This document shows positions 1-64,000 of a stretch of DNA of 64,000 bases, piece by piece. This stretch comes from Clostridiales bacterium DTU070 (lineage in GTDB: Bacteria; Bacillota; Clostridia; DSM-8532): NCBI GenBank assembly GCA_001513105.1, contig LFSH01000070.1, positions 1 through 64,000 of the forward strand, read 5' to 3'. A program made the translations under genes and the position numbers. Below the pieces are notes generated by a model, which ran no database searches, was not told the origin of the DNA, and saw only the letters and a program-made list of their open reading frames with translations. The stretch's first letter is position 1. Every line of letters starts with the position of its first letter.

Positions 1-36
1 TAATAAACTGTAAAACCCGGCTGCAGGGTTAACTTC

Positions 37-82
37 AAAAAAAGGAGAGGAACCAGCGGCAAAACACCCCTGTTCCCCTTTG
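37..82 (-). terminator. Rho-independent terminator after the HD-domain gene
   Basis: Read on the minus strand, AAAGG and GGAAC pair with GTTCC and CCTTT around a GC-rich loop, with a three-base bulge, and the stem runs into seven T. It lies just downstream of the stop at 116. The first 30 bases hold a second small hairpin (AACCC/GGGTT) that may belong to the gene before the window. Confidence 0.6.
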
Positions 83-115
83 TTTCGGGTTATTCCTGTC
101 AGGCTTCAAATACTG

Positions 116-712
116 TCAATTCCTGAAACCTTCTTTCAGGTATCCCTTATCCACCGCATCGTAAAGCAATCCTTCGACAAACCTCCATAGTTTCGGTGAA
201 CTGTCTTTTATTCTCCTGTTTCTCTCAATGACCTGCTCTACGTATATACCATGCTCCTTCCAGGACTTGCCCCCGGAAAAGTAATTCAAAAGAACGGGCT
301 GCAGCCTGTCCAGCGCAGCGGCATATTTTGCCTCGGCAGTTTCCATTCGCTCGAATTCCTCCCAGAGCTCGTACATTTCCCTGCACTGTTCTTCTGGGAG
401 CATTTCGAACAAACGCTTTGCGCATTTCTCTTCCCTTTCCCTTTTGTCCTGCTTGGCCTTTTCATCGTAGCAATAGGTATCCCCGGCATCAATTTCAACC
501 AAATCATGCATAAGAACCATTTTGATAACCTTAAGTATGTCCACCTTCTCTTCCGCATACTCAGAAAGAAGATACGCCATTATCGCAAGGTGCCAGGAAT
601 GTTCGGCATCGTTTTCATGCCTTGTTCCGTCGGCCAGGTAGGACTGGCGGTATATATTTTTGAGCTTGTCGATTTCAACAACGAATGATATTTGCTGCTT
701 AAGTCTATCCAT
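116..712 (-). CDS. HD-domain nucleotidase (YfbR/HDDC2-like)
   Basis: 198 aa protein of the HD superfamily, closest in layout to 5'-deoxynucleotidase YfbR/HDDC2. The metal ligands are visible: a His in HENDAEHSWH (about residues 32-41), the HD pair in MHDLVEIDAGD (about 68-78) and a later Asp in AALDRLQP. The family removes phosphate from deoxynucleoside monophosphates; the substrate here is inferred. The start is ATG with AAGGAG nine bases upstream. The gene follows htpG on the same strand after 43 bp, so read-through is possible, and it ends at a clear terminator. Confidence 0.8.
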   Translation of the reverse strand: MDRLKQQISFVVEIDKLKNIYRQSYLADGTRHENDAEHSWHLAIMAYLLSEYAEEKVDILKVIKMVLMHDLVEIDAGDTYCYDEKAKQDKREREEKCAKRLFEMLPEEQCREMYELWEEFERMETAEAKYAAALDRLQPVLLNYFSGGKSWKEHGIYVEQVIERNRRIKDSSPKLWRFVEGLLYDAVDKGYLKEGFRN

Positions 713-755
713 AATAATCTCCTTACCAGAGGGGAGTTCTCCCTCCCTTTATGAA

Positions 756-2621
756 TTATACTATTTTCTCCATCAGTTTTATACTTCGCTCTATAAAAGC
801 AGACAATGCATCAGGCTCAAGAGGTTTATGGCCTAATAGGGCAATATCATAAATCTGCCTGACCAAAAGTTCGCGTTCTTCTGTCTTCTCGTTATCATCA
901 ATGCTTTCTGCAAGAGCTTTTACAAGTTTACTGTTCCTGTTGATAACCAGGGTTTCTTCAGCAGGAAACATATTCTTTGCATCGCCTCCGGCAAATAGCC
1001 TGCTTAAATCCTGCATTCTTCTGGACTGTTCAGACAGGAGAATGATGGCTGGCGTTGTTTCGGTTTTCAGCTTCTCAACCTGTATCTTCAGGCCTTTAAT
1101 GTTCAGGGTATCCTTAAAAAGTTTCTCTATTTTTTCGGACAGTTCTTTGGTTTCCTTTTCATCCTCTTCCTTTGACTGGTCCTTCAGGTTCGATGTAATA
1201 TCCGAGTCTATTCTCAAAAACTTGATATTACTGTTTTTGGATTCAAGAAAACTTATAAAATGGGTATCGATCAGGGCATCCAGTACCACGGCTTCCATCT
1301 GGTTGTTCCTGAACATGTTGATATATTGGGCCTGCTGGTTCATGTCATTCACATAGTAAACCGTATTCTCATGCTTTTCCCTGTTCCTTTCAAGATAGTC
1401 GTTAAGCGTAACATATTCATTGTTTATTGTTTTGAATATGATAATATCCTTAACCCTGTCATAGAACTTTTCTTCGCGCATACAGCCGTATTTGACAAAG
1501 GGATTGATGTCATCCCAGTACCTGGTGTAGTTTTCATACTCTTTTTTATGCAGAAGTATAAGCTTGTCTGCAATCTTTTTTGTTATATGTTTTGAAATCA
1601 TCTGGACATAACCTTCATTCTGAAGGAAACTACGGGATACGTTCAGAGGAAGATCTGGGCAATCCAGCATACCTTTGAGCATCAGCAGGAATTCGGGTAT
1701 TACTTCCTTAATGTTATCTGCCACAAAAACCTGGTTGTAGTATAACTTGATCTTTCCTTCCATGGTTTCGAACTCATGCTTCAGCTTCGGGAAGTAAATA
1801 ATTCCCTGCATTCTGAAAGGATACTCCATATTGATGTGAATCCAGAACAGCGGATCCTTGAGGTCCAAAAACGTTTCCCTGTAAAACTCCTTATACTCTT
1901 CATCTGTACAGTCTTTCGGATTCTTCTTCCATAACGGGTTGGGATTGTTTATCGGCTCTGATTTTTCTTTTTTATCCTTGTCTTCTTTATCCTCATCAAT
2001 TAAATAAAGCTCATACGGAAGGAAAGAGAAATACTTCTTCAGTATCTCATGCATTTTATAGTAATCTGTGTATTCAATACTGTCGTCAGCCATATAAAGA
2101 GTAACCGTGGTTCCGGTTTTATCCCTGTCCGAGCCGGTCATTTCGTATTCCGTATCTCCGCTGCTGATCCATCGGACAGCCTGGGCTCCTTCCTGGTATG
2201 ATAACGTATCGATCTGGACTTTATCAGCAACCATAAAAGCAGAATAAAATCCCAGGCCAAAATGCCCTATAATATGCTGATCATCTGTTTTATCCCTGTA
2301 TTTCTCAAGAAAATCCCTGGCCCCTGAAAAGGCTATCTGGTTAATGTACTTCTTTACCTCTTCGTCGGTCATTCCAATTCCGTTATCAATAACCTTGATG
2401 GTTTTTGCCTTTTTGCTGACCGATACGGTTATCCGGAACTCCTCCTGTCCTGTTGCAGGCGCTTCACCTATTGACTGGAGTTTTTTGAGCTTGCTGATTG
2501 CATCGGCGGAATTTGAAACAAGTTCCCTTATAAAAATGTCCTTTTCGGAATACAGCCATTTCTTAATTATAGGAAATATGTTTTCAGTAGTAATGGAAAT
2601 ACTGCCTTTTTCCTGTATCAT
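756..2621 (-). CDS. htpG: Molecular chaperone HtpG (Hsp90)
   Basis: 621 aa, normal length for bacterial Hsp90. The N-terminal GHKL ATPase domain shows the conserved ELVSNSADA, DNGIGMT and GHFGLGFYSAFMVADKV blocks. The middle domain has the LPLNVSRSFLQ signature, and the C-terminal dimerisation domain is complete. This is a cytosolic ATP-dependent chaperone. The start is ATG after GGGAGG. An acidic, lysine-rich linker near residues 210-225 separates the N and middle domains. It has its own promoter with a CIRCE operator (2743-2805), so HrcA repression and heat induction are expected. Confidence 0.97.
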   Translation of the reverse strand: MIQEKGSISITTENIFPIIKKWLYSEKDIFIRELVSNSADAISKLKKLQSIGEAPATGQEEFRITVSVSKKAKTIKVIDNGIGMTDEEVKKYINQIAFSGARDFLEKYRDKTDDQHIIGHFGLGFYSAFMVADKVQIDTLSYQEGAQAVRWISSGDTEYEMTGSDRDKTGTTVTLYMADDSIEYTDYYKMHEILKKYFSFLPYELYLIDEDKEDKDKKEKSEPINNPNPLWKKNPKDCTDEEYKEFYRETFLDLKDPLFWIHINMEYPFRMQGIIYFPKLKHEFETMEGKIKLYYNQVFVADNIKEVIPEFLLMLKGMLDCPDLPLNVSRSFLQNEGYVQMISKHITKKIADKLILLHKKEYENYTRYWDDINPFVKYGCMREEKFYDRVKDIIIFKTINNEYVTLNDYLERNREKHENTVYYVNDMNQQAQYINMFRNNQMEAVVLDALIDTHFISFLESKNSNIKFLRIDSDITSNLKDQSKEEDEKETKELSEKIEKLFKDTLNIKGLKIQVEKLKTETTPAIILLSEQSRRMQDLSRLFAGGDAKNMFPAEETLVINRNSKLVKALAESIDDNEKTEERELLVRQIYDIALLGHKPLEPDALSAFIERSIKLMEKIV

Positions 2622-2742
2622 ACAATACCCTCCCGTTTAATAATTTCCTGAAAGTTGCAATAAAAAAGCAACAAGATAACTTATTGCCTGAATGAAAAAG
2701 TTATGACGCAGTTTTTATCTGCCTTATGTTTACACTATCAAT

Positions 2743-2771
2743 ATCATAGACATATAATCTTACAATGTCAA
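2743..2771 (-). promoter_or_regulatory. Sigma-A promoter of htpG
   Basis: Minus strand: TTGACA (2771-2766), 17-bp spacer, TATGAT (2748-2743). The leader to the htpG ATG is about 115 nt. The CIRCE element ends seven bases upstream of the -35 box. Confidence 0.8.
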
Positions 2772-2778
2772 TACTTTT

Positions 2779-2805
2779 TTAGCACTCACAACAACAGAGT
2801 GCTAA
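2779..2805. promoter_or_regulatory. CIRCE operator (HrcA binding site)
   Basis: Exact inverted repeat TTAGCACTC, nine-base spacer, GAGTGCTAA. This is the canonical HrcA operator. It sits between the ispG stop (2808) and the htpG promoter, so htpG is the likely target. Confidence 0.95.
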
Positions 2806-2807
2806 CA

Positions 2808-3869
2808 TCACAGTTTCTCTATCTCGCTCAATAACTCTTCAACAAGCCTGTCTTCTGGTATTTTCCTGATGATCTTTCCTTTTTTAAACAGCAGGGCACA
2901 ACCGTCGCCGCCTGCTATTCCTATATCTGCTTCCCTTGCTTCTCCCGGGCCGTTCACTGCACAGCCCATTACAGCCACTTTTACATGCTTGTCTACATTT
3001 TCCAGTGCCTTTTCAACCTGCTCCGCAATTGCTATAAGGTTTATATCGGTACGGCCGCAGGTCGGGCATGAAATCAGCTCTGCTCCACGGTTGTATAAAC
3101 CAAGGGATTTTAATATTGCCTTGCCTGCTTTTATTTCTTCCGTAGGACTCCCTGTCAGCGATACGCGTATCGTATCTCCTATTCCGTTCGCAAGCAGGGC
3201 GCCTATTCCAACGGCTGATTTTACCGTTCCGTAATATACTGTTCCGGCTTCGGTTACACCGATATGCAGCGGATAAGACACCTTTTCAGACATAAGCCTG
3301 TAAGCGGCTATCATCAGGGGAACGTTTGATGACTTCAATGATATCACAATATCGTAAAAATTCAGCCTTTCCAGAACAGACACATGTTTCAGCGCACTCT
3401 CTACAAGAGCTTCGGGCGTAATCCCGCCATATTTGTCCAAAAATTCCTTCTCCAGGGAACCTGAGTTTACACCTATACGAATAGGTATCCCGCGTTCCGC
3501 TGCACAGCTCACTACGCTCCTTACCCTGTCTTCCGAACCGATATTCCCGGGATTGATTCTTACCTTGTCAGCCCCTTTTTCCATTGCTGTTATCGCAAGA
3601 CGGTAATCGAAGTGAATATCGGCTACAACCGGAATGGACACTTCCCTTTTTATTTCTTCCATTGCCAGTGCAGACTGCATATCGCGTACTGCGACACGAA
3701 CAATGTCACAGCCCGCTTTTTCAAGCTCTTTAATCTGCCCGACAGTTGCCTTCACATCCGATGTTTTTGTGTTCGTCATGGACTGAATGGAAACAGGAGC
3801 ATCCCCGCCTATATATACATTTCCGACACGGACTTTCAGTGTTTTTTTCCTTTCGGTTAACCAGTCCAT
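2808..3869 (-). CDS. ispG: 4-hydroxy-3-methylbut-2-enyl diphosphate synthase (flavodoxin/ferredoxin)
   Basis: 353 aa. IspG makes HMBPP from MEcPP in the MEP isoprenoid pathway, using a [4Fe-4S] cluster. Cluster ligands are seen in CPTCGRTD and [10 protein letters not shown] near the C-terminus, and the N-terminal TIM-barrel repeats IQSMTNT and RINPGNIG are typical. It starts two bases after the rseP stop and uses a GAGGT ribosome site within the end of rseP, so the two are translationally linked. It is the last gene of the uppS-cdsA-dxr-rseP-ispG run. Confidence 0.96.
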
Positions 3870-3871
3870 AA

Positions 3872-5164
3872 CTAATAACCTCTGAAAACTTTTGGTATAT
3901 CATTGAATAGCGTGGCAATCAAAAGCGCTATCAGCATTACAAATCCTACCAGTGAAATCCACGCTTCTTTTTCCGGGGCAATGGGTTTTCTGCGAATTTT
4001 TTCTATAATAATTAAAACCAGTTTGCCGCCATCAAGTGCAGGGAACGGAATCATATTCATTACTCCAAGGTTCAGGCTTAAAAATGCGGTAATCTGGAGC
4101 AGGTTAAGCAGTTTTTCCGAAAGTCCCCTTCCCATTTCAACAACTTCACCTATATACGAAACAATGCCTACAGGCCCTGACACTTCCCTGAAACTTGCTT
4201 TTCCGGTAATCAGCCAGACAATGGAATAGTAAACATTCCTTATAGTGGATATTGAATAGTTTACACTGCTTCCCAGCGAACTTATGATATTGCCTTTCCT
4301 GTACTCAAACTGTACTCCAAGGTCAAAATATGTCTGGCTTGGCTGCGGTACTACACCTTCGATGTTAACCAGTTCTCCGTCCCTGTAAACAGTAATTTTT
4401 ACGGGTTTATCCTTTGTCTTCTGGAGATAGTTGACAAGGTCCTTTCTTTCCGTTACCAGGACATCATCCACCCTGACTATCACATCTCCAGGCATGATCC
4501 CTGCTTTATCTGCAGGTGATCCTTTTTGAACCTCCCCTACCACATTATTCGCGGTGCCGTCAGTCGTACCTACGGTAATGCCGATCATGTATACAGGAGG
4601 TATCTCTTTTGGAGTAACCATTGTACGCTGCAATCCCCTTACACCTTCACGGCGGTATGCTATTTCAACGGGTTCTCCTGTTGATACATACAAAAACATG
4701 AACAGATCACTCGGTTGGAAAATATGCTTTCCGTCGTAGGATACAATCTCGTCACCAGGCATTATTCCTGCCTCTTTTAATGGAGAGGATTCGCTCATTT
4801 CGGCCACAACCCTGGTATTGAAACCCATGGAAGAAGAAATAAGTGTAATAATAAGAATGGCTATAATAATGTTCATTGCAGAACCTGCCAAAATAACCAG
4901 TGCCCGTATACGTGCAGGTTTATTGTTGAATGCACGTAAATCGTCCGAGTTTTCTTCCATTCCTTCCAGTTTCACGAATCCGCCCATCGGTATTGCACGT
5001 ATGGAATACTTTGTTTCTCCCTTTCCCCATGAAAAAATCTTGGGACCCATGAAAATTGAAAACTCAAGGACTTTGACGCCTGACCACCTGGCTGCCAGGA
5101 AATGTCCCAGTTCATGTACAAGTATTAAAAAACTCAACGCAACCAATGCTACGAAAATATTCAT
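3872..5164 (-). CDS. rseP: Site-2 protease RseP/RasP (M50)
   Basis: 430 aa polytopic membrane zinc protease. The [10 protein letters not shown] catalytic motif lies in the first membrane segment, and the second active-site block [11 protein letters not shown] is near residue 370. The middle part contains PDZ-type sequence, with two GI-P-GD stretches ([12 protein letters not shown] and [12 protein letters not shown]) suggesting tandem PDZ domains. The family cuts membrane-bound anti-sigma factors and signal-peptide remnants. It lies between dxr and ispG, a common clostridial arrangement. Confidence 0.95.
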
Positions 5165-5191
5165 ACCGATACCTGCTTTCCTGTTATATTT

Positions 5192-6367
5192 TTATAAAAC
5201 CGTTTTCCTTCCGCCATATTCTCTTTCATATATATTCAAAGTCTCCTCACGGGCTGAACGATCTATTTCTATTATATCATTAAGTGAAGGTTTGGTATGC
5301 ACCCTGTGTTTTTCCAAAACTTCTTCAATCAATTCCGTAATGGCTTTGAATGAAATTTTCTGTTTTATAAACAATGATACGGCAACCTCGTTCGCAGCAT
5401 TCAATACAACGGGCATGCTTCCTCCCGTTCGGGCTGCACGGATTGCCAGATCAAGACACCTGAATACCTTTAAATCGGGCTTTTCAAAGGTAAGCGAACC
5501 AATTTCACTGAAATCAACCCTGTCAAAACAGTTGACACGGCGTTCCGGCCATGTCAGCGACAACTGAATGGGAATTCGCATATCTGAAGCACCAAGCTGC
5601 GCTATTACCGAACCGTCATTATAGGCTACCATTGAATGAATAATGCTTTGGGGATGAACCATGACTTCAATTTTTGAAATGTCAATGCCAAACAGCCACC
5701 TTGCTTCCATGACCTCAAATCCCTTGTTCATCATAGTTGCGGAATCAACTGTTATCTTTTTCCCCATTGACCAGTTTGGATGGTTTAATGCCTGCTCCAA
5801 CGTAACCTCTTCAAGCATTTCCAGGGTATAACCGCGAAATGGCCCGCCTGAAGCTGTCAGAATCAGTTTCTCAACATCTTCAGTCCTGTTTCCCGCAAGG
5901 CACTGGAAAATGGCCATGTGTTCGCTGTCGACAGGCAGTATGCTTACATTATTCCTTTCAGCAGCTTCCATTACCAGTTCTCCTGCAGTTACAAGGGTTT
6001 CCTTGTTCGCAAGGGCAATATTCTTACCTGCCTCAATGGCTTTAATTGTGGGTATCAGTCCTGCAATACCGACGACCGAAGTAAGTACGGTATCAGCTTC
6101 CGGAATTGTTACAAGCTCGGTCATTCCTTCGATGCCCCAGACAACTTTTATTCCTGTGTCCTTTAAACGGAATTTAAGCTTTTTTCCGCATTCGGCATCC
6201 ATTACCGATACAATGACGGGTTTATATTTCCTTGCCTGATTTTCAAGTTTATCTATATTCCCTGCTGCAGAAAGGCCCAAAATCCGGACACCGATGTTGT
6301 CGCAAACTTCAAGGGCCTGTGTTCCTATTGAACCTGTTGAACCCAAAATAACCAAATTTCTTGTCAT
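5192..6367 (-). CDS. dxr: 1-deoxy-D-xylulose-5-phosphate reductoisomerase
   Basis: About 391 aa. Dxr converts DXP to MEP with NADPH. The nucleotide-binding GSTGSIGTQ is at the N-terminus, and the SEH and GKKITVDSATMMNKG blocks of the active site are present. The start at 6367 is preferred over the ATG two codons upstream because CTGGAG lies eight bases before it. It is transcribed with cdsA and rseP. Confidence 0.96.
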   Translation of the reverse strand: MTRNLVILGSTGSIGTQALEVCDNIGVRILGLSAAGNIDKLENQARKYKPVIVSVMDAECGKKLKFRLKDTGIKVVWGIEGMTELVTIPEADTVLTSVVGIAGLIPTIKAIEAGKNIALANKETLVTAGELVMEAAERNNVSILPVDSEHMAIFQCLAGNRTEDVEKLILTASGGPFRGYTLEMLEEVTLEQALNHPNWSMGKKITVDSATMMNKGFEVMEARWLFGIDISKIEVMVHPQSIIHSMVAYNDGSVIAQLGASDMRIPIQLSLTWPERRVNCFDRVDFSEIGSLTFEKPDLKVFRCLDLAIRAARTGGSMPVVLNAANEVAVSLFIKQKISFKAITELIEEVLEKHRVHTKPSLNDIIEIDRSAREETLNIYEREYGGRKTVL

Positions 6368-6384
6368 ATGCATAACTCCAGGAT

Positions 6385-7245
6385 TTATATTATAACGAAC
6401 CTGATGTAAAAGTATACTATAGGTGCAACAAAAATCAAGCTGTCTATTCTGTCAAGGAGTCCTCCGTGCCCAGGCATAATATGCCCGAAATCTTTTATTC
6501 CCACATTCCTTTTTATTGCAGAAGCTGCCCAGTCACCCAGCTGAGAAACCGTTCCACACAGTATACCCATGATTAGGTAATGCAGAATGTTAAGATGCAA
6601 ACCTGAGTACCCGTTTATGTATATAACACCGAAAAGAGCTGTGCAGACAATACTGCCCGCAATTCCTCCTATGCATCCTGCAACGGTTTTATTAGGGCTT
6701 ATTTCTGGCAGCAGTTTCTTCTTTCCGAAGAACTTTCCTATGAAATAAGCGAAAATATCTGTTGAAAAGGTCCCTATTATTAGCAGCCAGGATAATTCAT
6801 ACCCGTTTTCCATCAGTCTGACCATAAAAATAAAGGATAGCAGAAAAGGAATATATGCCATTCCAAGCAGTGTAACCGCCACATCTTTCAAGGCAAACTG
6901 TCTGGGCTTGAAAACAAGCTGAAGAAGCAACCAGACAATTACCAGGTAAACAAACAGGTATACAAAATCCTGCCGGAAAACGGTATGGTACAGGTCCTTC
7001 AGGAAAGTGCCTTTCACTTCATCCACATATGCCCGTGTTATCAGATACATAAAAAAAACGGTACATGTGGAAAAACCTATAGACCGAATCGGATTGAAAT
7101 TCACCTTTCTGACACATTGATAGAATTCATACAATGCAACCATCGAAACGGCAAAAACAGCTACTCCCACTATATAAGGCGGCAGTTGCATAACCAGGAA
7201 AAGAATAACCGAGGCAACCAAACCACTTATAATCCTTGTTTTCAA
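6385..7245 (-). CDS. cdsA: Phosphatidate cytidylyltransferase
   Basis: About 286 aa with roughly eight hydrophobic segments. CdsA makes CDP-diacylglycerol from phosphatidate and CTP in the membrane. The family signature is clear near the C-terminus (SAIKRNVGIKD followed by PGHGGLLDRIDS). The chosen TTG start has GGCGGTGA about eight bases upstream; a TTG at 7266 is also open. It lies 17 bp from dxr and about 50 bp from uppS. Confidence 0.94.
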   Translation of the reverse strand: MKTRIISGLVASVILFLVMQLPPYIVGVAVFAVSMVALYEFYQCVRKVNFNPIRSIGFSTCTVFFMYLITRAYVDEVKGTFLKDLYHTVFRQDFVYLFVYLVIVWLLLQLVFKPRQFALKDVAVTLLGMAYIPFLLSFIFMVRLMENGYELSWLLIIGTFSTDIFAYFIGKFFGKKKLLPEISPNKTVAGCIGGIAGSIVCTALFGVIYINGYSGLHLNILHYLIMGILCGTVSQLGDWAASAIKRNVGIKDFGHIMPGHGGLLDRIDSLIFVAPIVYFYIRFVII

Positions 7246-7298
7246 AAAATCACCGCCACTTTCCAAAGGACTGCACCGAACCAGAAAAACAGGCGGTA

Positions 7299-8039
7299 TT
7301 ACCTGCCGAGGCTGCCGAATCGCCTGTTTCTTTTCTGATATTCAAGTATTGCTTCCTTAAAATGTTTATCTTTAAAATCGGGCCAGAGAACATCGGTAAA
7401 ATAAAACTCGGTGTACGAACACTGCCAGATCAGGAAATTGCTTATTCTCATTTCACCGCTTGTTCGTATCAATAAATCGGGATCGGGTATGTCTTCGGTA
7501 TACAGCCTGTTCTGAATGTCTTTCTCTGTAATGCTGTCCTTGTCCAATACGCCCTTCTCCACATCATCCACTATTCTCCTTACAGCCTGGAGTATATCCT
7601 GGCGTCCGCCATAATTCAGCGCAATCAGTAAGGTCATTTTATCCTTGTCAAGCGTGTTTTTTTCAATCTTGTCAATCTGGTCAACAAGTTCTTTTGATAA
7701 CCCTTTTCTGCTTCCGATTATCTTTACTCTTACATTTTTGTCGTTGGTTTCATTCTCAGCACTTTTAAGATAATCGAGGTACAGCTTCATCAGCTCATCT
7801 ACCTCTTCCTTTGGTCTTGACCAGTTTTCACTTGAAAAAGCAAAAAAAGTAAGGTAGCGGATGCCCAAATCATATGCCAGTTCGATGGTTCTCTTAACAG
7901 CCTTTGCTCCTTCCCGGTGCCCTGCACTTCTTGGCAGTCCGCGTTTTTCCGCCCATCTGCCGTTTCCGTCAAGAATAATGGCTACATGCCTGGGTATTTT
8001 TGAAAAATCTATTGATTTATGACCTTTTAATATTGCCAT
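7299..8039 (-). CDS. uppS: Undecaprenyl diphosphate synthase (isoprenyl transferase)
   Basis: 246 aa cis-prenyltransferase that makes the C55 carrier lipid for the cell wall. The catalytic block ILDGNGRWAEKRGLPRSAGH is near residue 23, and FAFSSENW and RTSGEMRISNFL are conserved substrate-site motifs. The start is ATG with an AGGAG site. It is first in the isoprenoid/phospholipid gene run, so one transcript links carrier-lipid synthesis (uppS), phospholipid synthesis (cdsA) and MEP steps (dxr, ispG). Confidence 0.96.
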   Translation of the reverse strand: MAILKGHKSIDFSKIPRHVAIILDGNGRWAEKRGLPRSAGHREGAKAVKRTIELAYDLGIRYLTFFAFSSENWSRPKEEVDELMKLYLDYLKSAENETNDKNVRVKIIGSRKGLSKELVDQIDKIEKNTLDKDKMTLLIALNYGGRQDILQAVRRIVDDVEKGVLDKDSITEKDIQNRLYTEDIPDPDLLIRTSGEMRISNFLIWQCSYTEFYFTDVLWPDFKDKHFKEAILEYQKRNRRFGSLGR

Positions 8040-8130
8040 AATATTCTCCTGTTTCGTCTTTTATTAAATAATAAAATGCAGTTTGAAAAAAATCAATACC
8101 GGTATACCGAAAAGATAGCCGTAAACAAGC

Positions 8131-9234
8131 TTACGATGTATACAGCCTGGCCGAAATAAAAGTTGTAATGGGTATCGTCATAACCAGGCCGATACTGCCT
8201 GCCAGCGCACGTACTATCTCCGAAGCCATGTAGTCACCGTTAATAATTTGTGCCAGCGGAACTTCGTATGCCGCAAAAAGCAGAATTAAACTCAGTGCAC
8301 CGCCGGCATACGCAAGAATAAGCGTATTCGTCATTGTTCCCATTACGTCCCTGCCCACATTCAGACCTGAGGAAACCAGCTGCTGAAACCCGATCTCCGG
8401 ATTTGTGCTTTTAATTTCGTATAATGCCGACGCAATGGACATACCCACATCCATTACCGCACCCATGGCTCCTATAATAATTCCTGAGAATAAAAGTCCC
8501 TGGTAGTTGAACCTGATTTCCTGCGGGATGTTTATTAGCATCAGCGTTTCCTCCTGGGCAAGCCCGGTAAGCCTGGCTGACGAACCCAAAACAAGGGCCA
8601 GTGTTCCGGCAACAATTACCCCTGAAACCGTTCCAAGCGCCGCAGCAAGGCTTTTCCTGTTCCAGCCGGTAATAATAATGAAACTTATTAAAATAACAAC
8701 ACTGCATAAAACAACCGACGTCAATAACGGCGGAAATCCTTTCAGAATCAGCGGTATCAGCACCTTTACAACAATAAACACGGTTATAAGCAGCGTGATA
8801 ATCGTTTTAACCCCTTGGCCTCTGCCCAGTACCAGGATCAGAAACACAAACAGCGCCGCCAGGAACAACAGATAACCTTCTCTTACAAGGTCTGTCACAT
8901 AAACATCAACCGGTTCGCCGTTCTCATCCAAATAGTATGTAATAAAAACCCGATCTCCCTTTTTCAGCCGATAGGTTTCATAATCGGTAAAGTATGCGGT
9001 GGTACTGTGTTCTGCCACCACTGTTTTCCCCTTATGTTCTCCTTCAAGTATCTGAACCCTGACAAACTGGCTTTCATAATAATAACCTTCTGCAGGTGTA
9101 TTAACTTCATTTCCGGTATCCTCCAAAAGTTCAACAACTTTCGCACGTACCGGGTATGCTTCATCGTCAGCTGCCTGTGCAAAAGTAACAGAAAAAATCA
9201 AAAGCAACAGTATTAATGTGAAAAACCTTTTCAT
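8131..9234 (-). CDS. YibE/F family membrane protein
   Basis: 367 aa. A signal peptide (residues 1-21, ending AQA) is followed by an extracellular beta-rich domain and then about seven or eight transmembrane helices, the layout of the YibE/F family (proposed export/permease function, substrate unknown). The conserved GAMGAVMDVGMSIASAL stretch and a later GRDVMGTMTNTLILAY stretch are typical of the family. The start is ATG after GGGGG. It stands alone between uppS and the Tad locus. Confidence 0.85.
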   Translation of the reverse strand: MKRFFTLILLLLIFSVTFAQAADDEAYPVRAKVVELLEDTGNEVNTPAEGYYYESQFVRVQILEGEHKGKTVVAEHSTTAYFTDYETYRLKKGDRVFITYYLDENGEPVDVYVTDLVREGYLLFLAALFVFLILVLGRGQGVKTIITLLITVFIVVKVLIPLILKGFPPLLTSVVLCSVVILISFIIITGWNRKSLAAALGTVSGVIVAGTLALVLGSSARLTGLAQEETLMLINIPQEIRFNYQGLLFSGIIIGAMGAVMDVGMSIASALYEIKSTNPEIGFQQLVSSGLNVGRDVMGTMTNTLILAYAGGALSLILLFAAYEVPLAQIINGDYMASEIVRALAGSIGLVMTIPITTFISARLYTS

Positions 9235-9353
9235 CGCAAAACCCCCGGAAAGCTAAAAAATAAAACAATCGATATTTGTCTGATATCAATTGTTTTCATT
9301 ATACAATAAAAAACTAAAATAATAAAACCTGAGGGTATATAAGGAGCAGTATA

Positions 9354-10916
9354 CTAAACAACAAATGTATATGACTCGTTGGCAAACGTCACAATATCTC
9401 CGTTCTTCAGTTTCACCTCGGTGTTGCACGTTACCCTTTCATTGTTGACATATGTACCGTTTACCGAGTTTAAATCGATAACATAGTACCCGTCTTCCTT
9501 TTTTACAATCTCTGCATGAATCTTACCGACAGCCATGTTCCGTATTGCATAATCCACGCTGTCAGAAAGCCTTCCAAACAGTGTTGAATCCTTTGTTAAT
9601 TTAATTTTCTCGGAAGGGCATGAGTGGCTCTGCAGAAACGGCTCATTCACCGATGCAAACCCCAGCACTATGGTTTTATCCTGGATAACCATCCGGCTGC
9701 CTGGCATATGCCTGTTTCCCTGCGTAAAAGCCACGCCGACCGCTGTATCATTGGATGATAATTCAAACCCGGCAGGTTTTGCTTTTTCATGTCGGTTGAC
9801 ACTTTCAAAACCGGACGTCCCGTTTCCTTTCACCTCATTTTCCATATGCAAAGGTTTTCTTTTTGGAAAAACCTTATCCTCTTTTATGGCTTCATTGACA
9901 AAGCGTCTGCCAGAAGGAACATTAACCTGTTTTTCAGGCTCCGTATTGACGGTTTTTCTTTTATCCTTTGAAAACATTCTTGTAATTACAAAATAGTTTG
10001 ATGCAAATCCAATAAGCAGTAGCCCTGATAAAGTGCTGGTCATATCCGAACTGATTCCTGAAAGCAGGATGCAAATCAATACGCAAAGAAGGAATATATT
10101 AACTGCACCGGTAATCAAATATGATTTTAAAGGATACTTCATTCCTGAAACCCTATGATTTCTTACAGGTTTTTTGACCTTATTCTCACTGTAACCGGCC
10201 CAGGGCCTTGGAATTGCGTCTCTTTTCTCTTTCCCTGCAAACTTCCCGGAGCCGACAGCATTATAATTATCAAGGATGTCTTTTTGTGGTTCTTCCGTAG
10301 CACCGCCTTCATTCGCAGCCTGCTCGTTTGTACAATGCCGTTTTTCCGGCAGCTTTTGGTTTATGCAGTTTAAAAGCTGATCAGGAGTAAACGTTTCGGA
10401 CTTAAGAACATCCAATAGTCTTTTCAGAAGGCTTCCAGATGAATCATCAAGCAGCCGGATATCTTCAAAAATCAGCCTGTGAAGGAAATCCCTCAGGGTA
10501 TTTGAATCAAAACCGCAGTTATTTACGGGAAAATACATGAAATACAATGACAAGTCGCCGGGATCGCAGTAAATATACGACTTATCAAAAACCACGGATG
10601 AAACATCCAGCAGATAATCCCTCAGTTTTGCAGTGATATTTCCAATCTGTTTTATGATATACTCAAATTCTTCGCACTTCAGGCTCTTTCTCTCCAGCAC
10701 CTTTGCCAACGGTATTTTCGATGTTATTTCGAATGACAGCTTCCAGTCGTTGTTCAGCCTTTGAACAGACAACGGCAGCAAAAAGTCAATCCGGTTTTTT
10801 GCCAGCATTTCGGCCTGGTATTCTATAATCTCTTCTTGAGCCGGAACAGAAAATGATATGTAGCTCTTTCCTCCATAACCGGCATATGTCGCCTGAAAGT
10901 CATATATGTTTTTCAT
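9354..10916 (-). CDS. DUF6382-type/FHA-domain membrane protein of the Tad locus
   Basis: About 520 aa. The N-terminal 220 residues match the general pattern of the DUF6382 domain found before FHA domains in Firmicutes (recalled, not searched). Two hydrophobic segments follow near the middle, and the last 90 residues are an FHA domain (FGRLSDSVDYAIRN, then HAEI and DLNSVNGTYVNNERV), which binds phosphothreonine peptides. The ATG at 10916 is chosen because AGGTGA lies seven bases upstream; the longer frame has no such site. It starts 11 bp after the prepilin peptidase gene, so it belongs to the Tad operon, perhaps coupling it to Ser/Thr kinase signalling. Confidence 0.8.
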   Translation of the reverse strand: MKNIYDFQATYAGYGGKSYISFSVPAQEEIIEYQAEMLAKNRIDFLLPLSVQRLNNDWKLSFEITSKIPLAKVLERKSLKCEEFEYIIKQIGNITAKLRDYLLDVSSVVFDKSYIYCDPGDLSLYFMYFPVNNCGFDSNTLRDFLHRLIFEDIRLLDDSSGSLLKRLLDVLKSETFTPDQLLNCINQKLPEKRHCTNEQAANEGGATEEPQKDILDNYNAVGSGKFAGKEKRDAIPRPWAGYSENKVKKPVRNHRVSGMKYPLKSYLITGAVNIFLLCVLICILLSGISSDMTSTLSGLLLIGFASNYFVITRMFSKDKRKTVNTEPEKQVNVPSGRRFVNEAIKEDKVFPKRKPLHMENEVKGNGTSGFESVNRHEKAKPAGFELSSNDTAVGVAFTQGNRHMPGSRMVIQDKTIVLGFASVNEPFLQSHSCPSEKIKLTKDSTLFGRLSDSVDYAIRNMAVGKIHAEIVKKEDGYYVIDLNSVNGTYVNNERVTCNTEVKLKNGDIVTFANESYTFVV

Positions 10917-10927
10917 AATATCACCTT

Positions 10928-11437
10928 TCACGGCAATAGTATTATAAAAGCAGCTGCTATGCACGGTGACAGTGGTATTGCAACGTTTTTCATGCTTTTG
11001 GCCCTGATACATTTGATAAGCCCCGCCAAAGAAGACAATGCAAATGTCAGGAACAAAAACCTGAAAGCATCCTCAGGCAAAAGAGACTGAACGCACAACG
11101 AAACAATGAATATATCTCCCAAACCTATGTTATTTTTGTTTATAGAATACAGGACCAGAAACACTGAAAGCAGCACAAAACTGACAATCCATGAAAAAAG
11201 GCTGAATGAAACGAATATGGCATGAATTATACTGATGCCTGATACCGAAATACATGCTAACAGCGGGATTTCCCGATCCCTGATATCAAAAAAGGAAGAT
11301 ACCAGGAGAACTGCTGTTATGGATATCTTTCGCACTTCTTTTTCAATTCCCGGAAGAAAGAATACCGACAGCAAATACAGAATTAATAATATTACCGGAA
11401 CAGCCGTATCAAAAAACTTAACTGCTTTCTTTTTCAT
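10928..11437 (-). CDS. Small A24-type prepilin peptidase (TadV/CpaA-like)
   Basis: 169 aa membrane protein with about six hydrophobic helices. The two aspartates of the A24 aspartyl prepilin peptidases are visible in SSFFDIRDREIP and NIGLGDIF (the GxGD motif). It lacks the N-terminal methylase domain, as usual for Tad systems. It would cleave the Flp and TadE-like leader peptides. The start overlaps the preceding gene by 20 bp. A much longer upstream frame exists but only shadows the TadE-like gene. Confidence 0.88.
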   Translation of the reverse strand: MKKKAVKFFDTAVPVILLILYLLSVFFLPGIEKEVRKISITAVLLVSSFFDIRDREIPLLACISVSGISIIHAIFVSFSLFSWIVSFVLLSVFLVLYSINKNNIGLGDIFIVSLCVQSLLPEDAFRFLFLTFALSSLAGLIKCIRAKSMKNVAIPLSPCIAAAFIILLP

Positions 11438-12776
11438 TATTCTGTTCATCCTCATCACCGCGATCATACTCACCGTATCTTTGAACCTGAATGAGCTCAA
11501 TACCCATTCTGCCTGCCGTTTTCCTGCATTCCTCAAAAGCCTGAACATAGGCTTCAGGAAGCTCCTTGTTTTCCGGAACAACAATATAAGCCATCCTCTT
11601 GTATCTGCCCGATAACAGTGATACATCAATGATATAGTCCTTGACTTCGTATCTTTGGAAAGTGGATAGTTCGTTGAGGTTTTTTCTAATGGCCCCCACA
11701 ACTGCACTCTTACTGTTGTAAGTTACCATAAACGGGTTCAGTGAAAAAATCATTACCAATGATCCGTCCTTGCCGTTATGAGCATACTCAATTAAATCGA
11801 TGGTTTTAAAATTATCCGGAGTCAGTTCGGCATGCTCACCAAGCTCCTTTTTCAGCTCAGCCGCAAACATCCTGTCTATTTTTTTACCCCTGGCAAGATG
11901 CTGGGAAGTTGAACTCTTTCCTTTTTCCAGGTTCCACACGCTTTCATTTTCACCCGTATCATTTATGGACAGGCCGTGATCCACACCCCATGTCCATGAC
12001 AGTACGGTGACCCTGTTTCTGAGCTTTATTTCCGGAATAATAAAGAACTGCGGCTTAACCGTATATTCCGCGATAATGTCTATGGTCTCCTTATCATCGA
12101 AAAATGCCGAACCTGAAAAATCTATATGCTCAATCCCGCCTTTTATCCACAGTTGTTTTTCCAGCTGGCCGGCATCACAATTCAGCTCTTTCAAAAGGTT
12201 ATTCCTGATCATGCCTTTTGCAACAGTGCCGAAAACAACCGTCTTTGCTTTTCGGAAAAGCGAATCTGAAAGGGCAAGACCTACCAGCTGAACCTCCTGC
12301 ATCGGGTCCTGTATTTTTTCGTTGACCATTTCAGCAATTTCAGCAGAGGAATCCTGGATGTTTTCAATCTCAGAAACAGTATTCAGAAGACTTTCAACGA
12401 CATTTTCGTCTCCTTTTCCAATGGCATCTATATTGCCCGATATGCTTTCAACAGACCTGTAAAATGTTTCTATTACAGCAGTTTGTGACTTCAATTCCTC
12501 CGCCGCCCTGTTTATATCATCCAAAGCCTGGTCATGGTGCTGTTTCAGCCCTGATACTGCGTAAATATAACTGTATTGGGACAGCTCTGTCGCCACCTGG
12601 TTCAAAGCATGCTGTATTCTGCTGTATGTTGATATTATACGAATAACGGACAGTATCGAAATAACCGATATCATAACCAGCGGCAGAACTATTGCAGCTT
12701 CAACCGATACACTGCCTGACAGGCTTTTTCTGCCTCCCTCTTCTTTCGGTATTTTTTTATAAAGCCTGATTTTCAA
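11418..12776 (-). CDS. TadE-like pseudopilin with large extracellular domain
   Basis: About 452 aa. A short basic N-terminus is followed by GSVSVEAAIVLPLV, the G-x4-E prepilin-type site, then one transmembrane helix and a long helical ectodomain with regions rich in E, N and D. The TTG at 12776 overlaps the stop of the preceding gene and has GGGGG eight bases upstream; an ATG at 12791 is also open. It probably acts as a minor pseudopilin or assembly factor of the Flp pilus. The C-terminus is very acidic. Confidence 0.75.
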   Translation of the reverse strand: MKIRLYKKIPKEEGGRKSLSGSVSVEAAIVLPLVMISVISILSVIRIISTYSRIQHALNQVATELSQYSYIYAVSGLKQHHDQALDDINRAAEELKSQTAVIETFYRSVESISGNIDAIGKGDENVVESLLNTVSEIENIQDSSAEIAEMVNEKIQDPMQEVQLVGLALSDSLFRKAKTVVFGTVAKGMIRNNLLKELNCDAGQLEKQLWIKGGIEHIDFSGSAFFDDKETIDIIAEYTVKPQFFIIPEIKLRNRVTVLSWTWGVDHGLSINDTGENESVWNLEKGKSSTSQHLARGKKIDRMFAAELKKELGEHAELTPDNFKTIDLIEYAHNGKDGSLVMIFSLNPFMVTYNSKSAVVGAIRKNLNELSTFQRYEVKDYIIDVSLLSGRYKRMAYIVVPENKELPEAYVQAFEECRKTAGRMGIELIQVQRYGEYDRGDEDEQNNEKESS

Positions 12777-15700
12777 TAGCCATACCCCCATCTTATTTTG
12801 AACCTGCCTGTTTGCTCTCCTCTCAGAAACGAAGGGATAAATATGGCCTTCATTGATATGTCCGCTTCAACGATTATGAATGAATTGTATTCGGACATCA
12901 TGAAATCAGGATTATCGAGTGTTTCTCTCAGATTTAGCTGCATCAGGTCCGCAGCCCTTAGCAGTTTGGTTTTCTGAGGCACCGCAAAAAGAAGAAGCCT
13001 CAGGTAATCGGTGTAATCAAAGGACACGACCGTTCCAATCAGCTGATTCTGAACACCCTGATCCTCTATTTTGCTGCCTATCGCCTTCAAACTTTCAGAG
13101 AGCTGGCTCACACCTGTGTCTATCATGTTGTTCAGGCTTTCTTTCAACGAGGAAAACAGTTTTTTATACGCCGGGCTGTTGACAAATAAATCAATAATCT
13201 CTTTTGATATTTTCTTCTTATAATCTTCAAGCTGGTTTTTTGTCCAGTTCAGGGCGCTGTTCCTTATTGATTTGTACTGGCTGTCACAGATCTCCTTCAG
13301 CCATGCTTTAAGATCTTCCATATCATTTATTTCATTTAACCTCCCGGGATCAACAGGTTTTATTTCATCTGCAGAATCTGTTTCGCTCCCCGCTTCGGTT
13401 ATTGCCTGCTCAAGCGGCAGAAAAGCCTCATGAACAGCACCGGAAACTATTTCACGGATTAATGATTTCACCGCATCATCTGCCTTGTCAATCAGCTCAT
13501 CCTTTTGCTCCTTCAGCCATTTGGATGAATCCTCGAGAAACTCTCCGGCTATGCCTGAAAATAGCGATTTCAGGCTTAACCTCCAGGTGTTCTCGGTTTT
13601 ATACACAGGTACTTCCTTGCCGTTATTGATATCCTTTACATCAAGATAGGATTCACCCGCAGCCCAGCCAAAAAGGATAAGATTCTTTACAATAGGCACG
13701 CCGAAGCCTGTCCACCCTGAAATTGATACCGCCGCAGTATATGCGGTTTTGACTTTCTGCGGATCCATGTAAACATGTATAAGGTTAAGCCCCATTCTTA
13801 TTCCGAAAATGGATACCTGTGCAAGGTCCGCGTTTGCTTTCTCCTTTTTTCTTCCGAAAATAATATATTCAACCTCGGCTTTCTCAAAAAATGTTTTTGC
13901 CGGGCCTCCATGAATGTTTATCCTTGGCGTCGATACCTTGTCGATATTGGAATTTTTAAAAGCACAAACAATATATTCATTAACATACAATGACTTTAAC
14001 AGGGATTCACCGGCACGTGACAAGGCACCGCCTATTTCTTTTGCCATATTGCCGTTATTGTTTAAAGACCTTTTGTAGTTTTCTTCAGGTTCTGCATTCC
14101 TTTCCTCCCCATGGAGCAGGGAATCACTCTCCCCGTTTCGTTTTGAAGGAAGGGTTTCAAACAGTTCTTCCAGTTCCTTATCGGTCATTTTACTGTCTTT
14201 CCCGTTAAAGGTTTTCTCATTCTCTTTCTTCCCTTTTTCGTCAGCATCCTTAATATTGCTGCGAAGTTTTTTCTCATAGCCCTTATCCTTGCTGTCTGTT
14301 TCGTTTTCCTCCTTAAAGACCTTGTTGCACCATCTGTTGAATTCATTTTTTTCTTTTTGGCTTACATTCGGTTCCAGTTCATAGGAAGCTGTTTTGTACA
14401 CAGAAACGGTCTGGAAAACCATGTCATTTACATTCCTGAACTCCTTCTCCAGTATGGTGCCAAAATCCTTTCTTTCAAAATAATTCAGATTGTCGTACAG
14501 TTTCCTGGTCTCGGCTATAAATTTCTGAAGATCCTTTATTATTTCATCAGCCTTATTTACCGAAGTACCGGCAACGGAATACAACTCATTCAGATATTCC
14601 AGGTTCTTGTCTGTAACCGATTTTATTGAGTTTAACACTTCAGGCGATACAGAAATCTCCAGTTTCCTCATGTCAGCTTTTATCTTGACCAGAAAAGCAT
14701 TGTCCGATTTTTCGGATTGCTCCTTTATATCCGAGTTTATGTCTTCTGTCAGCCGCAGAATCTCTTCACGCTGATTCAGAATACCCGAAACCAGTTTACC
14801 TGCTTCTTCGTGATACTTGATGAATTTGGCGGTAATTTCCCTGATTCCGGTCATTTTCCCCTTTACTGTTTCAGCCCTGGTTTTGATTTCTTCAAGTATC
14901 CCCGCGCATTTTTCGGTCTTTGATCTCAGTTGCCATTCGTCTTCCTCAATTGATGCCTTGACAGACCGTATCTCGCTTTCCCTGTCGTCAATTTTGTCAT
15001 TGATATCCTGTATCTTTTTCCATGTCTTATCCCGTTCATCTTGCAGTGAGGAGATTTTCCTGTCCAGGTCTTCAAGAGTTCCTCTGAGTTCATTAATCCT
15101 TTGTTCGTATGACTTTATCGCATTCTCGTCAGGATCTTTCCTGACCTTTTCCTTTTCTATTTTTTTCTGAAGCTCTGAAATCTCCCTGTTTATTTTTACC
15201 TTTTCCCTGTCGCAGTCCCTGATGCTGCCTTCAACCCGGTCATAGTCCTTCAATAGAGGAGCTTTTTCTTCCTTAAGTCCGGAAATCTGGTTGTTAATCT
15301 CGTCTATCCTGCTTCTTGCTTCTGATATTTTTTCAATAAGCGAAGGCAACTCACGCCATGTTTTGTCAAGCTCCCGGTTTGATTTTTCCATGCCGTGGAT
15401 TTCATCGATCAGTGAAGACATCGTACGCAGGTTATCATCAATATCCTTCATTGGTTTATTATTATTTAAAAAAAGTGGAACTCTTTCGGCCAGAAGCAGA
15501 CTTAAATAAACCTGATCCTCGCGAATTTTCTGCATTTTGTCTTCAAGATCCATTCGTTTGTTCAAAAGACCGGACTGGGCCATAAACATATTAAGGGCCT
15601 TAAGTTTCCCAAGGAAATTTCCTATCGTGTTTACCGGCGCACGGTACTTCATAAAATGAGTAATTTCCTTTTCAAGAGCCTGTTCATCAGCAAGGTTAAG

Positions 15701-16033
15701 CACCGGGTATACCTTTACACTGTCAACCGAAAAGCCGAAAAGGTCTGTTACCCCTGGTATAAATGCGTTTTCAACGCCCAGGTTTTTTTCTGTAAGCTCA
15801 TATATCAGCTCTTCAAGCTCTTCTTCATTGTATGCCGTCGCCCAGAGCCCGTAATTCTCTTTCAGCGGTGCAAAATACCGGGTAAGCGCTGAATGAACCG
15901 ATAACTGTACAGCAGCGCGGGCATGTCTTTCCCCGGCCCGAAACCTGGACAAATCCACTACAACCCCGGAAAAGGCTATTAAAGCCGACAGTATAATACT
16001 GATAAAAACTGTAACACTGCCTCGCAACCTCAT
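12773..16033 (-). CDS. Giant TadG-like protein with long coiled coil
   Basis: About 1086 aa. One N-terminal membrane helix follows GSVTVFISIILSALIAFSG, the TadG-type N-terminus. Residues about 230-430 are strongly predicted coiled coil by eye (heptads rich in E, K, I and L such as EINNQISGLKEEK). A charged K/E/D linker near 630-700 and a C-terminal extracellular region with more amphipathic helices follow. It would be anchored in the membrane with most of its mass outside. It lies between the tadE and second tadE-like genes. It is much longer than ordinary TadG; no enzymatic motif was recognised. Confidence 0.75.
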   Translation of the reverse strand: MRLRGSVTVFISIILSALIAFSGVVVDLSRFRAGERHARAAVQLSVHSALTRYFAPLKENYGLWATAYNEEELEELIYELTEKNLGVENAFIPGVTDLFGFSVDSVKVYPVLNLADEQALEKEITHFMKYRAPVNTIGNFLGKLKALNMFMAQSGLLNKRMDLEDKMQKIREDQVYLSLLLAERVPLFLNNNKPMKDIDDNLRTMSSLIDEIHGMEKSNRELDKTWRELPSLIEKISEARSRIDEINNQISGLKEEKAPLLKDYDRVEGSIRDCDREKVKINREISELQKKIEKEKVRKDPDENAIKSYEQRINELRGTLEDLDRKISSLQDERDKTWKKIQDINDKIDDRESEIRSVKASIEEDEWQLRSKTEKCAGILEEIKTRAETVKGKMTGIREITAKFIKYHEEAGKLVSGILNQREEILRLTEDINSDIKEQSEKSDNAFLVKIKADMRKLEISVSPEVLNSIKSVTDKNLEYLNELYSVAGTSVNKADEIIKDLQKFIAETRKLYDNLNYFERKDFGTILEKEFRNVNDMVFQTVSVYKTASYELEPNVSQKEKNEFNRWCNKVFKEENETDSKDKGYEKKLRSNIKDADEKGKKENEKTFNGKDSKMTDKELEELFETLPSKRNGESDSLLHGEERNAEPEENYKRSLNNNGNMAKEIGGALSRAGESLLKSLYVNEYIVCAFKNSNIDKVSTPRINIHGGPAKTFFEKAEVEYIIFGRKKEKANADLAQVSIFGIRMGLNLIHVYMDPQKVKTAYTAAVSISGWTGFGVPIVKNLILFGWAAGESYLDVKDINNGKEVPVYKTENTWRLSLKSLFSGIAGEFLEDSSKWLKEQKDELIDKADDAVKSLIREIVSGAVHEAFLPLEQAITEAGSETDSADEIKPVDPGRLNEINDMEDLKAWLKEICDSQYKSIRNSALNWTKNQLEDYKKKISKEIIDLFVNSPAYKKLFSSLKESLNNMIDTGVSQLSESLKAIGSKIEDQGVQNQLIGTVVSFDYTDYLRLLLFAVPQKTKLLRAADLMQLNLRETLDNPDFMMSEYNSFIIVEADISMKAIFIPSFLRGEQTGRFKIRWGYGY

Positions 16034-16052
16034 AACCAAACCCTTTTTTAAC

Positions 16053-16715
16053 CTATTTGAAATAACCTTTGATATCCTGAAGGGCATTTACCAATGGCTT
16101 GCATCTTTCCTCCACCCATTCCTTTGCTCCTGACTCTTCATATATCTGAAGCAGATAGTCTACATTCTGCATAAAATCCTGCGGATCGTTTACTGTGGTT
16201 TCGCTGTATGCCTCAATTAAGCAATAACCCGACAAATCAATACGATTGAAGAATCCTTTGAAGGGCAAAGGATATGCAGCTTTCGCCCTGATGCCGACTT
16301 TTTTGCTGAGCAGCAGGTTCCTGTAATTTACTTCAATTTCAAAATTATCTTCCGGTTTGATAATGCTTTTTGACATCAGCTCATCCTGTAAATCCCGGAC
16401 GGCTTTTTCTCCCCTTTTCCTTACGTCGGTGTAAATATGCCAGTACATACCTTCACTGACATATGCATTCCTGCTTGTAACGCCTTCCCTGGGATCTGTT
16501 ACATCAGGTTCATATCCCCACAAAAAAGCCAGATTCTGAACATACCCGCTGACTGCCGCCTGCATCAGGCACTGCTGATAGTACAGCATCCCAAGGTATA
16601 CAAGTATCAGAATGCATATAATGACCACAGGAAACACAATGGCATACTCAACGGTGGCAGCACCGGCGGTATTCTTTATTGCAGAATGAACTGCAAAACC
16701 GGGTTTCCTTCTCAT
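16053..16715 (-). CDS. TadE-family pilus assembly protein
   Basis: 220 aa. The leader ends at GAATVEYAIVFPVV, which fits a Tad prepilin cleavage site with Glu at +5, followed by one transmembrane helix and a 150-residue ectodomain. It starts four bases after the flp stop. The family provides minor pseudopilins that are processed by the same peptidase as Flp. Confidence 0.82.
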   Translation of the reverse strand: MRRKPGFAVHSAIKNTAGAATVEYAIVFPVVIICILILVYLGMLYYQQCLMQAAVSGYVQNLAFLWGYEPDVTDPREGVTSRNAYVSEGMYWHIYTDVRKRGEKAVRDLQDELMSKSIIKPEDNFEIEVNYRNLLLSKKVGIRAKAAYPLPFKGFFNRIDLSGYCLIEAYSETTVNDPQDFMQNVDYLLQIYEESGAKEWVEERCKPLVNALQDIKGYFK

Positions 16716-16719
16716 GGCA

Positions 16720-16914
16720 TCATGGCCCGGGTGTGGGTGTTACCGGGGAATACATACCCGGATCGAGAGTTTGACCCAATAAGCTGCGGACAAAGTTAAA
16801 TATCTGTTCCCTGAAAATCAGGGCCAGCCCTAAGGCAATTGCCACCAGTACGACAACTTCAACCGTATTGATGCCTTTTTGATCTGAAATCAGCTTTCTT
16901 ATAATCTTTTTCAT
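16720..16914 (-). CDS. Flp-type major pilin
   Basis: 64 aa. A 14-residue basic leader ends in Gly14, then INTVEVVVLVAIAL starts the mature hydrophobic helix with Glu at +5, the class III (Flp/Tad) prepilin pattern. The start is ATG with the strongest ribosome site of the operon (GGAGGG, six bases away), fitting the abundant structural subunit. The C-terminus is an unusual short Pro/Thr tail (TPTPGP). Confidence 0.9.
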   Translation of the reverse strand: MKKIIRKLISDQKGINTVEVVVLVAIALGLALIFREQIFNFVRSLLGQTLDPGMYSPVTPTPGP

Positions 16915-16938
16915 TTTCGACCCTCCGAAAAACCTTGT

Positions 16939-17811
16939 TCATTTAAAAGATAACCGGATTACAGCCGGCGATATGGCAATTACCAGGATGGCTATCAGCA
17001 TAAGCATCATCGGGAATACAAGTTTTGCCGAAGCCGTCTCACCCATTTGCTTTACTGCATGTTTTCTCATTTCCCAGGTCTCGTGGGACATCCTTTTCAG
17101 TTCATTGACCATTTGACTGCCTCCAATCCTGGAGTTTTGCACTATCATGCTGGCAAAGGATGTTATTTCCTTAATCTTGCATCTTTCAGAGAATTCCTGC
17201 CAGGCCTGGCTTTCACTGATACCCGACTCCATGTCCTGCAGGACTATGCCCAGTTCCTCGTATAAAGGCCTGCTCTTGTCCGCGTCGTTATAAATCTTCA
17301 CCAAAGCCTGACGAAGGTGCATCCCGGCATTCATAAGCAGTGCAAGTTTACTGACGAAAGCGGGAAAATCTATCATGAACTGTAGCTTTCTTTTGTTAGC
17401 CCTGTCGTCAAGATTTCTGTCCGCGAGGAAGAACAGCAGGATACCCGCAGCAGGAATTACAGCCAGGAACGCAACACCTGAATTTGAAACAGCCCCCAGG
17501 AAGGAAGCGACAATCGTCCCCAGGAAAAAATACAGAAACTTCTCAGCCCAGTGTACCTGCATAAAGAAACCGGCATATCTTGTTCCATAAACCATAACAA
17601 TACGCTGATACAGAAATACGTAATAAGAACCTGAAGCCGGAATGTTCAGCCGATCATAAAGCCACATGCCAAAAGCCAGCAAATCCTTGTAACTGTATTC
17701 TTTTTTATCGAGCACCTTCAGTTCCTCCAGGTAAAATTCCTTTACATTCCGGTTTGCAACAGTATAAAATACAGCGATAACTGCCATTATTATGAAATAA
17801 ACGATATTCAA
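16939..17811 (-). CDS. tadC: TadC-like inner-membrane platform protein
   Basis: 290 aa with the T2SS-F domain (PFAM type II secretion F family): three or four transmembrane helices, a cytoplasmic helical bundle (FPAFVSKLALLMNAGMHLRQAL and a downstream SRIGGSQMVNELKRM stretch) and a C-terminal hydrophobic hairpin. It starts at TTG with GGAGAATG upstream. With TadB it should form the platform on which the pilus motor acts. It is 14 bp after tadB. Confidence 0.87.
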   Translation of the reverse strand: MNIVYFIIMAVIAVFYTVANRNVKEFYLEELKVLDKKEYSYKDLLAFGMWLYDRLNIPASGSYYVFLYQRIVMVYGTRYAGFFMQVHWAEKFLYFFLGTIVASFLGAVSNSGVAFLAVIPAAGILLFFLADRNLDDRANKRKLQFMIDFPAFVSKLALLMNAGMHLRQALVKIYNDADKSRPLYEELGIVLQDMESGISESQAWQEFSERCKIKEITSFASMIVQNSRIGGSQMVNELKRMSHETWEMRKHAVKQMGETASAKLVFPMMLMLIAILVIAISPAVIRLSFK

Positions 17812-17825
17812 GCCATTCTCCTGCC

Positions 17826-18617
17826 TTAAAACCTAATATTCATCATCCTGTTTGAAATAATAACGCCGCTGCCCATCAGTATCAGCGAAAAGGTCATTAT
17901 AGCCCGTCCTGCTGCAGTGGTATACATTGGTTCCATAAACTCGCCGCTCATTATTGAGATAAAGAGAACCATTGCAACAGACGACAGGGAAAGAATCCGC
18001 TGCTCCTGCCTTTTTGCCGCAAGGCTTGTTTCAATCTCCTGCTTGATTTCGATACGCTCGCTAATCATCCTCGTGGTTGTCCTGATTATTTCCACCAGGT
18101 TTCCGCCTGTCCTCTTGGAAACCGAAAAAACATCTGCAAAATGCTGTATCTCCTCAATTCCAGAACGTTCGGCAAAATCCTTCAGTATTGACTCAATATT
18201 TTCATTCATCTGCAGCCTTTTTATAATCAGGCCTGTTTCGTTTACAATATCGGAGTTCTCACCCGGGTACAGGTTTTCCAGCGTTTTATGCGCCTGCACA
18301 AACGCCTGTTCCACAGATTTACCGGCAGACAGCGATGCCCCTACGTAATACAGCAGGTCTTTGAACTGAAGCCTTAATACATTCCGCCGCTTCTCAACAA
18401 GCTGTTTTTTCTTGATTACCGGATAAAAAAGGCCTGCTGCAGAACAGATTAATACAAAAGCTGTGTTTTTATAAAACACCCAGGCTGTGACCGCCATTGT
18501 TACAGCTCCGATGGCAGCATAAAGAAGCCACTCATGTTTACGGTATTTGTACTTATCATATCTTCTATATTGTGACAATTCTTCTTTCAGTACATTACTA
18601 TTCACTTTATACACCAT
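17826..18617 (-). CDS. tadB: TadB-like inner-membrane platform protein
   Basis: About 263 aa, T2SS-F domain protein: two N-terminal transmembrane helices, the cytoplasmic bundle (LRLQFKDLLYYVGASLSAGKS, then FSVSKRTGGNLVEIIRTT) and two C-terminal helices. The frame is open to 18698, but that extension carries an exact direct repeat (a doubled MPKI) and the promoter at 18637-18665, so the ATG at 18617 is preferred; it has only a weak ribosome site. It is first in the Tad operon. No TadA/CpaF ATPase gene precedes it. Confidence 0.82.
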   Translation of the reverse strand: MVYKVNSNVLKEELSQYRRYDKYKYRKHEWLLYAAIGAVTMAVTAWVFYKNTAFVLICSAAGLFYPVIKKKQLVEKRRNVLRLQFKDLLYYVGASLSAGKSVEQAFVQAHKTLENLYPGENSDIVNETGLIIKRLQMNENIESILKDFAERSGIEEIQHFADVFSVSKRTGGNLVEIIRTTTRMISERIEIKQEIETSLAAKRQEQRILSLSSVAMVLFISIMSGEFMEPMYTTAAGRAIMTFSLILMGSGVIISNRMMNIRF

Positions 18618-18636
18618 CTTTGATAATTTAACATAG

Positions 18637-18665
18637 ATCTTATAAAAACTGTAAACTGATGTCAA
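18637..18665 (-). promoter_or_regulatory. Promoter of the Tad operon
   Basis: Minus strand TTGACA (18665-18660), 17-bp spacer, TAAGAT (18642-18637). This implies a short leader to the ATG at 18617. The perfect -35 box lies directly beside the direct repeats at 18667-18702. Confidence 0.6.
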
Positions 18666-18666
18666 T

Positions 18667-18702
18667 ATTTTTGGCATAAACATACGGATTTTTGGCATAA
18701 AC
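18667..18702. repeat. Direct repeat pair abutting the Tad -35 box
   Basis: ATTTTTGGCATAAAC occurs exactly twice, at 18667-18681 and 18688-18702, 21 bp apart (two helical turns). The first copy ends one base from the -35 box, a usual place for an activator site. Farther upstream a related pair, TTCACGCAAAA, occurs at 18718-18728 and 18739-18749 (about 20 bp apart), and AACGG/CCGTT forms a small inverted repeat at 18700-18718. Confidence 0.8.
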
Positions 18703-18837
18703 GGCTATTTTATCCGTTCACGCAAAATTTTATACAATTCACGCAAAAAATTTGCAGTACTAAAGAAATGAAGCTGCATTAAAGATATGCCTCTTTGATC
18801 ATATCATTGCACGGAATTGACGGATATGTGTCATCTT

Positions 18838-20343
18838 TCATGAATTATCCTGATCTTCTGATATGCCTTTCTGAACATCCTGATCAATGGTCAGTATGAC
18901 AGAAAAAGTGCTTCCTTCTCCCAATTTGCTCTTTACATGGATTTTCCCGCCATGCCTCAGTATTATTATCCTTGCTATTGAAAGGCCGAGCCCATGGCCG
19001 CCCTTGTTTCTGTCCCTTGATTGATCGGCGCGGTAAAACCTGTCGAAAATATTATGGATATCCTTGCTGTCTATACCGCATCCCGAGTCCTTTACAGACA
19101 TGATTGCCCGGTTTTCTTCCTTTTTCAGACCTATTTCAATCTTTTTCCCCGGCTCGGTGTATTTCTGAGCATTGTCCGTGAAAATCCGCATGGCCTGCTT
19201 TATCAGGTTCCTGTCACCGATAATTTCTATGTCTTTCTCGATTGAATCTTCAATTATATGCTGCCTGTTAACCATACGGGTCTCCTTGATAAGTTCCTCC
19301 ATCATATCGCTGAGAGAAAACTTTTCCTTATTTAACGCCAGTGTGTCCTTGTCATTTCTTGCAATAAACAGAAGTTTCTCTACGAGCTCCTTCATGTTGT
19401 CGGTCTCTTTTCCGATTGCTTCAATAGCCTCAGCCAATACCTCGGGGTCATCCTTCCCCCATCTCTCAAGCATCCGCGTGTATCCCTGTATTACAGAAAT
19501 GGGTGTCCTGAGCTCGTGTGAGGCATCGGATACAAACTGGTTCTGCTTGTTGTATGCGGTTTCAATCCTGTCCATCATTTCATTGAAAGTGACTACAAGC
19601 TCTTTCAGCTCGTCCTTTGCATTCGTGACATTAAGCCTGAGGTTCAGGTTCTGGGCTGTTATTTCCCTTGTCATCCTTGTCATTTCTGCAATCGGGTTCA
19701 GTACGTTTCTTGTAATGGATTTGCCCCTGAAGAAAAGCATAATCGTTACAATACAGTACAGAACGGCAGAAAAACCGAAAATGACCAGCATTTCCACAAG
19801 AGTTCCGGTTATATTTCTGAAAATGTTCATTTCATAAATCCGGCCGGAAAGACTGATATACGATTTGATCATAATGAAAACCGAACCGTCCCTGCTGTAA
19901 AACCATATTGGAACCCGCGAATGAGGCCTGGAAAAATCCCTGAAGGTATTGACCAACGTCTCGCCGGTTGAATCGAAAAGGGCTATCTCGGTATCTTTCT
20001 GAAGGGCTATATCAAGCAGGACTTCCGATAAATCATCCGACATCATAAGACTGTCCGTAATTTCTTTCGCATCTATGCCTAAAGCAACAAGGTTATAGGC
20101 TATATACACTATAAGAATTAAAATAAGACAGGATAAAAAAGTATCAATGAGCATGTGCGTATAGGAAACAGAAATACGGCGACTCATTGAAAAACCCGTT
20201 TTCTCCGTGTTTTTTCTTGCTGCGGCTTTTCTTCCTCCATTTTTCGAACCCGGGTTTTCGTTTTTTTTCTGCTCCGGTTTCGCTGACGATGATGATACTT
20301 TTTTATTCCGTATTATTTTTCTTGTTTTAACCGCTGTATTCAA
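18838..20343 (-). CDS. Two-component sensor histidine kinase
   Basis: 501 aa membrane kinase. A lysine-rich 50-residue cytoplasmic tail precedes TM1 (about 68-92), an extracellular sensor domain, TM2 (about 185-208), HAMP, the H-box QFVSDASHELRTPIS, and an HATPase domain with N-box (MRIFTDNAQKYTE), G1 (DSGCGID) and G2 (GGHGLGLSIA). It autophosphorylates the H-box His and passes phosphate to the partner regulator, whose gene it overlaps by 17 bp. The start is TTG. Its signal is unknown; the Tad operon is the next locus downstream. Confidence 0.92.
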   Translation of the reverse strand: MNTAVKTRKIIRNKKVSSSSAKPEQKKNENPGSKNGGRKAAARKNTEKTGFSMSRRISVSYTHMLIDTFLSCLILILIVYIAYNLVALGIDAKEITDSLMMSDDLSEVLLDIALQKDTEIALFDSTGETLVNTFRDFSRPHSRVPIWFYSRDGSVFIMIKSYISLSGRIYEMNIFRNITGTLVEMLVIFGFSAVLYCIVTIMLFFRGKSITRNVLNPIAEMTRMTREITAQNLNLRLNVTNAKDELKELVVTFNEMMDRIETAYNKQNQFVSDASHELRTPISVIQGYTRMLERWGKDDPEVLAEAIEAIGKETDNMKELVEKLLFIARNDKDTLALNKEKFSLSDMMEELIKETRMVNRQHIIEDSIEKDIEIIGDRNLIKQAMRIFTDNAQKYTEPGKKIEIGLKKEENRAIMSVKDSGCGIDSKDIHNIFDRFYRADQSRDRNKGGHGLGLSIARIIILRHGGKIHVKSKLGEGSTFSVILTIDQDVQKGISEDQDNS

Positions 20344-21013
20344 AAATATACCCCACTCCGCGTACGGTCTTGATATATGAAAGATTGTACTTCTGGTCTA
20401 TTTTGGCTCTTAGGTATCTTATGTATACATCTGTTACATTTGTATCACCGTAGTAATCATATCCCCACACCTTCTCGATTAACTGTTCGCGGGTAAGAAC
20501 AATTCCCCTGTTCTCCATCATGTATTCCAGCAGGTCATACTCCTTTTTGGACAAGGGAATTACTTCATCTTTATATGTAACGGTATGCCTTGTTTTATTC
20601 AGGACAAGATCTCCCGCTCTCAGGATATCGCTGTCCTTTTTAACTGCATTGTTCTTCCTTTTCAGGGCAACACGTATTCTTGCAAGAAGTTCTTCTATGG
20701 CGAAAGGTTTTGTGACGTAGTCATCGGCACCGCTGTCAAGACCCACCACCTTGTCCGATACATCATCTTTCGCGGTAAGCATAATAACGGGTATGTCCGA
20801 TGATTTCCTGATACGCCGCAAAACCTCAATACCGCTTAGCAGAGGAAGCATCAGATCAAGAATCACGAGATCGATATTGTCATTTAAAGCTTTTTCAAGG
20901 CCGCTTCTGCCATCGGAAGCAATTTCCACCTCGTAGCCTTCGTGTTTAAGCTCAAGTTCAAGAAACCTCGCTATTCGACTGTCATCCTCAACTATCAGTA
21001 TTTTTTCAGCCAT
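20327..21013 (-). CDS. OmpR/PhoB-family response regulator
   Basis: About 228 aa. The receiver domain has the acidic pair VEDD, the phosphoacceptor in LVILDLMLPLLSG and the KPF lysine (YVTKPFAIEEL). The C-terminal winged helix ends in YIKTVRGVGYIFE. The ATG at 21013 is used because GGAGG lies six bases upstream. It is co-transcribed with the kinase. OmpR-type regulators often bind direct repeats, so the repeats at the Tad promoter are a candidate target (inference). Confidence 0.94.
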   Translation of the reverse strand: MAEKILIVEDDSRIARFLELELKHEGYEVEIASDGRSGLEKALNDNIDLVILDLMLPLLSGIEVLRRIRKSSDIPVIMLTAKDDVSDKVVGLDSGADDYVTKPFAIEELLARIRVALKRKNNAVKKDSDILRAGDLVLNKTRHTVTYKDEVIPLSKKEYDLLEYMMENRGIVLTREQLIEKVWGYDYYGDTNVTDVYIRYLRAKIDQKYNLSYIKTVRGVGYIFEYSG

Positions 21014-21053
21014 ATTATCCTCCATGGAATGTGTTGCTCAAAAACCTGTCTGA

Positions 21054-21593
21054 CTATTCAATAGTCGTTTCATTAAAGTCGTTTTTTGGCTCTTCGGCGC
21101 TTACAACTATATCCTGTCGCTCGTTCTGTACATTCTGACAACTATCCGTGTTTCTGCCTGTTACATTCTGCACTACTGATGAAATATCCACTACTTCCCC
21201 TTTTGGTTCCCTGATGCTGATTCTGTAACGCAGCAACAGCAGGATTAAAAAGATGGGAATTACAATATAGGATGCCAGGATTAGCAGCAGAAGAAAAATA
21301 TTAACCGGAATACTGATTATCACGCTGTTGTTGTCTTCAATCACAACGCGCATCTCAAAGCCTTTCCTGACGAGCTTGCAAACACTTTGCCAGATATCAT
21401 TAACCTGCTTTTTTCGGTCAAAACTTCCTGGGTTGTAGTTGTAATTGCTGCTTTTTGTGCTGTTTTTATTTTTCTCAAAATCCACAATGGCTTCAAGAAC
21501 ATCGCCGTTGTGCTTTTCCAGGTAGAATTTTGCCTCTTCATAGCTGCAGTTGGTCCTTTTTCTCATTTGATCCACAAGTTCCAATGTAATCAT
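21054..21593 (-). CDS. UBA-like/DUF4342-type membrane protein
   Basis: About 179 aa. The N-terminal 40 residues form a UBA-like helix bundle (QMRKRTNCSYEEAKFYLEKH then NGDVLEAIV), as in EF-Ts/NAC proteins. A DUF4342-like segment follows (WQSVCKLVRKGFEMRVVIED), then two hydrophobic helices (IPVNIFLLLLILASYIVIPI) and an acidic tail. The start at 21593 is set by GGAGGT seven bases upstream. The function of this family is unknown. It sits 40 bp upstream of the response regulator gene and may be co-transcribed. Confidence 0.75.
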   Translation of the reverse strand: MITLELVDQMRKRTNCSYEEAKFYLEKHNGDVLEAIVDFEKNKNSTKSSNYNYNPGSFDRKKQVNDIWQSVCKLVRKGFEMRVVIEDNNSVIISIPVNIFLLLLILASYIVIPIFLILLLLRYRISIREPKGEVVDISSVVQNVTGRNTDSCQNVQNERQDIVVSAEEPKNDFNETTIE

Positions 21594-21800
21594 GCAATGC
21601 ACCTCCAAATTCTGTTCTACATTGGACATTGTAAAACCTTAAAATTAACAGACCCTTTATAAAAAATTAAAGTTTCATTAGAATAATATTAATCCATATA
21701 TCCGTAAACCTAACAGAATATATTTTTCAAACATACGAAGCAATTCTGTTTTAAGGTGATACCCCCATTCGGCAGTATCACCCGTAAACAGTACAGATTT

Positions 21801-22763
21801 CTATAGTCCAAGCATGAATTGGTATTTCAAATCTTCAAATTTCGGCAGGTACTCATGCCCGAAATCAGGATATATTATCATATTCTTTTTGGATTTAATT
21901 TTATTGTATGCGGCAAACTGGGAAGACGGCGGACAAACAGTGTCCATAAGGGCTGTGGCCATTAACACTTCGCCCCTGATCCTGTCTGCAAGATGCTGTA
22001 TATCTATATACCCTAACTTGGTAAAAACCTCTTCCTCGCGCAAATGCAACGGATCGAAGTTTCTGAAGTATTGTGTCAGTTCAACATATGCATCCTTTGC
22101 AAGGTCCATTTCCCATACCCTTTTATAATCGCTCAGGAAGGGATAGCACGGCGCAAGTTTTTTAATCTCCGGTACAAGCGCGGCACAGGCAATGGTCAGA
22201 CCTCCGCCCTGGGAACCGCCCATGGCACCCACCCTGTTTTTATCCACAAAGGGCATGTCCATTACTATTCTTGCCAGCATGGTGGTATCAAGGAAAATAT
22301 CCCTGAACAGTAAATTATCCGGGTTCGGATCGTCAAGACCGCGAATAATATGTCCCTCGAGAGTGTTGCCGAATACTCCGCCCCTGTCTTCAGACAATCC
22401 GCCCTGGCCACGGCAGTCCATGGCTGCAACGGTAAAGCCCGAAGCTGCATAGGCAAGATGGTTATGCCAGTCTCCGCTGTTGCCCGAATACCCGTGGAAA
22501 TGAAGTATTGCCGGAGTCGGTTCTGTAATGTCCCTCGGTTTCAGCAGTTTTGCATGAATCCTTGCTCCCTTGACTCCTGTATAAAACAAATCATAGCACT
22601 CGGCAACGGGATTGACGAAGTCTGCGGGAACAAGCTCAACCCTCGGATCGGTGCTGTTCATCTCATTCAATGCTCTTTCCCAGTACTGATCAAAATCCGC
22701 AGGTTTGGGGTTTCTCCCCGTGTATTTTTTCAGTTCTTCAAGCGGCAAATCAAAAACAGCCAT
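21801..22763 (-). CDS. CE7 acetyl-xylan esterase/cephalosporin-C deacetylase
   Basis: 320 aa alpha/beta hydrolase of carbohydrate esterase family 7. The nucleophile elbow is GGSQGGG, the acid Asp is in MDTVCPPS, and the catalytic His is in GHEYLPKF; the RGQGG oxyanion-region motif (CRGQGGLS) is also present. There is no signal peptide, so it is cytoplasmic and probably deacetylates imported xylo-oligosaccharides. GAGGAGG lies eight bases before the chosen ATG (MAVFDLP). It is monocistronic, divergent from the acyltransferase. Confidence 0.93.
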   Translation of the reverse strand: MAVFDLPLEELKKYTGRNPKPADFDQYWERALNEMNSTDPRVELVPADFVNPVAECYDLFYTGVKGARIHAKLLKPRDITEPTPAILHFHGYSGNSGDWHNHLAYAASGFTVAAMDCRGQGGLSEDRGGVFGNTLEGHIIRGLDDPNPDNLLFRDIFLDTTMLARIVMDMPFVDKNRVGAMGGSQGGGLTIACAALVPEIKKLAPCYPFLSDYKRVWEMDLAKDAYVELTQYFRNFDPLHLREEEVFTKLGYIDIQHLADRIRGEVLMATALMDTVCPPSSQFAAYNKIKSKKNMIIYPDFGHEYLPKFEDLKYQFMLGL

Positions 22764-22946
22764 ATACATAGCCTCCTCACAAAAAAATACCAAAAACCTC
22801 CTGCATTTTTGGTAATTACCTCTTATATAAGAATTATAACGTCAAACAATTATAATAACAATGATAATTTATTTCGTGAACTTCGTCATTGTGGACATTA
22901 AGAGCCTCTTTTGCTAAAATTAAGAAAGTATTATGTTACTTGTGAC

Positions 22947-22956
22947 TAAACGTTTA
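22947..22956. promoter_or_regulatory. LacI-type palindrome in the divergent region
   Basis: TAAACGTTTA is a perfect palindrome with a central CG, the half-site geometry of LacI-family operators. It lies about 35 bp before the acyltransferase start and about 185 bp from the esterase start. Ten bases is short, so chance is possible. Confidence 0.3.
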
Positions 22957-22990
22957 AACCGGCTTTTACTTTTTATTTCGGGAGGACAGG

Positions 22991-24217
22991 ATGAAAAAAG
23001 TACAGTACTATCACAGCAGGTGGTTTAACAGATTACTGAAGTCCACTTTCGGGCTGTATCTGAGAAAACGGTTCAAAGTAAACATATACAATCACAAAAT
23101 ACAGAATATAAAACCCCCTTACCTGGTTATAGGAAACCATGTCGGAGCCTGGGATCCTTTTCTTATGTCCATTGGGATACCCGATCCTATTTATTTTGTT
23201 ATTTCAGATTCCCATTTCAGAAATTTCTGGCTGCGGCAGGTACTTAAATTAGTAGGCGGTATACCCAAAACAAAGCAACTGGCTGATTCTGGAACAATCC
23301 GCGCAATTATTTCAATAATTAAAAGAAAAGGCGTAATCGGATTATACCCGGAAGGCGCGCGCAACTGGGATTTGAAAAATGTTCCGGTTATTTACTCCAC
23401 CGCGAAGCTGATAAAAAGTCTTAAAATTCCTGTCATCAGTACTCTTATGCAGGGAGCCGGCCTTACAAGGCCAAGATGGGCAAGAAGTTCAAGAACGGGC
23501 ATAATAAATATGAATTATGACATTCTTTTGGAGCCCGATGAAATAAAGAAACTGGATGTTGACGATATTTACCGGAAAGTTGTGGACGGGATTTATCTGA
23601 ATGAATATGAATGGCAGAAGAAAAACATGATACCATTCAGAGGCAAAAACCTTGCGGAATACCTTGATCTGTTCCTTGTGGTATGCCCGAAGTGCAAATC
23701 CCTGTGTTCCCTTTACAGTCACGGCGATTTTTTCACGTGTAGGGATTGCAGCTATACGGTAAGATATGATGAGTATGGTTTTTTCACAACAGAGGATGAA
23801 AAATTCTTTGATTCGCCTCAAACCTGGAGTGAATGGCAGAATAATTATCTTTACGAATTGTTATCACGGGAAGAGTATAAATCAGGAAATGTCCCCTTGT
23901 TTACCGATACCAAAACAAGGCTGTTCACCGGTAAACGCAGGGGCAAACTGAGGAAATATAACTGGCTTGGAAAAGTAAAGTTATACTTCGACAGGCTGGA
24001 ATTCATACCTGAAAAGGGAGAGCGGTACTCATTCCCGCTTGACGAAATTACAGGCACGAATATCCAGAACAATAACAAGCTGGAGTTTTATTACAGGAAC
24101 ACCCTTTATCGTTTTAAGTTCACCACGCAGCACAAGTCTGTCTATAAGTACGAGCTTGCCATCAATATTATAAATAAAATAAAATCAGCCGCCCGGCCCG
24201 ACCCGGTTACAGAATGA
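22991..24217 (+). CDS. PlsC-type acyltransferase with C-terminal zinc ribbon
   Basis: 408 aa. Residues about 45-220 are a glycerolipid acyltransferase domain: NHVGAWD gives the HX4D catalytic motif and YPEGARNW the substrate motif. Residues about 232-265 form a zinc ribbon (CPKCKSLC, then CRDC). The last 120 residues are beta-rich and look like a PH- or GRAM-type fold (inferred from alternating pattern only). The start is ATG after GGGAGGA. The 3' end overlaps the convergent DUF3307 gene by 11 bp. The likely role is lysophosphatidate or lysolipid acylation. Confidence 0.82.
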   Translation: MKKVQYYHSRWFNRLLKSTFGLYLRKRFKVNIYNHKIQNIKPPYLVIGNHVGAWDPFLMSIGIPDPIYFVISDSHFRNFWLRQVLKLVGGIPKTKQLADSGTIRAIISIIKRKGVIGLYPEGARNWDLKNVPVIYSTAKLIKSLKIPVISTLMQGAGLTRPRWARSSRTGIINMNYDILLEPDEIKKLDVDDIYRKVVDGIYLNEYEWQKKNMIPFRGKNLAEYLDLFLVVCPKCKSLCSLYSHGDFFTCRDCSYTVRYDEYGFFTTEDEKFFDSPQTWSEWQNNYLYELLSREEYKSGNVPLFTDTKTRLFTGKRRGKLRKYNWLGKVKLYFDRLEFIPEKGERYSFPLDEITGTNIQNNNKLEFYYRNTLYRFKFTTQHKSVYKYELAINIINKIKSAARPDPVTE

Positions 24218-24962
24218 ATGACATGACAATTGCAAACAATGTGCTGAGAAGAGTTCCCATCAGATAATACTCTGCAAAGGATGCGTCCCTGGTGATTCTG
24301 TCGTACCGCGCTATGGATTTGGCGGTCAATACCAGCCCAATGGCAGAGTACTGCTTAAGAGAAATAAACAGTACGATAATGATTCTTTCAAGAGTCCCGA
24401 TATACCTTCCTGCTCTCCTGTCCCTTCCTCCCTTTTTGCTCTTCGGGGCAGGCTTAAAGCTCATCAGTAACCTGGAAATAACAATGTTTGCAGGCTTATG
24501 TACCGCCAGCAGAACAACCGTCCAGGACAGCAGATTTCCCGGAGGTATACCCAGGGTGTAAAGAAGATTTCCGGTAAATTCATTAATGCCGAATGAATGG
24601 CTTGATGTCACAAACAGGTAAGCTGCTGTCACCAGGACAAGCAAATGCAGCGCCTGATCGGCAAAAAACACATTCCGCTCATTACGTGCTGAAATACTGC
24701 CTTTCTTTTTTTTAGCCGATATGTACATGTATTTTATATAATCAATTGCAAAATGCAGAACAGCCGCTGCCGTGGAATATAAAAACACCGGCAGGGATAT
24801 TACCGGCAATGAAACAATCAGCATCGACAACCAGTACAACAACCCGTGCAGAAAAAGGTTCTTTTTGTCTTCAGTCTTCCTATAGGCCATTTTTTCGGTC
24901 TGAATGTAAAAATCTCCTAAGATATGCCCTGATACCATCAGCAAAAGATAATCCCTAAACAT
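24207..24962 (-). CDS. DUF3307 membrane protein (SatD partner)
   Basis: 251 aa polytopic membrane protein. The N-terminus HILGDFYIQTEKMAYRK and the AIDYIKYMY segment fit DUF3307, with a second half containing more helices and the conserved basic loop GRYIGTLERIIIVLF. The ATG overlaps the end of satD by eight bases and uses an AGGAGA site within satD, so the two are translationally coupled. DUF3307 genes are frequently beside SatD-family genes in Firmicutes. Function unknown. Confidence 0.82.
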   Translation of the reverse strand: MFRDYLLLMVSGHILGDFYIQTEKMAYRKTEDKKNLFLHGLLYWLSMLIVSLPVISLPVFLYSTAAAVLHFAIDYIKYMYISAKKKKGSISARNERNVFFADQALHLLVLVTAAYLFVTSSHSFGINEFTGNLLYTLGIPPGNLLSWTVVLLAVHKPANIVISRLLMSFKPAPKSKKGGRDRRAGRYIGTLERIIIVLFISLKQYSAIGLVLTAKSIARYDRITRDASFAEYYLMGTLLSTLFAIVMSFIL

Positions 24963-25635
24963 TACATCTCCTTATCCTGCTTAATATTTTCCCCACTTCA
25001 TTCAGTGCTTCCCTATAGGTATAATAGCTGCCGCCGCTAAGATGTTTCTGTAAGGATGATTGCCTGATTCCAAGCCTTTTCGCAACATTCGCCTGGGTAT
25101 CATCGTGTTCCATCATATCCCATATGGCTTCTCTCTGCCGGTCTGTCCATGAATTTTTAATTGCTGTAATTAGGGATGTCACCGTATTGATTAACTCAAT
25201 GCAAATACTGTCTCCGCCGTCAGTTTCAAACCGGATATCCGTTACAGCTGCTTCCTTTCTTCTTTCATTCTGGCGCAGAAACTCAATTGCCTGCCTTGCT
25301 TTATGGTATGCAGGCCCGTCTGCGCCTATGGACAGTTCAGGATTGATATCGGTAACAATATCGCCGATTCCTATACCGAACCTGATTTTTGCAGGATACA
25401 TCTTCCTTTCAATCTCGGTAACAATGGACATGAGATTCTTCCCGTCAAGCAGCAGCCCCTGAAACTCATCCCCCAAGGTAATTGTAAACCTGGAAGCTAT
25501 GTCCTGCGCGTATTTATCATTAATGCTCCCAAGAGTATTCCTTAGCTTTACCTGTACATCTTCCCTGTCTTTTATTTTCTTAGAGTTCCTGATATCCCCG
25601 ATAATGGCGATATAACTGTCTATATTCTGAACCAT
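24955..25635 (-). CDS. SatD-family protein: cyclase-like domain plus HTH
   Basis: 226 aa. Residues 8-110 resemble the class III cyclase/GGDEF fold by pattern: an acidic first strand (YIAIIGDIRNSKKI), a hairpin with GDEF at 55-58, then RFGIGIGDI and a GADGPAYHKARQAI stretch. Residues 163-200 form a helix-turn-helix (WTDRQREAIWDMM then NVAKRLGIRQSSLQKHL). Catalysis by SatD proteins is not established to my knowledge. The ATG at 25635 has GGGGGG nearby; the frame is open to 25674 but that crosses the predicted promoter. It is coupled to the DUF3307 gene and preceded by an array of direct repeats. Confidence 0.82.
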   Translation of the reverse strand: MVQNIDSYIAIIGDIRNSKKIKDREDVQVKLRNTLGSINDKYAQDIASRFTITLGDEFQGLLLDGKNLMSIVTEIERKMYPAKIRFGIGIGDIVTDINPELSIGADGPAYHKARQAIEFLRQNERRKEAAVTDIRFETDGGDSICIELINTVTSLITAIKNSWTDRQREAIWDMMEHDDTQANVAKRLGIRQSSLQKHLSGGSYYTYREALNEVGKILSRIRRCNV

Positions 25636-25662
25636 GCAATCCCCCCAGAGCCTTACACAAAA

Positions 25663-25691
25663 AGTATATAGCATCTATAATAAATAATCAA
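25663..25691 (-). promoter_or_regulatory. Promoter of the satD operon
   Basis: Minus strand TTGATT (25691-25686), 17-bp spacer, TATACT (25668-25663), about 28 bp before the ATG at 25635. The repeat array begins two bases upstream of the -35 box. Confidence 0.6.
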
Positions 25692-25692
25692 G

Positions 25693-25805
25693 AATTATTC
25701 ACTGTAGAGGCTATAATCATTAATTATTCGTCATAGAGGCTATAATTTGGAATTATTCGTTACAGGGGCTATAATAAATGGGTTATTCACGACAGATGCT
25801 ATAAT
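25693..25805. repeat. Four 29-30-bp tandem direct repeats upstream of satD
   Basis: Plus-strand unit AATTATTC, six variable bases, GAGGCTATAAT. Copies start at 25693, 25722, 25751 and 25781 (the last begins GGTTATTC), so spacing is 29, 29 and 30 bp. The GCTATAAT core is identical in all four copies, while the six middle bases vary (ending in A each time). A degenerate TTATTT continues near 25811, and CTATAATAAAT lies near 25675. The array fills the gap between the guaA terminator and the satD promoter. Confidence 0.9.
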
Positions 25806-25875
25806 CATTATTATTTGCTTATTAATCCACATCAGAATATATTTTGACCTCTATATGCCTTTCCGCAATTACAGC

Positions 25876-25914
25876 AAAAACCCTGTAAACCTTTTAATAT
25901 CAAGGCTTACAGGG
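25876..25914 (-). terminator. Terminator of guaA
   Basis: Minus-strand stem CCCTGTAAGCCTT pairs with AAGGTTTACAGGG (one mismatch) around an eight-base AT-rich loop and is followed by TTTTT. It lies ten bases after the guaA stop. Confidence 0.85.
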
Positions 25915-25923
25915 CTAATCCCG

Positions 25924-27459
25924 TTATTCCCACTCAATGGTTGCCGGCGGTTTGGACGTAATATCAAAAACAACACGGTTTACACCGTTTACCTCATTAA
26001 CAATTCGGTTCGATACCCTTTCAAGGACTCCGTAAGGGATTTTGGCCCACTCAGCGGTCATAAAGTCCCGGGTGGTAACGGCACGGAGAGCCACTGTATA
26101 ATCGTAGGTCCTTCTATCCCTCTTCACGCCTACACTCCTCATACCTGTTAAAACAGCAAAATACTGGTTTATGGATTTGTTCAAACCGGCTTTTTCCAAT
26201 TCATCCCTGAAAATCTGGTCCGCATCACGGAGAATTTCAAGTTTCTCAAAAGTTATTTCACCAATAACCCTTACAGCAAGACCGGGACCCGGGAAAGGCT
26301 GGCGCCATACCAGCTGTTCGGGCAAGCCAAGTTCAAGCCCTACCTTGCGTACCTCATCCTTGAAAAGTTCCCTCAGCGGTTCAATTATTTCGCTGAACTC
26401 AATATGTTCGGGAAGACCGCCGACATTATGGTGGCTTTTTATTACTTCGGCGCTGCCTACCCCGCTTTCAATAACATCGGGGTAAATGGTGCCCTGGACA
26501 AGAAAATCAATTTTTCCTAATTTCCTGGCTTCTTCCTCGAAGACGCGGATAAACTCCTCTCCTACAATTTTTCTTTTCTGCTCGGGGTCGGTTACGCCTG
26601 CAAGGCGGCTTAAAAAGCGTTCCTGTGCATTTACGCGGATAAAATTCACATCAAACTGCTTTCTGAAAACTTCCTCAACCTGGTCTGCTTCGTTTTTCCT
26701 GAGCAGGCCATGATCCACGAGGATACATACAAGCTGTTTGCCAACAGCTTTATTTACCAGTGCTGCCGCAACCGCGGAATCAACACCGCCCGATAACGCG
26801 CACAGAACCCTTTTGTCGCCCACTTTCCTTTTAATTTCTTCAACTGATTCCTCTATGAACGAGGAGATTTTCCAGTCAGCCCTGCATTCGCAAATGCGGA
26901 ACAGGAAATTCCTGAGCATGTCTTCTCCATCCTGGGTTTCCAGTATTTCAGGCTGAAACTGGACACCGTACAGCTTTTTCTCCTCATTCCCGATGGCTGC
27001 CACGGCACAGTTGCGCGATCTTGCCAGAACCTTAAAACCATGCGGCATCACGGACACATGAAACGTATTGCTGAGCCAGCAGCTTGTTTCGGTGTTTATA
27101 TTTGAAAACAAATCATTGTCCGTTTCAAGCGCAATTTCAACCTTTCCGGATTCACCGCCGGATTCCTCCTCCACTTTGCCGCCAAGTTCAGTAACCATCA
27201 ACTTCATGCCATAGCCTATGCCAAGAATGGGTATACCCATTCCGAAAACGCCGGGATCAAACTCAGGCGGTTTTTCGGTTGTTGCAGAGTCTGATCTGCC
27301 GACAAGGATAATTCCCTTTGGATTCTTTGAGAGAATTCTGTCACAGGAAGCATTATACGGCATAACTTCACAGTATACATTCGCTTCGCGGACTTTACGT
27401 GAAACCATCTGGTTCAAGTTTTTCCCAAAATCAATAATTATTACGGTATCCTTATTCAT
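25924..27459 (-). CDS. guaA: GMP synthase with degenerate glutaminase domain
   Basis: 511 aa. The C-terminal synthetase part is intact: the PP-loop [14 protein letters not shown], the [13 protein letters not shown] block and the dimerisation end [10 protein letters not shown]. GuaA converts XMP to GMP. The N-terminal class I glutamine amidotransferase has lost its catalytic residues: the nucleophile motif reads GIGYGM (Gly82 where GuaA has Cys), the catalytic His is Gln169 (FQPEI instead of FHPEV), and the oxyanion GG-P loop reads VGRSDS. Free ammonia or another glutaminase must supply nitrogen. The start ATG has AGGAGG eight bases upstream. Confidence 0.93.
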
Positions 27460-27685
27460 TCGCAAGTCCTCCTTTCAGGGATGTAAAATATTCCCGTTTT
27501 AATATGATACGCAGGTCGGGCATTAATTAGTCAGTTCCTCCTGCATGAACAGCGATAATAAAAAGTATGCATAATTATGACAGATCAACAGATTCCTGTA
27601 ATGCTATGTAATTTAATATTCATATATTATAGTTTAAAACATTATCATGCGCAATGAAAATCTCTTTTTGTACCAAATGTTATGA

Positions 27686-27712
27686 ACCTTTTACTGCTTG
27701 TTTCATATATTA
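27686..27712 (+). promoter_or_regulatory. Sigma-K-like promoter before a small spore-type gene
   Basis: AC at 27686-27687, 16-base spacer, then CATATATTA at 27704-27712, which fits the sigma-K pattern AC-N16-CATAnnnTA. It is 34 bp before the TTG start at 27746. The motif is short, so the call is tentative. The rest of the gap 27460-27685 shows no recognised element. Confidence 0.35.
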
Positions 27713-27745
27713 TTAAGGAACAGTGGTAAAGGAGATGATTCGCAT

Positions 27746-27901
27746 TTGAAATATACTGATTTAAAAGAGTACCTGGGGAAAAAACCTTATTGTTTCAAAA
27801 AAAGCAAGGAAAAACAGAGGGAATTCGATCGAAAGGTGGCAACAACCGAAGGAAGACCCATTATTTTTGCATACCATGATAAAGATTATGAAAACAATTA
27901 A
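27746..27901 (+). CDS. Small hypothetical protein, 51 aa
   Basis: A 51-residue basic protein starting KYTDLKEYLGKKPYCFKKSK after the initiator and ending KDYENN. The TTG start is supported by GGAGATGA 11 bases upstream; no ATG is placed so well. It is followed five bases later by a strong bidirectional terminator. I do not recognise the family. A sigma-K-like promoter upstream and the small, lysine-rich composition suggest a sporulation role (inference). Confidence 0.6.
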   Translation: MKYTDLKEYLGKKPYCFKKSKEKQREFDRKVATTEGRPIIFAYHDKDYENN

Positions 27902-27905
27902 GCGG

Positions 27906-27976
27906 GAAAAAAATGACTCCTTCATACGCTTTGCCGGTTGTTACGCAGCGAACCGTTAAGGAGTCATCTTTTTTTC
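27906..27976. terminator. Bidirectional terminator
   Basis: ATGACTCCTT (27913-27922) pairs exactly with AAGGAGTCAT (27958-27967), with T or A runs of seven on both sides, so it can stop the small plus-strand gene and the convergent lipoprotein gene. Confidence 0.85.
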
Positions 27977-27995
27977 CTTATGATGCAAAACTGTT

Positions 27996-29213
27996 TTAAT
28001 CCGGTTGTTGTTCTTTCAAAAAAGCATCGGGATTATATTTATTGTTTGCGTCCCAAAAAATCCACTGCTCATACCCTGCGTCATAAACTGCCTGTATTTG
28101 CTGCCTGTACTGTTCGGCAGCATACGTCTGATGTGCTTCTGCCGGAAGCCAGCTTGCAGTGTATGCCTGGAGATACGGCCTTATATCAGCCCTGTATTCT
28201 TCCACCTTTGAAAGCCTGTCTTTAGCCATCAGAAGCGTGTTATAAACCACTGCATACGGCTCGAGATCCGGGTTCGGAAATTTTATGCCGTTCACAATCT
28301 GTCCCCGTGCATACAGCGAAGGATAGGTCATTGGCGAAATATAATCCAGCTCCTTGCCAATCAGTTCGAGATACTGGCCGATATCCTCGCGATCACCGGG
28401 GCTTACGCACACAATTCCGAATATATCGGCCGAAAGGGTCACATCGGGCATTTCGCTTCTTGCATAGGCAAGAAAACCGTTAATAACTTCATGTTTTACA
28501 AAATCGGTTTCTCCGAAATCCATTCTGCTCCGGGTTCCATCCGGGAAACGAACATAATCGAACTGGATTTCATCAAAACCAAGTTTCACGGCTTCCTTCG
28601 CAATATCAACTATATACTTCCAGTTGCGTTCATCGCACGGATTCAGCCATGTCATGTCATTATTGTTTTTCTCTTCACGCCATAATCCGCCGTTTATATC
28701 CTTAACAGCCCGATCGGAGTTCTTCTTTGAAAACGCGGGATCCCTGAAACATACAAGCCTGCCGATAACATAAATATCCTTTTCGTGGAGCTTTTCAATG
28801 AGCTGTTTCGGATCATATTTCTTCAAAAAAGTACCTGCTTCAACCACTTCCGTGACCTTTGATTCATAGCTGACAATGCCGTCATCGTTCTTAATGTCTA
28901 TGACCATGGCATTAAGTTCGGTCTCTTCAATAAGATTTATATAATAATCCATTCTCTCCCTGTTTCCGGCGGACCATCCCGTAAGATACAGCCCTTTAAC
29001 CTTTACCTTTTCGGGAACAGGGGTCGGAGTAACGACAGGTTCAGGTGTCGGTGTGGGAGAGCCTGGTGCGGCTGTTGGCTCCGGTGTTGCGGTAATTTGC
29101 GGATTTGGTGTCGGAGTCGGGCTGTTCTGTGCCGATTCGAATTTGCAGCCCACAAACAGTGAAATGACAATAAAACAAATACTCAGCAGCAAAAGATTTT
29201 TGTAACCTCTCAT
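27996..29213 (-). CDS. Lipoprotein of the putative glycoside hydrolase family (DUF4015/PF13200)
   Basis: 405 aa. A signal peptide ends in the lipobox LFVGC (Cys about residue 23), so it is a membrane-anchored lipoprotein. A Pro/Thr-rich linker with TPTP repeats covers residues 31-70, then comes a TIM-barrel-like domain with VKGLYLTGWSAG, FDEIQFDYVRFPDG and ADIFGIV, the hallmarks of the PF13200 putative glycoside hydrolases. Catalytic acids may include the Asp in QFDYVRFPD. The substrate is unknown; a cell-wall or plant-glycan role is plausible. The gene is monocistronic. Confidence 0.87.
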   Translation of the reverse strand: MRGYKNLLLLSICFIVISLFVGCKFESAQNSPTPTPNPQITATPEPTAAPGSPTPTPEPVVTPTPVPEKVKVKGLYLTGWSAGNRERMDYYINLIEETELNAMVIDIKNDDGIVSYESKVTEVVEAGTFLKKYDPKQLIEKLHEKDIYVIGRLVCFRDPAFSKKNSDRAVKDINGGLWREEKNNNDMTWLNPCDERNWKYIVDIAKEAVKLGFDEIQFDYVRFPDGTRSRMDFGETDFVKHEVINGFLAYARSEMPDVTLSADIFGIVCVSPGDREDIGQYLELIGKELDYISPMTYPSLYARGQIVNGIKFPNPDLEPYAVVYNTLLMAKDRLSKVEEYRADIRPYLQAYTASWLPAEAHQTYAAEQYRQQIQAVYDAGYEQWIFWDANNKYNPDAFLKEQQPD

Positions 29214-29422
29214 TTTAATCCCCCTAGTTTTTCATTAGTAAAAAACAAACCTTTATTATTTTTCCCGCGACAAAGCGACATTTTTCAGGTATTTTTTCGC
29301 TTCTTATATATTATACTACAACGGGATGAGAAATGAGTACCTGTTTAGATAATTTTTTATGGAATTTTCCACAGTGTGAACTTATGAGCAGATCTTAACC
29401 CGTTTGTTCGACAGACCCGGAA

Positions 29423-30304
29423 TTATTCTTCCGGCTCCTCCTGTCTTTCCCACCTTCCTGAGGATCCGCACGGCAGAACCAGTCCCGTTGATGCAGTCGG
29501 CAGACCTATTTCATCGCTGTATGCATGTCCTCCGAACCTTTTTGTCAATGTAAGATTCAAAATATTCGTAACAACGCTTGGAGCAAGACCGGTTGTATAT
29601 GAGTTTATAAGGAAAAACAGCGGGTCAGGGCTTAGAATATCCATACAAATTTCCACCAGTCCGAAAAGCTCGTCCTCTATTTTCCACAGCTCACCGTTAG
29701 GGCCTCTTCCATATGAAGGAGGATCCATTATAATTGCCTCGTACATCTTTCCGCGGCGTTTCTCCCTGCGTACAAACTTCACCACATCGTCGGTTATGAA
29801 CCTGACAGGCCTGTCGCTGAGCCCCGACAGGGCAATGTTCTCTTTTGCCCTTGTTACCATACCCTTTGCCGCATCAACATGACAGACTTCTGCTCCTGCA
29901 TATGCACAAGCCACAGTGGCTCCGCCCGTGTACGCAAAAAGATTCAGAACCCGAACCTGCTTTGATGCCGACTTTATCTTTTTTATCATCCATTCCCAGT
30001 TTACGGCCTGTTCCGGGAATAACCCGGTGTGCTTGAAACCGGTAGGTTCTACATAAAACGAAAGATTTTCATAGCTTATAACCCATCTTTCGGGAAGTTT
30101 CCTCTTAAATTCCCAGCTTCCCCCGCCGCTTTTGCTTCTGTGGTAGTGTGCATCCGCCCTTTCCCAGGCTTTTTCATCGCCGCTTTTTGGCCATATGACC
30201 TGCGGGTCAGGCCGTCTTAAAATGTATCTGCCCCATCTTTCAAGTTTTTCTCCGTTTCCCGTATCTATAAGCTCATAATCTTTCCACTTGTCAGCAAGCA
30301 GCAT
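29423..30304 (-). CDS. Class I SAM methyltransferase (RlmI/RlmK-like)
   Basis: 293 aa. The SAM-binding motif I is VLNLFAYTGGATVACAYAGA, and the catalytic motif IV is MDPPSYGRG, as in 23S rRNA m5C/m7G methyltransferases of the RlmI/RlmL group. The N-terminal PUA domain of RlmI is absent; instead there is a 100-residue beta-rich region. The likely target is rRNA, but the exact base cannot be told. The end is a short acidic tail (EEPEE). It stands alone; the 208-bp gap before the lipoprotein gene shows nothing recognisable beyond AT-rich sequence. Confidence 0.82.
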   Translation of the reverse strand: MLLADKWKDYELIDTGNGEKLERWGRYILRRPDPQVIWPKSGDEKAWERADAHYHRSKSGGGSWEFKRKLPERWVISYENLSFYVEPTGFKHTGLFPEQAVNWEWMIKKIKSASKQVRVLNLFAYTGGATVACAYAGAEVCHVDAAKGMVTRAKENIALSGLSDRPVRFITDDVVKFVRREKRRGKMYEAIIMDPPSYGRGPNGELWKIEDELFGLVEICMDILSPDPLFFLINSYTTGLAPSVVTNILNLTLTKRFGGHAYSDEIGLPTASTGLVLPCGSSGRWERQEEPEE

Positions 30305-30458
30305 GAGTTAATGCCCTCCATTCAAATTTCCGTCTAATTTTATCACAGCGCAATGAAAAATAAAAGACGGTCTTACTCAATACAAATATTTATTATGTCC
30401 GGAGAGATAATAAGAAGTATACGGAAAAATCTATAAAACACTGAAAAGGAGGATCGGT

Positions 30459-30626
30459 ATGGGTGAGAACAGGAAAAAGCAGACCTTTATGCAAAAACCA
30501 ATTGAAAGGCACGACACCGCTTCATGGGCCGATGCAAAGGAAACAGAGCCGGTAACCGGTGTTATCATACCAAAGGAAACGGGTGTAATAAACGCCAAGG
30601 AATATGTTGATCAGAACCAGAAGTAA
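30459..30626 (+). CDS. Small DUF3787-type spore surface protein
   Basis: 55 aa, polar, starting MGENRKKQTFMQKPIERHDT. The stretch PIERHDTASWADAKETEPV and the end AKEYVDQNQK fit the DUF3787 family (CDIF630_02480-type spore surface proteins), as I recall it. The start is ATG with AAAGGAGGA eight bases upstream. It is monocistronic and followed by a hairpin. It is probably expressed in sporulation, though no clear sporulation sigma site was seen. Confidence 0.78.
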   Translation: MGENRKKQTFMQKPIERHDTASWADAKETEPVTGVIIPKETGVINAKEYVDQNQK

Positions 30627-30666
30627 ACCGCTTCGGTTCTTGCTCGCCTGCGGTGAAGCCGGTTTT
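30626..30666 (+). terminator. Terminator of the DUF3787 gene
   Basis: AACCGCTTC pairs with GAAGCCGGTT, with one bulged C, followed by TTTT. The stem begins within the stop codon. The gap to the nifJ terminator holds no other recognised element. Confidence 0.5.
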
Positions 30667-30791
30667 CCCTCCTTTGAGCCGTTGCCCCGGAAAAAGGCTT
30701 GTCCCTCATGGTACCAACCCCAGCCTGTAATTTATATAGTTTAATGCCGGCATTTATTCTGCGGGCCGGTTCGGGCTATGAAACAGGTAAT

Positions 30792-30822
30792 TTAAAAGGC
30801 GTCTTCACAGGGACGCCTTTAA
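30792..30822 (-). terminator. Terminator of nifJ
   Basis: AAAGGCGTC (30795-30803) pairs exactly with GACGCCTTT (30812-30820) around an eight-base loop; the minus strand continues into TTTTAAA. It lies 14 bp after the nifJ stop. Confidence 0.85.
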
Positions 30823-30835
30823 TTGGTATTACCCG

Positions 30836-33800
30836 TTAATACTGCATTTCTGCCAGCCGTTTATACGCCTCGTATCTTTCCCTTGCATGTTTTTCCGCCT
30901 GTTCAAACAAATCTTCGGCAATGTCCGGGAATACGGTTGCAAGCTGTGAGTATCGTACTTCCCCGCGCAAAAACTCCCTGAAATCCTTGCCGGGTTCCTT
31001 TGAATCAAGAATAAACGGGTTTTTCCCCTGTTCCCTCAGAATCGGATTATAGCGGTACAGGTGCCAGTAACCGCATTCGACTGCTTTCTTTTCTTCTGCA
31101 ATACTTGTTCCCATCCCGGTTTTAATGCCGTGATTTATGCATGGCGAATAGGCGATTACAAGTGAAGGTCCCTTGTAGTTCTCAGCCTCGACCAGTGCCT
31201 TTATCGTGTGATTCATGTTCGCACCCATGGCTATCTGGGCTACATACACATAACCATAGCTCATTGCCATCATTCCAAGGTCCTTTTTCCTGATTCTCTT
31301 GCCGGCTGCCGCAAATTTCGCCACTGCCGCCGTCGGTGTTGCCTTTGAAGACTGGCCTCCCGTATTCGAATATACTTCGGTATCCAGCACAAGCAGATTC
31401 ACATCATCTCCTGCAGAAAGTACCTGGTCCACTCCTCCGAAGCCTATGTCATAGGCCCAGCCGTCACCTCCGATAATCCACTGGGACGGTTTGACAAGAT
31501 AGTCTTTCAGCAGAAGAATCTGCTTTAATATCGAATCGCCGGGGTTCTCTTTCAAAATCTCAATAACCTTTTCCGAAGCCTTCTTGGACTCCTCTCCGTC
31601 ATCGAAACTGTCAATCCATTTTTGGAACACATCCCTGGCCCTGTCTGAAATACCTGTTTTCATTGCCTCTTTCATCAAGTCGGCTATTTTTTCCCGCAGC
31701 TGTTTTACTGCAAGGAACATGCCGTAGCCGTATTCGGCATTATCCTCAAACAGTGAGTTCCCCCACGCCGGTCCTTTTCCGTAAGCATTAACGGTATAAG
31801 GTATCGACGGCGCGCTTGCACTGTATATGGATGAACAGCCCGTAGCATTTGCAATAAGCATCCTGTCACCGAACAGCTGGGTAAGAAGCCTGACATACGG
31901 TGTTTCACCGCAGCCCGGACAGGCACCGTTGAACTCAAACAGCGGCCGTACAAACTGGCTGCCTTTCAGCATCTTTTTGTCCATCACGTCTTTTTCGGCA
32001 ACAGTCAGGCTGAACTCATAGTTTTCAGATTCCATCATTATTTCCTGTTCTGCATCCTTCATAATCAATGCTTTGCCCGGTGCAGGACATACTTCTGCAC
32101 ATACACCGCAGCCAGTACAATCCATCGGGCTTACCTGGATCCTGTACCTGTACCGTTCAAGCCCTTTCCCCTTAGCATCAAGGGTTTTGAAAGTATCGGG
32201 CGCACTTTTTTCTTCTTCACTGTCAAGTAAAACCGGCCTTATAACGGCATGGGGACACACAAAGGAACACTGGTTGCACTGGATACATTTATCAATCTGC
32301 CATTCGGGCACAAGAACAGCTATGCCGCGTTTTTCATATTTTGTTGTGCCTACCGGAAAACTGCCGTCCTCCATGCCGATAAAAGCACTGACAGGAAGTT
32401 CATCTCCTTCATGCCTTGCCATCGGCCTTTGAATTCTTTTAACAAAATCAGGTTCGTCTTTTTCCGGCATTTCCTCATCCCGGGCATCCTTCCATTCTGC
32501 CGGAACATTAACCCTTATTAAGGCCTTAAGTGATCTGTCTATGGCTTCCTTATTCATGTCAACTATTTTCTGTCCCTTTTTCCCATAAGCAGTTTCAACC
32601 GATTCCTTTAAATATCGTATTGCATCTTCGGCAGGAATGATATCGGTCAGCCTGAAGAAAACACTCTGCATTACCATGTTTATGCGGTTTCCAAGCCCCG
32701 TTTCCCGGGCAATTTTAATTGCGTTTATAATATAAAAGTTAATGTCATTGTCGGCTATATATCTTTTTATTGACGCCGGAAGTTTTTCTTCCAGTTCCTC
32801 CTCGCTCCACTGGCAGTTCAGGACAAATGTCCCCTTCCTCTTAAGTCCTTTCAGAAGGTCAAAATGATTTACAAAAGAAGGATTGTGACATGCAATATAA
32901 TCAGCATTATAGACAAGGTAAGACGACCGGATGGGTTTTGGACCAAACCTGAGATGAGACACCGTCGAGCCTCCGGATTTTTTGCTGTCGTAGGAAAAGT
33001 ATCCCTGGGCGTACAGGTCGGTGTTATCACCTATTATTTTAATGGCTGTCTTGTTTGCGCCTACGGTACCGTCAGAACCAAGCCCCCAGAACTTGCAGCT
33101 TACCGTGCCTTCAGGGGTTGTGTCGATAATCTCTCCTTCTTCAAGGGACGTGTATGTCACATCATCCACAATACCAATTGTAAACCTGTCTTTAGGATTT
33201 TCCTTTTTCAGGTTATCAAAGACAGCAATAATCTGTGATGGCCTTGTATCCTTTGAGCCCAGCCCGTAACGCCCTCCAACAACCTGTATATCCAGATGAT
33301 TTTTGAATATGAAATCTACCACATCCAGGTATAGCGGTTCGCCTGGTGCACCCGGCTCTTTCGTTCTGTCGAGCACCGCTATTTTCTTAACTGACTTCGG
33401 CAGAACCTCAAGCAGATAATCATGGGAGAACGGCCTGTACAAATGAACCCTTACTGAGCCAACGCGCTCGCCCTTTTCGATAAGATAGTCCACCACTTCA
33501 TCGATGCAGTCGCAGACCGAGCCCATTGCAACAATTACATATTCTGCGTCAGGGTGACCGTAATAATTGAATGACCTGTAATCCCTTCCGGTAATCCTGT
33601 TTATTTCTTTCATATATTCGTTAACAATACCAGGTACAGCGTTATAAAACGGGTTTGATACCTCCCTGTTCTGAAAGAAAATATCGGGGTTCTGTGCAGT
33701 ACCGCGGACCACAGGGCGATTGGGGTTCAGTGATCTTTCGCGGAATTTATGAACTGCATCGAAATCCACCAGTTTTTTCAGTTCCTCGTATTCAAGCACC

Positions 33801-34351
33801 TCAATTTTCTGCTGCTCGTGGGACGTTCTGAACCCGTCGAAGAAATGAAGGAAAGGCACCCTCGACTTTATCGCGCTAAGATGCGCAACTGCGCCCAAAT
33901 CCATAACTTCCTGCACATTTGACGATGCCAGTAGTGCAAACCCAGTCTGACGACATGACATCACGTCCTGATGATTACCAAAAATTGACAGCGCATGACT
34001 GGCAATTGCCCTTGCAGACACGTGAAACACTCCGGGAAGAAGCTCACCTGCAATTTTAAACATATTCGGTATCATCAACAGCAGTCCCTGGGATGCTGTA
34101 TATGTTGTGGTCAGTGCACCCGCAGCAAGCGATCCGTGTACAACACCTGCAGCACCTGCCTCGGACTGCATCTCTATAACTTTCACCGGCTGATCAAACA
34201 TGTTTTTCCTGCCATGGGCCGACCACTCATCCACCAGTTCGGCCATCGGTGAAGAAGGAGTTATCGGATAAATACCCGCAACCTCGGTGAAAAAGTAGGA
34301 TGCATATGCTGCAGCGGTGTTCCCGTCCATTGTTTTCATTTTCTTTGGCAT
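30836..34351 (-). CDS. nifJ: Pyruvate:ferredoxin (flavodoxin) oxidoreductase
   Basis: 1171 aa single-chain PFOR that turns pyruvate and CoA into acetyl-CoA, CO2 and reduced ferredoxin. The N-terminal domain starts with the YPITPSSPMAE motif. Two 4Fe-4S ferredoxin motifs are visible (CIQCNQCSFVCPHA and CTGCGVCAEVCPAP), a third cluster is held by Cys in NGACPGCGETPY, and the thiamine-diphosphate site is GDGWAYDIGFGG. The ATG at 34351 is chosen because GGAGA lies nine bases upstream. The gene is monocistronic and marks a strict anaerobe. Confidence 0.97.
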   Translation of the reverse strand: MPKKMKTMDGNTAAAYASYFFTEVAGIYPITPSSPMAELVDEWSAHGRKNMFDQPVKVIEMQSEAGAAGVVHGSLAAGALTTTYTASQGLLLMIPNMFKIAGELLPGVFHVSARAIASHALSIFGNHQDVMSCRQTGFALLASSNVQEVMDLGAVAHLSAIKSRVPFLHFFDGFRTSHEQQKIEVLEYEELKKLVDFDAVHKFRERSLNPNRPVVRGTAQNPDIFFQNREVSNPFYNAVPGIVNEYMKEINRITGRDYRSFNYYGHPDAEYVIVAMGSVCDCIDEVVDYLIEKGERVGSVRVHLYRPFSHDYLLEVLPKSVKKIAVLDRTKEPGAPGEPLYLDVVDFIFKNHLDIQVVGGRYGLGSKDTRPSQIIAVFDNLKKENPKDRFTIGIVDDVTYTSLEEGEIIDTTPEGTVSCKFWGLGSDGTVGANKTAIKIIGDNTDLYAQGYFSYDSKKSGGSTVSHLRFGPKPIRSSYLVYNADYIACHNPSFVNHFDLLKGLKRKGTFVLNCQWSEEELEEKLPASIKRYIADNDINFYIINAIKIARETGLGNRINMVMQSVFFRLTDIIPAEDAIRYLKESVETAYGKKGQKIVDMNKEAIDRSLKALIRVNVPAEWKDARDEEMPEKDEPDFVKRIQRPMARHEGDELPVSAFIGMEDGSFPVGTTKYEKRGIAVLVPEWQIDKCIQCNQCSFVCPHAVIRPVLLDSEEEKSAPDTFKTLDAKGKGLERYRYRIQVSPMDCTGCGVCAEVCPAPGKALIMKDAEQEIMMESENYEFSLTVAEKDVMDKKMLKGSQFVRPLFEFNGACPGCGETPYVRLLTQLFGDRMLIANATGCSSIYSASAPSIPYTVNAYGKGPAWGNSLFEDNAEYGYGMFLAVKQLREKIADLMKEAMKTGISDRARDVFQKWIDSFDDGEESKKASEKVIEILKENPGDSILKQILLLKDYLVKPSQWIIGGDGWAYDIGFGGVDQVLSAGDDVNLLVLDTEVYSNTGGQSSKATPTAAVAKFAAAGKRIRKKDLGMMAMSYGYVYVAQIAMGANMNHTIKALVEAENYKGPSLVIAYSPCINHGIKTGMGTSIAEEKKAVECGYWHLYRYNPILREQGKNPFILDSKEPGKDFREFLRGEVRYSQLATVFPDIAEDLFEQAEKHARERYEAYKRLAEMQY

Positions 34352-34477
34352 TTTCATCATTCTCCAAATGTATTTACGTGTTTATATTGCTCTCCGTATC
34401 CTGATTTTAGTCATGGAACATGCCCGGTTTTAAACAGGAACGGGCAAAACAGGCAGAAAAATTTTTGATCAAAACTA

Positions 34478-34506
34478 TTGAGATTTTTTCAGTTATGGCT
34501 TATAAT
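34478..34506 (+). promoter_or_regulatory. Promoter of tRNA-Pro
   Basis: TTGAGA (34478-34483), 17-bp spacer, TATAAT (34501-34506), 15 bp before the tRNA. Confidence 0.8.
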
Positions 34507-34521
34507 ACTTAATGTCGCTGT

Positions 34522-34599
34522 CGGGGTGTAGCTCAGTTTGGTATGAGTGCTTGCTTGGGGTGCAAGAGGTCGCTGGTTCAAATCCAGTCACTCCGACCA
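34522..34599 (+). tRNA. tRNA-Pro (GGG anticodon)
   Basis: 78 nt cloverleaf with encoded CCA. The acceptor arms CGGGGTG and CACTCCG pair (one G-U). The anticodon stem CTTGC/GCAAG encloses the loop TTGGGGT, giving GGG. The T-arm contains GGTTCAAATCC. Its promoter and terminator are adjacent, so it is a single transcription unit. Confidence 0.95.
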
Positions 34600-34601
34600 G
34601 G

Positions 34602-34639
34602 AAAACCGCTGAAATGGTGCAGTTTCAGCGGTTTTTTTA
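34602..34639 (+). terminator. Terminator of tRNA-Pro
   Basis: AAACCGCTGAAA pairs exactly with TTTCAGCGGTTT around an eight-base loop and runs into seven T, three bases after the tRNA CCA. Confidence 0.92.
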
Positions 34640-34786
34640 TTTCACGTCTGAGCCCTATTCACTACCGGATGCAAAAACCCGTTTTATTTCTTTCCGCAAC
34701 GCTAAAAACGCCCTTTTATTGTTATTGGCAAACATGTGAAAAGCAAAAGCATGCATGTCTTTGATAAGTCTTTTTATCTCTAATAT

Positions 34787-34799
34787 TTCACATTGTGAA
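34787..34799. promoter_or_regulatory. Palindrome upstream of the coat-type genes
   Basis: TTCACA-T-TGTGAA is a perfect 13-bp palindrome, extended by partly matching AT flanks. It lies about 60 bp before the start at 34859. A sigma-G-like TGAATA-N17-AAAACTA overlaps its right arm (34795 onward). No binding protein is assigned. Confidence 0.35.
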
Positions 34800-34858
34800 T
34801 AATATTTGTTATTTTATCAAAACTAAATAGCGACATTGATAAAGAAAGGAGCATGACT

Positions 34859-35047
34859 ATGAATCAGCAGATTAATGAATTGGAACTGCAGAATCTGCGT
34901 CATATGATTGGAGCCCACGATACATGTATAAAAAAACTTGAGACTTACGTGCAACAGTGCCAGGATCCGCAGCTTAAACAGATGCTGCAGAAAGATGCAA
35001 ATGACGCAAAGGCCAACAAGCAAAAACTCATGTCATTTTTACAGTAA
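34859..35047 (+). CDS. Small spore-coat-like protein
   Basis: 62 aa, helical, rich in Q, K, N and L (LELQNLRHMIGAHDTCIKKL). It looks like the short CotF-related coat proteins that occur as pairs in clostridia. The ATG at 34859 is preferred to that at 34853 because AAAGGAG lies eight bases upstream. It is 12 bp before the next coat-type gene and co-transcribed with it. Assembly in the spore coat is inferred. Confidence 0.72.
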   Translation: MNQQINELELQNLRHMIGAHDTCIKKLETYVQQCQDPQLKQMLQKDANDAKANKQKLMSFLQ

Positions 35048-35059
35048 GGAGATGATAGT

Positions 35060-35341
35060 ATGATGACCGAAAAGGACATGGTCAATGACTACCTTAACTC
35101 ACTGAAAAGCAGTTTAACCGGTTATGCCAATGTTATATCCGAATGCAGCAATCTTCAGTTAAGACAAACCTTCAAGCAAATGCGCGATCAGGACGAAGAA
35201 CGCCAGTTACGACTTGCTCAATACGCCATTCAGAAGGGATACTACCAGCCCGCGCAACAGGCCCAGCCAAACCAGATACAGCAGGTATTTTCCCAGTTAC
35301 AGAGCGGTGGACAACAGCAACAGCAGGGTATGCAGCAATAA
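35060..35341 (+). CDS. CotF-family spore coat protein
   Basis: 93 aa. The helical core (MVNDYLNSLKSSLTGYANVI, ECSNLQLRQTFKQMRDQDE) fits the CotF family, whose core packs as a ferritin-like helix bundle. The C-terminus is a Gln-rich tail (SGGQQQQQGMQQ), common in coat proteins and a possible transglutaminase substrate (inference). The start is ATG after AAGGAG. Confidence 0.8.
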   Translation: MMTEKDMVNDYLNSLKSSLTGYANVISECSNLQLRQTFKQMRDQDEERQLRLAQYAIQKGYYQPAQQAQPNQIQQVFSQLQSGGQQQQQGMQQ

Positions 35342-35365
35342 TATTATTCGCGTTGAGTACCGGAA

Positions 35366-35390
35366 AAGGCAGGGTTCTACTCCCTGCCTT
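35366..35390. terminator. Shared terminator between coat genes and cysK
   Basis: AAGGCAGGG (35366-35374) pairs exactly with CCCTGCCTT (35382-35390). The minus side continues in four T, favouring cysK; the plus side lacks a T run but may still stop or stabilise the coat transcript. Confidence 0.65.
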
Positions 35391-35433
35391 ACTGAACAAT
35401 GGTTTAAACTGACAAACTCTTAGGTATTCTCAG

Positions 35434-36363
35434 CTAATCAAACAAACCGGCGGAATAATAACGCTCGGCAGTATCGGGAAGAATGACAACGATGTTTTTT
35501 CCCTTGTTCTCCGGCCTTTTAGCTGCCTGTGCTGCAGCAAAAACAGCAGCCCCGGCGGAAATTCCCACCAACAGGCCTTCACTGGCGGCCAGTTTTGCTG
35601 ATGTCTCATAGGCTTCTTCATTCTTAACCTTGATTACTTCGTCAATAATATCGGTATTCAAAACCTTCGGTACAAAACCTGCTCCAATTCCCTGGATCTT
35701 GTGAGGACCTCTCATACCTCCGGACAATACTGCAGAATCAGCCGGTTCCACGGCTATAACCCTGACATTTTCTGATCTGCTCTTTAAAACTTCGCCAACA
35801 CCCGTTAATGTTCCTCCGGTTCCTACACCCGCCACGAATATGTCAACATTACCCTCGGTATCGCGCCAGATCTCCTCAGCCGTTGTTTTCCGGTGAATCC
35901 TGGGATTTGCAGGATTTTCAAACTGCTGAGGTATAAATGAATTCGGTATTTCCGATGCCAGTTCACTGGCTTTTTTAATGGCTCCGGCCATACCTTCCTG
36001 TGCAGGGGTAAGAATCAGCTCTGCTCCCAATGCTTTCATAAGGTTTCTTCGCTCAATGCTGAAATTCTCCGGAAGCGTAATAATCAGGCGATACCCTTTT
36101 ACAGCGGCAACCAGCGCCAGTGCAACACCGGTGTTCCCGCTTGTGGGCTCAATGATAACAGTATCCTTGTTTATCAGGCCTTTTTCCTCGGCATCCCGGA
36201 TCATAGCCAGACCTGTGCGGTCCTTAACGCTGCCTCCCGGATTAAAATACTCAAGTTTTGCAATAACCCTTGCATCCAGTCCTTCCGCCCTGCAGTAGTT
36301 CGCCAGCTCAAGCATGGGTGTGTTTCCTATCAGCTCTGTTAAATTCCTTGCAATTCCAGCCAT
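35434..36363 (-). CDS. cysK: Cysteine synthase (O-acetylserine sulfhydrylase)
   Basis: 309 aa PLP enzyme that joins sulfide to O-acetylserine. The PLP lysine is in [12 protein letters not shown], the phosphate/substrate loop is [11 protein letters not shown], and the [14 protein letters not shown] glycine loop is present. The start is ATG after AGAGGTG. It is last in the sulfur operon, 84 bp after metY. No serine acetyltransferase gene is in the window. Confidence 0.95.
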
Positions 36364-36447
36364 GCACTCACCTCTGAAATAATTGTATCACATAGATTCT
36401 ATCAGACTGTGGTGCATATATGCAAACCTTTTATTTTTTTACACGGG

Positions 36448-37764
<1,317 letters not shown>

Positions 37765-37783
37765 TCAGACACCTGAGATGGAA

Positions 37784-38224
37784 TTATATATAATACATAA
37801 CGGCATCAAGACCGTTCAGTCTTTTGTAATCATTTGCAAGATCCTCAAGTGTGATGGAGTCAACCATTTCGTTGAGGCATTCATCCATCCTGTCCCATAC
37901 CACGTCTTTCAGGCATGCCTGGATAAGATTCCTGCATTCCGGGCTGTCAAACTCAATAACCGACAATTGGCCTTCAAGGGCCCGAAGTATGCTTCCGGCA
38001 TGGATTTTTGACGGTTCATCGGCCAATGCATATCCACCCTGGGCACCCTTTACGCTTTTGACAAGGCCTGCTTTTTTCAGAACCGAAAAGACCTGTTCGA
38101 GATAAATAACCGATATCATCTGCCGTTCCGCTATACTGCCCAATGCTACATGTTCACCGCCTGAAAAGACTGCCAGATCAACCATCGCCCTAAGACCATA
38201 CCGGCCTTTGGTCGAAATTTTCAT
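37784..38224 (-). CDS. Rrf2-family regulator, copy 1 (CymR-like)
   Basis: 146 aa winged-helix repressor. The N-terminus MKISTKGRYGLRAMVDLAVF and the recognition region KSVKGAQGGYALA are typical of Rrf2. It has only two cysteines (PECRNLIQAC), not the three-Cys cluster of IscR, so it is closer to CymR, which senses cysteine via CysK. It lies between the second Rrf2 gene and metY in the sulfur operon, with a strong AGGAGG site. Confidence 0.88.
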   Translation of the reverse strand: MKISTKGRYGLRAMVDLAVFSGGEHVALGSIAERQMISVIYLEQVFSVLKKAGLVKSVKGAQGGYALADEPSKIHAGSILRALEGQLSVIEFDSPECRNLIQACLKDVVWDRMDECLNEMVDSITLEDLANDYKRLNGLDAVMYYI

Positions 38225-38242
38225 AGTGCCTTCCTCCTGGTT

Positions 38243-38692
38243 CTATATGCAATAATCCGGGTTTTGCATTGCATCAATCTTTTGGAAATGATCCACAAGA
38301 TCAGCAATAGTTATCGAACCGGCAAGCAAAGCCAGTCTTTCACTTATCTTTTCCCATAACAGTCGTGTGCAGCACATTTCGTAACGGATGCACGTCTCTT
38401 CGCATCCCACGGCAACACATTCAACCAGTGCAAGTGGTCCTTCCAGTGTCTCAAGAACCTCTTTGACTGTAATTTCGGCAGAATCCCGCGAAAGCATGTA
38501 TCCGCCCTGCGCACCACGCATACTGGATATTATGCCGGCCCTGCGCAGTACAAGGAAAATCTGCAGTATGTATGCTTCGGACATGCCGCAATACTGAGCA
38601 ATATTCTTTATGCTCACAGGTCCTGACGACGTATTAAGGGCAAGGTATACAAGAGCCTCAAGACCGTACTGCCCCCTCGTTGATATTTTCAT
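38243..38692 (-). CDS. Rrf2-family regulator, copy 2 (cysteine-rich)
   Basis: 149 aa, about as long as copy 1 and clearly related (GQYGLEALVYLAL; SMRGAQGGYMLS). Residues about 93-111 hold five cysteines (ECVAVGCEETCIRYEMCC), the position where IscR/NsrR-type proteins bind an Fe-S cluster, so this copy may sense iron-sulfur, redox or NO state while copy 1 does not. It is 18 bp upstream of copy 1 and follows metA. Confidence 0.88.
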   Translation of the reverse strand: MKISTRGQYGLEALVYLALNTSSGPVSIKNIAQYCGMSEAYILQIFLVLRRAGIISSMRGAQGGYMLSRDSAEITVKEVLETLEGPLALVECVAVGCEETCIRYEMCCTRLLWEKISERLALLAGSITIADLVDHFQKIDAMQNPDYCI

Positions 38693-38730
38693 TCGACTCT
38701 CCCCCGTTGCTGATATTTCCGGGACCGCGG

Positions 38731-39654
38731 CTAATAATCATTCAGCTCTTCAAGGTTATATGGTGTCTCCTGGTATACGTAATAGTTCAGCCAGTTTGAA
38801 AACAGCAGGTTGGCGTGTCCTCTCCACCTTGTTACCGGATGCTTTGTCGGATCATCACCGGGGAAATAATTCTTCGGGATCCTGATATCCAGTCCCTTGC
38901 TTATATCCCGATCATATTCCGACTTTAACGTAAGAGGATCATATTCAGAATGCCCGGTGACAAAAATCTGCCTGTCATCTCTCGATCTGACTATATAAAC
39001 CCCTGCTTCGGCTGATTCTGAGAGAATCTCCAGTTCAGGAACCTTTTCAATATCTTCCCTGCGTACTTCAGAATGCCTCGAATGCGGAACGTAAAATACA
39101 TCATCAAACCCCCTGAGAAGTTTCACATTTTTAACCGAAACAGTGTGCTCAAATACGCCGAACAGTTTCTCGGGCAGGGGGTATTTGGGTATGTTGTAGA
39201 AATGGTAAAGGCCGGCCTGGGCAGCCCAGCAGATATACAAAACAGAGTAAACATTTTTTCTACTCCAGTCCATGATTCTTTTCAGTTCTTCCCAGTAACC
39301 CACATCTTCAAAGGCCATATGCTCCACCGGTGCGCCGGTTATAATCATACCGTCAAATTTCTCGTGCTTTACATCGTCAAAAGTCTTGTAGAAAGTTCTC
39401 AAATGCTCTTCAGGTGTATGCCTGGACTTGTATGTCCGCGGATGGAGAAGAACAACATCAACCTGCAGCGGTGTATTTCCTATGAGCCTTAGCAGCTGGG
39501 TTTCGGTTACGATCTTTGTCGGCATGATGTTGAAAATGGCAATCCTTAAGGGACGGATGTCCTGATGGATGGCCCTTTCCTCGGTCATTACGAAAATATT
39601 TTCGCTGGTAAGAACCTCATATGCCGGCAGATTATCGGGTATATTTATGGGCAT
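38731..39654 (-). CDS. metAA: Homoserine O-acetyltransferase (MetA family)
   Basis: 307 aa class I amidotransferase-fold enzyme. The nucleophile is in [13 protein letters not shown], with the His of VTGHSEYD. The acyl-selecting position reads TGAPVE, with Glu where E. coli succinyl-transferring MetA has Gly; this is known to mark acetyl-CoA use. The ATG at 39654 (MPINIPDN) is chosen since AAGGAG lies nine bases upstream. It is first gene of the metA-rrf2-rrf2-metY-cysK operon. Confidence 0.93.
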
Positions 39655-39687
39655 ATCCTGCAACTCCTTAATCATAACTAATCATAT

Positions 39688-39724
39688 ATAAATAATTTGG
39701 TATAGATTATAACAAATTATTTAT
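39688..39724. promoter_or_regulatory. Inverted-repeat operator over the metA promoter
   Basis: ATAAATAATTTG (39688-39699) and CAAATTATTTAT (39713-39724) are exact 12-bp inverted arms with a 13-bp spacer that contains the -10 box. The place and AT-rich half-sites fit repression by an Rrf2 protein encoded in the same operon (inference). Confidence 0.75.
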
Positions 39725-39733
39725 ACATTGCAA
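39706..39733 (-). promoter_or_regulatory. Promoter of the metA sulfur operon
   Basis: Minus strand TTGCAA (39733-39728), 16-bp spacer, TATAAT (39711-39706). The -10 box lies between the arms of the inverted repeat. The leader to the ATG is about 45 nt; no SAM riboswitch or T-box fits in it. Confidence 0.7.
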
Positions 39734-39921
39734 TAGTATTCTTAATATTTATTCTAAAAAACGAATGACCCCAACTGAAAAGGAGTGTCAACCCGGCTTC
39801 CGGGCTGAGGTAAAAGGGGAAATGAAATATGAGCATTATTCTTTATTTCCAAAACCGTATGAACTTTTACACCGAAGGCGGAAAACAGTTTATAAGGAAG
39901 GCTCCTTAAGAAAAACGGACA
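39734..39921. other. Region without an assigned gene
   Basis: A 65-codon plus-strand frame (39765-39962) lies here but has no ribosome site at its ATG; an internal ATG at 39822 follows GGGGA too closely. Small GC hairpin CCCGG/CCGGG at 39789-39803. No assigned function. Confidence 0.3.
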
Positions 39922-39958
39922 AAATTAAAATCCGCCGCATGCAGCGCGCAACGGATTT
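39922..39958 (-). terminator. Terminator of the YhaM-like gene
   Basis: Minus strand AAATCCG (39958-39952) pairs with CGGATTT (39934-39928) with further G-C pairs inside, then TTAATTTTG. It lies 30 bp after the stop at 39990. Confidence 0.55.
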
Positions 39959-39989
39959 ATAACATTCTGAACCGAACGGTTTTTTAACC

Positions 39990-40943
39990 CTACAAATCGG
40001 GTTTATACAATTTTCTTCTGTCCAGGGACCAGACCGGATCCGAGAAATTGCCCTTTTCTATGTTTTTCAGGTGGTTTTCATAATCGTAGACCCTGGCATC
40101 AATTATATCAATGAAATGCAGTAATTCGGCTTCAAGAAACATCGGTTTCTTCGGGCTTCCATACTCAGGCTCGTAATGGTGGCTTGCAATCATATGCTTG
40201 AGAAGCAGTATAATTTCCTCCGGGATGCCCAATTCCTCCCCGGCTTTTTCAACTTCGCATATCCCCATTATCAAATGGCCTAAGAGCTGGCCTTCTTTTG
40301 AATACTCCGAAATGCCAAGTTCATTAGACTCCAGTTCGCCGATTTTTGAAAGGTCATGAATCAGAACACCGGCATACAGCAGATCCAGGTTGATTTCTGC
40401 ATAAACTTCCTTCAGCTTTTCCGACAACCGAAGCATTCTCAGAAGATGATACAGAAGCCCGCTCCGGATTGAATGGTGCAATGACTTCGCTGCGGGATAA
40501 TAAAGAAGCTGTTCTTCCTTATCCTTAAGAAGTTTCTGCACCAGCCTCCGGATATCATGATTCGAAATCCTGCTTACATACCCATATATTTCATCCAGCA
40601 TTTCCTCTGCGGGAATGGGCGCCGAAGGTACAAAATTCCCTATCTCTTTCTGGTCTTCAGGATCTGCAATGCGGATCTTATTGATGTTAAGCTGAAGCAA
40701 ATCCTTGAAACAATCCACTTTTGCATTAACGTAATACAGCACGTTCAGCTGAAGACCGTTATAAACCTCTTCGCCGGCATCCCACAGCTTTGCCTGAACC
40801 TCGCCGGAATTATCAGAGAACAGTATGTCTATATACGGTTTTTTACTGGATGTTTCCTTAAGTTCCTTCTTACGGAGTATGTAGATCCCGTTTATTGTCT
40901 CGCCCTGTTTTAAATCACTGATTGGAACCCCAACAAAACGCAT
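39990..40943 (-). CDS. YhaM-like 3'-5' exoribonuclease (OB fold plus HD)
   Basis: 317 aa. Residues about 10-90 form an OB-fold nucleic-acid-binding domain, and residues 155-300 an HD phosphohydrolase domain with the ligands in HHSIRSGLLYH, IHDLSKIGE, GHLIMG and HMIASHH. This is the domain order of YhaM. It probably trims RNA or DNA 3' ends. The start is ATG with AAGGAG six bases upstream; 13 bp separate it from the HD-GYP gene before it. Confidence 0.87.
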   Translation of the reverse strand: MRFVGVPISDLKQGETINGIYILRKKELKETSSKKPYIDILFSDNSGEVQAKLWDAGEEVYNGLQLNVLYYVNAKVDCFKDLLQLNINKIRIADPEDQKEIGNFVPSAPIPAEEMLDEIYGYVSRISNHDIRRLVQKLLKDKEEQLLYYPAAKSLHHSIRSGLLYHLLRMLRLSEKLKEVYAEINLDLLYAGVLIHDLSKIGELESNELGISEYSKEGQLLGHLIMGICEVEKAGEELGIPEEIILLLKHMIASHHYEPEYGSPKKPMFLEAELLHFIDIIDARVYDYENHLKNIEKGNFSDPVWSLDRRKLYKPDL

Positions 40944-40956
40944 TTTCTACTCCTTC

Positions 40957-42021
40957 TTATACATCCCAGATTTCCACTATCCGGTATTTCAGTTCGCTGC
41001 TCAAGTCCACATCCTTCTGTTTTGAAAGCATATTCCCTGCTGCATCCGCCACCACCCTAACAACAGGCCTGACCGGGTATTTCTTGTTGTATTCTTTTAC
41101 TATGCCTCTTTCACCGGTGTTCAGTATAACTCCCATGCCAACAGGGTAATAGGCAATAAACCTTATAAAAACATCCACAACTTCCTGATCAAAATGATGT
41201 GAACCAAGAGCTGTTATATAATCTATTACCTCATGCGACATCAGTTTCTTCCGGTACACCCTGTCAGTTGTCAAAGCGTCATAAACGTCGGAAACCGCGA
41301 CAATACGGGCTGCTTTATTAATATCGTCTCCCTTCAGCTTATGCGGGTATCCGCTTCCGTCCATACGCTCATGGTGCTCTAACGATATATAGGATGCAAG
41401 CGTTGTTATTCCCTTGTTTTTTTTCAGCAGTTCATAACCGTAAACAGTATGCTTCTTTATCTCTTCAAATTCCTTATTGTTCAGCTGTACGGGCTTTTTC
41501 AGAATTTCCCCGGGAATCATAACCTTCCCGATATCATGAAGTATGGAACCCACGCCCAGCTCCTTCAGCTGGTCAATGCTGTAACCAAAGCCAATCCCGA
41601 TAATCAGTGATAGAATACATACATTTACGCTGTGGGAAAAAGTATAGTCATCAACCGAACGAATATCTGAAAGATTGGCAACAATGTCCTTGTCCGACAA
41701 AAGGCTGGTAATAATGCTGTCAACTATTTCCATGACCTGTTGCCCGTCAATGCTGGTTTTTATTGACGGATTGGTCATCATTAACTTAATCTTTCGTTTC
41801 GCTTCGGTGACGATCTCTTCTCGAACAACCTCGGGAATATGTATACCTTTTGAAATCTCGTCCTCTATGTATATCTCTGTTATCCCGTTGGCTATTAGTT
41901 TTTTCTTGTATTCTTCTGTAAGTACTGTCCCTGATGCGAGTAATACTCTGCCCTCCAAAGTCATTACTGTCTTTGCAAGTATTACCCCGGACTGAATATT
42001 ATCCAGGCTGACCCTGCGCAC
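40957..42021 (-). CDS. HD-GYP domain protein (predicted c-di-GMP phosphodiesterase)
   Basis: 354 aa. After a DUF3391-like N-terminal part, the HD-GYP domain has all signature blocks: SHSVNVCILSL, LHDIGKVMIP, the HHERMDGSGYP stretch and VAVSDVYDALTTDRVYR. The family cleaves c-di-GMP. No membrane helix or receiver domain is present, so it is cytosolic with unknown input. The start is GTG after GGGAGGG. Confidence 0.92.
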   Translation of the reverse strand: MRRVSLDNIQSGVILAKTVMTLEGRVLLASGTVLTEEYKKKLIANGITEIYIEDEISKGIHIPEVVREEIVTEAKRKIKLMMTNPSIKTSIDGQQVMEIVDSIITSLLSDKDIVANLSDIRSVDDYTFSHSVNVCILSLIIGIGFGYSIDQLKELGVGSILHDIGKVMIPGEILKKPVQLNNKEFEEIKKHTVYGYELLKKNKGITTLASYISLEHHERMDGSGYPHKLKGDDINKAARIVAVSDVYDALTTDRVYRKKLMSHEVIDYITALGSHHFDQEVVDVFIRFIAYYPVGMGVILNTGERGIVKEYNKKYPVRPVVRVVADAAGNMLSKQKDVDLSSELKYRIVEIWDV

Positions 42022-42169
42022 CTAAAGCTGCCCTCCCAACACATATCAAGTAGAATAGCCCCTAATTTCTAATATCGGCCTTTATCATACCCCTATTTAC
42101 ATGAATCAGCAGCATAAGTAAAGTTTTTTCATAAAATTTTTAAATATTTCATTAAAAACTTCAATTCAG

Positions 42170-42204
42170 GACTGCCTCAATCGTAACATAATTGAGACAG
42201 CCCG
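42170..42204. terminator. Hairpin after the small coiled-coil gene
   Basis: GGACTGCCTCAAT pairs with ATTGAGACAGCCC (two mismatches) around nine bases. The plus strand continues into TTTTT, while on the minus strand the T run is farther away; it lies just after the stop at 42209. Confidence 0.55.
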
Positions 42205-42208
42205 TTTT

Positions 42209-42598
42209 TCAGCTCAGGAAATCCAGCTGTTCCTTTCGGTGTTCCTGTTTTTCCAGCGTTTTTTCCAAGGTCTCCTTATCCATTCTGTCCGCATTGTGGT
42301 TTAAATAACCGTCGGTATATTCAAGGTTCCTTTTTAAGTTCTCTACCTGGTCCTCCTGCGGATGCTCCCCATATGCGATGATGTTCTTCAGGTTTTCCAT
42401 CTGCTGCAGTCTTTCGTTTTGGATTTCCTCACTGTGCCTGATGCTTTCCGGGTCGGCTATGTCTGAATGCTGTTCAAGATGCCTTTCAGTCCGAACATAA
42501 CGGTTGTTGATATTCAACAGTTCTTCTATTCTTCTCTCATTGGCCATCTTAAGTTCTTCCTTGCTGTCTGTGGCTTTATCCTTCGAATTTTCGCTCAA
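42209..42598 (-). CDS. Hypothetical coiled-coil protein
   Basis: 129 aa, highly charged and almost wholly helical. Two similar segments of about 30 residues can be seen (ERHLEQHSDIADPESIRHSE and YLNHNADRMDKETLEKTLEK), pointing to an internal repeat. It is rich in E, K, H, N and Q, with no cysteine or membrane helix. The start is TTG with AAAGGAGGG eight bases upstream. I do not recognise the family; the composition is reminiscent of small sporulation or coat-associated proteins, but this is only a guess. Confidence 0.65.
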   Translation of the reverse strand: MSENSKDKATDSKEELKMANERRIEELLNINNRYVRTERHLEQHSDIADPESIRHSEEIQNERLQQMENLKNIIAYGEHPQEDQVENLKRNLEYTDGYLNHNADRMDKETLEKTLEKQEHRKEQLDFLS

Positions 42599-42712
42599 GT
42601 TTATCCCTCCTTTCAGGATTTATTATTCCCATGGAGGAAATAAACTAATGTAAAGCACTTTGGGTATTTTATGTCAAATCAGCCTCATGCTTACATAAAA
42701 GCCTGCGTAAGT

Positions 42713-44440
42713 CTATTCAAGCAGGGGCCTGATTTTTGACAGAACATCCTTTCTAAGGTTACCGAGCGCTGTTTCAGAACTGCTGTCAGATTCTCCTGAA
42801 ACGCCATAATAAATCTTAATTTTGGGCTCGGTTCCCGATGGTCTTATACAGAACCAGAACCCTTCTGCAGTTTCATAATAAAGCACATCTGACTTCGGAA
42901 GGGACAGCGTTTCTTCAGTACCGGTTTTCATATCGGTTCTTATGCCGCGCTTGTAATCCCGGACAGCTTTGATAACGGTATTTCCGAATTTTTCAGGGAT
43001 CTCTTTACGCAAAACCGTCATTGCATTCTGTATTTTTTCAACTCCTTCTTTTCCCTTCAGGATGAAGGAGTCCAGGGATTCCTTCGCATATCCGTATTTT
43101 TCGTAGATATTGACTAATGCATCATACAGCGTCAAACCCTTCGATTTATACCATGCAAACATCTCGGCAATAAGCATTGACGCAACTACGGCATCCTTAT
43201 CACGTACATAGGTGCCTGAAAGATAACCATAGCTTTCTTCAAAACCGAAGACAAAATTCTCGTCTCCCTGTTCATCTCTTAAAAGAATCTGTTCACCTAT
43301 GAATTTGAATCCGGTTAAAACTTCAATCAGCTTAACATTATAGGCATTGGCAATACTCCTTGCCAGTTCTGTGGTTACAATGGTCTTTACCACGAACGGG
43401 TTTTCAGGCATTTTGCCCTGTTCGGCCAGATTGGACAGGATATACTCCATGAGCAGGCATCCGGTCTGGTTACCAGTGAGGGTAATATACTCGCCCTTTT
43501 TATCTCTCACTACAATACCAACCCTGTCACAATCGGGATCGGTGCCGATGATCAGTTCCACATCCTTTTCCTTCGCCATCCTGATTGCCAGTTCAAAAAC
43601 AGCCTTTTCCTCGGGGTTCGGATATGAAACGGTGCTGAATTCGGGATCAGGGTTCTCCTGTTCGGGTACAACATACACATTATTAAAGCCTGTTTCTTTC
43701 AGGATACGCCTTACAGGCTTATTTCCCGAACCATGTATCGGGGTGTATATAATTTTGCAACTGTCGAGGAAATCCTGGGGCAGCCTGGTAACCGACGATG
43801 ACTTCAAAGCCTTTATATACTCATCGTCAATGCTTTCCCCGATTATTTCTATTATACCTTCCTTCTGTGCCTCATCAAAATCCATTGTTTTAACCGAAGT
43901 AATGTCGTCAATTGCATTGATTTCCTTTAAAACGGCATTGGCCTGTTCAAGGGGCAACTGTCCGCCGTCCCTGCCATAAACCTTGTACCCGTTGTATTCC
44001 TTCGGGTTATGACTTGCAGTAATTACAACCCCGGCATCGCATTTCAGGTATCTTACCGCAAATGACAGTTCAGGAGTCGGTCTTAACTCGTCGAACAGGT
44101 AAGTCTTTATCCCGTTCCGGGCAAATACACATGCGCTTTCTTCCGCAAACTCACGGGATTTAAACCTTGAATCATATGCAATGGCAATGGACGGTGTTTT
44201 GCTTTCCTTAAGGAGGAAATTAGCCAATCCCTGCGAGGCTTTTCTTACTACATAGCGGTTCATTCTGTTCGTGCCCGCTCCTATGATACCTCTCAAACCG
44301 CCGGTACCAAATTCCAGGTCACGATAGAACCTGTCTTCTATCTCTTTATCATTGCCGGAGATTTTTGACAGCTCAGCTTTTGTTTCTTCATCAAAGTAAG
44401 GATGATTCAACCAGTTGTTATACCTTTCAATATGGTTCAA
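42713..44440 (-). CDS. Phosphoglucomutase/phosphomannomutase
   Basis: 575 aa alpha-D-phosphohexomutase. The phosphoserine loop is TASHNPKEYNGYKVY, the metal site is GTDPDCDRVGIV, the sugar-specificity loop is GFEESYGYLSG, and the phosphate-binding loop is RPSGTEPKIKIYYG. The length fits the PGM/PGCA type of Firmicutes. It interconverts glucose 1- and 6-phosphate. The start is TTG with GGGAG upstream; the gene is apparently alone. Confidence 0.94.
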   Translation of the reverse strand: MNHIERYNNWLNHPYFDEETKAELSKISGNDKEIEDRFYRDLEFGTGGLRGIIGAGTNRMNRYVVRKASQGLANFLLKESKTPSIAIAYDSRFKSREFAEESACVFARNGIKTYLFDELRPTPELSFAVRYLKCDAGVVITASHNPKEYNGYKVYGRDGGQLPLEQANAVLKEINAIDDITSVKTMDFDEAQKEGIIEIIGESIDDEYIKALKSSSVTRLPQDFLDSCKIIYTPIHGSGNKPVRRILKETGFNNVYVVPEQENPDPEFSTVSYPNPEEKAVFELAIRMAKEKDVELIIGTDPDCDRVGIVVRDKKGEYITLTGNQTGCLLMEYILSNLAEQGKMPENPFVVKTIVTTELARSIANAYNVKLIEVLTGFKFIGEQILLRDEQGDENFVFGFEESYGYLSGTYVRDKDAVVASMLIAEMFAWYKSKGLTLYDALVNIYEKYGYAKESLDSFILKGKEGVEKIQNAMTVLRKEIPEKFGNTVIKAVRDYKRGIRTDMKTGTEETLSLPKSDVLYYETAEGFWFCIRPSGTEPKIKIYYGVSGESDSSSETALGNLRKDVLSKIRPLLE

Positions 44441-44503
44441 CTAAATCACTCCCTGCCATCATGATGCAATTATGCCCAATATAATTTATTCTTATTTAGA
44501 GAA

Positions 44504-45286
44504 TTAGTTATAGATTTCTGAAATTCTTGCTATATCACGGGCATACCCGGTCTTTTCGTCAATATCAATTATTACTGCATTCAGGCATGTTCTTCCTTTT
44601 TCAGGCTCAAAATTTACAGGCAGCCCGGTCATAAATTTTTGAATAATCTGCGTTTTCCTGACGCCTATTACTCCGTCAGCCGGGCCTGTCATTCCCACAT
44701 CGGTAATATAGGCTGTTTTATTCTCCAAAATTCTTTCGTCCGATGTCTGAACGTGGGTATGTGTTCCAATTACCGCACTTACGCGACCGTCAAGGTAATG
44801 AGCCAGGGCAATCTTCTCGCTCGTCGCCTCGGCATGAAAATCCACTATAATTATCTTGCAATGCTGTCTTAATATTGATATGTCACGATCTGCGGTTAGG
44901 AACGGGCATTCAGCAAAGGAGTCGATATATACCCGTCCGATTAAATTGACAATCCCGATTTTGACCCCGTTTTTTTCTATTATTATCCTGCCTTTACCGG
45001 GAACGCCCTTAGAATAATTTGAAGGTCTTACTATCTTGTTGCATGAATCTATGAAATTGAATATTTCTTTTCTTGCCCATGTATGATTACCCAGGGTTAT
45101 GGTGTCAACACCGCAGTTGAATATCTCCTGGGCCACATTATAGTTAATGCCTTTTCCGCCGGCAGCATTTTCAGCGTTAGCAATGCATACATCCCATTTA
45201 TATATACTTCTGAGTTTTTCAAGGCGGTTTGCCAGTACAAGTCTTCCTGCCTTTGCGAAAACATCGCCGATAAATAAAAATTTCAA
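44504..45286 (-). CDS. ymdB: YmdB-type metallophosphoesterase (TIGR00282)
   Basis: 260 aa binuclear metal phosphodiesterase. The ligands are in FIGDVFAKAGR, NAENAAGGKG, TLGNHTWARKE, VDFHAEATSEK and VIGTHTHVQT, which define YmdB. In Bacillus, YmdB hydrolyses 2',3'- and 3',5'-cNMPs and interacts with RNase Y; here it follows rny, supporting the same link. The TTG at 45286 is chosen because GAGAGGA lies nine bases upstream. Confidence 0.93.
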   Translation of the reverse strand: MKFLFIGDVFAKAGRLVLANRLEKLRSIYKWDVCIANAENAAGGKGINYNVAQEIFNCGVDTITLGNHTWARKEIFNFIDSCNKIVRPSNYSKGVPGKGRIIIEKNGVKIGIVNLIGRVYIDSFAECPFLTADRDISILRQHCKIIIVDFHAEATSEKIALAHYLDGRVSAVIGTHTHVQTSDERILENKTAYITDVGMTGPADGVIGVRKTQIIQKFMTGLPVNFEPEKGRTCLNAVIIDIDEKTGYARDIARISEIYN

Positions 45287-45306
45287 TAAATTTCTTCCTC
45301 TCAAAA

Positions 45307-45335
45307 TGCAAGAAGCGTAAAATACGCTTCTTGCA
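45307..45335. other. Perfect 13-bp hairpin between rny and ymdB
   Basis: TGCAAGAAGCGTA, a three-base loop AAA, then TACGCTTCTTGCA: a perfect inverted repeat in the 79-bp gap between the two genes, 20 bp before the ymdB start. In RNA it would be a stable hairpin followed only by four U, so it is more likely an mRNA processing or attenuation structure than a full terminator. Confidence 0.8.
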
Positions 45336-45365
45336 CCTGAAAATTAAAATATACGTTTCAAAGAG

Positions 45366-46961
45366 TTACTTAGCATACTCTACGGTACGTGTTTCTCTTA
45401 TTACGTTTACCTTTATTTGTCCGGGGTAATCCAGTTCGCTTTCGATACGTTTTACGATATCCCTGGCAACCAACACCATTCCCTCATCGGAAATATCCTC
45501 CGGTTTAACCATGATACGAACTTCACGCCCGGCCTGGATGGCAAACGATTTTTCAACCCCGTCAAAGGAGTTTGCAATATCTTCAAGTTTTTGCAGTCTC
45601 TTGATATAGGATTCAAGTGTCTCCCTTCTTGCCCCGGGACGGGATGCAGAAATGGAGTCGGCCGCCTGGATCAGTACGGCAATAACCGATTTAGGTTCGT
45701 CATCACCATGATGAGACAAAATTGCGTCAATTACAACTTCGCTTTCATGGTATTTTCTGCACAGTTCAGCACCAATCGATACGTGTGAACCCTCCATTTC
45801 GTGGTCAACGGCCTTTCCAATGTCATGCAGCAGCCCGGCGCGTTTCGCAAGGGCAACATCTTCTCCCAGCTCAGCAGCCATAATTCCTGCCAGGTGAGCA
45901 ACCTCAATCGAGTGATTCAGTACGTTCTGCCCGTAGCTTGTTCTGAAATTAAGTTTGCCAAGCAACCTGACAAGTTCCGGGTGCAGACCGTAAACTCCGG
46001 TCTCGAACGTAGCGCGGTCTCCCTGTTCGCGTATTGTGGTTTCCACTTCTTTTCTGGCTTTCTCCACCATTTCTTCAATCCGAGCAGGGTGAATTCTTCC
46101 GTCCAGGATAAGTTTTTCAAGGGCAATCCTGGCGATTTCTCTTCTTATGGGATCAAAGCCTGATAAAATAACCGCTTCGGGCGTATCATCAATAATCAGG
46201 TCTATCCCAGTAAGGGTTTCAAGGGTGCGAATATTTCTGCCCTCACGGCCTATTATTCTACCCTTCATTTCATCATTCGGGAGAGATACAACAGAAACCG
46301 TGATTTCTGATGTATGATCTACAGCACACTTCTGAATAGCGGTTGATAAAACTTCCTTCGCCTTCCGGCTGGCTTCTTCCTTAGCCCTTTCATAAATATC
46401 CTTCACCAGAAGAGCCGCCTCATGTTTTACTTCGCTTTCAATGTTGTTCAGCAGGTATTCCTTTGCTTCCTCCACAGACAGACCTGAAATACTTTCAAGT
46501 TTTTCAATCTGCTGTTGGTACAGGCTTTCAATCTCCTGCTGGCGAGTTTCAATTTCTCTAATCTGCCTGTTTAATCCTTCTTCTTTCTTCTCCAGGGCAT
46601 CCATCTTTTTTTCAAGGGTTTCATCCTTCTGCTGGAGCCTGCGCTCGGTGCGCTGGATTTCCATCCTTCTTTCCTTGACTTCCTTCTCTAACTCCAGCCT
46701 GCTTCTATGGATTTCCTCCCTGGCCTCGTAAAGTGCCTCCCTCTTTTTTCTCTCAGCAATCTTTTCAGCTTCACTTACAATGCGCTGGCCTTCCTGCTCA
46801 GCACTTCCTATCTCTGCCTCTGCAATGCGTTTTCTATGCTCAATTCCTTTGCGGAACGTAATAAGTGAACTGATCACTGCAATTATCAGGCCTACTCCCA
46901 GACCTAACAGTAAAGAAACATAATCTATCTCCCTCACCTCCTTGTCCAATGTATCCTGCAA
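45366..46961 (-). CDS. rny: Ribonuclease Y
   Basis: 531 aa. One N-terminal membrane helix, a long coiled coil (about residues 40-190), a KH domain ([21 protein letters not shown]) and an HD domain ([25 protein letters not shown]) give the RNase Y layout. It is the main endonuclease of mRNA turnover in Firmicutes. There is no in-frame ATG near the start; TTG codons at 46961 or 46949 are possible, so the exact start is open. A perfect promoter lies 150 bp upstream. Confidence 0.96.
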
Positions 46962-47113
46962 CTTCTTATCTCAGGTAACAACGGAATTTATTATAAATTT
47001 CGCTGTTATAAGATACATGCAAGTATACTTTTTTCTTCCTCTTGAATTTTTGTTTCAAAGCAAACAAATGCAAAATTAAAAGCAGTATGAACAAAAAAGC
47101 CCATACTATAAGT

Positions 47114-47142
47114 ATTTTAAACTTAATTAAAATACGTGTCAA
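47114..47142 (-). promoter_or_regulatory. Promoter of rny
   Basis: Minus strand TTGACA (47142-47137), 17-bp spacer, TAAAAT (47119-47114). It lies between folD and rny and gives a leader of about 145 nt to the rny start region. Confidence 0.8.
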
Positions 47143-47179
47143 GAAACAGCCATCCAAATTCGGAATGCCGGAATTTTAA

Positions 47180-48028
47180 TTATTTTGAGAGCTCTGCAGA
47201 AATGACAGTGTTTTTCAGCAGCATTGTTATGGTCATGGGACCAACCCCTCCCGGTACGGGAGTTATATAAGAAGCCTTTTCAAGCACACTCTCAAAATCA
47301 ACATCACCGCATAATTTACCGTTTTCAAGACGGTTCACTCCTACGTCAATAACAACCGCACCGTCTTTTACATAATCGGCATTGATTAAATTCGGCTTTC
47401 CTACAGCGACTATCAGTACATCGGCACGTCTGCAGACTTCCTTCAGGTCCCTGGTTTTGGAATGGCATACCGTAACCGTGGCATTACTGTGCAGCAAAAG
47501 CATTGCTGCCGGCTTTCCCACTATGTCGCTGCGTCCTACCACCACGCATTCTTTTCCTTCAAGGCTAATCCCCGTCCGGTTTAAAATCTCCATAATCCCT
47601 GCAGGAGTGCACGGTAACAGCCGGGCTCTGCCAAGCATCGTATTTCCTGCATTAAACGGATGGAAAGCATCAACATCCTTGTCAGGTGAGATTTTCATAA
47701 TTACATTATCTTTATTGATATGATCCGGAAGAGGTAACTGCACAAGAATGCCATGTACCGACTTGTCCTCATTCAATGTCTCCACAAGCGAAATCAGCTC
47801 TTCCTCGGTTGTCTCTTCAGGAAGAACATATTCAAAGGACCTTATTCCCGTTTCCTCACACGCTTTTTTCTTGTTTCTTACATAAACATGCGAAGCAGGG
47901 TTATTCCCTACAAGAATAACCGCAAGCCCCGGTTGTATACCTTCTTTTTTCAGGCTTTCAATTTTCGCCTTTAATTCTGCCCTTATTTCACTGGATATCT
48001 CGCGCCCGTTCAATATAACCGCACTCAT
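47180..48028 (-). CDS. folD: Methylene-THF dehydrogenase/methenyl-THF cyclohydrolase
   Basis: 282 aa bifunctional folate enzyme interconverting 5,10-methylene- and 10-formyl-tetrahydrofolate with NADP. The catalytic Lys lies in HVYVRNKKKACEETGI, the cofactor site is VGRSDIVGKPAAMLL, and the C-terminal block is PVPGGVGPMTITML. The start is ATG with AAAAGGAG seven bases upstream. Confidence 0.96.
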   Translation of the reverse strand: MSAVILNGREISSEIRAELKAKIESLKKEGIQPGLAVILVGNNPASHVYVRNKKKACEETGIRSFEYVLPEETTEEELISLVETLNEDKSVHGILVQLPLPDHINKDNVIMKISPDKDVDAFHPFNAGNTMLGRARLLPCTPAGIMEILNRTGISLEGKECVVVGRSDIVGKPAAMLLLHSNATVTVCHSKTRDLKEVCRRADVLIVAVGKPNLINADYVKDGAVVIDVGVNRLENGKLCGDVDFESVLEKASYITPVPGGVGPMTITMLLKNTVISAELSK

Positions 48029-48130
48029 TTTTATTCTCCTTTTGTACTAATCTGAAATTGATTTTATGGTCTTTTGTGGAAATTGTCAAGTAATACTGTT
48101 TGCCGTGCATAACCGTAAAGCGGCTTTCTG

Positions 48131-49474
48131 TTAACTTCCAAATATGAATTTCTCCAGTTCTTCCCTGTTGCCGGCGTAATACCTCCTGAGGCAGAGCAGA
48201 TTCATATACAGGGGTACAGAAACGTTCCCTGTGTTCATAATGTCGTCAATGATATTTTCAAGGTCGTCAATTGATGTTAACAGGTACTCTTTCCCGCCGT
48301 AGACCTCGTTTTTGTTTGCATACAGCGACAGCAAATCGCAATGCATCCTGGTCAATCCTACAAATTCCGGTTTCCCTCCCTTGATGATCCACCTGAAAAA
48401 ACCCAATATTATTGTTTCGCCGACATCGGTATGTGATTTGCACAGGTTGGTACTGCCGCTTTCTTCCCACAATTCCCTTTTCATTGCATTTATGATGGTT
48501 TCGTTGAAACTGTCCGCAACCCGGTCATTCCAGTCACAGGAACCACTTCCCGTCGGAACCAGAAGACCGTTGCTTGACTGGGCTGCCCTGTTCTGTGTCC
48601 ATATCACCAGGTAATGATCAGACGTAAATGCCAGCGTAGATATGCCTATTTCATTATTCATGACAGAGCTTGTTATATCTTTTAGAACCGGTTCGCCATG
48701 CTTTCCAGTATTAACCGGAAAATACTCCTCTGCATTGGCTATTACTGAATTATCCTGGTTTGATTTCAGTTGTCTGCCGCAAATAACATTGGTCAGGAAC
48801 GTGTCATAATACGTTCCCTTATGGCAATGGACAGTGTTGTTACCGGACGGTATTATATCCTTTGACAGGCAGAATTTTTTCTCGTTAAAAAAACCCTTGC
48901 CGTAAAACCTGGAATTTCTGTACTGCCATTTCAGGAACGGCAGGAGGTTGTCCTTCTCTGCCTTTATAAAGTTTTTAATCAGCTTTTCCTTGTTTTTGGC
49001 TTCCTTAAAGACCAGATTATTATTCCTGATATATTCATCAATCCTGGGAGAATTCAGAACATAATTGCTCACATTATGGTTGATTCTGCATTCTATGGAT
49101 TCATAACCCCACTTTTTATCATAGTCGCTGATATTTACATCCCTGCATTCGATTCTTTCAGGGAATATCTCACCATATCTTAAATCCATGTAATCCTTGA
49201 TTTCTTCTATAATATTATAAACTTCGTACAGGAACTTTACAAAAGAACCAAGAAAAACAATAATCAAAAACCAGTTCCGGGATATGTTTTTCAATATCAT
49301 GCCCCAGTCGCTGAACAAGGCGCCCATAGACGAGATAAAGATAACCAGGTCTATTGCCGTTGTTATTGTTTCCTTCAGATTGACGCGAAACAGGTATATA
49401 TTGTAATCAATATAATTCCTTATAAACGATCTTGAAATACCCCTCACCCCCGTAGTCTGAAACAATGCTTGCAA
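48131..49474 (-). CDS. Two-TM membrane protein with C-terminal Nudix domain
   Basis: About 447 aa, not assigned to a named gene. Two hydrophobic helices lie at about 38-60 and 67-90, followed by a large soluble part. Residues 325-340 hold a Nudix box (E, seven residues, RELWEESG), preceded by VPTGSGSCDWND where Nudix enzymes have their glycine loop; the first box glycine is missing. This layout recalls the 2TM-Nudix effectors of CBASS antiphage loci (Cap16, from memory), but no cyclase gene is nearby. The TTG start has no good ribosome site; GTG at 49447 is an alternative. Confidence 0.7.
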   Translation of the reverse strand: MQALFQTTGVRGISRSFIRNYIDYNIYLFRVNLKETITTAIDLVIFISSMGALFSDWGMILKNISRNWFLIIVFLGSFVKFLYEVYNIIEEIKDYMDLRYGEIFPERIECRDVNISDYDKKWGYESIECRINHNVSNYVLNSPRIDEYIRNNNLVFKEAKNKEKLIKNFIKAEKDNLLPFLKWQYRNSRFYGKGFFNEKKFCLSKDIIPSGNNTVHCHKGTYYDTFLTNVICGRQLKSNQDNSVIANAEEYFPVNTGKHGEPVLKDITSSVMNNEIGISTLAFTSDHYLVIWTQNRAAQSSNGLLVPTGSGSCDWNDRVADSFNETIINAMKRELWEESGSTNLCKSHTDVGETIILGFFRWIIKGGKPEFVGLTRMHCDLLSLYANKNEVYGGKEYLLTSIDDLENIIDDIMNTGNVSVPLYMNLLCLRRYYAGNREELEKFIFGS

Positions 49475-49490
49475 AGTATTCTGTTTATTT

Positions 49491-49802
49491 TCAGCAGTTT
49501 CTTGTTCCTTTTGAATGTTCTTCCAAAGTACAGGCAGTCACATCTTCGGGGCGGTTTTGAAGTCCCGCATCTTCGGCGTTCAGGCTCACCGTTCCGTCCT
49601 CAAGGACAAAACAGGGAATGCCTATCTGCCCCTTTTCCCTGGCAGGCAAAAACACGTCGGAGTTGTCTCTCAGCCTTATAAACTCTTTCAGAAGGCCGAC
49701 ATGGGATCCTATATCGATATATTCAAAGTTAGGCCTTCCTTTTATTTGTTCCTTCACATAAGCACAATCCGGACATGTATCCATTCCATAAATCTTTACC
49801 AT
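49491..49802 (-). CDS. Glutaredoxin-like protein (CPDC)
   Basis: 103 aa. A thioredoxin-fold start with the redox motif CPDC (MVKIYGMDTCPDCAYVKEQI) and a cis-Pro region in IGIPCFVLEDG. There is a 45-residue variable tail. A GAGAGG site lies eight bases before the ATG. It ends 16 bp before the Nudix membrane gene and may be co-transcribed with it. It probably reduces disulfides or links to sulfur/redox stress; the substrate is unknown. Confidence 0.82.
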   Translation of the reverse strand: MVKIYGMDTCPDCAYVKEQIKGRPNFEYIDIGSHVGLLKEFIRLRDNSDVFLPAREKGQIGIPCFVLEDGTVSLNAEDAGLQNRPEDVTACTLEEHSKGTRNC

Positions 49803-50115
49803 GATACTGCCTCTCATACAGCTTTGGTCTTTTTGATTATTAATTATATCACAACCGGTATCAGTGCCTGCAAGAAGGCATTACCTAAACTTATTTTTCC
49901 CGGGCCGGCATAACCGGATAAAACTCGCGCCATGCAAAAAATTAAAACCATTCGCAGCCGGCAGACAATGATCCGGATTATATCCTTAAAATCATCGTTT
50001 ACGCGTCTGTAAGTATCCTTGCACAGCTTCCGGTATCCTCAGCAGACAAATTCCTGATATTAAGCATACATCCTGCCTCCCGAAAGCAACTGTCTGCTGT
50101 TATCTCAAAAACGGT
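49803..50115. other. Intergenic stretch without recognised gene
   Basis: 313 bp between the glutaredoxin gene and cheB. Short GC-rich inverted pieces (CCGGGCCGG near 49900) are present, but no convincing terminator, RNA or ORF with a ribosome site was seen. Confidence 0.5.
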
Positions 50116-51141
50116 TCACTTCAGTATTTCCATTATAGCAAGTGCTATCCTGTCCAATGGAAGCTGCTTAACGACCGCACCGACATTATACGCCGCTTTT
50201 GGCATACCGTATATCACCGATGTTTTTTCATCCTGGCCGACAGTAAAGGCCCCTTTTCTTTTCATTGCAAGAAGCCCCTTGGCCCCGTCATAGCCCATTC
50301 CTGTAAGGATAACCCCAATGGCGTCCTTCCCGGCTTCCCTCGCAACCGATTCAAACAGGACATCCACTGACGGGCAGTGCCCGTTTACCTTTTCACCGGC
50401 AAAACATTCCACCTTATACCTGTCAGAAACCTTCCTGATTCGCATATGCCTGTCTCCCGGGGCTATAAGCACCCTGCCCTGTTCAACATAGTCCCCTGTC
50501 TCCGCTTCCTTAACACTCAGATTGGTAGTGGCATCCAGTCTTTCGGCAAAGATCCTTGAAAAAACGGGCGGAATATGCTGAACAACCACCACTCCGGGTA
50601 TTTCAGAAGGCATATCCTTCAGTATTTTTGCTATCGCCTCGGTTCCTCCCGTGGAAGCTCCTATTGCTATTATTCTGCCTGAATCAAAATTTCCGTATGA
50701 TATATTGGTATGTGTACTGCTTTTTGCCGCATGCAGCGTTACTTTTGCAGTTGACGCAATCTTGATCTTTTCAATCAAATCATTGATAAAATGTTCCACG
50801 CTGTTTATTTCATTCATATCCGGCTTCACAACAAAATCAACAGCGCCGGCATTCATTGCTTCAAAAACGGTATGGCTTATGGAGCTTACAACAATAACAG
50901 GTATCGGATACTGCGGAATAAGCCTGCGGATGAATTCTATGCCGTTCATCTTCGGCATTTCCACATCACATGTTATAACATCAGGCTTGTACTGCAGAAT
51001 TTTATCCCATGCATCATATGGGTCCTTTGCAGTAGCCACAACCTTTATCTTAGGTTCAGATGAGATTCCCAACAGTAATAATTCCCTGAACAAAATACTG
51101 TCGTCAACCACCAGGACCTTAATTGCATTGTCACTTTCCAC
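50116..51141 (-). CDS. cheB: Chemotaxis protein-glutamate methylesterase CheB
   Basis: 341 aa, apparently intact. The receiver domain has VVDDS, the phospho-Asp in VITCDVEMPKMNG and the Lys in VVKPD. The catalytic domain shows the Ser of IGASTGGTEAI, the His of VVQHIPPVFS and the Asp of GMGYDGAKG. It would demethylate or deamidate chemoreceptors. The start is GTG with GGAGGA eight bases upstream. Its partners cheA and cheR next door are truncated, so its use is doubtful. Confidence 0.93.
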   Translation of the reverse strand: MESDNAIKVLVVDDSILFRELLLLGISSEPKIKVVATAKDPYDAWDKILQYKPDVITCDVEMPKMNGIEFIRRLIPQYPIPVIVVSSISHTVFEAMNAGAVDFVVKPDMNEINSVEHFINDLIEKIKIASTAKVTLHAAKSSTHTNISYGNFDSGRIIAIGASTGGTEAIAKILKDMPSEIPGVVVVQHIPPVFSRIFAERLDATTNLSVKEAETGDYVEQGRVLIAPGDRHMRIRKVSDRYKVECFAGEKVNGHCPSVDVLFESVAREAGKDAIGVILTGMGYDGAKGLLAMKRKGAFTVGQDEKTSVIYGMPKAAYNVGAVVKQLPLDRIALAIMEILK

Positions 51142-51174
51142 CGGATTTCCTCCTGATCCCCGACCTTAAAAAAT

Positions 51175-51560
51175 TCATACCTTTCTGTAAATTCCAGGCA
51201 TTATGTACCGGAAATTTGTCAGGTCACGGGGTATGGACTCGGTATGCCCGATAAACAGATACCCTCCGTATTCCATAAAGTCATAGAATTTTTTAATAAG
51301 GTCAATCTTTGTCTCATGCTTGAAATATATCATAACATTACGACAAAAAATAGTATGAAATTTCTGACGGAAGGGAAACACCTTTTCCATAAGGTTGAAC
51401 TTCCTGAAAATAATCTCCTTTTTCAACTCAGGATTTATAATGTATTTTCCGTTATCAAGTTTCTGAAAATAGTTAAGTCTCCACCTCGCCGGCAGCGAGT
51501 CTACCTCATCTTTGCCGTACATCCCGTTCATTGCTTCATTAAGTACCTTTTCCGAGATGT
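51175..51560 (-). pseudogene. cheR: cheR remnant (C-terminal third only)
   Basis: In-frame coding from about 51560 reads YISEKVLNEAMNGMYGKDEV and continues to the CheR C-terminus with FHTIFCRNVMIYF and YLFIGHTESIPRDL. The N-terminal methyl-acceptor-binding part and SAM motif I are missing. An internal ATG at 51531 overlaps the cheA stop as ATGA, so a 118-aa product could be made, but it cannot be an active methyltransferase. The 5' part is replaced by cheA sequence. Confidence 0.88.
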
Positions 51561-53300
51561 AGGTATGGTAAAGATTGATCTGCCAACCTGCAGATTCATG
51601 CCGTCGATAATGGCCAATGTGAGCGGGATTTTAAGTGTTATCTGAGTTCCACTGCCGTTTTCGCTGTCGATCGATATACTTCCTCCGATGGATTCAATAT
51701 TCTTTACCACAACATCCATTCCTACACCGCGGCCGGAGAATTCGGTTACACTATCAGAGGTTGAAAAGCCGGGCATCAGTATCAGTTTGTAAACTTCGGA
51801 ATCAGACATGTCTTCTTCATTTTTGGTGACGAGATTTTTTGCCCTGGCTTTTTCCAGTATTTTATCCCTGCTTAAACCCCTTCCGTCATCCCTGACGTTA
51901 ATATGTACATCGCTTCCGGCATTTTTGGCCTCAAGGGTTATTTTCCCTTCCTTCGGTTTCCCTGCCAAAAGCCGTTCTTCTGCGGTTTCTATACCATGAT
52001 CCACAGCATTTCTGACCAGGTGCATCAACGGATCGGAAATATGCTCTATAACATTCTTGTCTACCTCTGTTTCTTCACCTATAATTTCCAGTTGAGCCTC
52101 CTTGTTCAGCTTTTTGCACATATCCCTGACGATACGCTTCATTCTCTGGAATGTGGCGGACAACGGCACCATTCTTACCGACATTACCATGTCCTGTATC
52201 TCGCTGGTTATTTTACTGAGCTGGTTTGCAGCCTTATTGAAGTTGTCAAGCTCCAGTCCCTCCAAATCAGGATTCTGCAGAACCATTGCCTCCGCTATAA
52301 CCATTTCCCCTACCAGTTCCATCAGCCTGTCCAGTTTCGCAACACTGACACTTATAATGCTTTGCTTCTGAATAGCACTATGACGCTCGGCACCATACCT
52401 GCCTTTATTCTCCGCAGACCCCTCCCCTGGTGCGGCAGAGACCGTTTTATCATGCCGAACGGCAGCACCCGCCTTTTCCGGCTCTATGCCATTCTCTGCG
52501 TCCTGCACGGATATATCCGGAGAATCAGCAGTCACTTCGGCTGGAAATCCCATCGAATATGTTTCTTCATCAATTTCGGCCAATTCCAGTTTCTTCAGGA
52601 AAATAGTCTCCAACAGACGGTCTTCAATTTCATCCTGCGTTTTATCTGTTTTTATATATATATGAAAGCCATCGCGGCGGATTATTTCAACACTCCCGGG
52701 ATCCACTTCGATGTTCCGGGGATGATATATCATTTCAATTGCTGCCTTCTTCAGGTTATGGATTACCGCAAAGGCCCTTACATTCTCCATTTCGCAGCCT
52801 TCCTGAAAGTGTATTACAGCACTGAATATCCTGACCTTTGCCTTGTCCTGTTGCTCACTTTCTTCGCCGGTATTGCTCATTAATGATGAAAGAAAGTCTT
52901 TCACCCTGTTCACCAGTCCGGCTGCATTGCCGTCAGCCTTATCATTGTTCCTGATTTTTTCCAGCTCTATTTTGATAAAGTCAATGCAGTCAAGAATCAA
53001 GTCATTCAAGTCGGAAAAAGAGTATTTCGTTTTGCTTCCCTGGCGCAAATATGAAAAAAGATCCTCAATTGCATGGGTCAGTGCGGATATTTCGCCGTAT
53101 CTCATCATTGTCGAGGATCCCTTGATGGTATGCATGATTCTGAATATTTCGTTTATGGTTTCTTCCGAATAATTCAATTCGGCTTCGCTCATTAAAATAA
53201 CCTGCTCAAGCTGTTCCAGCAGCTGAGAGGTTTCAAAGATAAACATTTCCAGCAGCGCATCATTAATACTATCTGACATATTTTTAGTCTGTCCGGGCAA
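51528..53300 (-). pseudogene. cheA: cheA truncated by an internal deletion (P5 lost)
   Basis: The 590-aa frame has P1 (phospho-His57 in IFRIMHTIKGSSTMM), P3 (SVAKLDRLMELVGEMV) and P4 with N-box HLVRNAVDHGIE, G1 DDGRGLS and G2 GRGVGMDVVVKNIE. It stops just after LQVGRSIFTIP, the start of the P5 CheW-like domain, and then enters cheR sequence out of frame (TSRKRYLMKQ, stop). About 130 residues of P5 are gone, so it cannot couple to receptors. The ATG at 53279 may be the true start. Confidence 0.88.
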
Positions 53301-53592
53301 TATGCAAAAAGTATTAAGAGCCTTCCCCGCATGACATTCATGTCAGCATCCTGTTACCCTGGAAAAAACTCTTATACTTATGATATCCCTTTCAGTTACC
53401 TCCCTTCACATGATGACATGATTTATATATAAATAGCACTAATTGAAGGCAACGTTATGCCGGTTCTGAAGCATCTTCGTATACGGAATAAACATAATTC
53501 TGCTGCCAATACTTTTCAACATATAAACCACGGTGCGGTATTTCGCCTGGTAAACGGCCGCTATACCCGGGGATATACTATTTTCCCCTTCA
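53301..53592. other. Intergenic stretch upstream of cheA
   Basis: 292 bp, moderately AT-rich, holding no recognised gene, RNA or terminator. Confidence 0.5.
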
Positions 53593-54362
53593 TTATTTTT
53601 TATCGGCAATAATCAGGAATCTGTGACATGTAAAATCAATATAGCCAGTATTATTAATAATTTTGTCTATATCCTTCAGCTTTTCATAGTATTTTTCAAC
53701 CGTAAAATCCGGCACCTGCCATGGTGTTGACTTTAAGTAATAAACAATCGCGCCGATTTCATAAAACCTTGTTTTTATTATGTCTTCCTTCTGCCCGGTT
53801 ATTTTCAGGCCCGCTTCCACTAATTCCTTACGGCTGCTTCCAGGTTCCAGTCATTAAACCGGCTATCAGCGGCACCTAAGAACTCATTGATTTCTTTATT
53901 GTTTAAGCCGCCGACCTGCTGTGTTATAAAGGTTCCATGCTTTTTCAGGATTCGGCTGACTTCCTTCACAGAATAGGATTCATGCCTGTTAATTATCAAA
54001 TCAAAGGTCTCATCACAGAATGGAATGGAATCATCATCCTCAACTTTGCATACTTTTATCCCGAGAGGCTACAGCCTGTTCCGTGCAACGGGAATATTGG
54101 GCTCATACCCTTCGGTTGCGCATGTGTTTGCAGGCAACGGACTTAATGAAGACAAAAATTCTCCGCCGCCCGTTCCCATATCCAGCATTGAAGACGAGCC
54201 GGGCAGCCTAATTTGCACTTTATTTCTGTAATTCCAGCTTGATGGAAACTCCCTCATCCTTCCGGTCGATTCTATGTAAGAAAAATCCCATCCTTCAAAC
54301 TTCTGATTTGCCTCGTTTATTAAGTATCCAAACAGTTCATCGTCCGTTAATGCTTTTTTCAT
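53593..54362 (-). pseudogene. Class I SAM methyltransferase, broken by a stop and a frameshift
   Basis: The 5' part (ATG 54362) encodes a methyltransferase-like N-terminus with motif I SSMLDMGTGGGEFLSSL and FEGWDFSYIESTGR. An in-frame TAG at 54071-54069 replaces a probable Glu codon (RNRL-stop-PLGIKV); the frame then goes on through FCDETFDLIINRHE and HGTFITQQVGG. A one-base loss near 53830 (AAV then KELVEAGLKI) breaks it again, and the rest runs to 53593 with GAIVYYLKSTPWQVPDF. Two lesions make it a pseudogene. The original would be about 255 aa, of unknown substrate. Confidence 0.85.
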
Positions 54363-54492
54363 CAGAAAATCCTCTCTTCTTATCTATGTTATAACTGCTG
54401 CTTCTCCATATTGTACCACAATCTCCTTATCTGCTGTTCATAAACAGGAAAGACCAAATCTGCCCAATGGCCAAAAGCTGATACAGCCCTTT

Positions 54493-55526
54493 TCAGTAAT
54501 TTACGCATCCTGGCATCCATCCGGATTCAAAGCCGTTAAATTCAGCGCACCTGTACATCTCAATAATTTTACCGGGGCGATATACTTTATATTCCCTGTT
54601 AACTATATAAATATTGTCACGCCGGGACACAATATAATCATTCTGTTCAAGCAGTTTTCCTATATATCTTCTGTCCGCAAGTCTGTCACTTTTGCTGTTA
54701 TTGCACTTCCTGCAGCTTAACACGAAGTTCCATAGTTTATCATCTCTCACAAAGACCCAGGGTATGAAATGGTCCACTTCCATGGCAGTCCTTAGCGGAT
54801 GCCCGCAATAAAAGCAGTTATGCCTGCTGAAAACATCATATAACAAGTTCCTGTAAACAGTAAGGTTACTTCTTTTAGTAGCGTAATCAAGTTTTTCGGC
54901 CAGGGAGTGGGAATCCTCTTCCCTGTTAACTCTCTCAAGAAACTTAATCCATTCATAATGATTAAGTTTCAAAAGAATATTCTTATACTTTTGAAAGAAA
55001 CTCAGAACATCCGGATGCAGTTTCAGTATCTCACAACCCAGGATAAAAGTATAAAAAGTTCCGTCGGTATCGCCGTAGATTGCTCCAATAACATATCTTT
55101 TGCATTCTTTCTTGACTTCAATAATAATCTTAGTTTTTATATTTTCATTTATTGCCTCAAAACTCATCTGATCGGATAAGACGGGATATTGCCTCATGAA
55201 TGAATCAAATATTATCTCAACGCTTGTTTTGCCCTTTGGATTGCTTAATCCTGCATCGCCCTGTTTCAGTTTATACCTTACGGTCAGGTACCAGTATATT
55301 TCCGCAAACTTCTCATAGATTTGGTCATAACTTAAGTACCCTTCTTCATCAACGTTAATATGTTTTCCAGGAGGGATTTGATAAAGCAGTATTTATAACT
55401 TGTTCTGTTAGCAGATTTTGTAGAAAATATATGATTGAACTTTGCCCATATTTCATCTTCGCTCAGGCATTCTTTCGTCCATTCTCCTCTTCTCAGTTTC
55501 CAGCCTTCCATATTGCTGAACCTCAC
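54493..55526 (-). pseudogene. HNH endonuclease gene with a frameshift
   Basis: The first part (GTG 55526) encodes WTKECLSEDEIWAKFNHIF up to SLLENI, then shifts frame near 55360. The downstream frame continues without a stop from INVDEEGYLSYDQIYEKF through FMRQYPVLSDQ to the end. The site reads AACATATTAAC where AACATTAAC would keep frame, so a two-base AT gain is likely. The C-terminal HNH domain is intact: CFYCGHP, MEVDHFIPW and LSCRKCNNSKSD. Without the shift it is about 340 aa, resembling HNH nucleases of restriction or anti-phage loci. Confidence 0.82.
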
Positions 55527-55625
55527 ATACCACTATCACAATAACTCTCATAATAATTTTCGACAAATTTTTACATCTTGTTTACAGAATATGATTACAC
55601 TTAGCAACAATTGGTTCAATCAATC

Positions 55626-55656
55626 ACAAAGAAAGGCTGCCTTTTTACGCAGCCCG
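55626..55656 (-). terminator. Terminator of the TPR gene
   Basis: Minus strand GGCTGC (55654-55649) pairs with GCAGCC (55640-55635) around eight bases, followed by TTTCTTTG. It is about 80 bp after the TPR stop. Confidence 0.65.
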
Positions 55657-55732
55657 GAAAGAATGCCTTTATCAAATCAATTCCGGCATCACATTAACTG
55701 GAAACACAATGAGAACACTCATATCTGAACAT

Positions 55733-57505
55733 TTACGATACCATCAGGGATATATAGCCTTCATGCCTGTATAACGTTTTGAAGTCGGTGTCGTTTTTTA
55801 TCCTGGACCGGTAAGATGGATCGTTTTCAAGGACCTTTTTCAGGAGATCCACTGCAAGGTCCTTTTCGCCCATATGGGCATATACTTTCGACAAGCCGTA
55901 ATAGAGTTCCGCATCATCCGGATAGCTTGAAAGAGAGGTTTTGTATATCTGCATTGCCTTTGTATACTGACGGAGCTTTATAAGAACGGCAGTATAATTG
56001 TATATCAGTGCCTGATCACGGTTATTCAGTTCGTATGCCTTTTCAAAGGAAAGTACTGCGTCTTCGAGCCTTCTTGACATTTCAAGTACAATACCGCGGT
56101 TGAAGTAAAGCTGGTAGGACCTTTCATGGATTTTAATGCCCCGGTCAAAAACCTGGACGGCTTCGCGGTATCTCCCAAGCTGCCCCAATAACACGCCCAG
56201 GTAGTTATATGCATCCTCCATCTGCTCATCGCCTTCGAGGGATTTGTACAGGTAACGCACAGCACGTTCCCTGTCGCCCATTTCATCGAGCAGGGTTGCG
56301 GCGTTGTACAGCAGCATGCTGCTGTCCGGGTTTACTGATATGCCTTTCTCATATGTCCGCAGTGCATCTTCGTTATGCTTCCGTTCGCGCTGCGACAGTG
56401 CAAGGTGGTAATAGTTCAAAGGTTCGTTTGGTTCTGCTTCCGTCAATATTTCAAAACATTCCACGGCCTTATCAAATGCTTTTTCTTTCAGGGCAGCTAT
56501 CCCTTTATATTTCAGCGCTTCAACCTGCTTTATATCAGGTGCTGTAATTTCATCCAGTACTTCAAGTGCTTTCTGAATTTCACCGTGCTTGTAGTAGAGG
56601 CTGCCAAGGACCACACGCAGCAGATTGTCTCTCAAATCGAGACGCCCTTTTTCGAGGTACTCGATGGCCTTATCCTCCATGCCTGTTGCCAGGAAAGCCC
56701 TTGCAATATTTTTATATGCAACCGTCAGGTCGGGTTTTATTTCCAGGACTTTTTCAAAGCACCTGATTGCCTGCTCGAACCTGCCCAGGTAATAAAGAGC
56801 GTAACCGAGACTAAACAGGATCATAGCCTCTGCCTGCTCGGGTGTTAATTCCTTATTACTGTCAGGATCAGGCTGATATTTTTTCAGTAATGCCCTGGCC
56901 CTGTCCAATATTTTGTACGCTTCACGGTATTTTCCTATGAAGCAGTTCAGGTAGCCCGCATTGTATGCCACCAGGACAGACCCGGGAAAAACCGACAAAA
57001 GGAACCTGTACTGCTGAGCAGCGGAATTATATCGCTGCATTTTGATCAATTTATGGGTAAGTACCAGCTGCCTTTTAATATTTCTTGATACTTCCCTGTC
57101 CTGGATATTCAGTGACTTAAAAACCGTGAGGGCATCAATTTCGCCCTTGTAGAGTTCTGCATTTCCAATGAAATAATCATATTTAAGCTCTTTTGTATCC
57201 TTTTTCGGCCTCGGGTCAATAAGTTGAATGTCGATACCTTTTTCCTTCCTTTTCCGAATCACTCTTGCATGATCATAAATAACAACTGCGGACGGAAGTA
57301 TAACACCGCCAATGATTATTGAAAGTTCAACTTCGGGGATTGTCAGGACATTTTCAAAAAGAGAGAATACAACCACCGTAGCTGTAAGAAACTGCAGCAG
57401 CAGTATAAATGCCGGGATTACTCCTGGCCTTTTTACAAAACGGTGCATCATATAAATAGTCAGAAAAGATACAACAACTGCAACAAAAATCAACGGTACA
57501 TTCAT
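55733..57505 (-). CDS. Membrane-anchored TPR-repeat protein
   Basis: 590 aa. Three N-terminal transmembrane helices (residues 1-80) precede a cytoplasmic domain of about twelve TPR units, for example ILFSLGYALYYLGRFEQAIR and AYKNIARAFLATGMEDKAIEY, from about residue 160 to the end. TPR arrays bind partner proteins; the partner is unknown. The start is ATG with GGAGG nearby. It follows ftsK after 44 bp and may be transcribed with it. Confidence 0.85.
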   Translation of the reverse strand: MNVPLIFVAVVVSFLTIYMMHRFVKRPGVIPAFILLLQFLTATVVVFSLFENVLTIPEVELSIIIGGVILPSAVVIYDHARVIRKRKEKGIDIQLIDPRPKKDTKELKYDYFIGNAELYKGEIDALTVFKSLNIQDREVSRNIKRQLVLTHKLIKMQRYNSAAQQYRFLLSVFPGSVLVAYNAGYLNCFIGKYREAYKILDRARALLKKYQPDPDSNKELTPEQAEAMILFSLGYALYYLGRFEQAIRCFEKVLEIKPDLTVAYKNIARAFLATGMEDKAIEYLEKGRLDLRDNLLRVVLGSLYYKHGEIQKALEVLDEITAPDIKQVEALKYKGIAALKEKAFDKAVECFEILTEAEPNEPLNYYHLALSQRERKHNEDALRTYEKGISVNPDSSMLLYNAATLLDEMGDRERAVRYLYKSLEGDEQMEDAYNYLGVLLGQLGRYREAVQVFDRGIKIHERSYQLYFNRGIVLEMSRRLEDAVLSFEKAYELNNRDQALIYNYTAVLIKLRQYTKAMQIYKTSLSSYPDDAELYYGLSKVYAHMGEKDLAVDLLKKVLENDPSYRSRIKNDTDFKTLYRHEGYISLMVS

Positions 57506-57549
57506 TACGTATCCTCCGGCATAAATTTACGGGTTAACAAGGCAACCGG

Positions 57550-60015
57550 CTAAAAGTTCATTTTCATTTCTTCCCACTGTTCCTTGCTGATAAGCACCCT
57601 TCTTGGCTTGCTTCCTTCAAACCCGCTTATAATACCTCTTTCAGCCATTTGATCGATTATTCTTCCAGCGCGGGCATATCCCACCCTGAACCGTCTCTGT
57701 ATAAGGGATACAGATGCCTGTCCGCATTCAACAACCAGTTCAATAGCCTGGGGCAAAAGCTCGTCAGCATCAAGCTCAGGGTTTTCCGAATCATCATTTT
57801 TTGCGGTTATATGATCAATTATGTCCTCGTCATATTCAGCAGACATTTGGCTTTTAATATATTCAACAACACGTTCTATTTCCTTGTCGGATATAAAGCA
57901 GCCTTTGACGCGGACGGGTTTCTGCATGCCTACCGGGAAATAAAGCATGTCTCCCTTTCCAAGAAGTTTTTCAGCCCCTCCCATGTCAAGTATGGTCCTG
58001 GAGTCCACCTGGGATGAAACCGCAAAGGCTATTCTTGACGGAATGTTTGCCTTAATGACCCCGGTTATTACATTTACCGACGGGCGCTGCGTTGCAATTA
58101 CAAGATGCATTCCCGCAGCACGCGCCATCTGTGCCAGGCGGCAGATGGCATCCTCCACGTCGTGCGGCGCAACCATCATCAAATCAGCCAGCTCATCAAT
58201 TATTATCACTATTTGAGGAAGTTTGAAACCTTCGCCCTCTTCTTCAATTACTTTATTGTAACCCCTCAGGTCACGCACCCCTTTGTCGGCAAAAAGCTTG
58301 TAGCGCGTGATCATTTCCTGGACTGCCCATTGCAGGGCTCCTGCTGCTTTGGCCGGATCGGTGACTACAGGAATCAGCAGATGCGGTATGCCGTTGTAAA
58401 CCCCAAGTTCAACCACCTTCGGATCAATCATTAAAATTTTTACTTCCTCGGGAGTGGCCTTATACAAGAGGCTTACTATTATACTGTTGATGCACACGCT
58501 TTTACCCGAACCGGTCGCACCTGCGATTAGCAGGTGAGGCATTTTCGCCAGGTCAATAATGACATTATCCCCCGAAATATCTTTTCCCAACCCTACCGCA
58601 AGCCTGGATTTAAATTTCACGAACTCGGGAGTTTCAATAACTTCACGAAGCATTATCGGTGCAATTTCAGGGTTCGGTACTTCTATACCGACAGCGGATT
58701 TTCCCGGAATCGGTGCTTCAATGCGTATTCCCTGCGCTGCGAGGCTTAGGGCTATGTCATCGGTCAGGTTAACAATCCGGCTTACTTTTACGCCCGGGCT
58801 GGGCTGTAATTCAAACCGTGTAAAAGCGGGACCAACGGATACATTTACTATCTGGGCGCTTATACCGAAACTTGACAGGGTCTCTTCCAGCTTTCTTGCG
58901 TTTTCCAGTGCGGTCTGCCTTAGTTTCCTCGTATTAAGCCCGCCGTCGTCGGGAGCGTCCAGGCATGAAAACGGCGGGAACTGGTATTCAAAATCCTGCA
59001 TCGGTATTTTCCTGATATCCTTTATAACAGGTGCCTCTTCCTGTTTCTTATCGGGTTTTTCCGCCTTACGTCCTTTCACCTGAACAGGTATATCCTGCCC
59101 GGCCTTTGGCTTTTCGGTTTCTTTTGCATCAATATTTTTAACATCGGGCTGGTTCCTTAAAAGGGGAAAGTCTATAACTACCCCGGTATTTGAATCAGCT
59201 TTTTTCTTCCTCGTATCTATAAACGGTTCATCCAGTTCCTTCAAAAATACCGGTTCATCGGTCTCATCCTCGTCTTCCTGGAAAAGTTCAACTTCTGCAT
59301 TCCTGTGCTCTTTCATCATGTTAACCTTTTCCACCGTATCAGCGGCCATTTTCTTCAGTGATATATCGGTTATCATAAGAGCAATGATAATGCTGAAGGT
59401 TCCCAGTACAATAATGGTACCTGTCTTCTGAAAAACAAAACACAGCGGAACACTGATAAGTCCCCCTGCCACACCGCCGTTAAGGGTGTATGGGATTGCA
59501 GACACGCTTCTTCCCTGTTTATAGAAGTGTTTCAGGTATTGAAAGAAGGTCAAATTACCGTAATCCGACCTGTTGAACGTTCCGGTATGAAAAATTGCAC
59601 CAAGAAGTATCAATAACAGGAAAACCTGGTACAGTTTCTTTCTGAACTGCGGCTTTTGAGGATAAAAAATCAATAAACCCCCATGAATCAAGAATAGGGG
59701 CGGAAGAAAATAAGCTACTAAACCGAACAATCCGGTGGTTATATGCAGAATTATTTCGCCAAAAAGGCCTGTAAGGTTTTTATTGTATATGCTGAGTGCA
59801 CATAATATGCCAAAAGCAATGATCAGGATACCTGTGAACTCTTTCTGCCGTCTCTTTTTCTTTAAAGTCAGAGTTTTGCTGCTGTTCTTCCTGTCCGAAC
59901 CGCTTCTGACATTTTTGCCTGAACTTTTTCCTGCCCTTTTTTTAGCTCCGGATTTTGCTCCGGAATAAGCGCGTGTACTTTTATTTGATTTTTTCCTTTG
60001 TGTTTTACCCGGCAA
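57550..60015 (-). CDS. ftsK: DNA translocase FtsK/SpoIIIE
   Basis: 821 aa. A basic N-terminal tail is followed by four transmembrane helices (about 55-210), a variable charged linker, and the RecA-like motor with Walker A GATGSGKSV, Walker B IVIIIDELADLMM and the LMIDPKVVELGVYNGIPHL block. The C-terminal gamma winged helix reads SLIQRRFRVGYARAGRIIDQ. It pumps DNA at the division or sporulation septum. The TTG start has GGAGGG eight bases upstream. Confidence 0.96.
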   Translation of the reverse strand: MPGKTQRKKSNKSTRAYSGAKSGAKKRAGKSSGKNVRSGSDRKNSSKTLTLKKKRRQKEFTGILIIAFGILCALSIYNKNLTGLFGEIILHITTGLFGLVAYFLPPLFLIHGGLLIFYPQKPQFRKKLYQVFLLLILLGAIFHTGTFNRSDYGNLTFFQYLKHFYKQGRSVSAIPYTLNGGVAGGLISVPLCFVFQKTGTIIVLGTFSIIIALMITDISLKKMAADTVEKVNMMKEHRNAEVELFQEDEDETDEPVFLKELDEPFIDTRKKKADSNTGVVIDFPLLRNQPDVKNIDAKETEKPKAGQDIPVQVKGRKAEKPDKKQEEAPVIKDIRKIPMQDFEYQFPPFSCLDAPDDGGLNTRKLRQTALENARKLEETLSSFGISAQIVNVSVGPAFTRFELQPSPGVKVSRIVNLTDDIALSLAAQGIRIEAPIPGKSAVGIEVPNPEIAPIMLREVIETPEFVKFKSRLAVGLGKDISGDNVIIDLAKMPHLLIAGATGSGKSVCINSIIVSLLYKATPEEVKILMIDPKVVELGVYNGIPHLLIPVVTDPAKAAGALQWAVQEMITRYKLFADKGVRDLRGYNKVIEEEGEGFKLPQIVIIIDELADLMMVAPHDVEDAICRLAQMARAAGMHLVIATQRPSVNVITGVIKANIPSRIAFAVSSQVDSRTILDMGGAEKLLGKGDMLYFPVGMQKPVRVKGCFISDKEIERVVEYIKSQMSAEYDEDIIDHITAKNDDSENPELDADELLPQAIELVVECGQASVSLIQRRFRVGYARAGRIIDQMAERGIISGFEGSKPRRVLISKEQWEEMKMNF

Positions 60016-60123
60016 AGCGTTCCCTCCAACTTAAAATCTATCGCATAATATAATATACCATAATAACCCTGGGAACTGCAAACACGGTACACTTCCGCTG
60101 CATTAAGCAATTAACGCCGCCAT

Positions 60124-61326
60124 TCAGCAAAGCAGCGTATTACACCTTGAAATAAACTCCATGCAAGCCCTGCTGTTATGATACGGACATTTCCAAGGCT
60201 CCACCTTCGGAAGGTTGTCTATGGTTCTGCCGTTTCTCTCAACCGAATGGAACCATTCACCATAGCGGTGATCAATAACATTCATGTATATAAACTCCCA
60301 TGTCTTAACAAGGGGTGCAAGATATGCATCACTTCCGGTTATTTCAATTACGTTCATTAATCCGACAATCATCTCGGCCTGTGGCCACCATTCCTTCCTG
60401 AAGTCTTTCCCGGAAGAATCGGCATGATCATATATGCCTCCAAACACCTTGTCATAGCCTTCCTCTACCACCTTGTCGGCCATCTTGACAGCGATATCGG
60501 CTGTTCTTTCCTTCAGGTCATCGTCCCCGAGCACTCCTGCTGCTTCATGCAGCAGCCAGCTGCATTCAATGTCGTGGCCGTAGGAAACGACCTCGGACAA
60601 AGACTCCCATTTTTCTCCAAAGAACAGTTTCAGATGGAAAGAGCCGGGATCTATTATCTTTTCAATGAACAGCAGTATTAAATCTGTCAGTTTCTTTTTC
60701 AGCTCATCATTTTTCCATACCCTGTACAGGTTTGTATAAGCCTCAAGAACGTGCAGGTGAGTATTCATTGTTTTCGGCGCATTAAAATCCATAGGGCTTA
60801 ACCTCATATCGGATATAGGTTTCCAGTCTTCGGCAAATGCATCAATATAGCCGCCATACCGGGAATCATAGCTGTATTTTTCAATAAGTTTGAACAGGAC
60901 AATAGCCATGTTAAGGCTGTCGGGATCATTGAAAGCCCTGTAGTATTCGCTCAGACCGTAAATGCCGAAAGCAATATTGTAAATATGCTTTTTCTTGTTT
61001 ACGGGATTACCTATGAAATCCACCATCCAGTACAAACCCGAGTTGACATCATCCCAGAAAGCCCGCTTAAGAAACTGGTACGCATGGTCGGCCGTATCCC
61101 TGTATTCCTGCTTTCCATATTCAATAAAAGCCCTTGAATAGGTCCAGAGGATTCTGGAATTCAGGATGCATCCCTTCGGGGCCATTCTGTCGATTTTCAA
61201 ATCGTTTGTAACATTGCCGTAAAAACCGCCATTGGACCTGTCGGCCAAATTAATCCAGAACGGCAGGATGTTATTCTCCAGGTCGTTGGCTATCTGGCTT
61301 CTCAGCTTCAACAATGTCTCTCTCAA
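60124..61326 (-). CDS. AGE-family sugar 2-epimerase (cellobiose 2-epimerase-like)
   Basis: About 400 aa (alpha/alpha)6-barrel of the N-acylglucosamine 2-epimerase superfamily. NGGFYGNVTNDL and ILNSRILWTYSRAF near the N-terminus, NTHLHVLEAYTNLYRVW, SYGHDIECSWLLHEA and EWWPQAEMIVGL carry the conserved His, Trp and Glu residues of cellobiose 2-epimerases. These convert cellobiose to glucosyl-mannose, fitting a cellulose/mannan user. No signal peptide. The TTG at 61326 has GGGAG eight bases upstream. Confidence 0.86.
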   Translation of the reverse strand: MRETLLKLRSQIANDLENNILPFWINLADRSNGGFYGNVTNDLKIDRMAPKGCILNSRILWTYSRAFIEYGKQEYRDTADHAYQFLKRAFWDDVNSGLYWMVDFIGNPVNKKKHIYNIAFGIYGLSEYYRAFNDPDSLNMAIVLFKLIEKYSYDSRYGGYIDAFAEDWKPISDMRLSPMDFNAPKTMNTHLHVLEAYTNLYRVWKNDELKKKLTDLILLFIEKIIDPGSFHLKLFFGEKWESLSEVVSYGHDIECSWLLHEAAGVLGDDDLKERTADIAVKMADKVVEEGYDKVFGGIYDHADSSGKDFRKEWWPQAEMIVGLMNVIEITGSDAYLAPLVKTWEFIYMNVIDHRYGEWFHSVERNGRTIDNLPKVEPWKCPYHNSRACMEFISRCNTLLC

Positions 61327-61430
61327 GAAAATCACTCCCGAAAAAATAATCTATCCGGTTACAGGCCTTCCTAAGGCGTATTATTGCAAGACTACAGTTT
61401 TCAGGGCAATCAGGGCTCATTGCTTCGGCA

Positions 61431-62645
61431 TCAGCTGTTCATATTCATTTTTACAACCAAAGCCCTTTCTCCCATGAAAGGCTTGTCACAGCTCATGCCA
61501 ATAAAATCATCTCCGAAAATATCATACAAGTTTCCTGAAATATAGAACTCGGGCAGCCGTCCAAGTATTCTTTCACCGTCTGTAAGGTAAGACATCTGCA
61601 CAGGGGTTGCAAAATCCCCGGAGGCTGTATAGTCGCCGCCGCTTGCCATCACCACCAGAATTGACGGAACACCGTTTACAAGCTCTTTCAGGGTTTTGCT
61701 GCCGGGAACAACAGACAGCCTGATGTTTGACAATGACGGTACATCGTCATAGTCCCCTGAAGCCGAACCCGTTAACGGCATTGAAAACCTGGAGGCATTT
61801 GATTTATCGGTATAGGCTTTTTCAATTATTCCGTTCCTGATCAGGTAACAAACATCTCCGTCCCGGGTTATGCCTTCGGTGTCAAAAAAAGGTGTATGGT
61901 ATTCTTCCCCGGTTCTGTCCTGGATGATGTTCAGATTCTGATTAAATACTTTCTTGTTTATTTTGTCGCAGAACAGGGAGGTACCGAATCCTATCTGCTC
62001 GCTGTTCAGAGATTCACTAATCTTTGAAAGCAACATATCCTTCTCGATAATAACAGGGACTTTACCGTCCTGGGGCAGGCTGGCTTCTATTTTGAAAGCT
62101 TCCAGAAAGATCCTTGCGTCTTCAATTAATTCCTGTTTTTCAAATTCCCTGCCCTGCCTCAATAAACCGCTGTCAATTATGTTTACCGAATCCTTATGTT
62201 TAACCAGCAGAACAAATTCCACCGTTTTGTCCAAATTGACATAATCCAGTCCTGCATCATTTTTAAGCGATATTTCGGTTTCACATATCTTTATCTTGTG
62301 ACTGAATATAAAGTCGGGGTGTTCCTTCTTAAGTATTCTGAGCAAATCCTCGCTTTCCCTGATAAATTCTTCGTCACTAATATTCAGCTTTCTTAAATCC
62401 CTTGTTCGCCGCTTGTTTTTTTCGGGTTCGAATGCATATGGAATCCTGTTCTTTAATCTTTCTTCAGCCTCAGCCCATGTTTTTTCTCCTGGATCACCGA
62501 AGGTACCTGCAACCCCGATAAATCCGTCCGAATACACCCTGCATCCGCTTTTCCTTATGGTTTTTTTCATTACCGAATCTATGGCACTGTTGGTTATATT
62601 AAGTGATGTCTCACGTAATGTATGCTGGTATAATTCCCTTATCAC
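61431..62645 (-). CDS. TldE/PmbA-like protein
   Basis: About 404 aa, PmbA/TldA superfamily, the subunit without the zinc motif. Conserved blocks FFDTEGITRDG and SASGDYDDVPSLSNIRLSV and the C-terminal EFYISGNLYDIFG match TldE. With TldD it forms a heteromeric metallopeptidase acting on peptides, such as RiPP precursors. GTG at 62645 is chosen, with AGGGG nine bases upstream inside the end of tldD. Confidence 0.87.
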   Translation of the reverse strand: MIRELYQHTLRETSLNITNSAIDSVMKKTIRKSGCRVYSDGFIGVAGTFGDPGEKTWAEAEERLKNRIPYAFEPEKNKRRTRDLRKLNISDEEFIRESEDLLRILKKEHPDFIFSHKIKICETEISLKNDAGLDYVNLDKTVEFVLLVKHKDSVNIIDSGLLRQGREFEKQELIEDARIFLEAFKIEASLPQDGKVPVIIEKDMLLSKISESLNSEQIGFGTSLFCDKINKKVFNQNLNIIQDRTGEEYHTPFFDTEGITRDGDVCYLIRNGIIEKAYTDKSNASRFSMPLTGSASGDYDDVPSLSNIRLSVVPGSKTLKELVNGVPSILVVMASGGDYTASGDFATPVQMSYLTDGERILGRLPEFYISGNLYDIFGDDFIGMSCDKPFMGERALVVKMNMNS

Positions 62646-62657
62646 AGCCAATAACCC

Positions 62658-63995
62658 CTATTGCACGTTAATTCCGTTGACACGGATATATGGACCGCCG
62701 AAACCGACACTTAACGGAAACTGTTCCATTTTTCCGCATCCGCCGAGCGGAAATGAAAACAACTCAACTTCATTTGAAAAACCGTCAATCTCATGCAGCG
62801 TCTTCATAACATTTCCCGTTATAACTGAAATTCTTACAGGTTCGGCAATACGACCATTACGAATCATATAGGCCCTGTTCGGGGCTATCGTAAACGTTGT
62901 CATCCCCGAACCGTGTTTTATACTGTCAATATATATTCCTTCTTCAATACTGCTTACCAGCTCTTCCATGGTCTGGGTGCCCGCTTCGATATAGGTTGTT
63001 GTCATGCGTACTATCGGCTCGTATTCAAAACTTACAGCCCTGGCATTGCCTGTCAGTCCCTCGTCAATGGCCATTGCAGTATTACAGCTGTGCTGCCTTC
63101 CTGTCAAAACCCCGTTTTTGACTATATAATTGGTTCTTGCCTTTGTACCTTCGTCATCGAAGGGTACATAACCCGCGCCTTCAATAAGGCCGGTATCAAC
63201 TATGTTCAGGTTTTGGGACCCCACAACCTTTCCGTTCTGCCATTCCCTTTTCATTGTTTCGTCACCGACCATGAAATCTGACTCGCTTTTGTGGCCGAAA
63301 CTTTCATGGGCGAAAACTCCGGTAACGACAGGAGAAAGAACGCATGTATAAACCCCTGGTTTTACAGGCACTGCTTTTGTGCAGTACTGAAGATCCTTGT
63401 TGATTTCAGCCCGTATTTCATCCTGCCTGTTTGCAAGGTCCTTAAATTCCATTTCATAAATGTCCCTGCTCCCGTTATGGGGCGTATCTCCTTCCTGCAT
63501 CCTGTATCTTACGGTTATACAGCAGTATTGTGAATCAAACTTCACATCGGTTCCTTTTGACGAGATAATCTGCTTTTCGGTGTATTTGTCAAGATAATAA
63601 ATTCTTGACATTTTTATCTGTGGAAATTCCTTCACCACGGGAACGTATGTATCAAGAAGACTCTGCTTCTCCCCGGCGCTGATCTTTGAAACATTTGAGT
63701 CCTGGTACTTCAGCATGGCTTCCTTGTTCACTTCGAACTTTTTGACAATCGGATCACTGTTTATAAAAGGATTTGGTTTTGCCATTTCTGCAAGTTTATC
63801 CACTTCCGCCTGCAGCGCGGAAATATCCGTCGTCGCACTGTAGTACCACCTTGACCCGTCATAAATCCTGATCATTGCACCTTTTTCCTCTTTAACTTTC
63901 TTTTGTTTAAGCTGGAAATTCTCGATTAAAATCATTGTCTTATAAACCGTCTCAATTCTTATGTCGGTATAAAGATCCTTCGGGAAATGTATCAT
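62658..63995 (-). CDS. tldD: TldD-like zinc metallopeptidase
   Basis: 445 aa. The HExxxH zinc site is in VFAHESFGHKSE, with the third ligand Cys expected in the C-terminal half (FPLGGCGKMEQFP is a candidate). VDTGLIEGAGYVPFDDEG and NYIVKNGVLTGRQHS are TldD hallmarks. It is translationally adjacent to the TldE-like gene (12 bp). The start ATG lies five bases from the window end, so its ribosome site is outside and a longer form cannot be excluded. Confidence 0.88.
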   Translation of the reverse strand: MIHFPKDLYTDIRIETVYKTMILIENFQLKQKKVKEEKGAMIRIYDGSRWYYSATTDISALQAEVDKLAEMAKPNPFINSDPIVKKFEVNKEAMLKYQDSNVSKISAGEKQSLLDTYVPVVKEFPQIKMSRIYYLDKYTEKQIISSKGTDVKFDSQYCCITVRYRMQEGDTPHNGSRDIYEMEFKDLANRQDEIRAEINKDLQYCTKAVPVKPGVYTCVLSPVVTGVFAHESFGHKSESDFMVGDETMKREWQNGKVVGSQNLNIVDTGLIEGAGYVPFDDEGTKARTNYIVKNGVLTGRQHSCNTAMAIDEGLTGNARAVSFEYEPIVRMTTTYIEAGTQTMEELVSSIEEGIYIDSIKHGSGMTTFTIAPNRAYMIRNGRIAEPVRISVITGNVMKTLHEIDGFSNEVELFSFPLGGCGKMEQFPLSVGFGGPYIRVNGINVQ

Positions 63996-64000
63996 TCAAT

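Follow-up and report, generated by a model that had tools for sequence, protein, structure and literature searches.

Dyad arrays of fixed pitch precede satD–DUF3307 gene pairs and suggest an autorepressed cassette

Results

Gene layout at the satD locus

The window analyzed here is a stretch of 64,000 nt from Clostridiales bacterium DTU070 (contig LFSH01000070.1). On its minus strand it carries satD, followed by a gene for a membrane protein with a DUF3307 domain (Table 1). The start of satD was placed at the ATG at 25635, which follows a Shine–Dalgarno sequence (GGGGGG) and fits the position of the promoter; the ATG at 25674 chosen by the ORF caller falls within the promoter spacer. The initial annotation had described a TTGATT-N17-TATACT promoter in front of a satD gene translationally coupled to its neighbor. 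The promoter is present as described, and the two genes overlap by 8 nt (satD extends to 24955, the DUF3307 gene begins at 24962), as they do, with the identical overlap, in most relatives.

The terminator-like hairpin of guaA marks the boundary between that gene (25924-27465) and the satD cassette. guaA directly precedes satD in the relatives of the window and a few other loci (L021, L036, L048, and L074); since this order is not family-wide, it probably reflects inherited synteny. A sister species (G001) has kept the flanking genes, with only ∼440 bp and no satD between them; the idea that a decayed module persists there was dropped, as the sole trace was a weak match of 25 bp.

Table 1. Features of the satD–DUF3307 locus in the window.
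Feature	Position	Strand	Basis
satD, palm (cyclase-like) domain and C-terminal HTH, 226 aa	24955..25635	(-)	Pfam PF16264, 5.7e-52; AlphaFold; Foldseek
DUF3307 membrane protein, 251 aa, polytopic	24207..24962	(-)	Pfam PF11750, 5.9e-20, aa 7-123
C-terminal membrane domain of the DUF3307 protein	24210..24413	(-)	G..IG.LER ... AKS.AR ... EYYL.GTL.S; alignment
satD promoter, -35 TTGATT	25686..25691	(-)	Sequence; N17 to -10
satD promoter, -10 TATACT	25663..25668	(-)	Sequence; identical promoter in L021 and L036
Dyad unit U1 (distal)	25782..25805	(-)	Sequence and core pattern matches
Dyad unit U2	25752..25775	(-)	Sequence and core pattern matches
Dyad unit U3	25723..25746	(-)	Sequence and core pattern matches
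Dyad unit U4, 2 bases short of -35	25694..25717	(-)	Sequence and core pattern matches
Dyad unit U5, degenerate, ATTATTTATTATAGATGCTATATA	25665..25688	(-)	29-bp step from U4; counterpart in L048
guaA terminator-like hairpin, CCCTGTAAGCC...GGTTTACAGGGTTTTT	25876..25915	(-)	Read from sequence; conserved in L021

An array of dyads ends in the satD promoter

Four units of ∼24 bp (U1–U4) occupy positions 25694-25805 and follow each other in the direction of satD in steps of 30, 29, and 29 bp. On the satD strand, each is an imperfect 24-bp dyad of the form ATTATAGCC-N6-GTGAATAAT. Thus, the four direct repeats annotated at 29–30-bp spacing, ending two bases before the -35 box, were all recovered. Copies 3 and 4 deviate from the annotated consensus by one to three bases (GGGGCTATAAT; GTTATTC...GATGCTATAAT). 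The initial annotation overlooked the dyad nature of the units, the family pitch of 28–29 bp, and a fifth, degenerate unit (U5), which starts within the -35 box and extends into the -10 box. Since this degenerate copy of the repeat coincides with the promoter, satD is probably self-repressed.

The 23-nt core TTATTC-N5-AG-N2-GCTATAAT has exactly four exact matches in the window; when up to three mismatches were allowed, eight matches were found, whereas 100 shuffles gave 1.0 on average and never more than 4. In the 2.9-Mb genome, the exact core is confined to the array, and the remaining matches, all with two to three mismatches, are about as common as those of a reversed-pattern control. A genome-wide search found no clustered array sites beyond satD, and the idea of a SatD regulon was rejected on this ground. 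Identity of the array as CRISPR or structured RNA was also dropped, as nothing exceeded the gathering score; the lone match (CRISPR-DR25, E 0.38) lies inside satD.

The pitch of the array is conserved while its letters change

For comparison, satD loci were collected from a scan of genome contigs (80 loci) and from whole-genome searches, and the autocorrelation of 200-nt upstream stretches was compared with that of dinucleotide shuffles; upstream stretches of other genes at the same loci (379) served as controls. In the satD upstream regions, matches were clearly in excess at lags of 29 and 58 bp, and no other lag between 10 and 60 gave anything comparable. The cut-off was passed by 54 of 85 satD upstream stretches and by 6 of the 379 controls, and a stricter cut by 40 and 1, respectively. 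By this periodicity measure, about a third of the clostridial satD loci lack a clear array.

The two closest relatives (L021 and L036) retain the motif of the window, its promoter, and its position behind guaA. Absence of the repeat upstream of close satD homologs had been named as an observation that would speak against the initial annotation; it is present there, and the pitch is kept far beyond them. The half-sites, in contrast, vary from locus to locus: ATTATAGCC/ATTATTCAC in relatives of the window, ATGCAT, TTATGTA, ATTCG, or GCAACC in others. Direct repeats can arise by slippage, and the array might in principle be a functionless product of slippage or chance; a pitch that stays fixed while the letters change, together with control upstream stretches that lack it, makes this explanation practically negligible, and it was rejected. 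The same observations argue for protein binding, as had been proposed.

SatD–DUF3307 pairs on plasmids, in proteobacteria, and in archaea

The remote plasmid copies that were inspected come from Escherichia, Enterobacter, Salinivibrio, Sphingomonas, Agrobacterium, and haloarchaea. A pitch of 28 or 29 bp was the main repeat signal in eight of nine remote loci, haloarchaea included, and other lags between 24 and 35 bp showed nothing when direct repeats were summed over these loci; Segatella lacked a 28–29-bp signal. At five annotated loci, the DUF3307 gene has no neighbor labeled SatD, but the preceding “hypothetical” gene displays, by eye, the SatD plan (ITGDL..S, RGDSFQ, then a C-terminal HTH), with a weak Pfam SatD match or none. 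In Sphingomonas insulae, the dyads are located in front of the DUF3307 gene instead of the SatD-like gene, which marks the former as the controlled gene.

On the S. insulae plasmid, the SatD-like/DUF3307 pair adjoins a PycC/PycTM (Pycsar) operon (L174:1230-5177). On the mobilizable E. coli plasmid pEC34A (3,770 bp), a SatD-like gene of divergent sequence and a DUF3307 gene are the main cargo (L170:1792-3481); the pair is also found on related Klebsiella plasmids, with AACC..GGTT dyads at 29-bp pitch. The HTH (aa 157-220) of the pEC34A SatD-like protein (L170:1792-2469) matches the YlxM family (UPF0122) above its cut-off; YlxM is encoded beside ffh in the sat operon of S. mutans. The E. coli genome collection contained no close copies of the plasmid pairs, and a phage-borne SatD was rejected because none occurred in IMG/VR or phage records. 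In clostridia, the neighbors of satD are diverse and, in a raw tally, include a few defense models (JetA and DpdF). The Pycsar-adjacent copy and the 3.8-kb plasmids favor a role as cargo; the clostridial chromosomal contexts are neutral in this respect.

SatD is the predicted reader of the array

The initial annotation had proposed a self-contained unit in which the HTH of SatD reads the repeats. The 132 cassette neighbors represent 136 Pfam families and include no conserved third gene; since the neighbors differ from locus to locus, the cassette is indeed self-contained. SatD is the sole protein with a DNA-binding domain in it, and the array follows the module, so the SatD HTH is the predicted reader. 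Alternatively, the array could be read by a regulator of the host, and the assignment of SatD is itself inferred from sequence. However, the letters diverge while the geometry has been preserved in Bacteria and Archaea alike, which makes a binder that moves together with the module most likely; moreover, arrays are absent upstream of other genes at the same loci. We thus consider a host regulator very improbable and SatD to control, probably, its own membrane partner via the array.

Covariation between half-site and recognition helix is suggestive but fails correction for relatedness. A lysine or arginine at position 197 is associated with the half-site (p = 0.0008, uncorrected), the partial Mantel r is −0.18 for the HTH and higher, −0.22, for the non-HTH linker, and the tree-corrected pairs are too few for the test, with no significant covariation after correction. 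This lack of significance is the second point on the side of a host regulator, and the covariation is not counted here as proof of SatD binding.

SatD has a predicted palm domain with a conserved candidate nucleotide site

The window protein is a clear member of PF16264 (176.9 bits against a gathering cut-off of 29). Its AlphaFold model (pLDDT 86) consists of a palm domain and a C-terminal end in which helices 165-219 form a predicted HTH, which agrees with the cyclase-like, GDEF-containing N-terminal domain and the C-terminal HTH recognized earlier. The comparison with cyclases suggested at that time was made with Foldseek, which returned class III cyclases (probability 1.0, E ∼1e-4, target TM mostly 0.43-0.53); other matches were Rv2242 (the top one, with a low TM-score over the whole chain), Cas10, and a PycC. 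Invariant in 91 SatD sequences are D14, G55-D56-E57, Q59-G60, G87/G89/G91, D106-G107, and R114, a pattern suggesting that a nucleotide/metal site is probably kept.

SatD had no match to PF00211 at E≤1, and hhalign gave a class III cyclase probability of 1%, so that no profile–profile link was found. Among the active-site residues of class III enzymes, the two metal-binding aspartates would correspond to D14 and D56 and the transition-state arginine to R114, whereas the position of the ribose-binding asparagine is Tyr or Phe in SatD, the equivalence of the site residues being judged by eye. Given this exchange and the missing profile link, an enzyme activity of SatD is only a possibility. A 2016 paper on a cyclase-like protein, considered in this context, deals with DUF2652 and not with SatD.

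If SatD were an active nucleotidyl cyclase or NTP-condensing enzyme, its product might act on the membrane partner and elicit an abortive response, as in Pycsar, and the array would set the dose only. The cyclase and PycC structures among the fold matches, the invariant metal-site-like residues, the pairing of a cyclase-fold protein with a membrane protein, the copy beside a PycC/PycTM operon, and the copies carried as cargo by 3.8-kb plasmids would all suit such signaling. This reading is nonetheless unlikely in view of the absent profile link and the replaced asparagine (aligned by eye); moreover, neither window protein matched a PADLOC family at E≤1, and the clostridial copies are not visibly within defense islands.

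In some genomes, two adjacent satD genes surround one partner gene (L033/L034 in G021; paired matches in G223, G337, and G370). One is short (∼133-166 aa), leaving no room for an HTH, and the other long (∼266-298 aa); possibly, the two products form a heterodimer.

An unannotated membrane domain is the constant partner of SatD

The DUF3307 protein belongs to PF11750 (72 bits against a cut-off of 23), but the match covers aa 7-123 only, so that the C-terminal membrane domain lies outside the Pfam coverage. SatD and this C-terminal domain occur in the identical 27 of 391 genomes and in no others. The satD genes of Sphingomonas, Agrobacterium, and Natronosalvus are accompanied by the C-terminal domain alone, without DUF3307. 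Judged by its distribution, this unannotated domain, rather than DUF3307 itself, is the invariant partner of SatD. A nine-row alignment of it shows invariant G, IG, E, K, R, G, and L positions. The partner is modeled as an all-helical bundle (pLDDT 89); it has no fold relatives in the PDB, and no sensory domain was recognized in it.

Roughly a dozen broken or partial partner genes lie beside an intact satD (frameshifted or partial in L043, L046, L048, L056, L065, L070, L073, L078, L084, L102, L106, and L108), compared with 70 intact ones, in a tally of loci selected by satD of which many are metagenome bins and may contain assembly errors. This leans toward the view that SatD represses a harmful partner. 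Three loci (L066, L077, and L107) carry satD without a recognizable partner.

Discussion

We favor, with a probability of roughly 60%, the reading that satD and the DUF3307 gene form a self-contained autorepressed cassette in which SatD, bound to the dyads, represses, and the membrane partner is the output held low. SatD, probably as dimers, would bind the 24-bp dyads at their 28–29-bp pitch and would also occupy the degenerate promoter dyad, so that the operon is repressed. According to the model, its palm domain very likely binds NTP with metal; a nucleotide or a signal from the partner at this domain could then release SatD from the DNA. The cotranslated membrane protein would be a costly effector whose level is kept low; its role as output is suggested by the gene order, the dyads in S. 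insulae, and the strict pairing.

Some observations speak against this reading. About a third of the clostridial loci, and Segatella, have no clear array; U5 is degenerate in the window; and a dyad upstream of -35 also suits an activator. SatD might activate from the -35-proximal dyad (or activate at low and repress at high levels), and the membrane protein might act as a sensor, keeping SatD at the membrane until stress. Such a role would match the two-base distance between the last upstream dyad and -35, the many loci in which the array stops 50-60 nt before the start codon without a good promoter unit, and the sat designation in S. mutans, where the genes were named for acid tolerance. In many relatives, however, the promoter unit is well matched, which favors repression, and the membrane protein has no recognized sensory domain. 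In L048, ATTATTCACTCTAAAGGCTATATA comes after two direct units, and its half-sites also serve as promoter sequence; this arrangement predicts that a dyad binder can shut the promoter. Activation by SatD appears rather improbable.

For the autorepressed cassette, data from streptococci point in two directions. In S. pyogenes, satD is accessory (present in 71% of strains) yet essential (PMC11323703). By analogy, this pattern fits an antitoxin-like repressor of something harmful, a comparison taken from satD alone, whichever its partner gene. A nonpolar satD mutant of S. mutans, on the other hand, is reportedly viable, which speaks against a strict antitoxin.

A bolder version would unite enzyme and repressor in one SatD: nucleotide turnover or binding might free cooperative assemblies from the array and unleash the membrane effector, making the pair a cargo (defense or addiction) system of Bacteria and Archaea that is distinct from Pycsar, CBASS, and known toxin–antitoxin types. 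We regard this version as speculative and its correctness as doubtful.

SatD and DUF3307 are common annotations of “unknown” proteins, and the literature searched describes no function for the pair. The traveling operator is a first direct handle on it: the probe is defined, and both its binder and the target are predicted. The puzzle of an accessory yet essential gene in S. pyogenes becomes testable as derepression of a harmful partner. The C-terminal domain of the partner is a better marker of the system than DUF3307, and the archaeal copies indicate that regulator and operator geometry stay linked across domains of life. The family names are known; as far as the literature was searched, the operator system, the constancy of its pitch between domains, the use of the promoter as operator, and the unannotated partner domain are new.

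By sequence and by their usual gene order, the window proteins are ordinary members of the SatD (PF16264) and DUF3307 (PF11750) families, whose descriptions do not include the operator array, the promoter unit, or the C-terminal partner domain. With autorepressed toxin–antitoxin operons, the cassette shares a putative DNA-binding regulator encoded first, an overlapping second gene that probably encodes the effector, palindromes that lie both over the promoter and upstream of it, and the accessory-but-essential pattern in S. pyogenes; here, however, the regulator is a cyclase-fold protein, and toxicity of the second gene is what we infer. Pycsar (PycC and PycTM) likewise combines a cyclase-fold protein with a membrane partner, whereas SatD has an HTH and an operator of its own, and the membrane protein paired with it shows no relation to PycTM models. 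Regulators of the CdaR/PucR type, such as Rv2242, resemble SatD in that a GGDEF-like or palm domain is followed by an HTH. This likeness is in fold only, as SatD has no Pfam match of that type (GGDEF-like and HTH_30). In contrast to these regulators, SatD, a protein of half their size, has retained metal-site-like residues, comes in strict pairing with a membrane protein, and is preceded by an array of fixed pitch.
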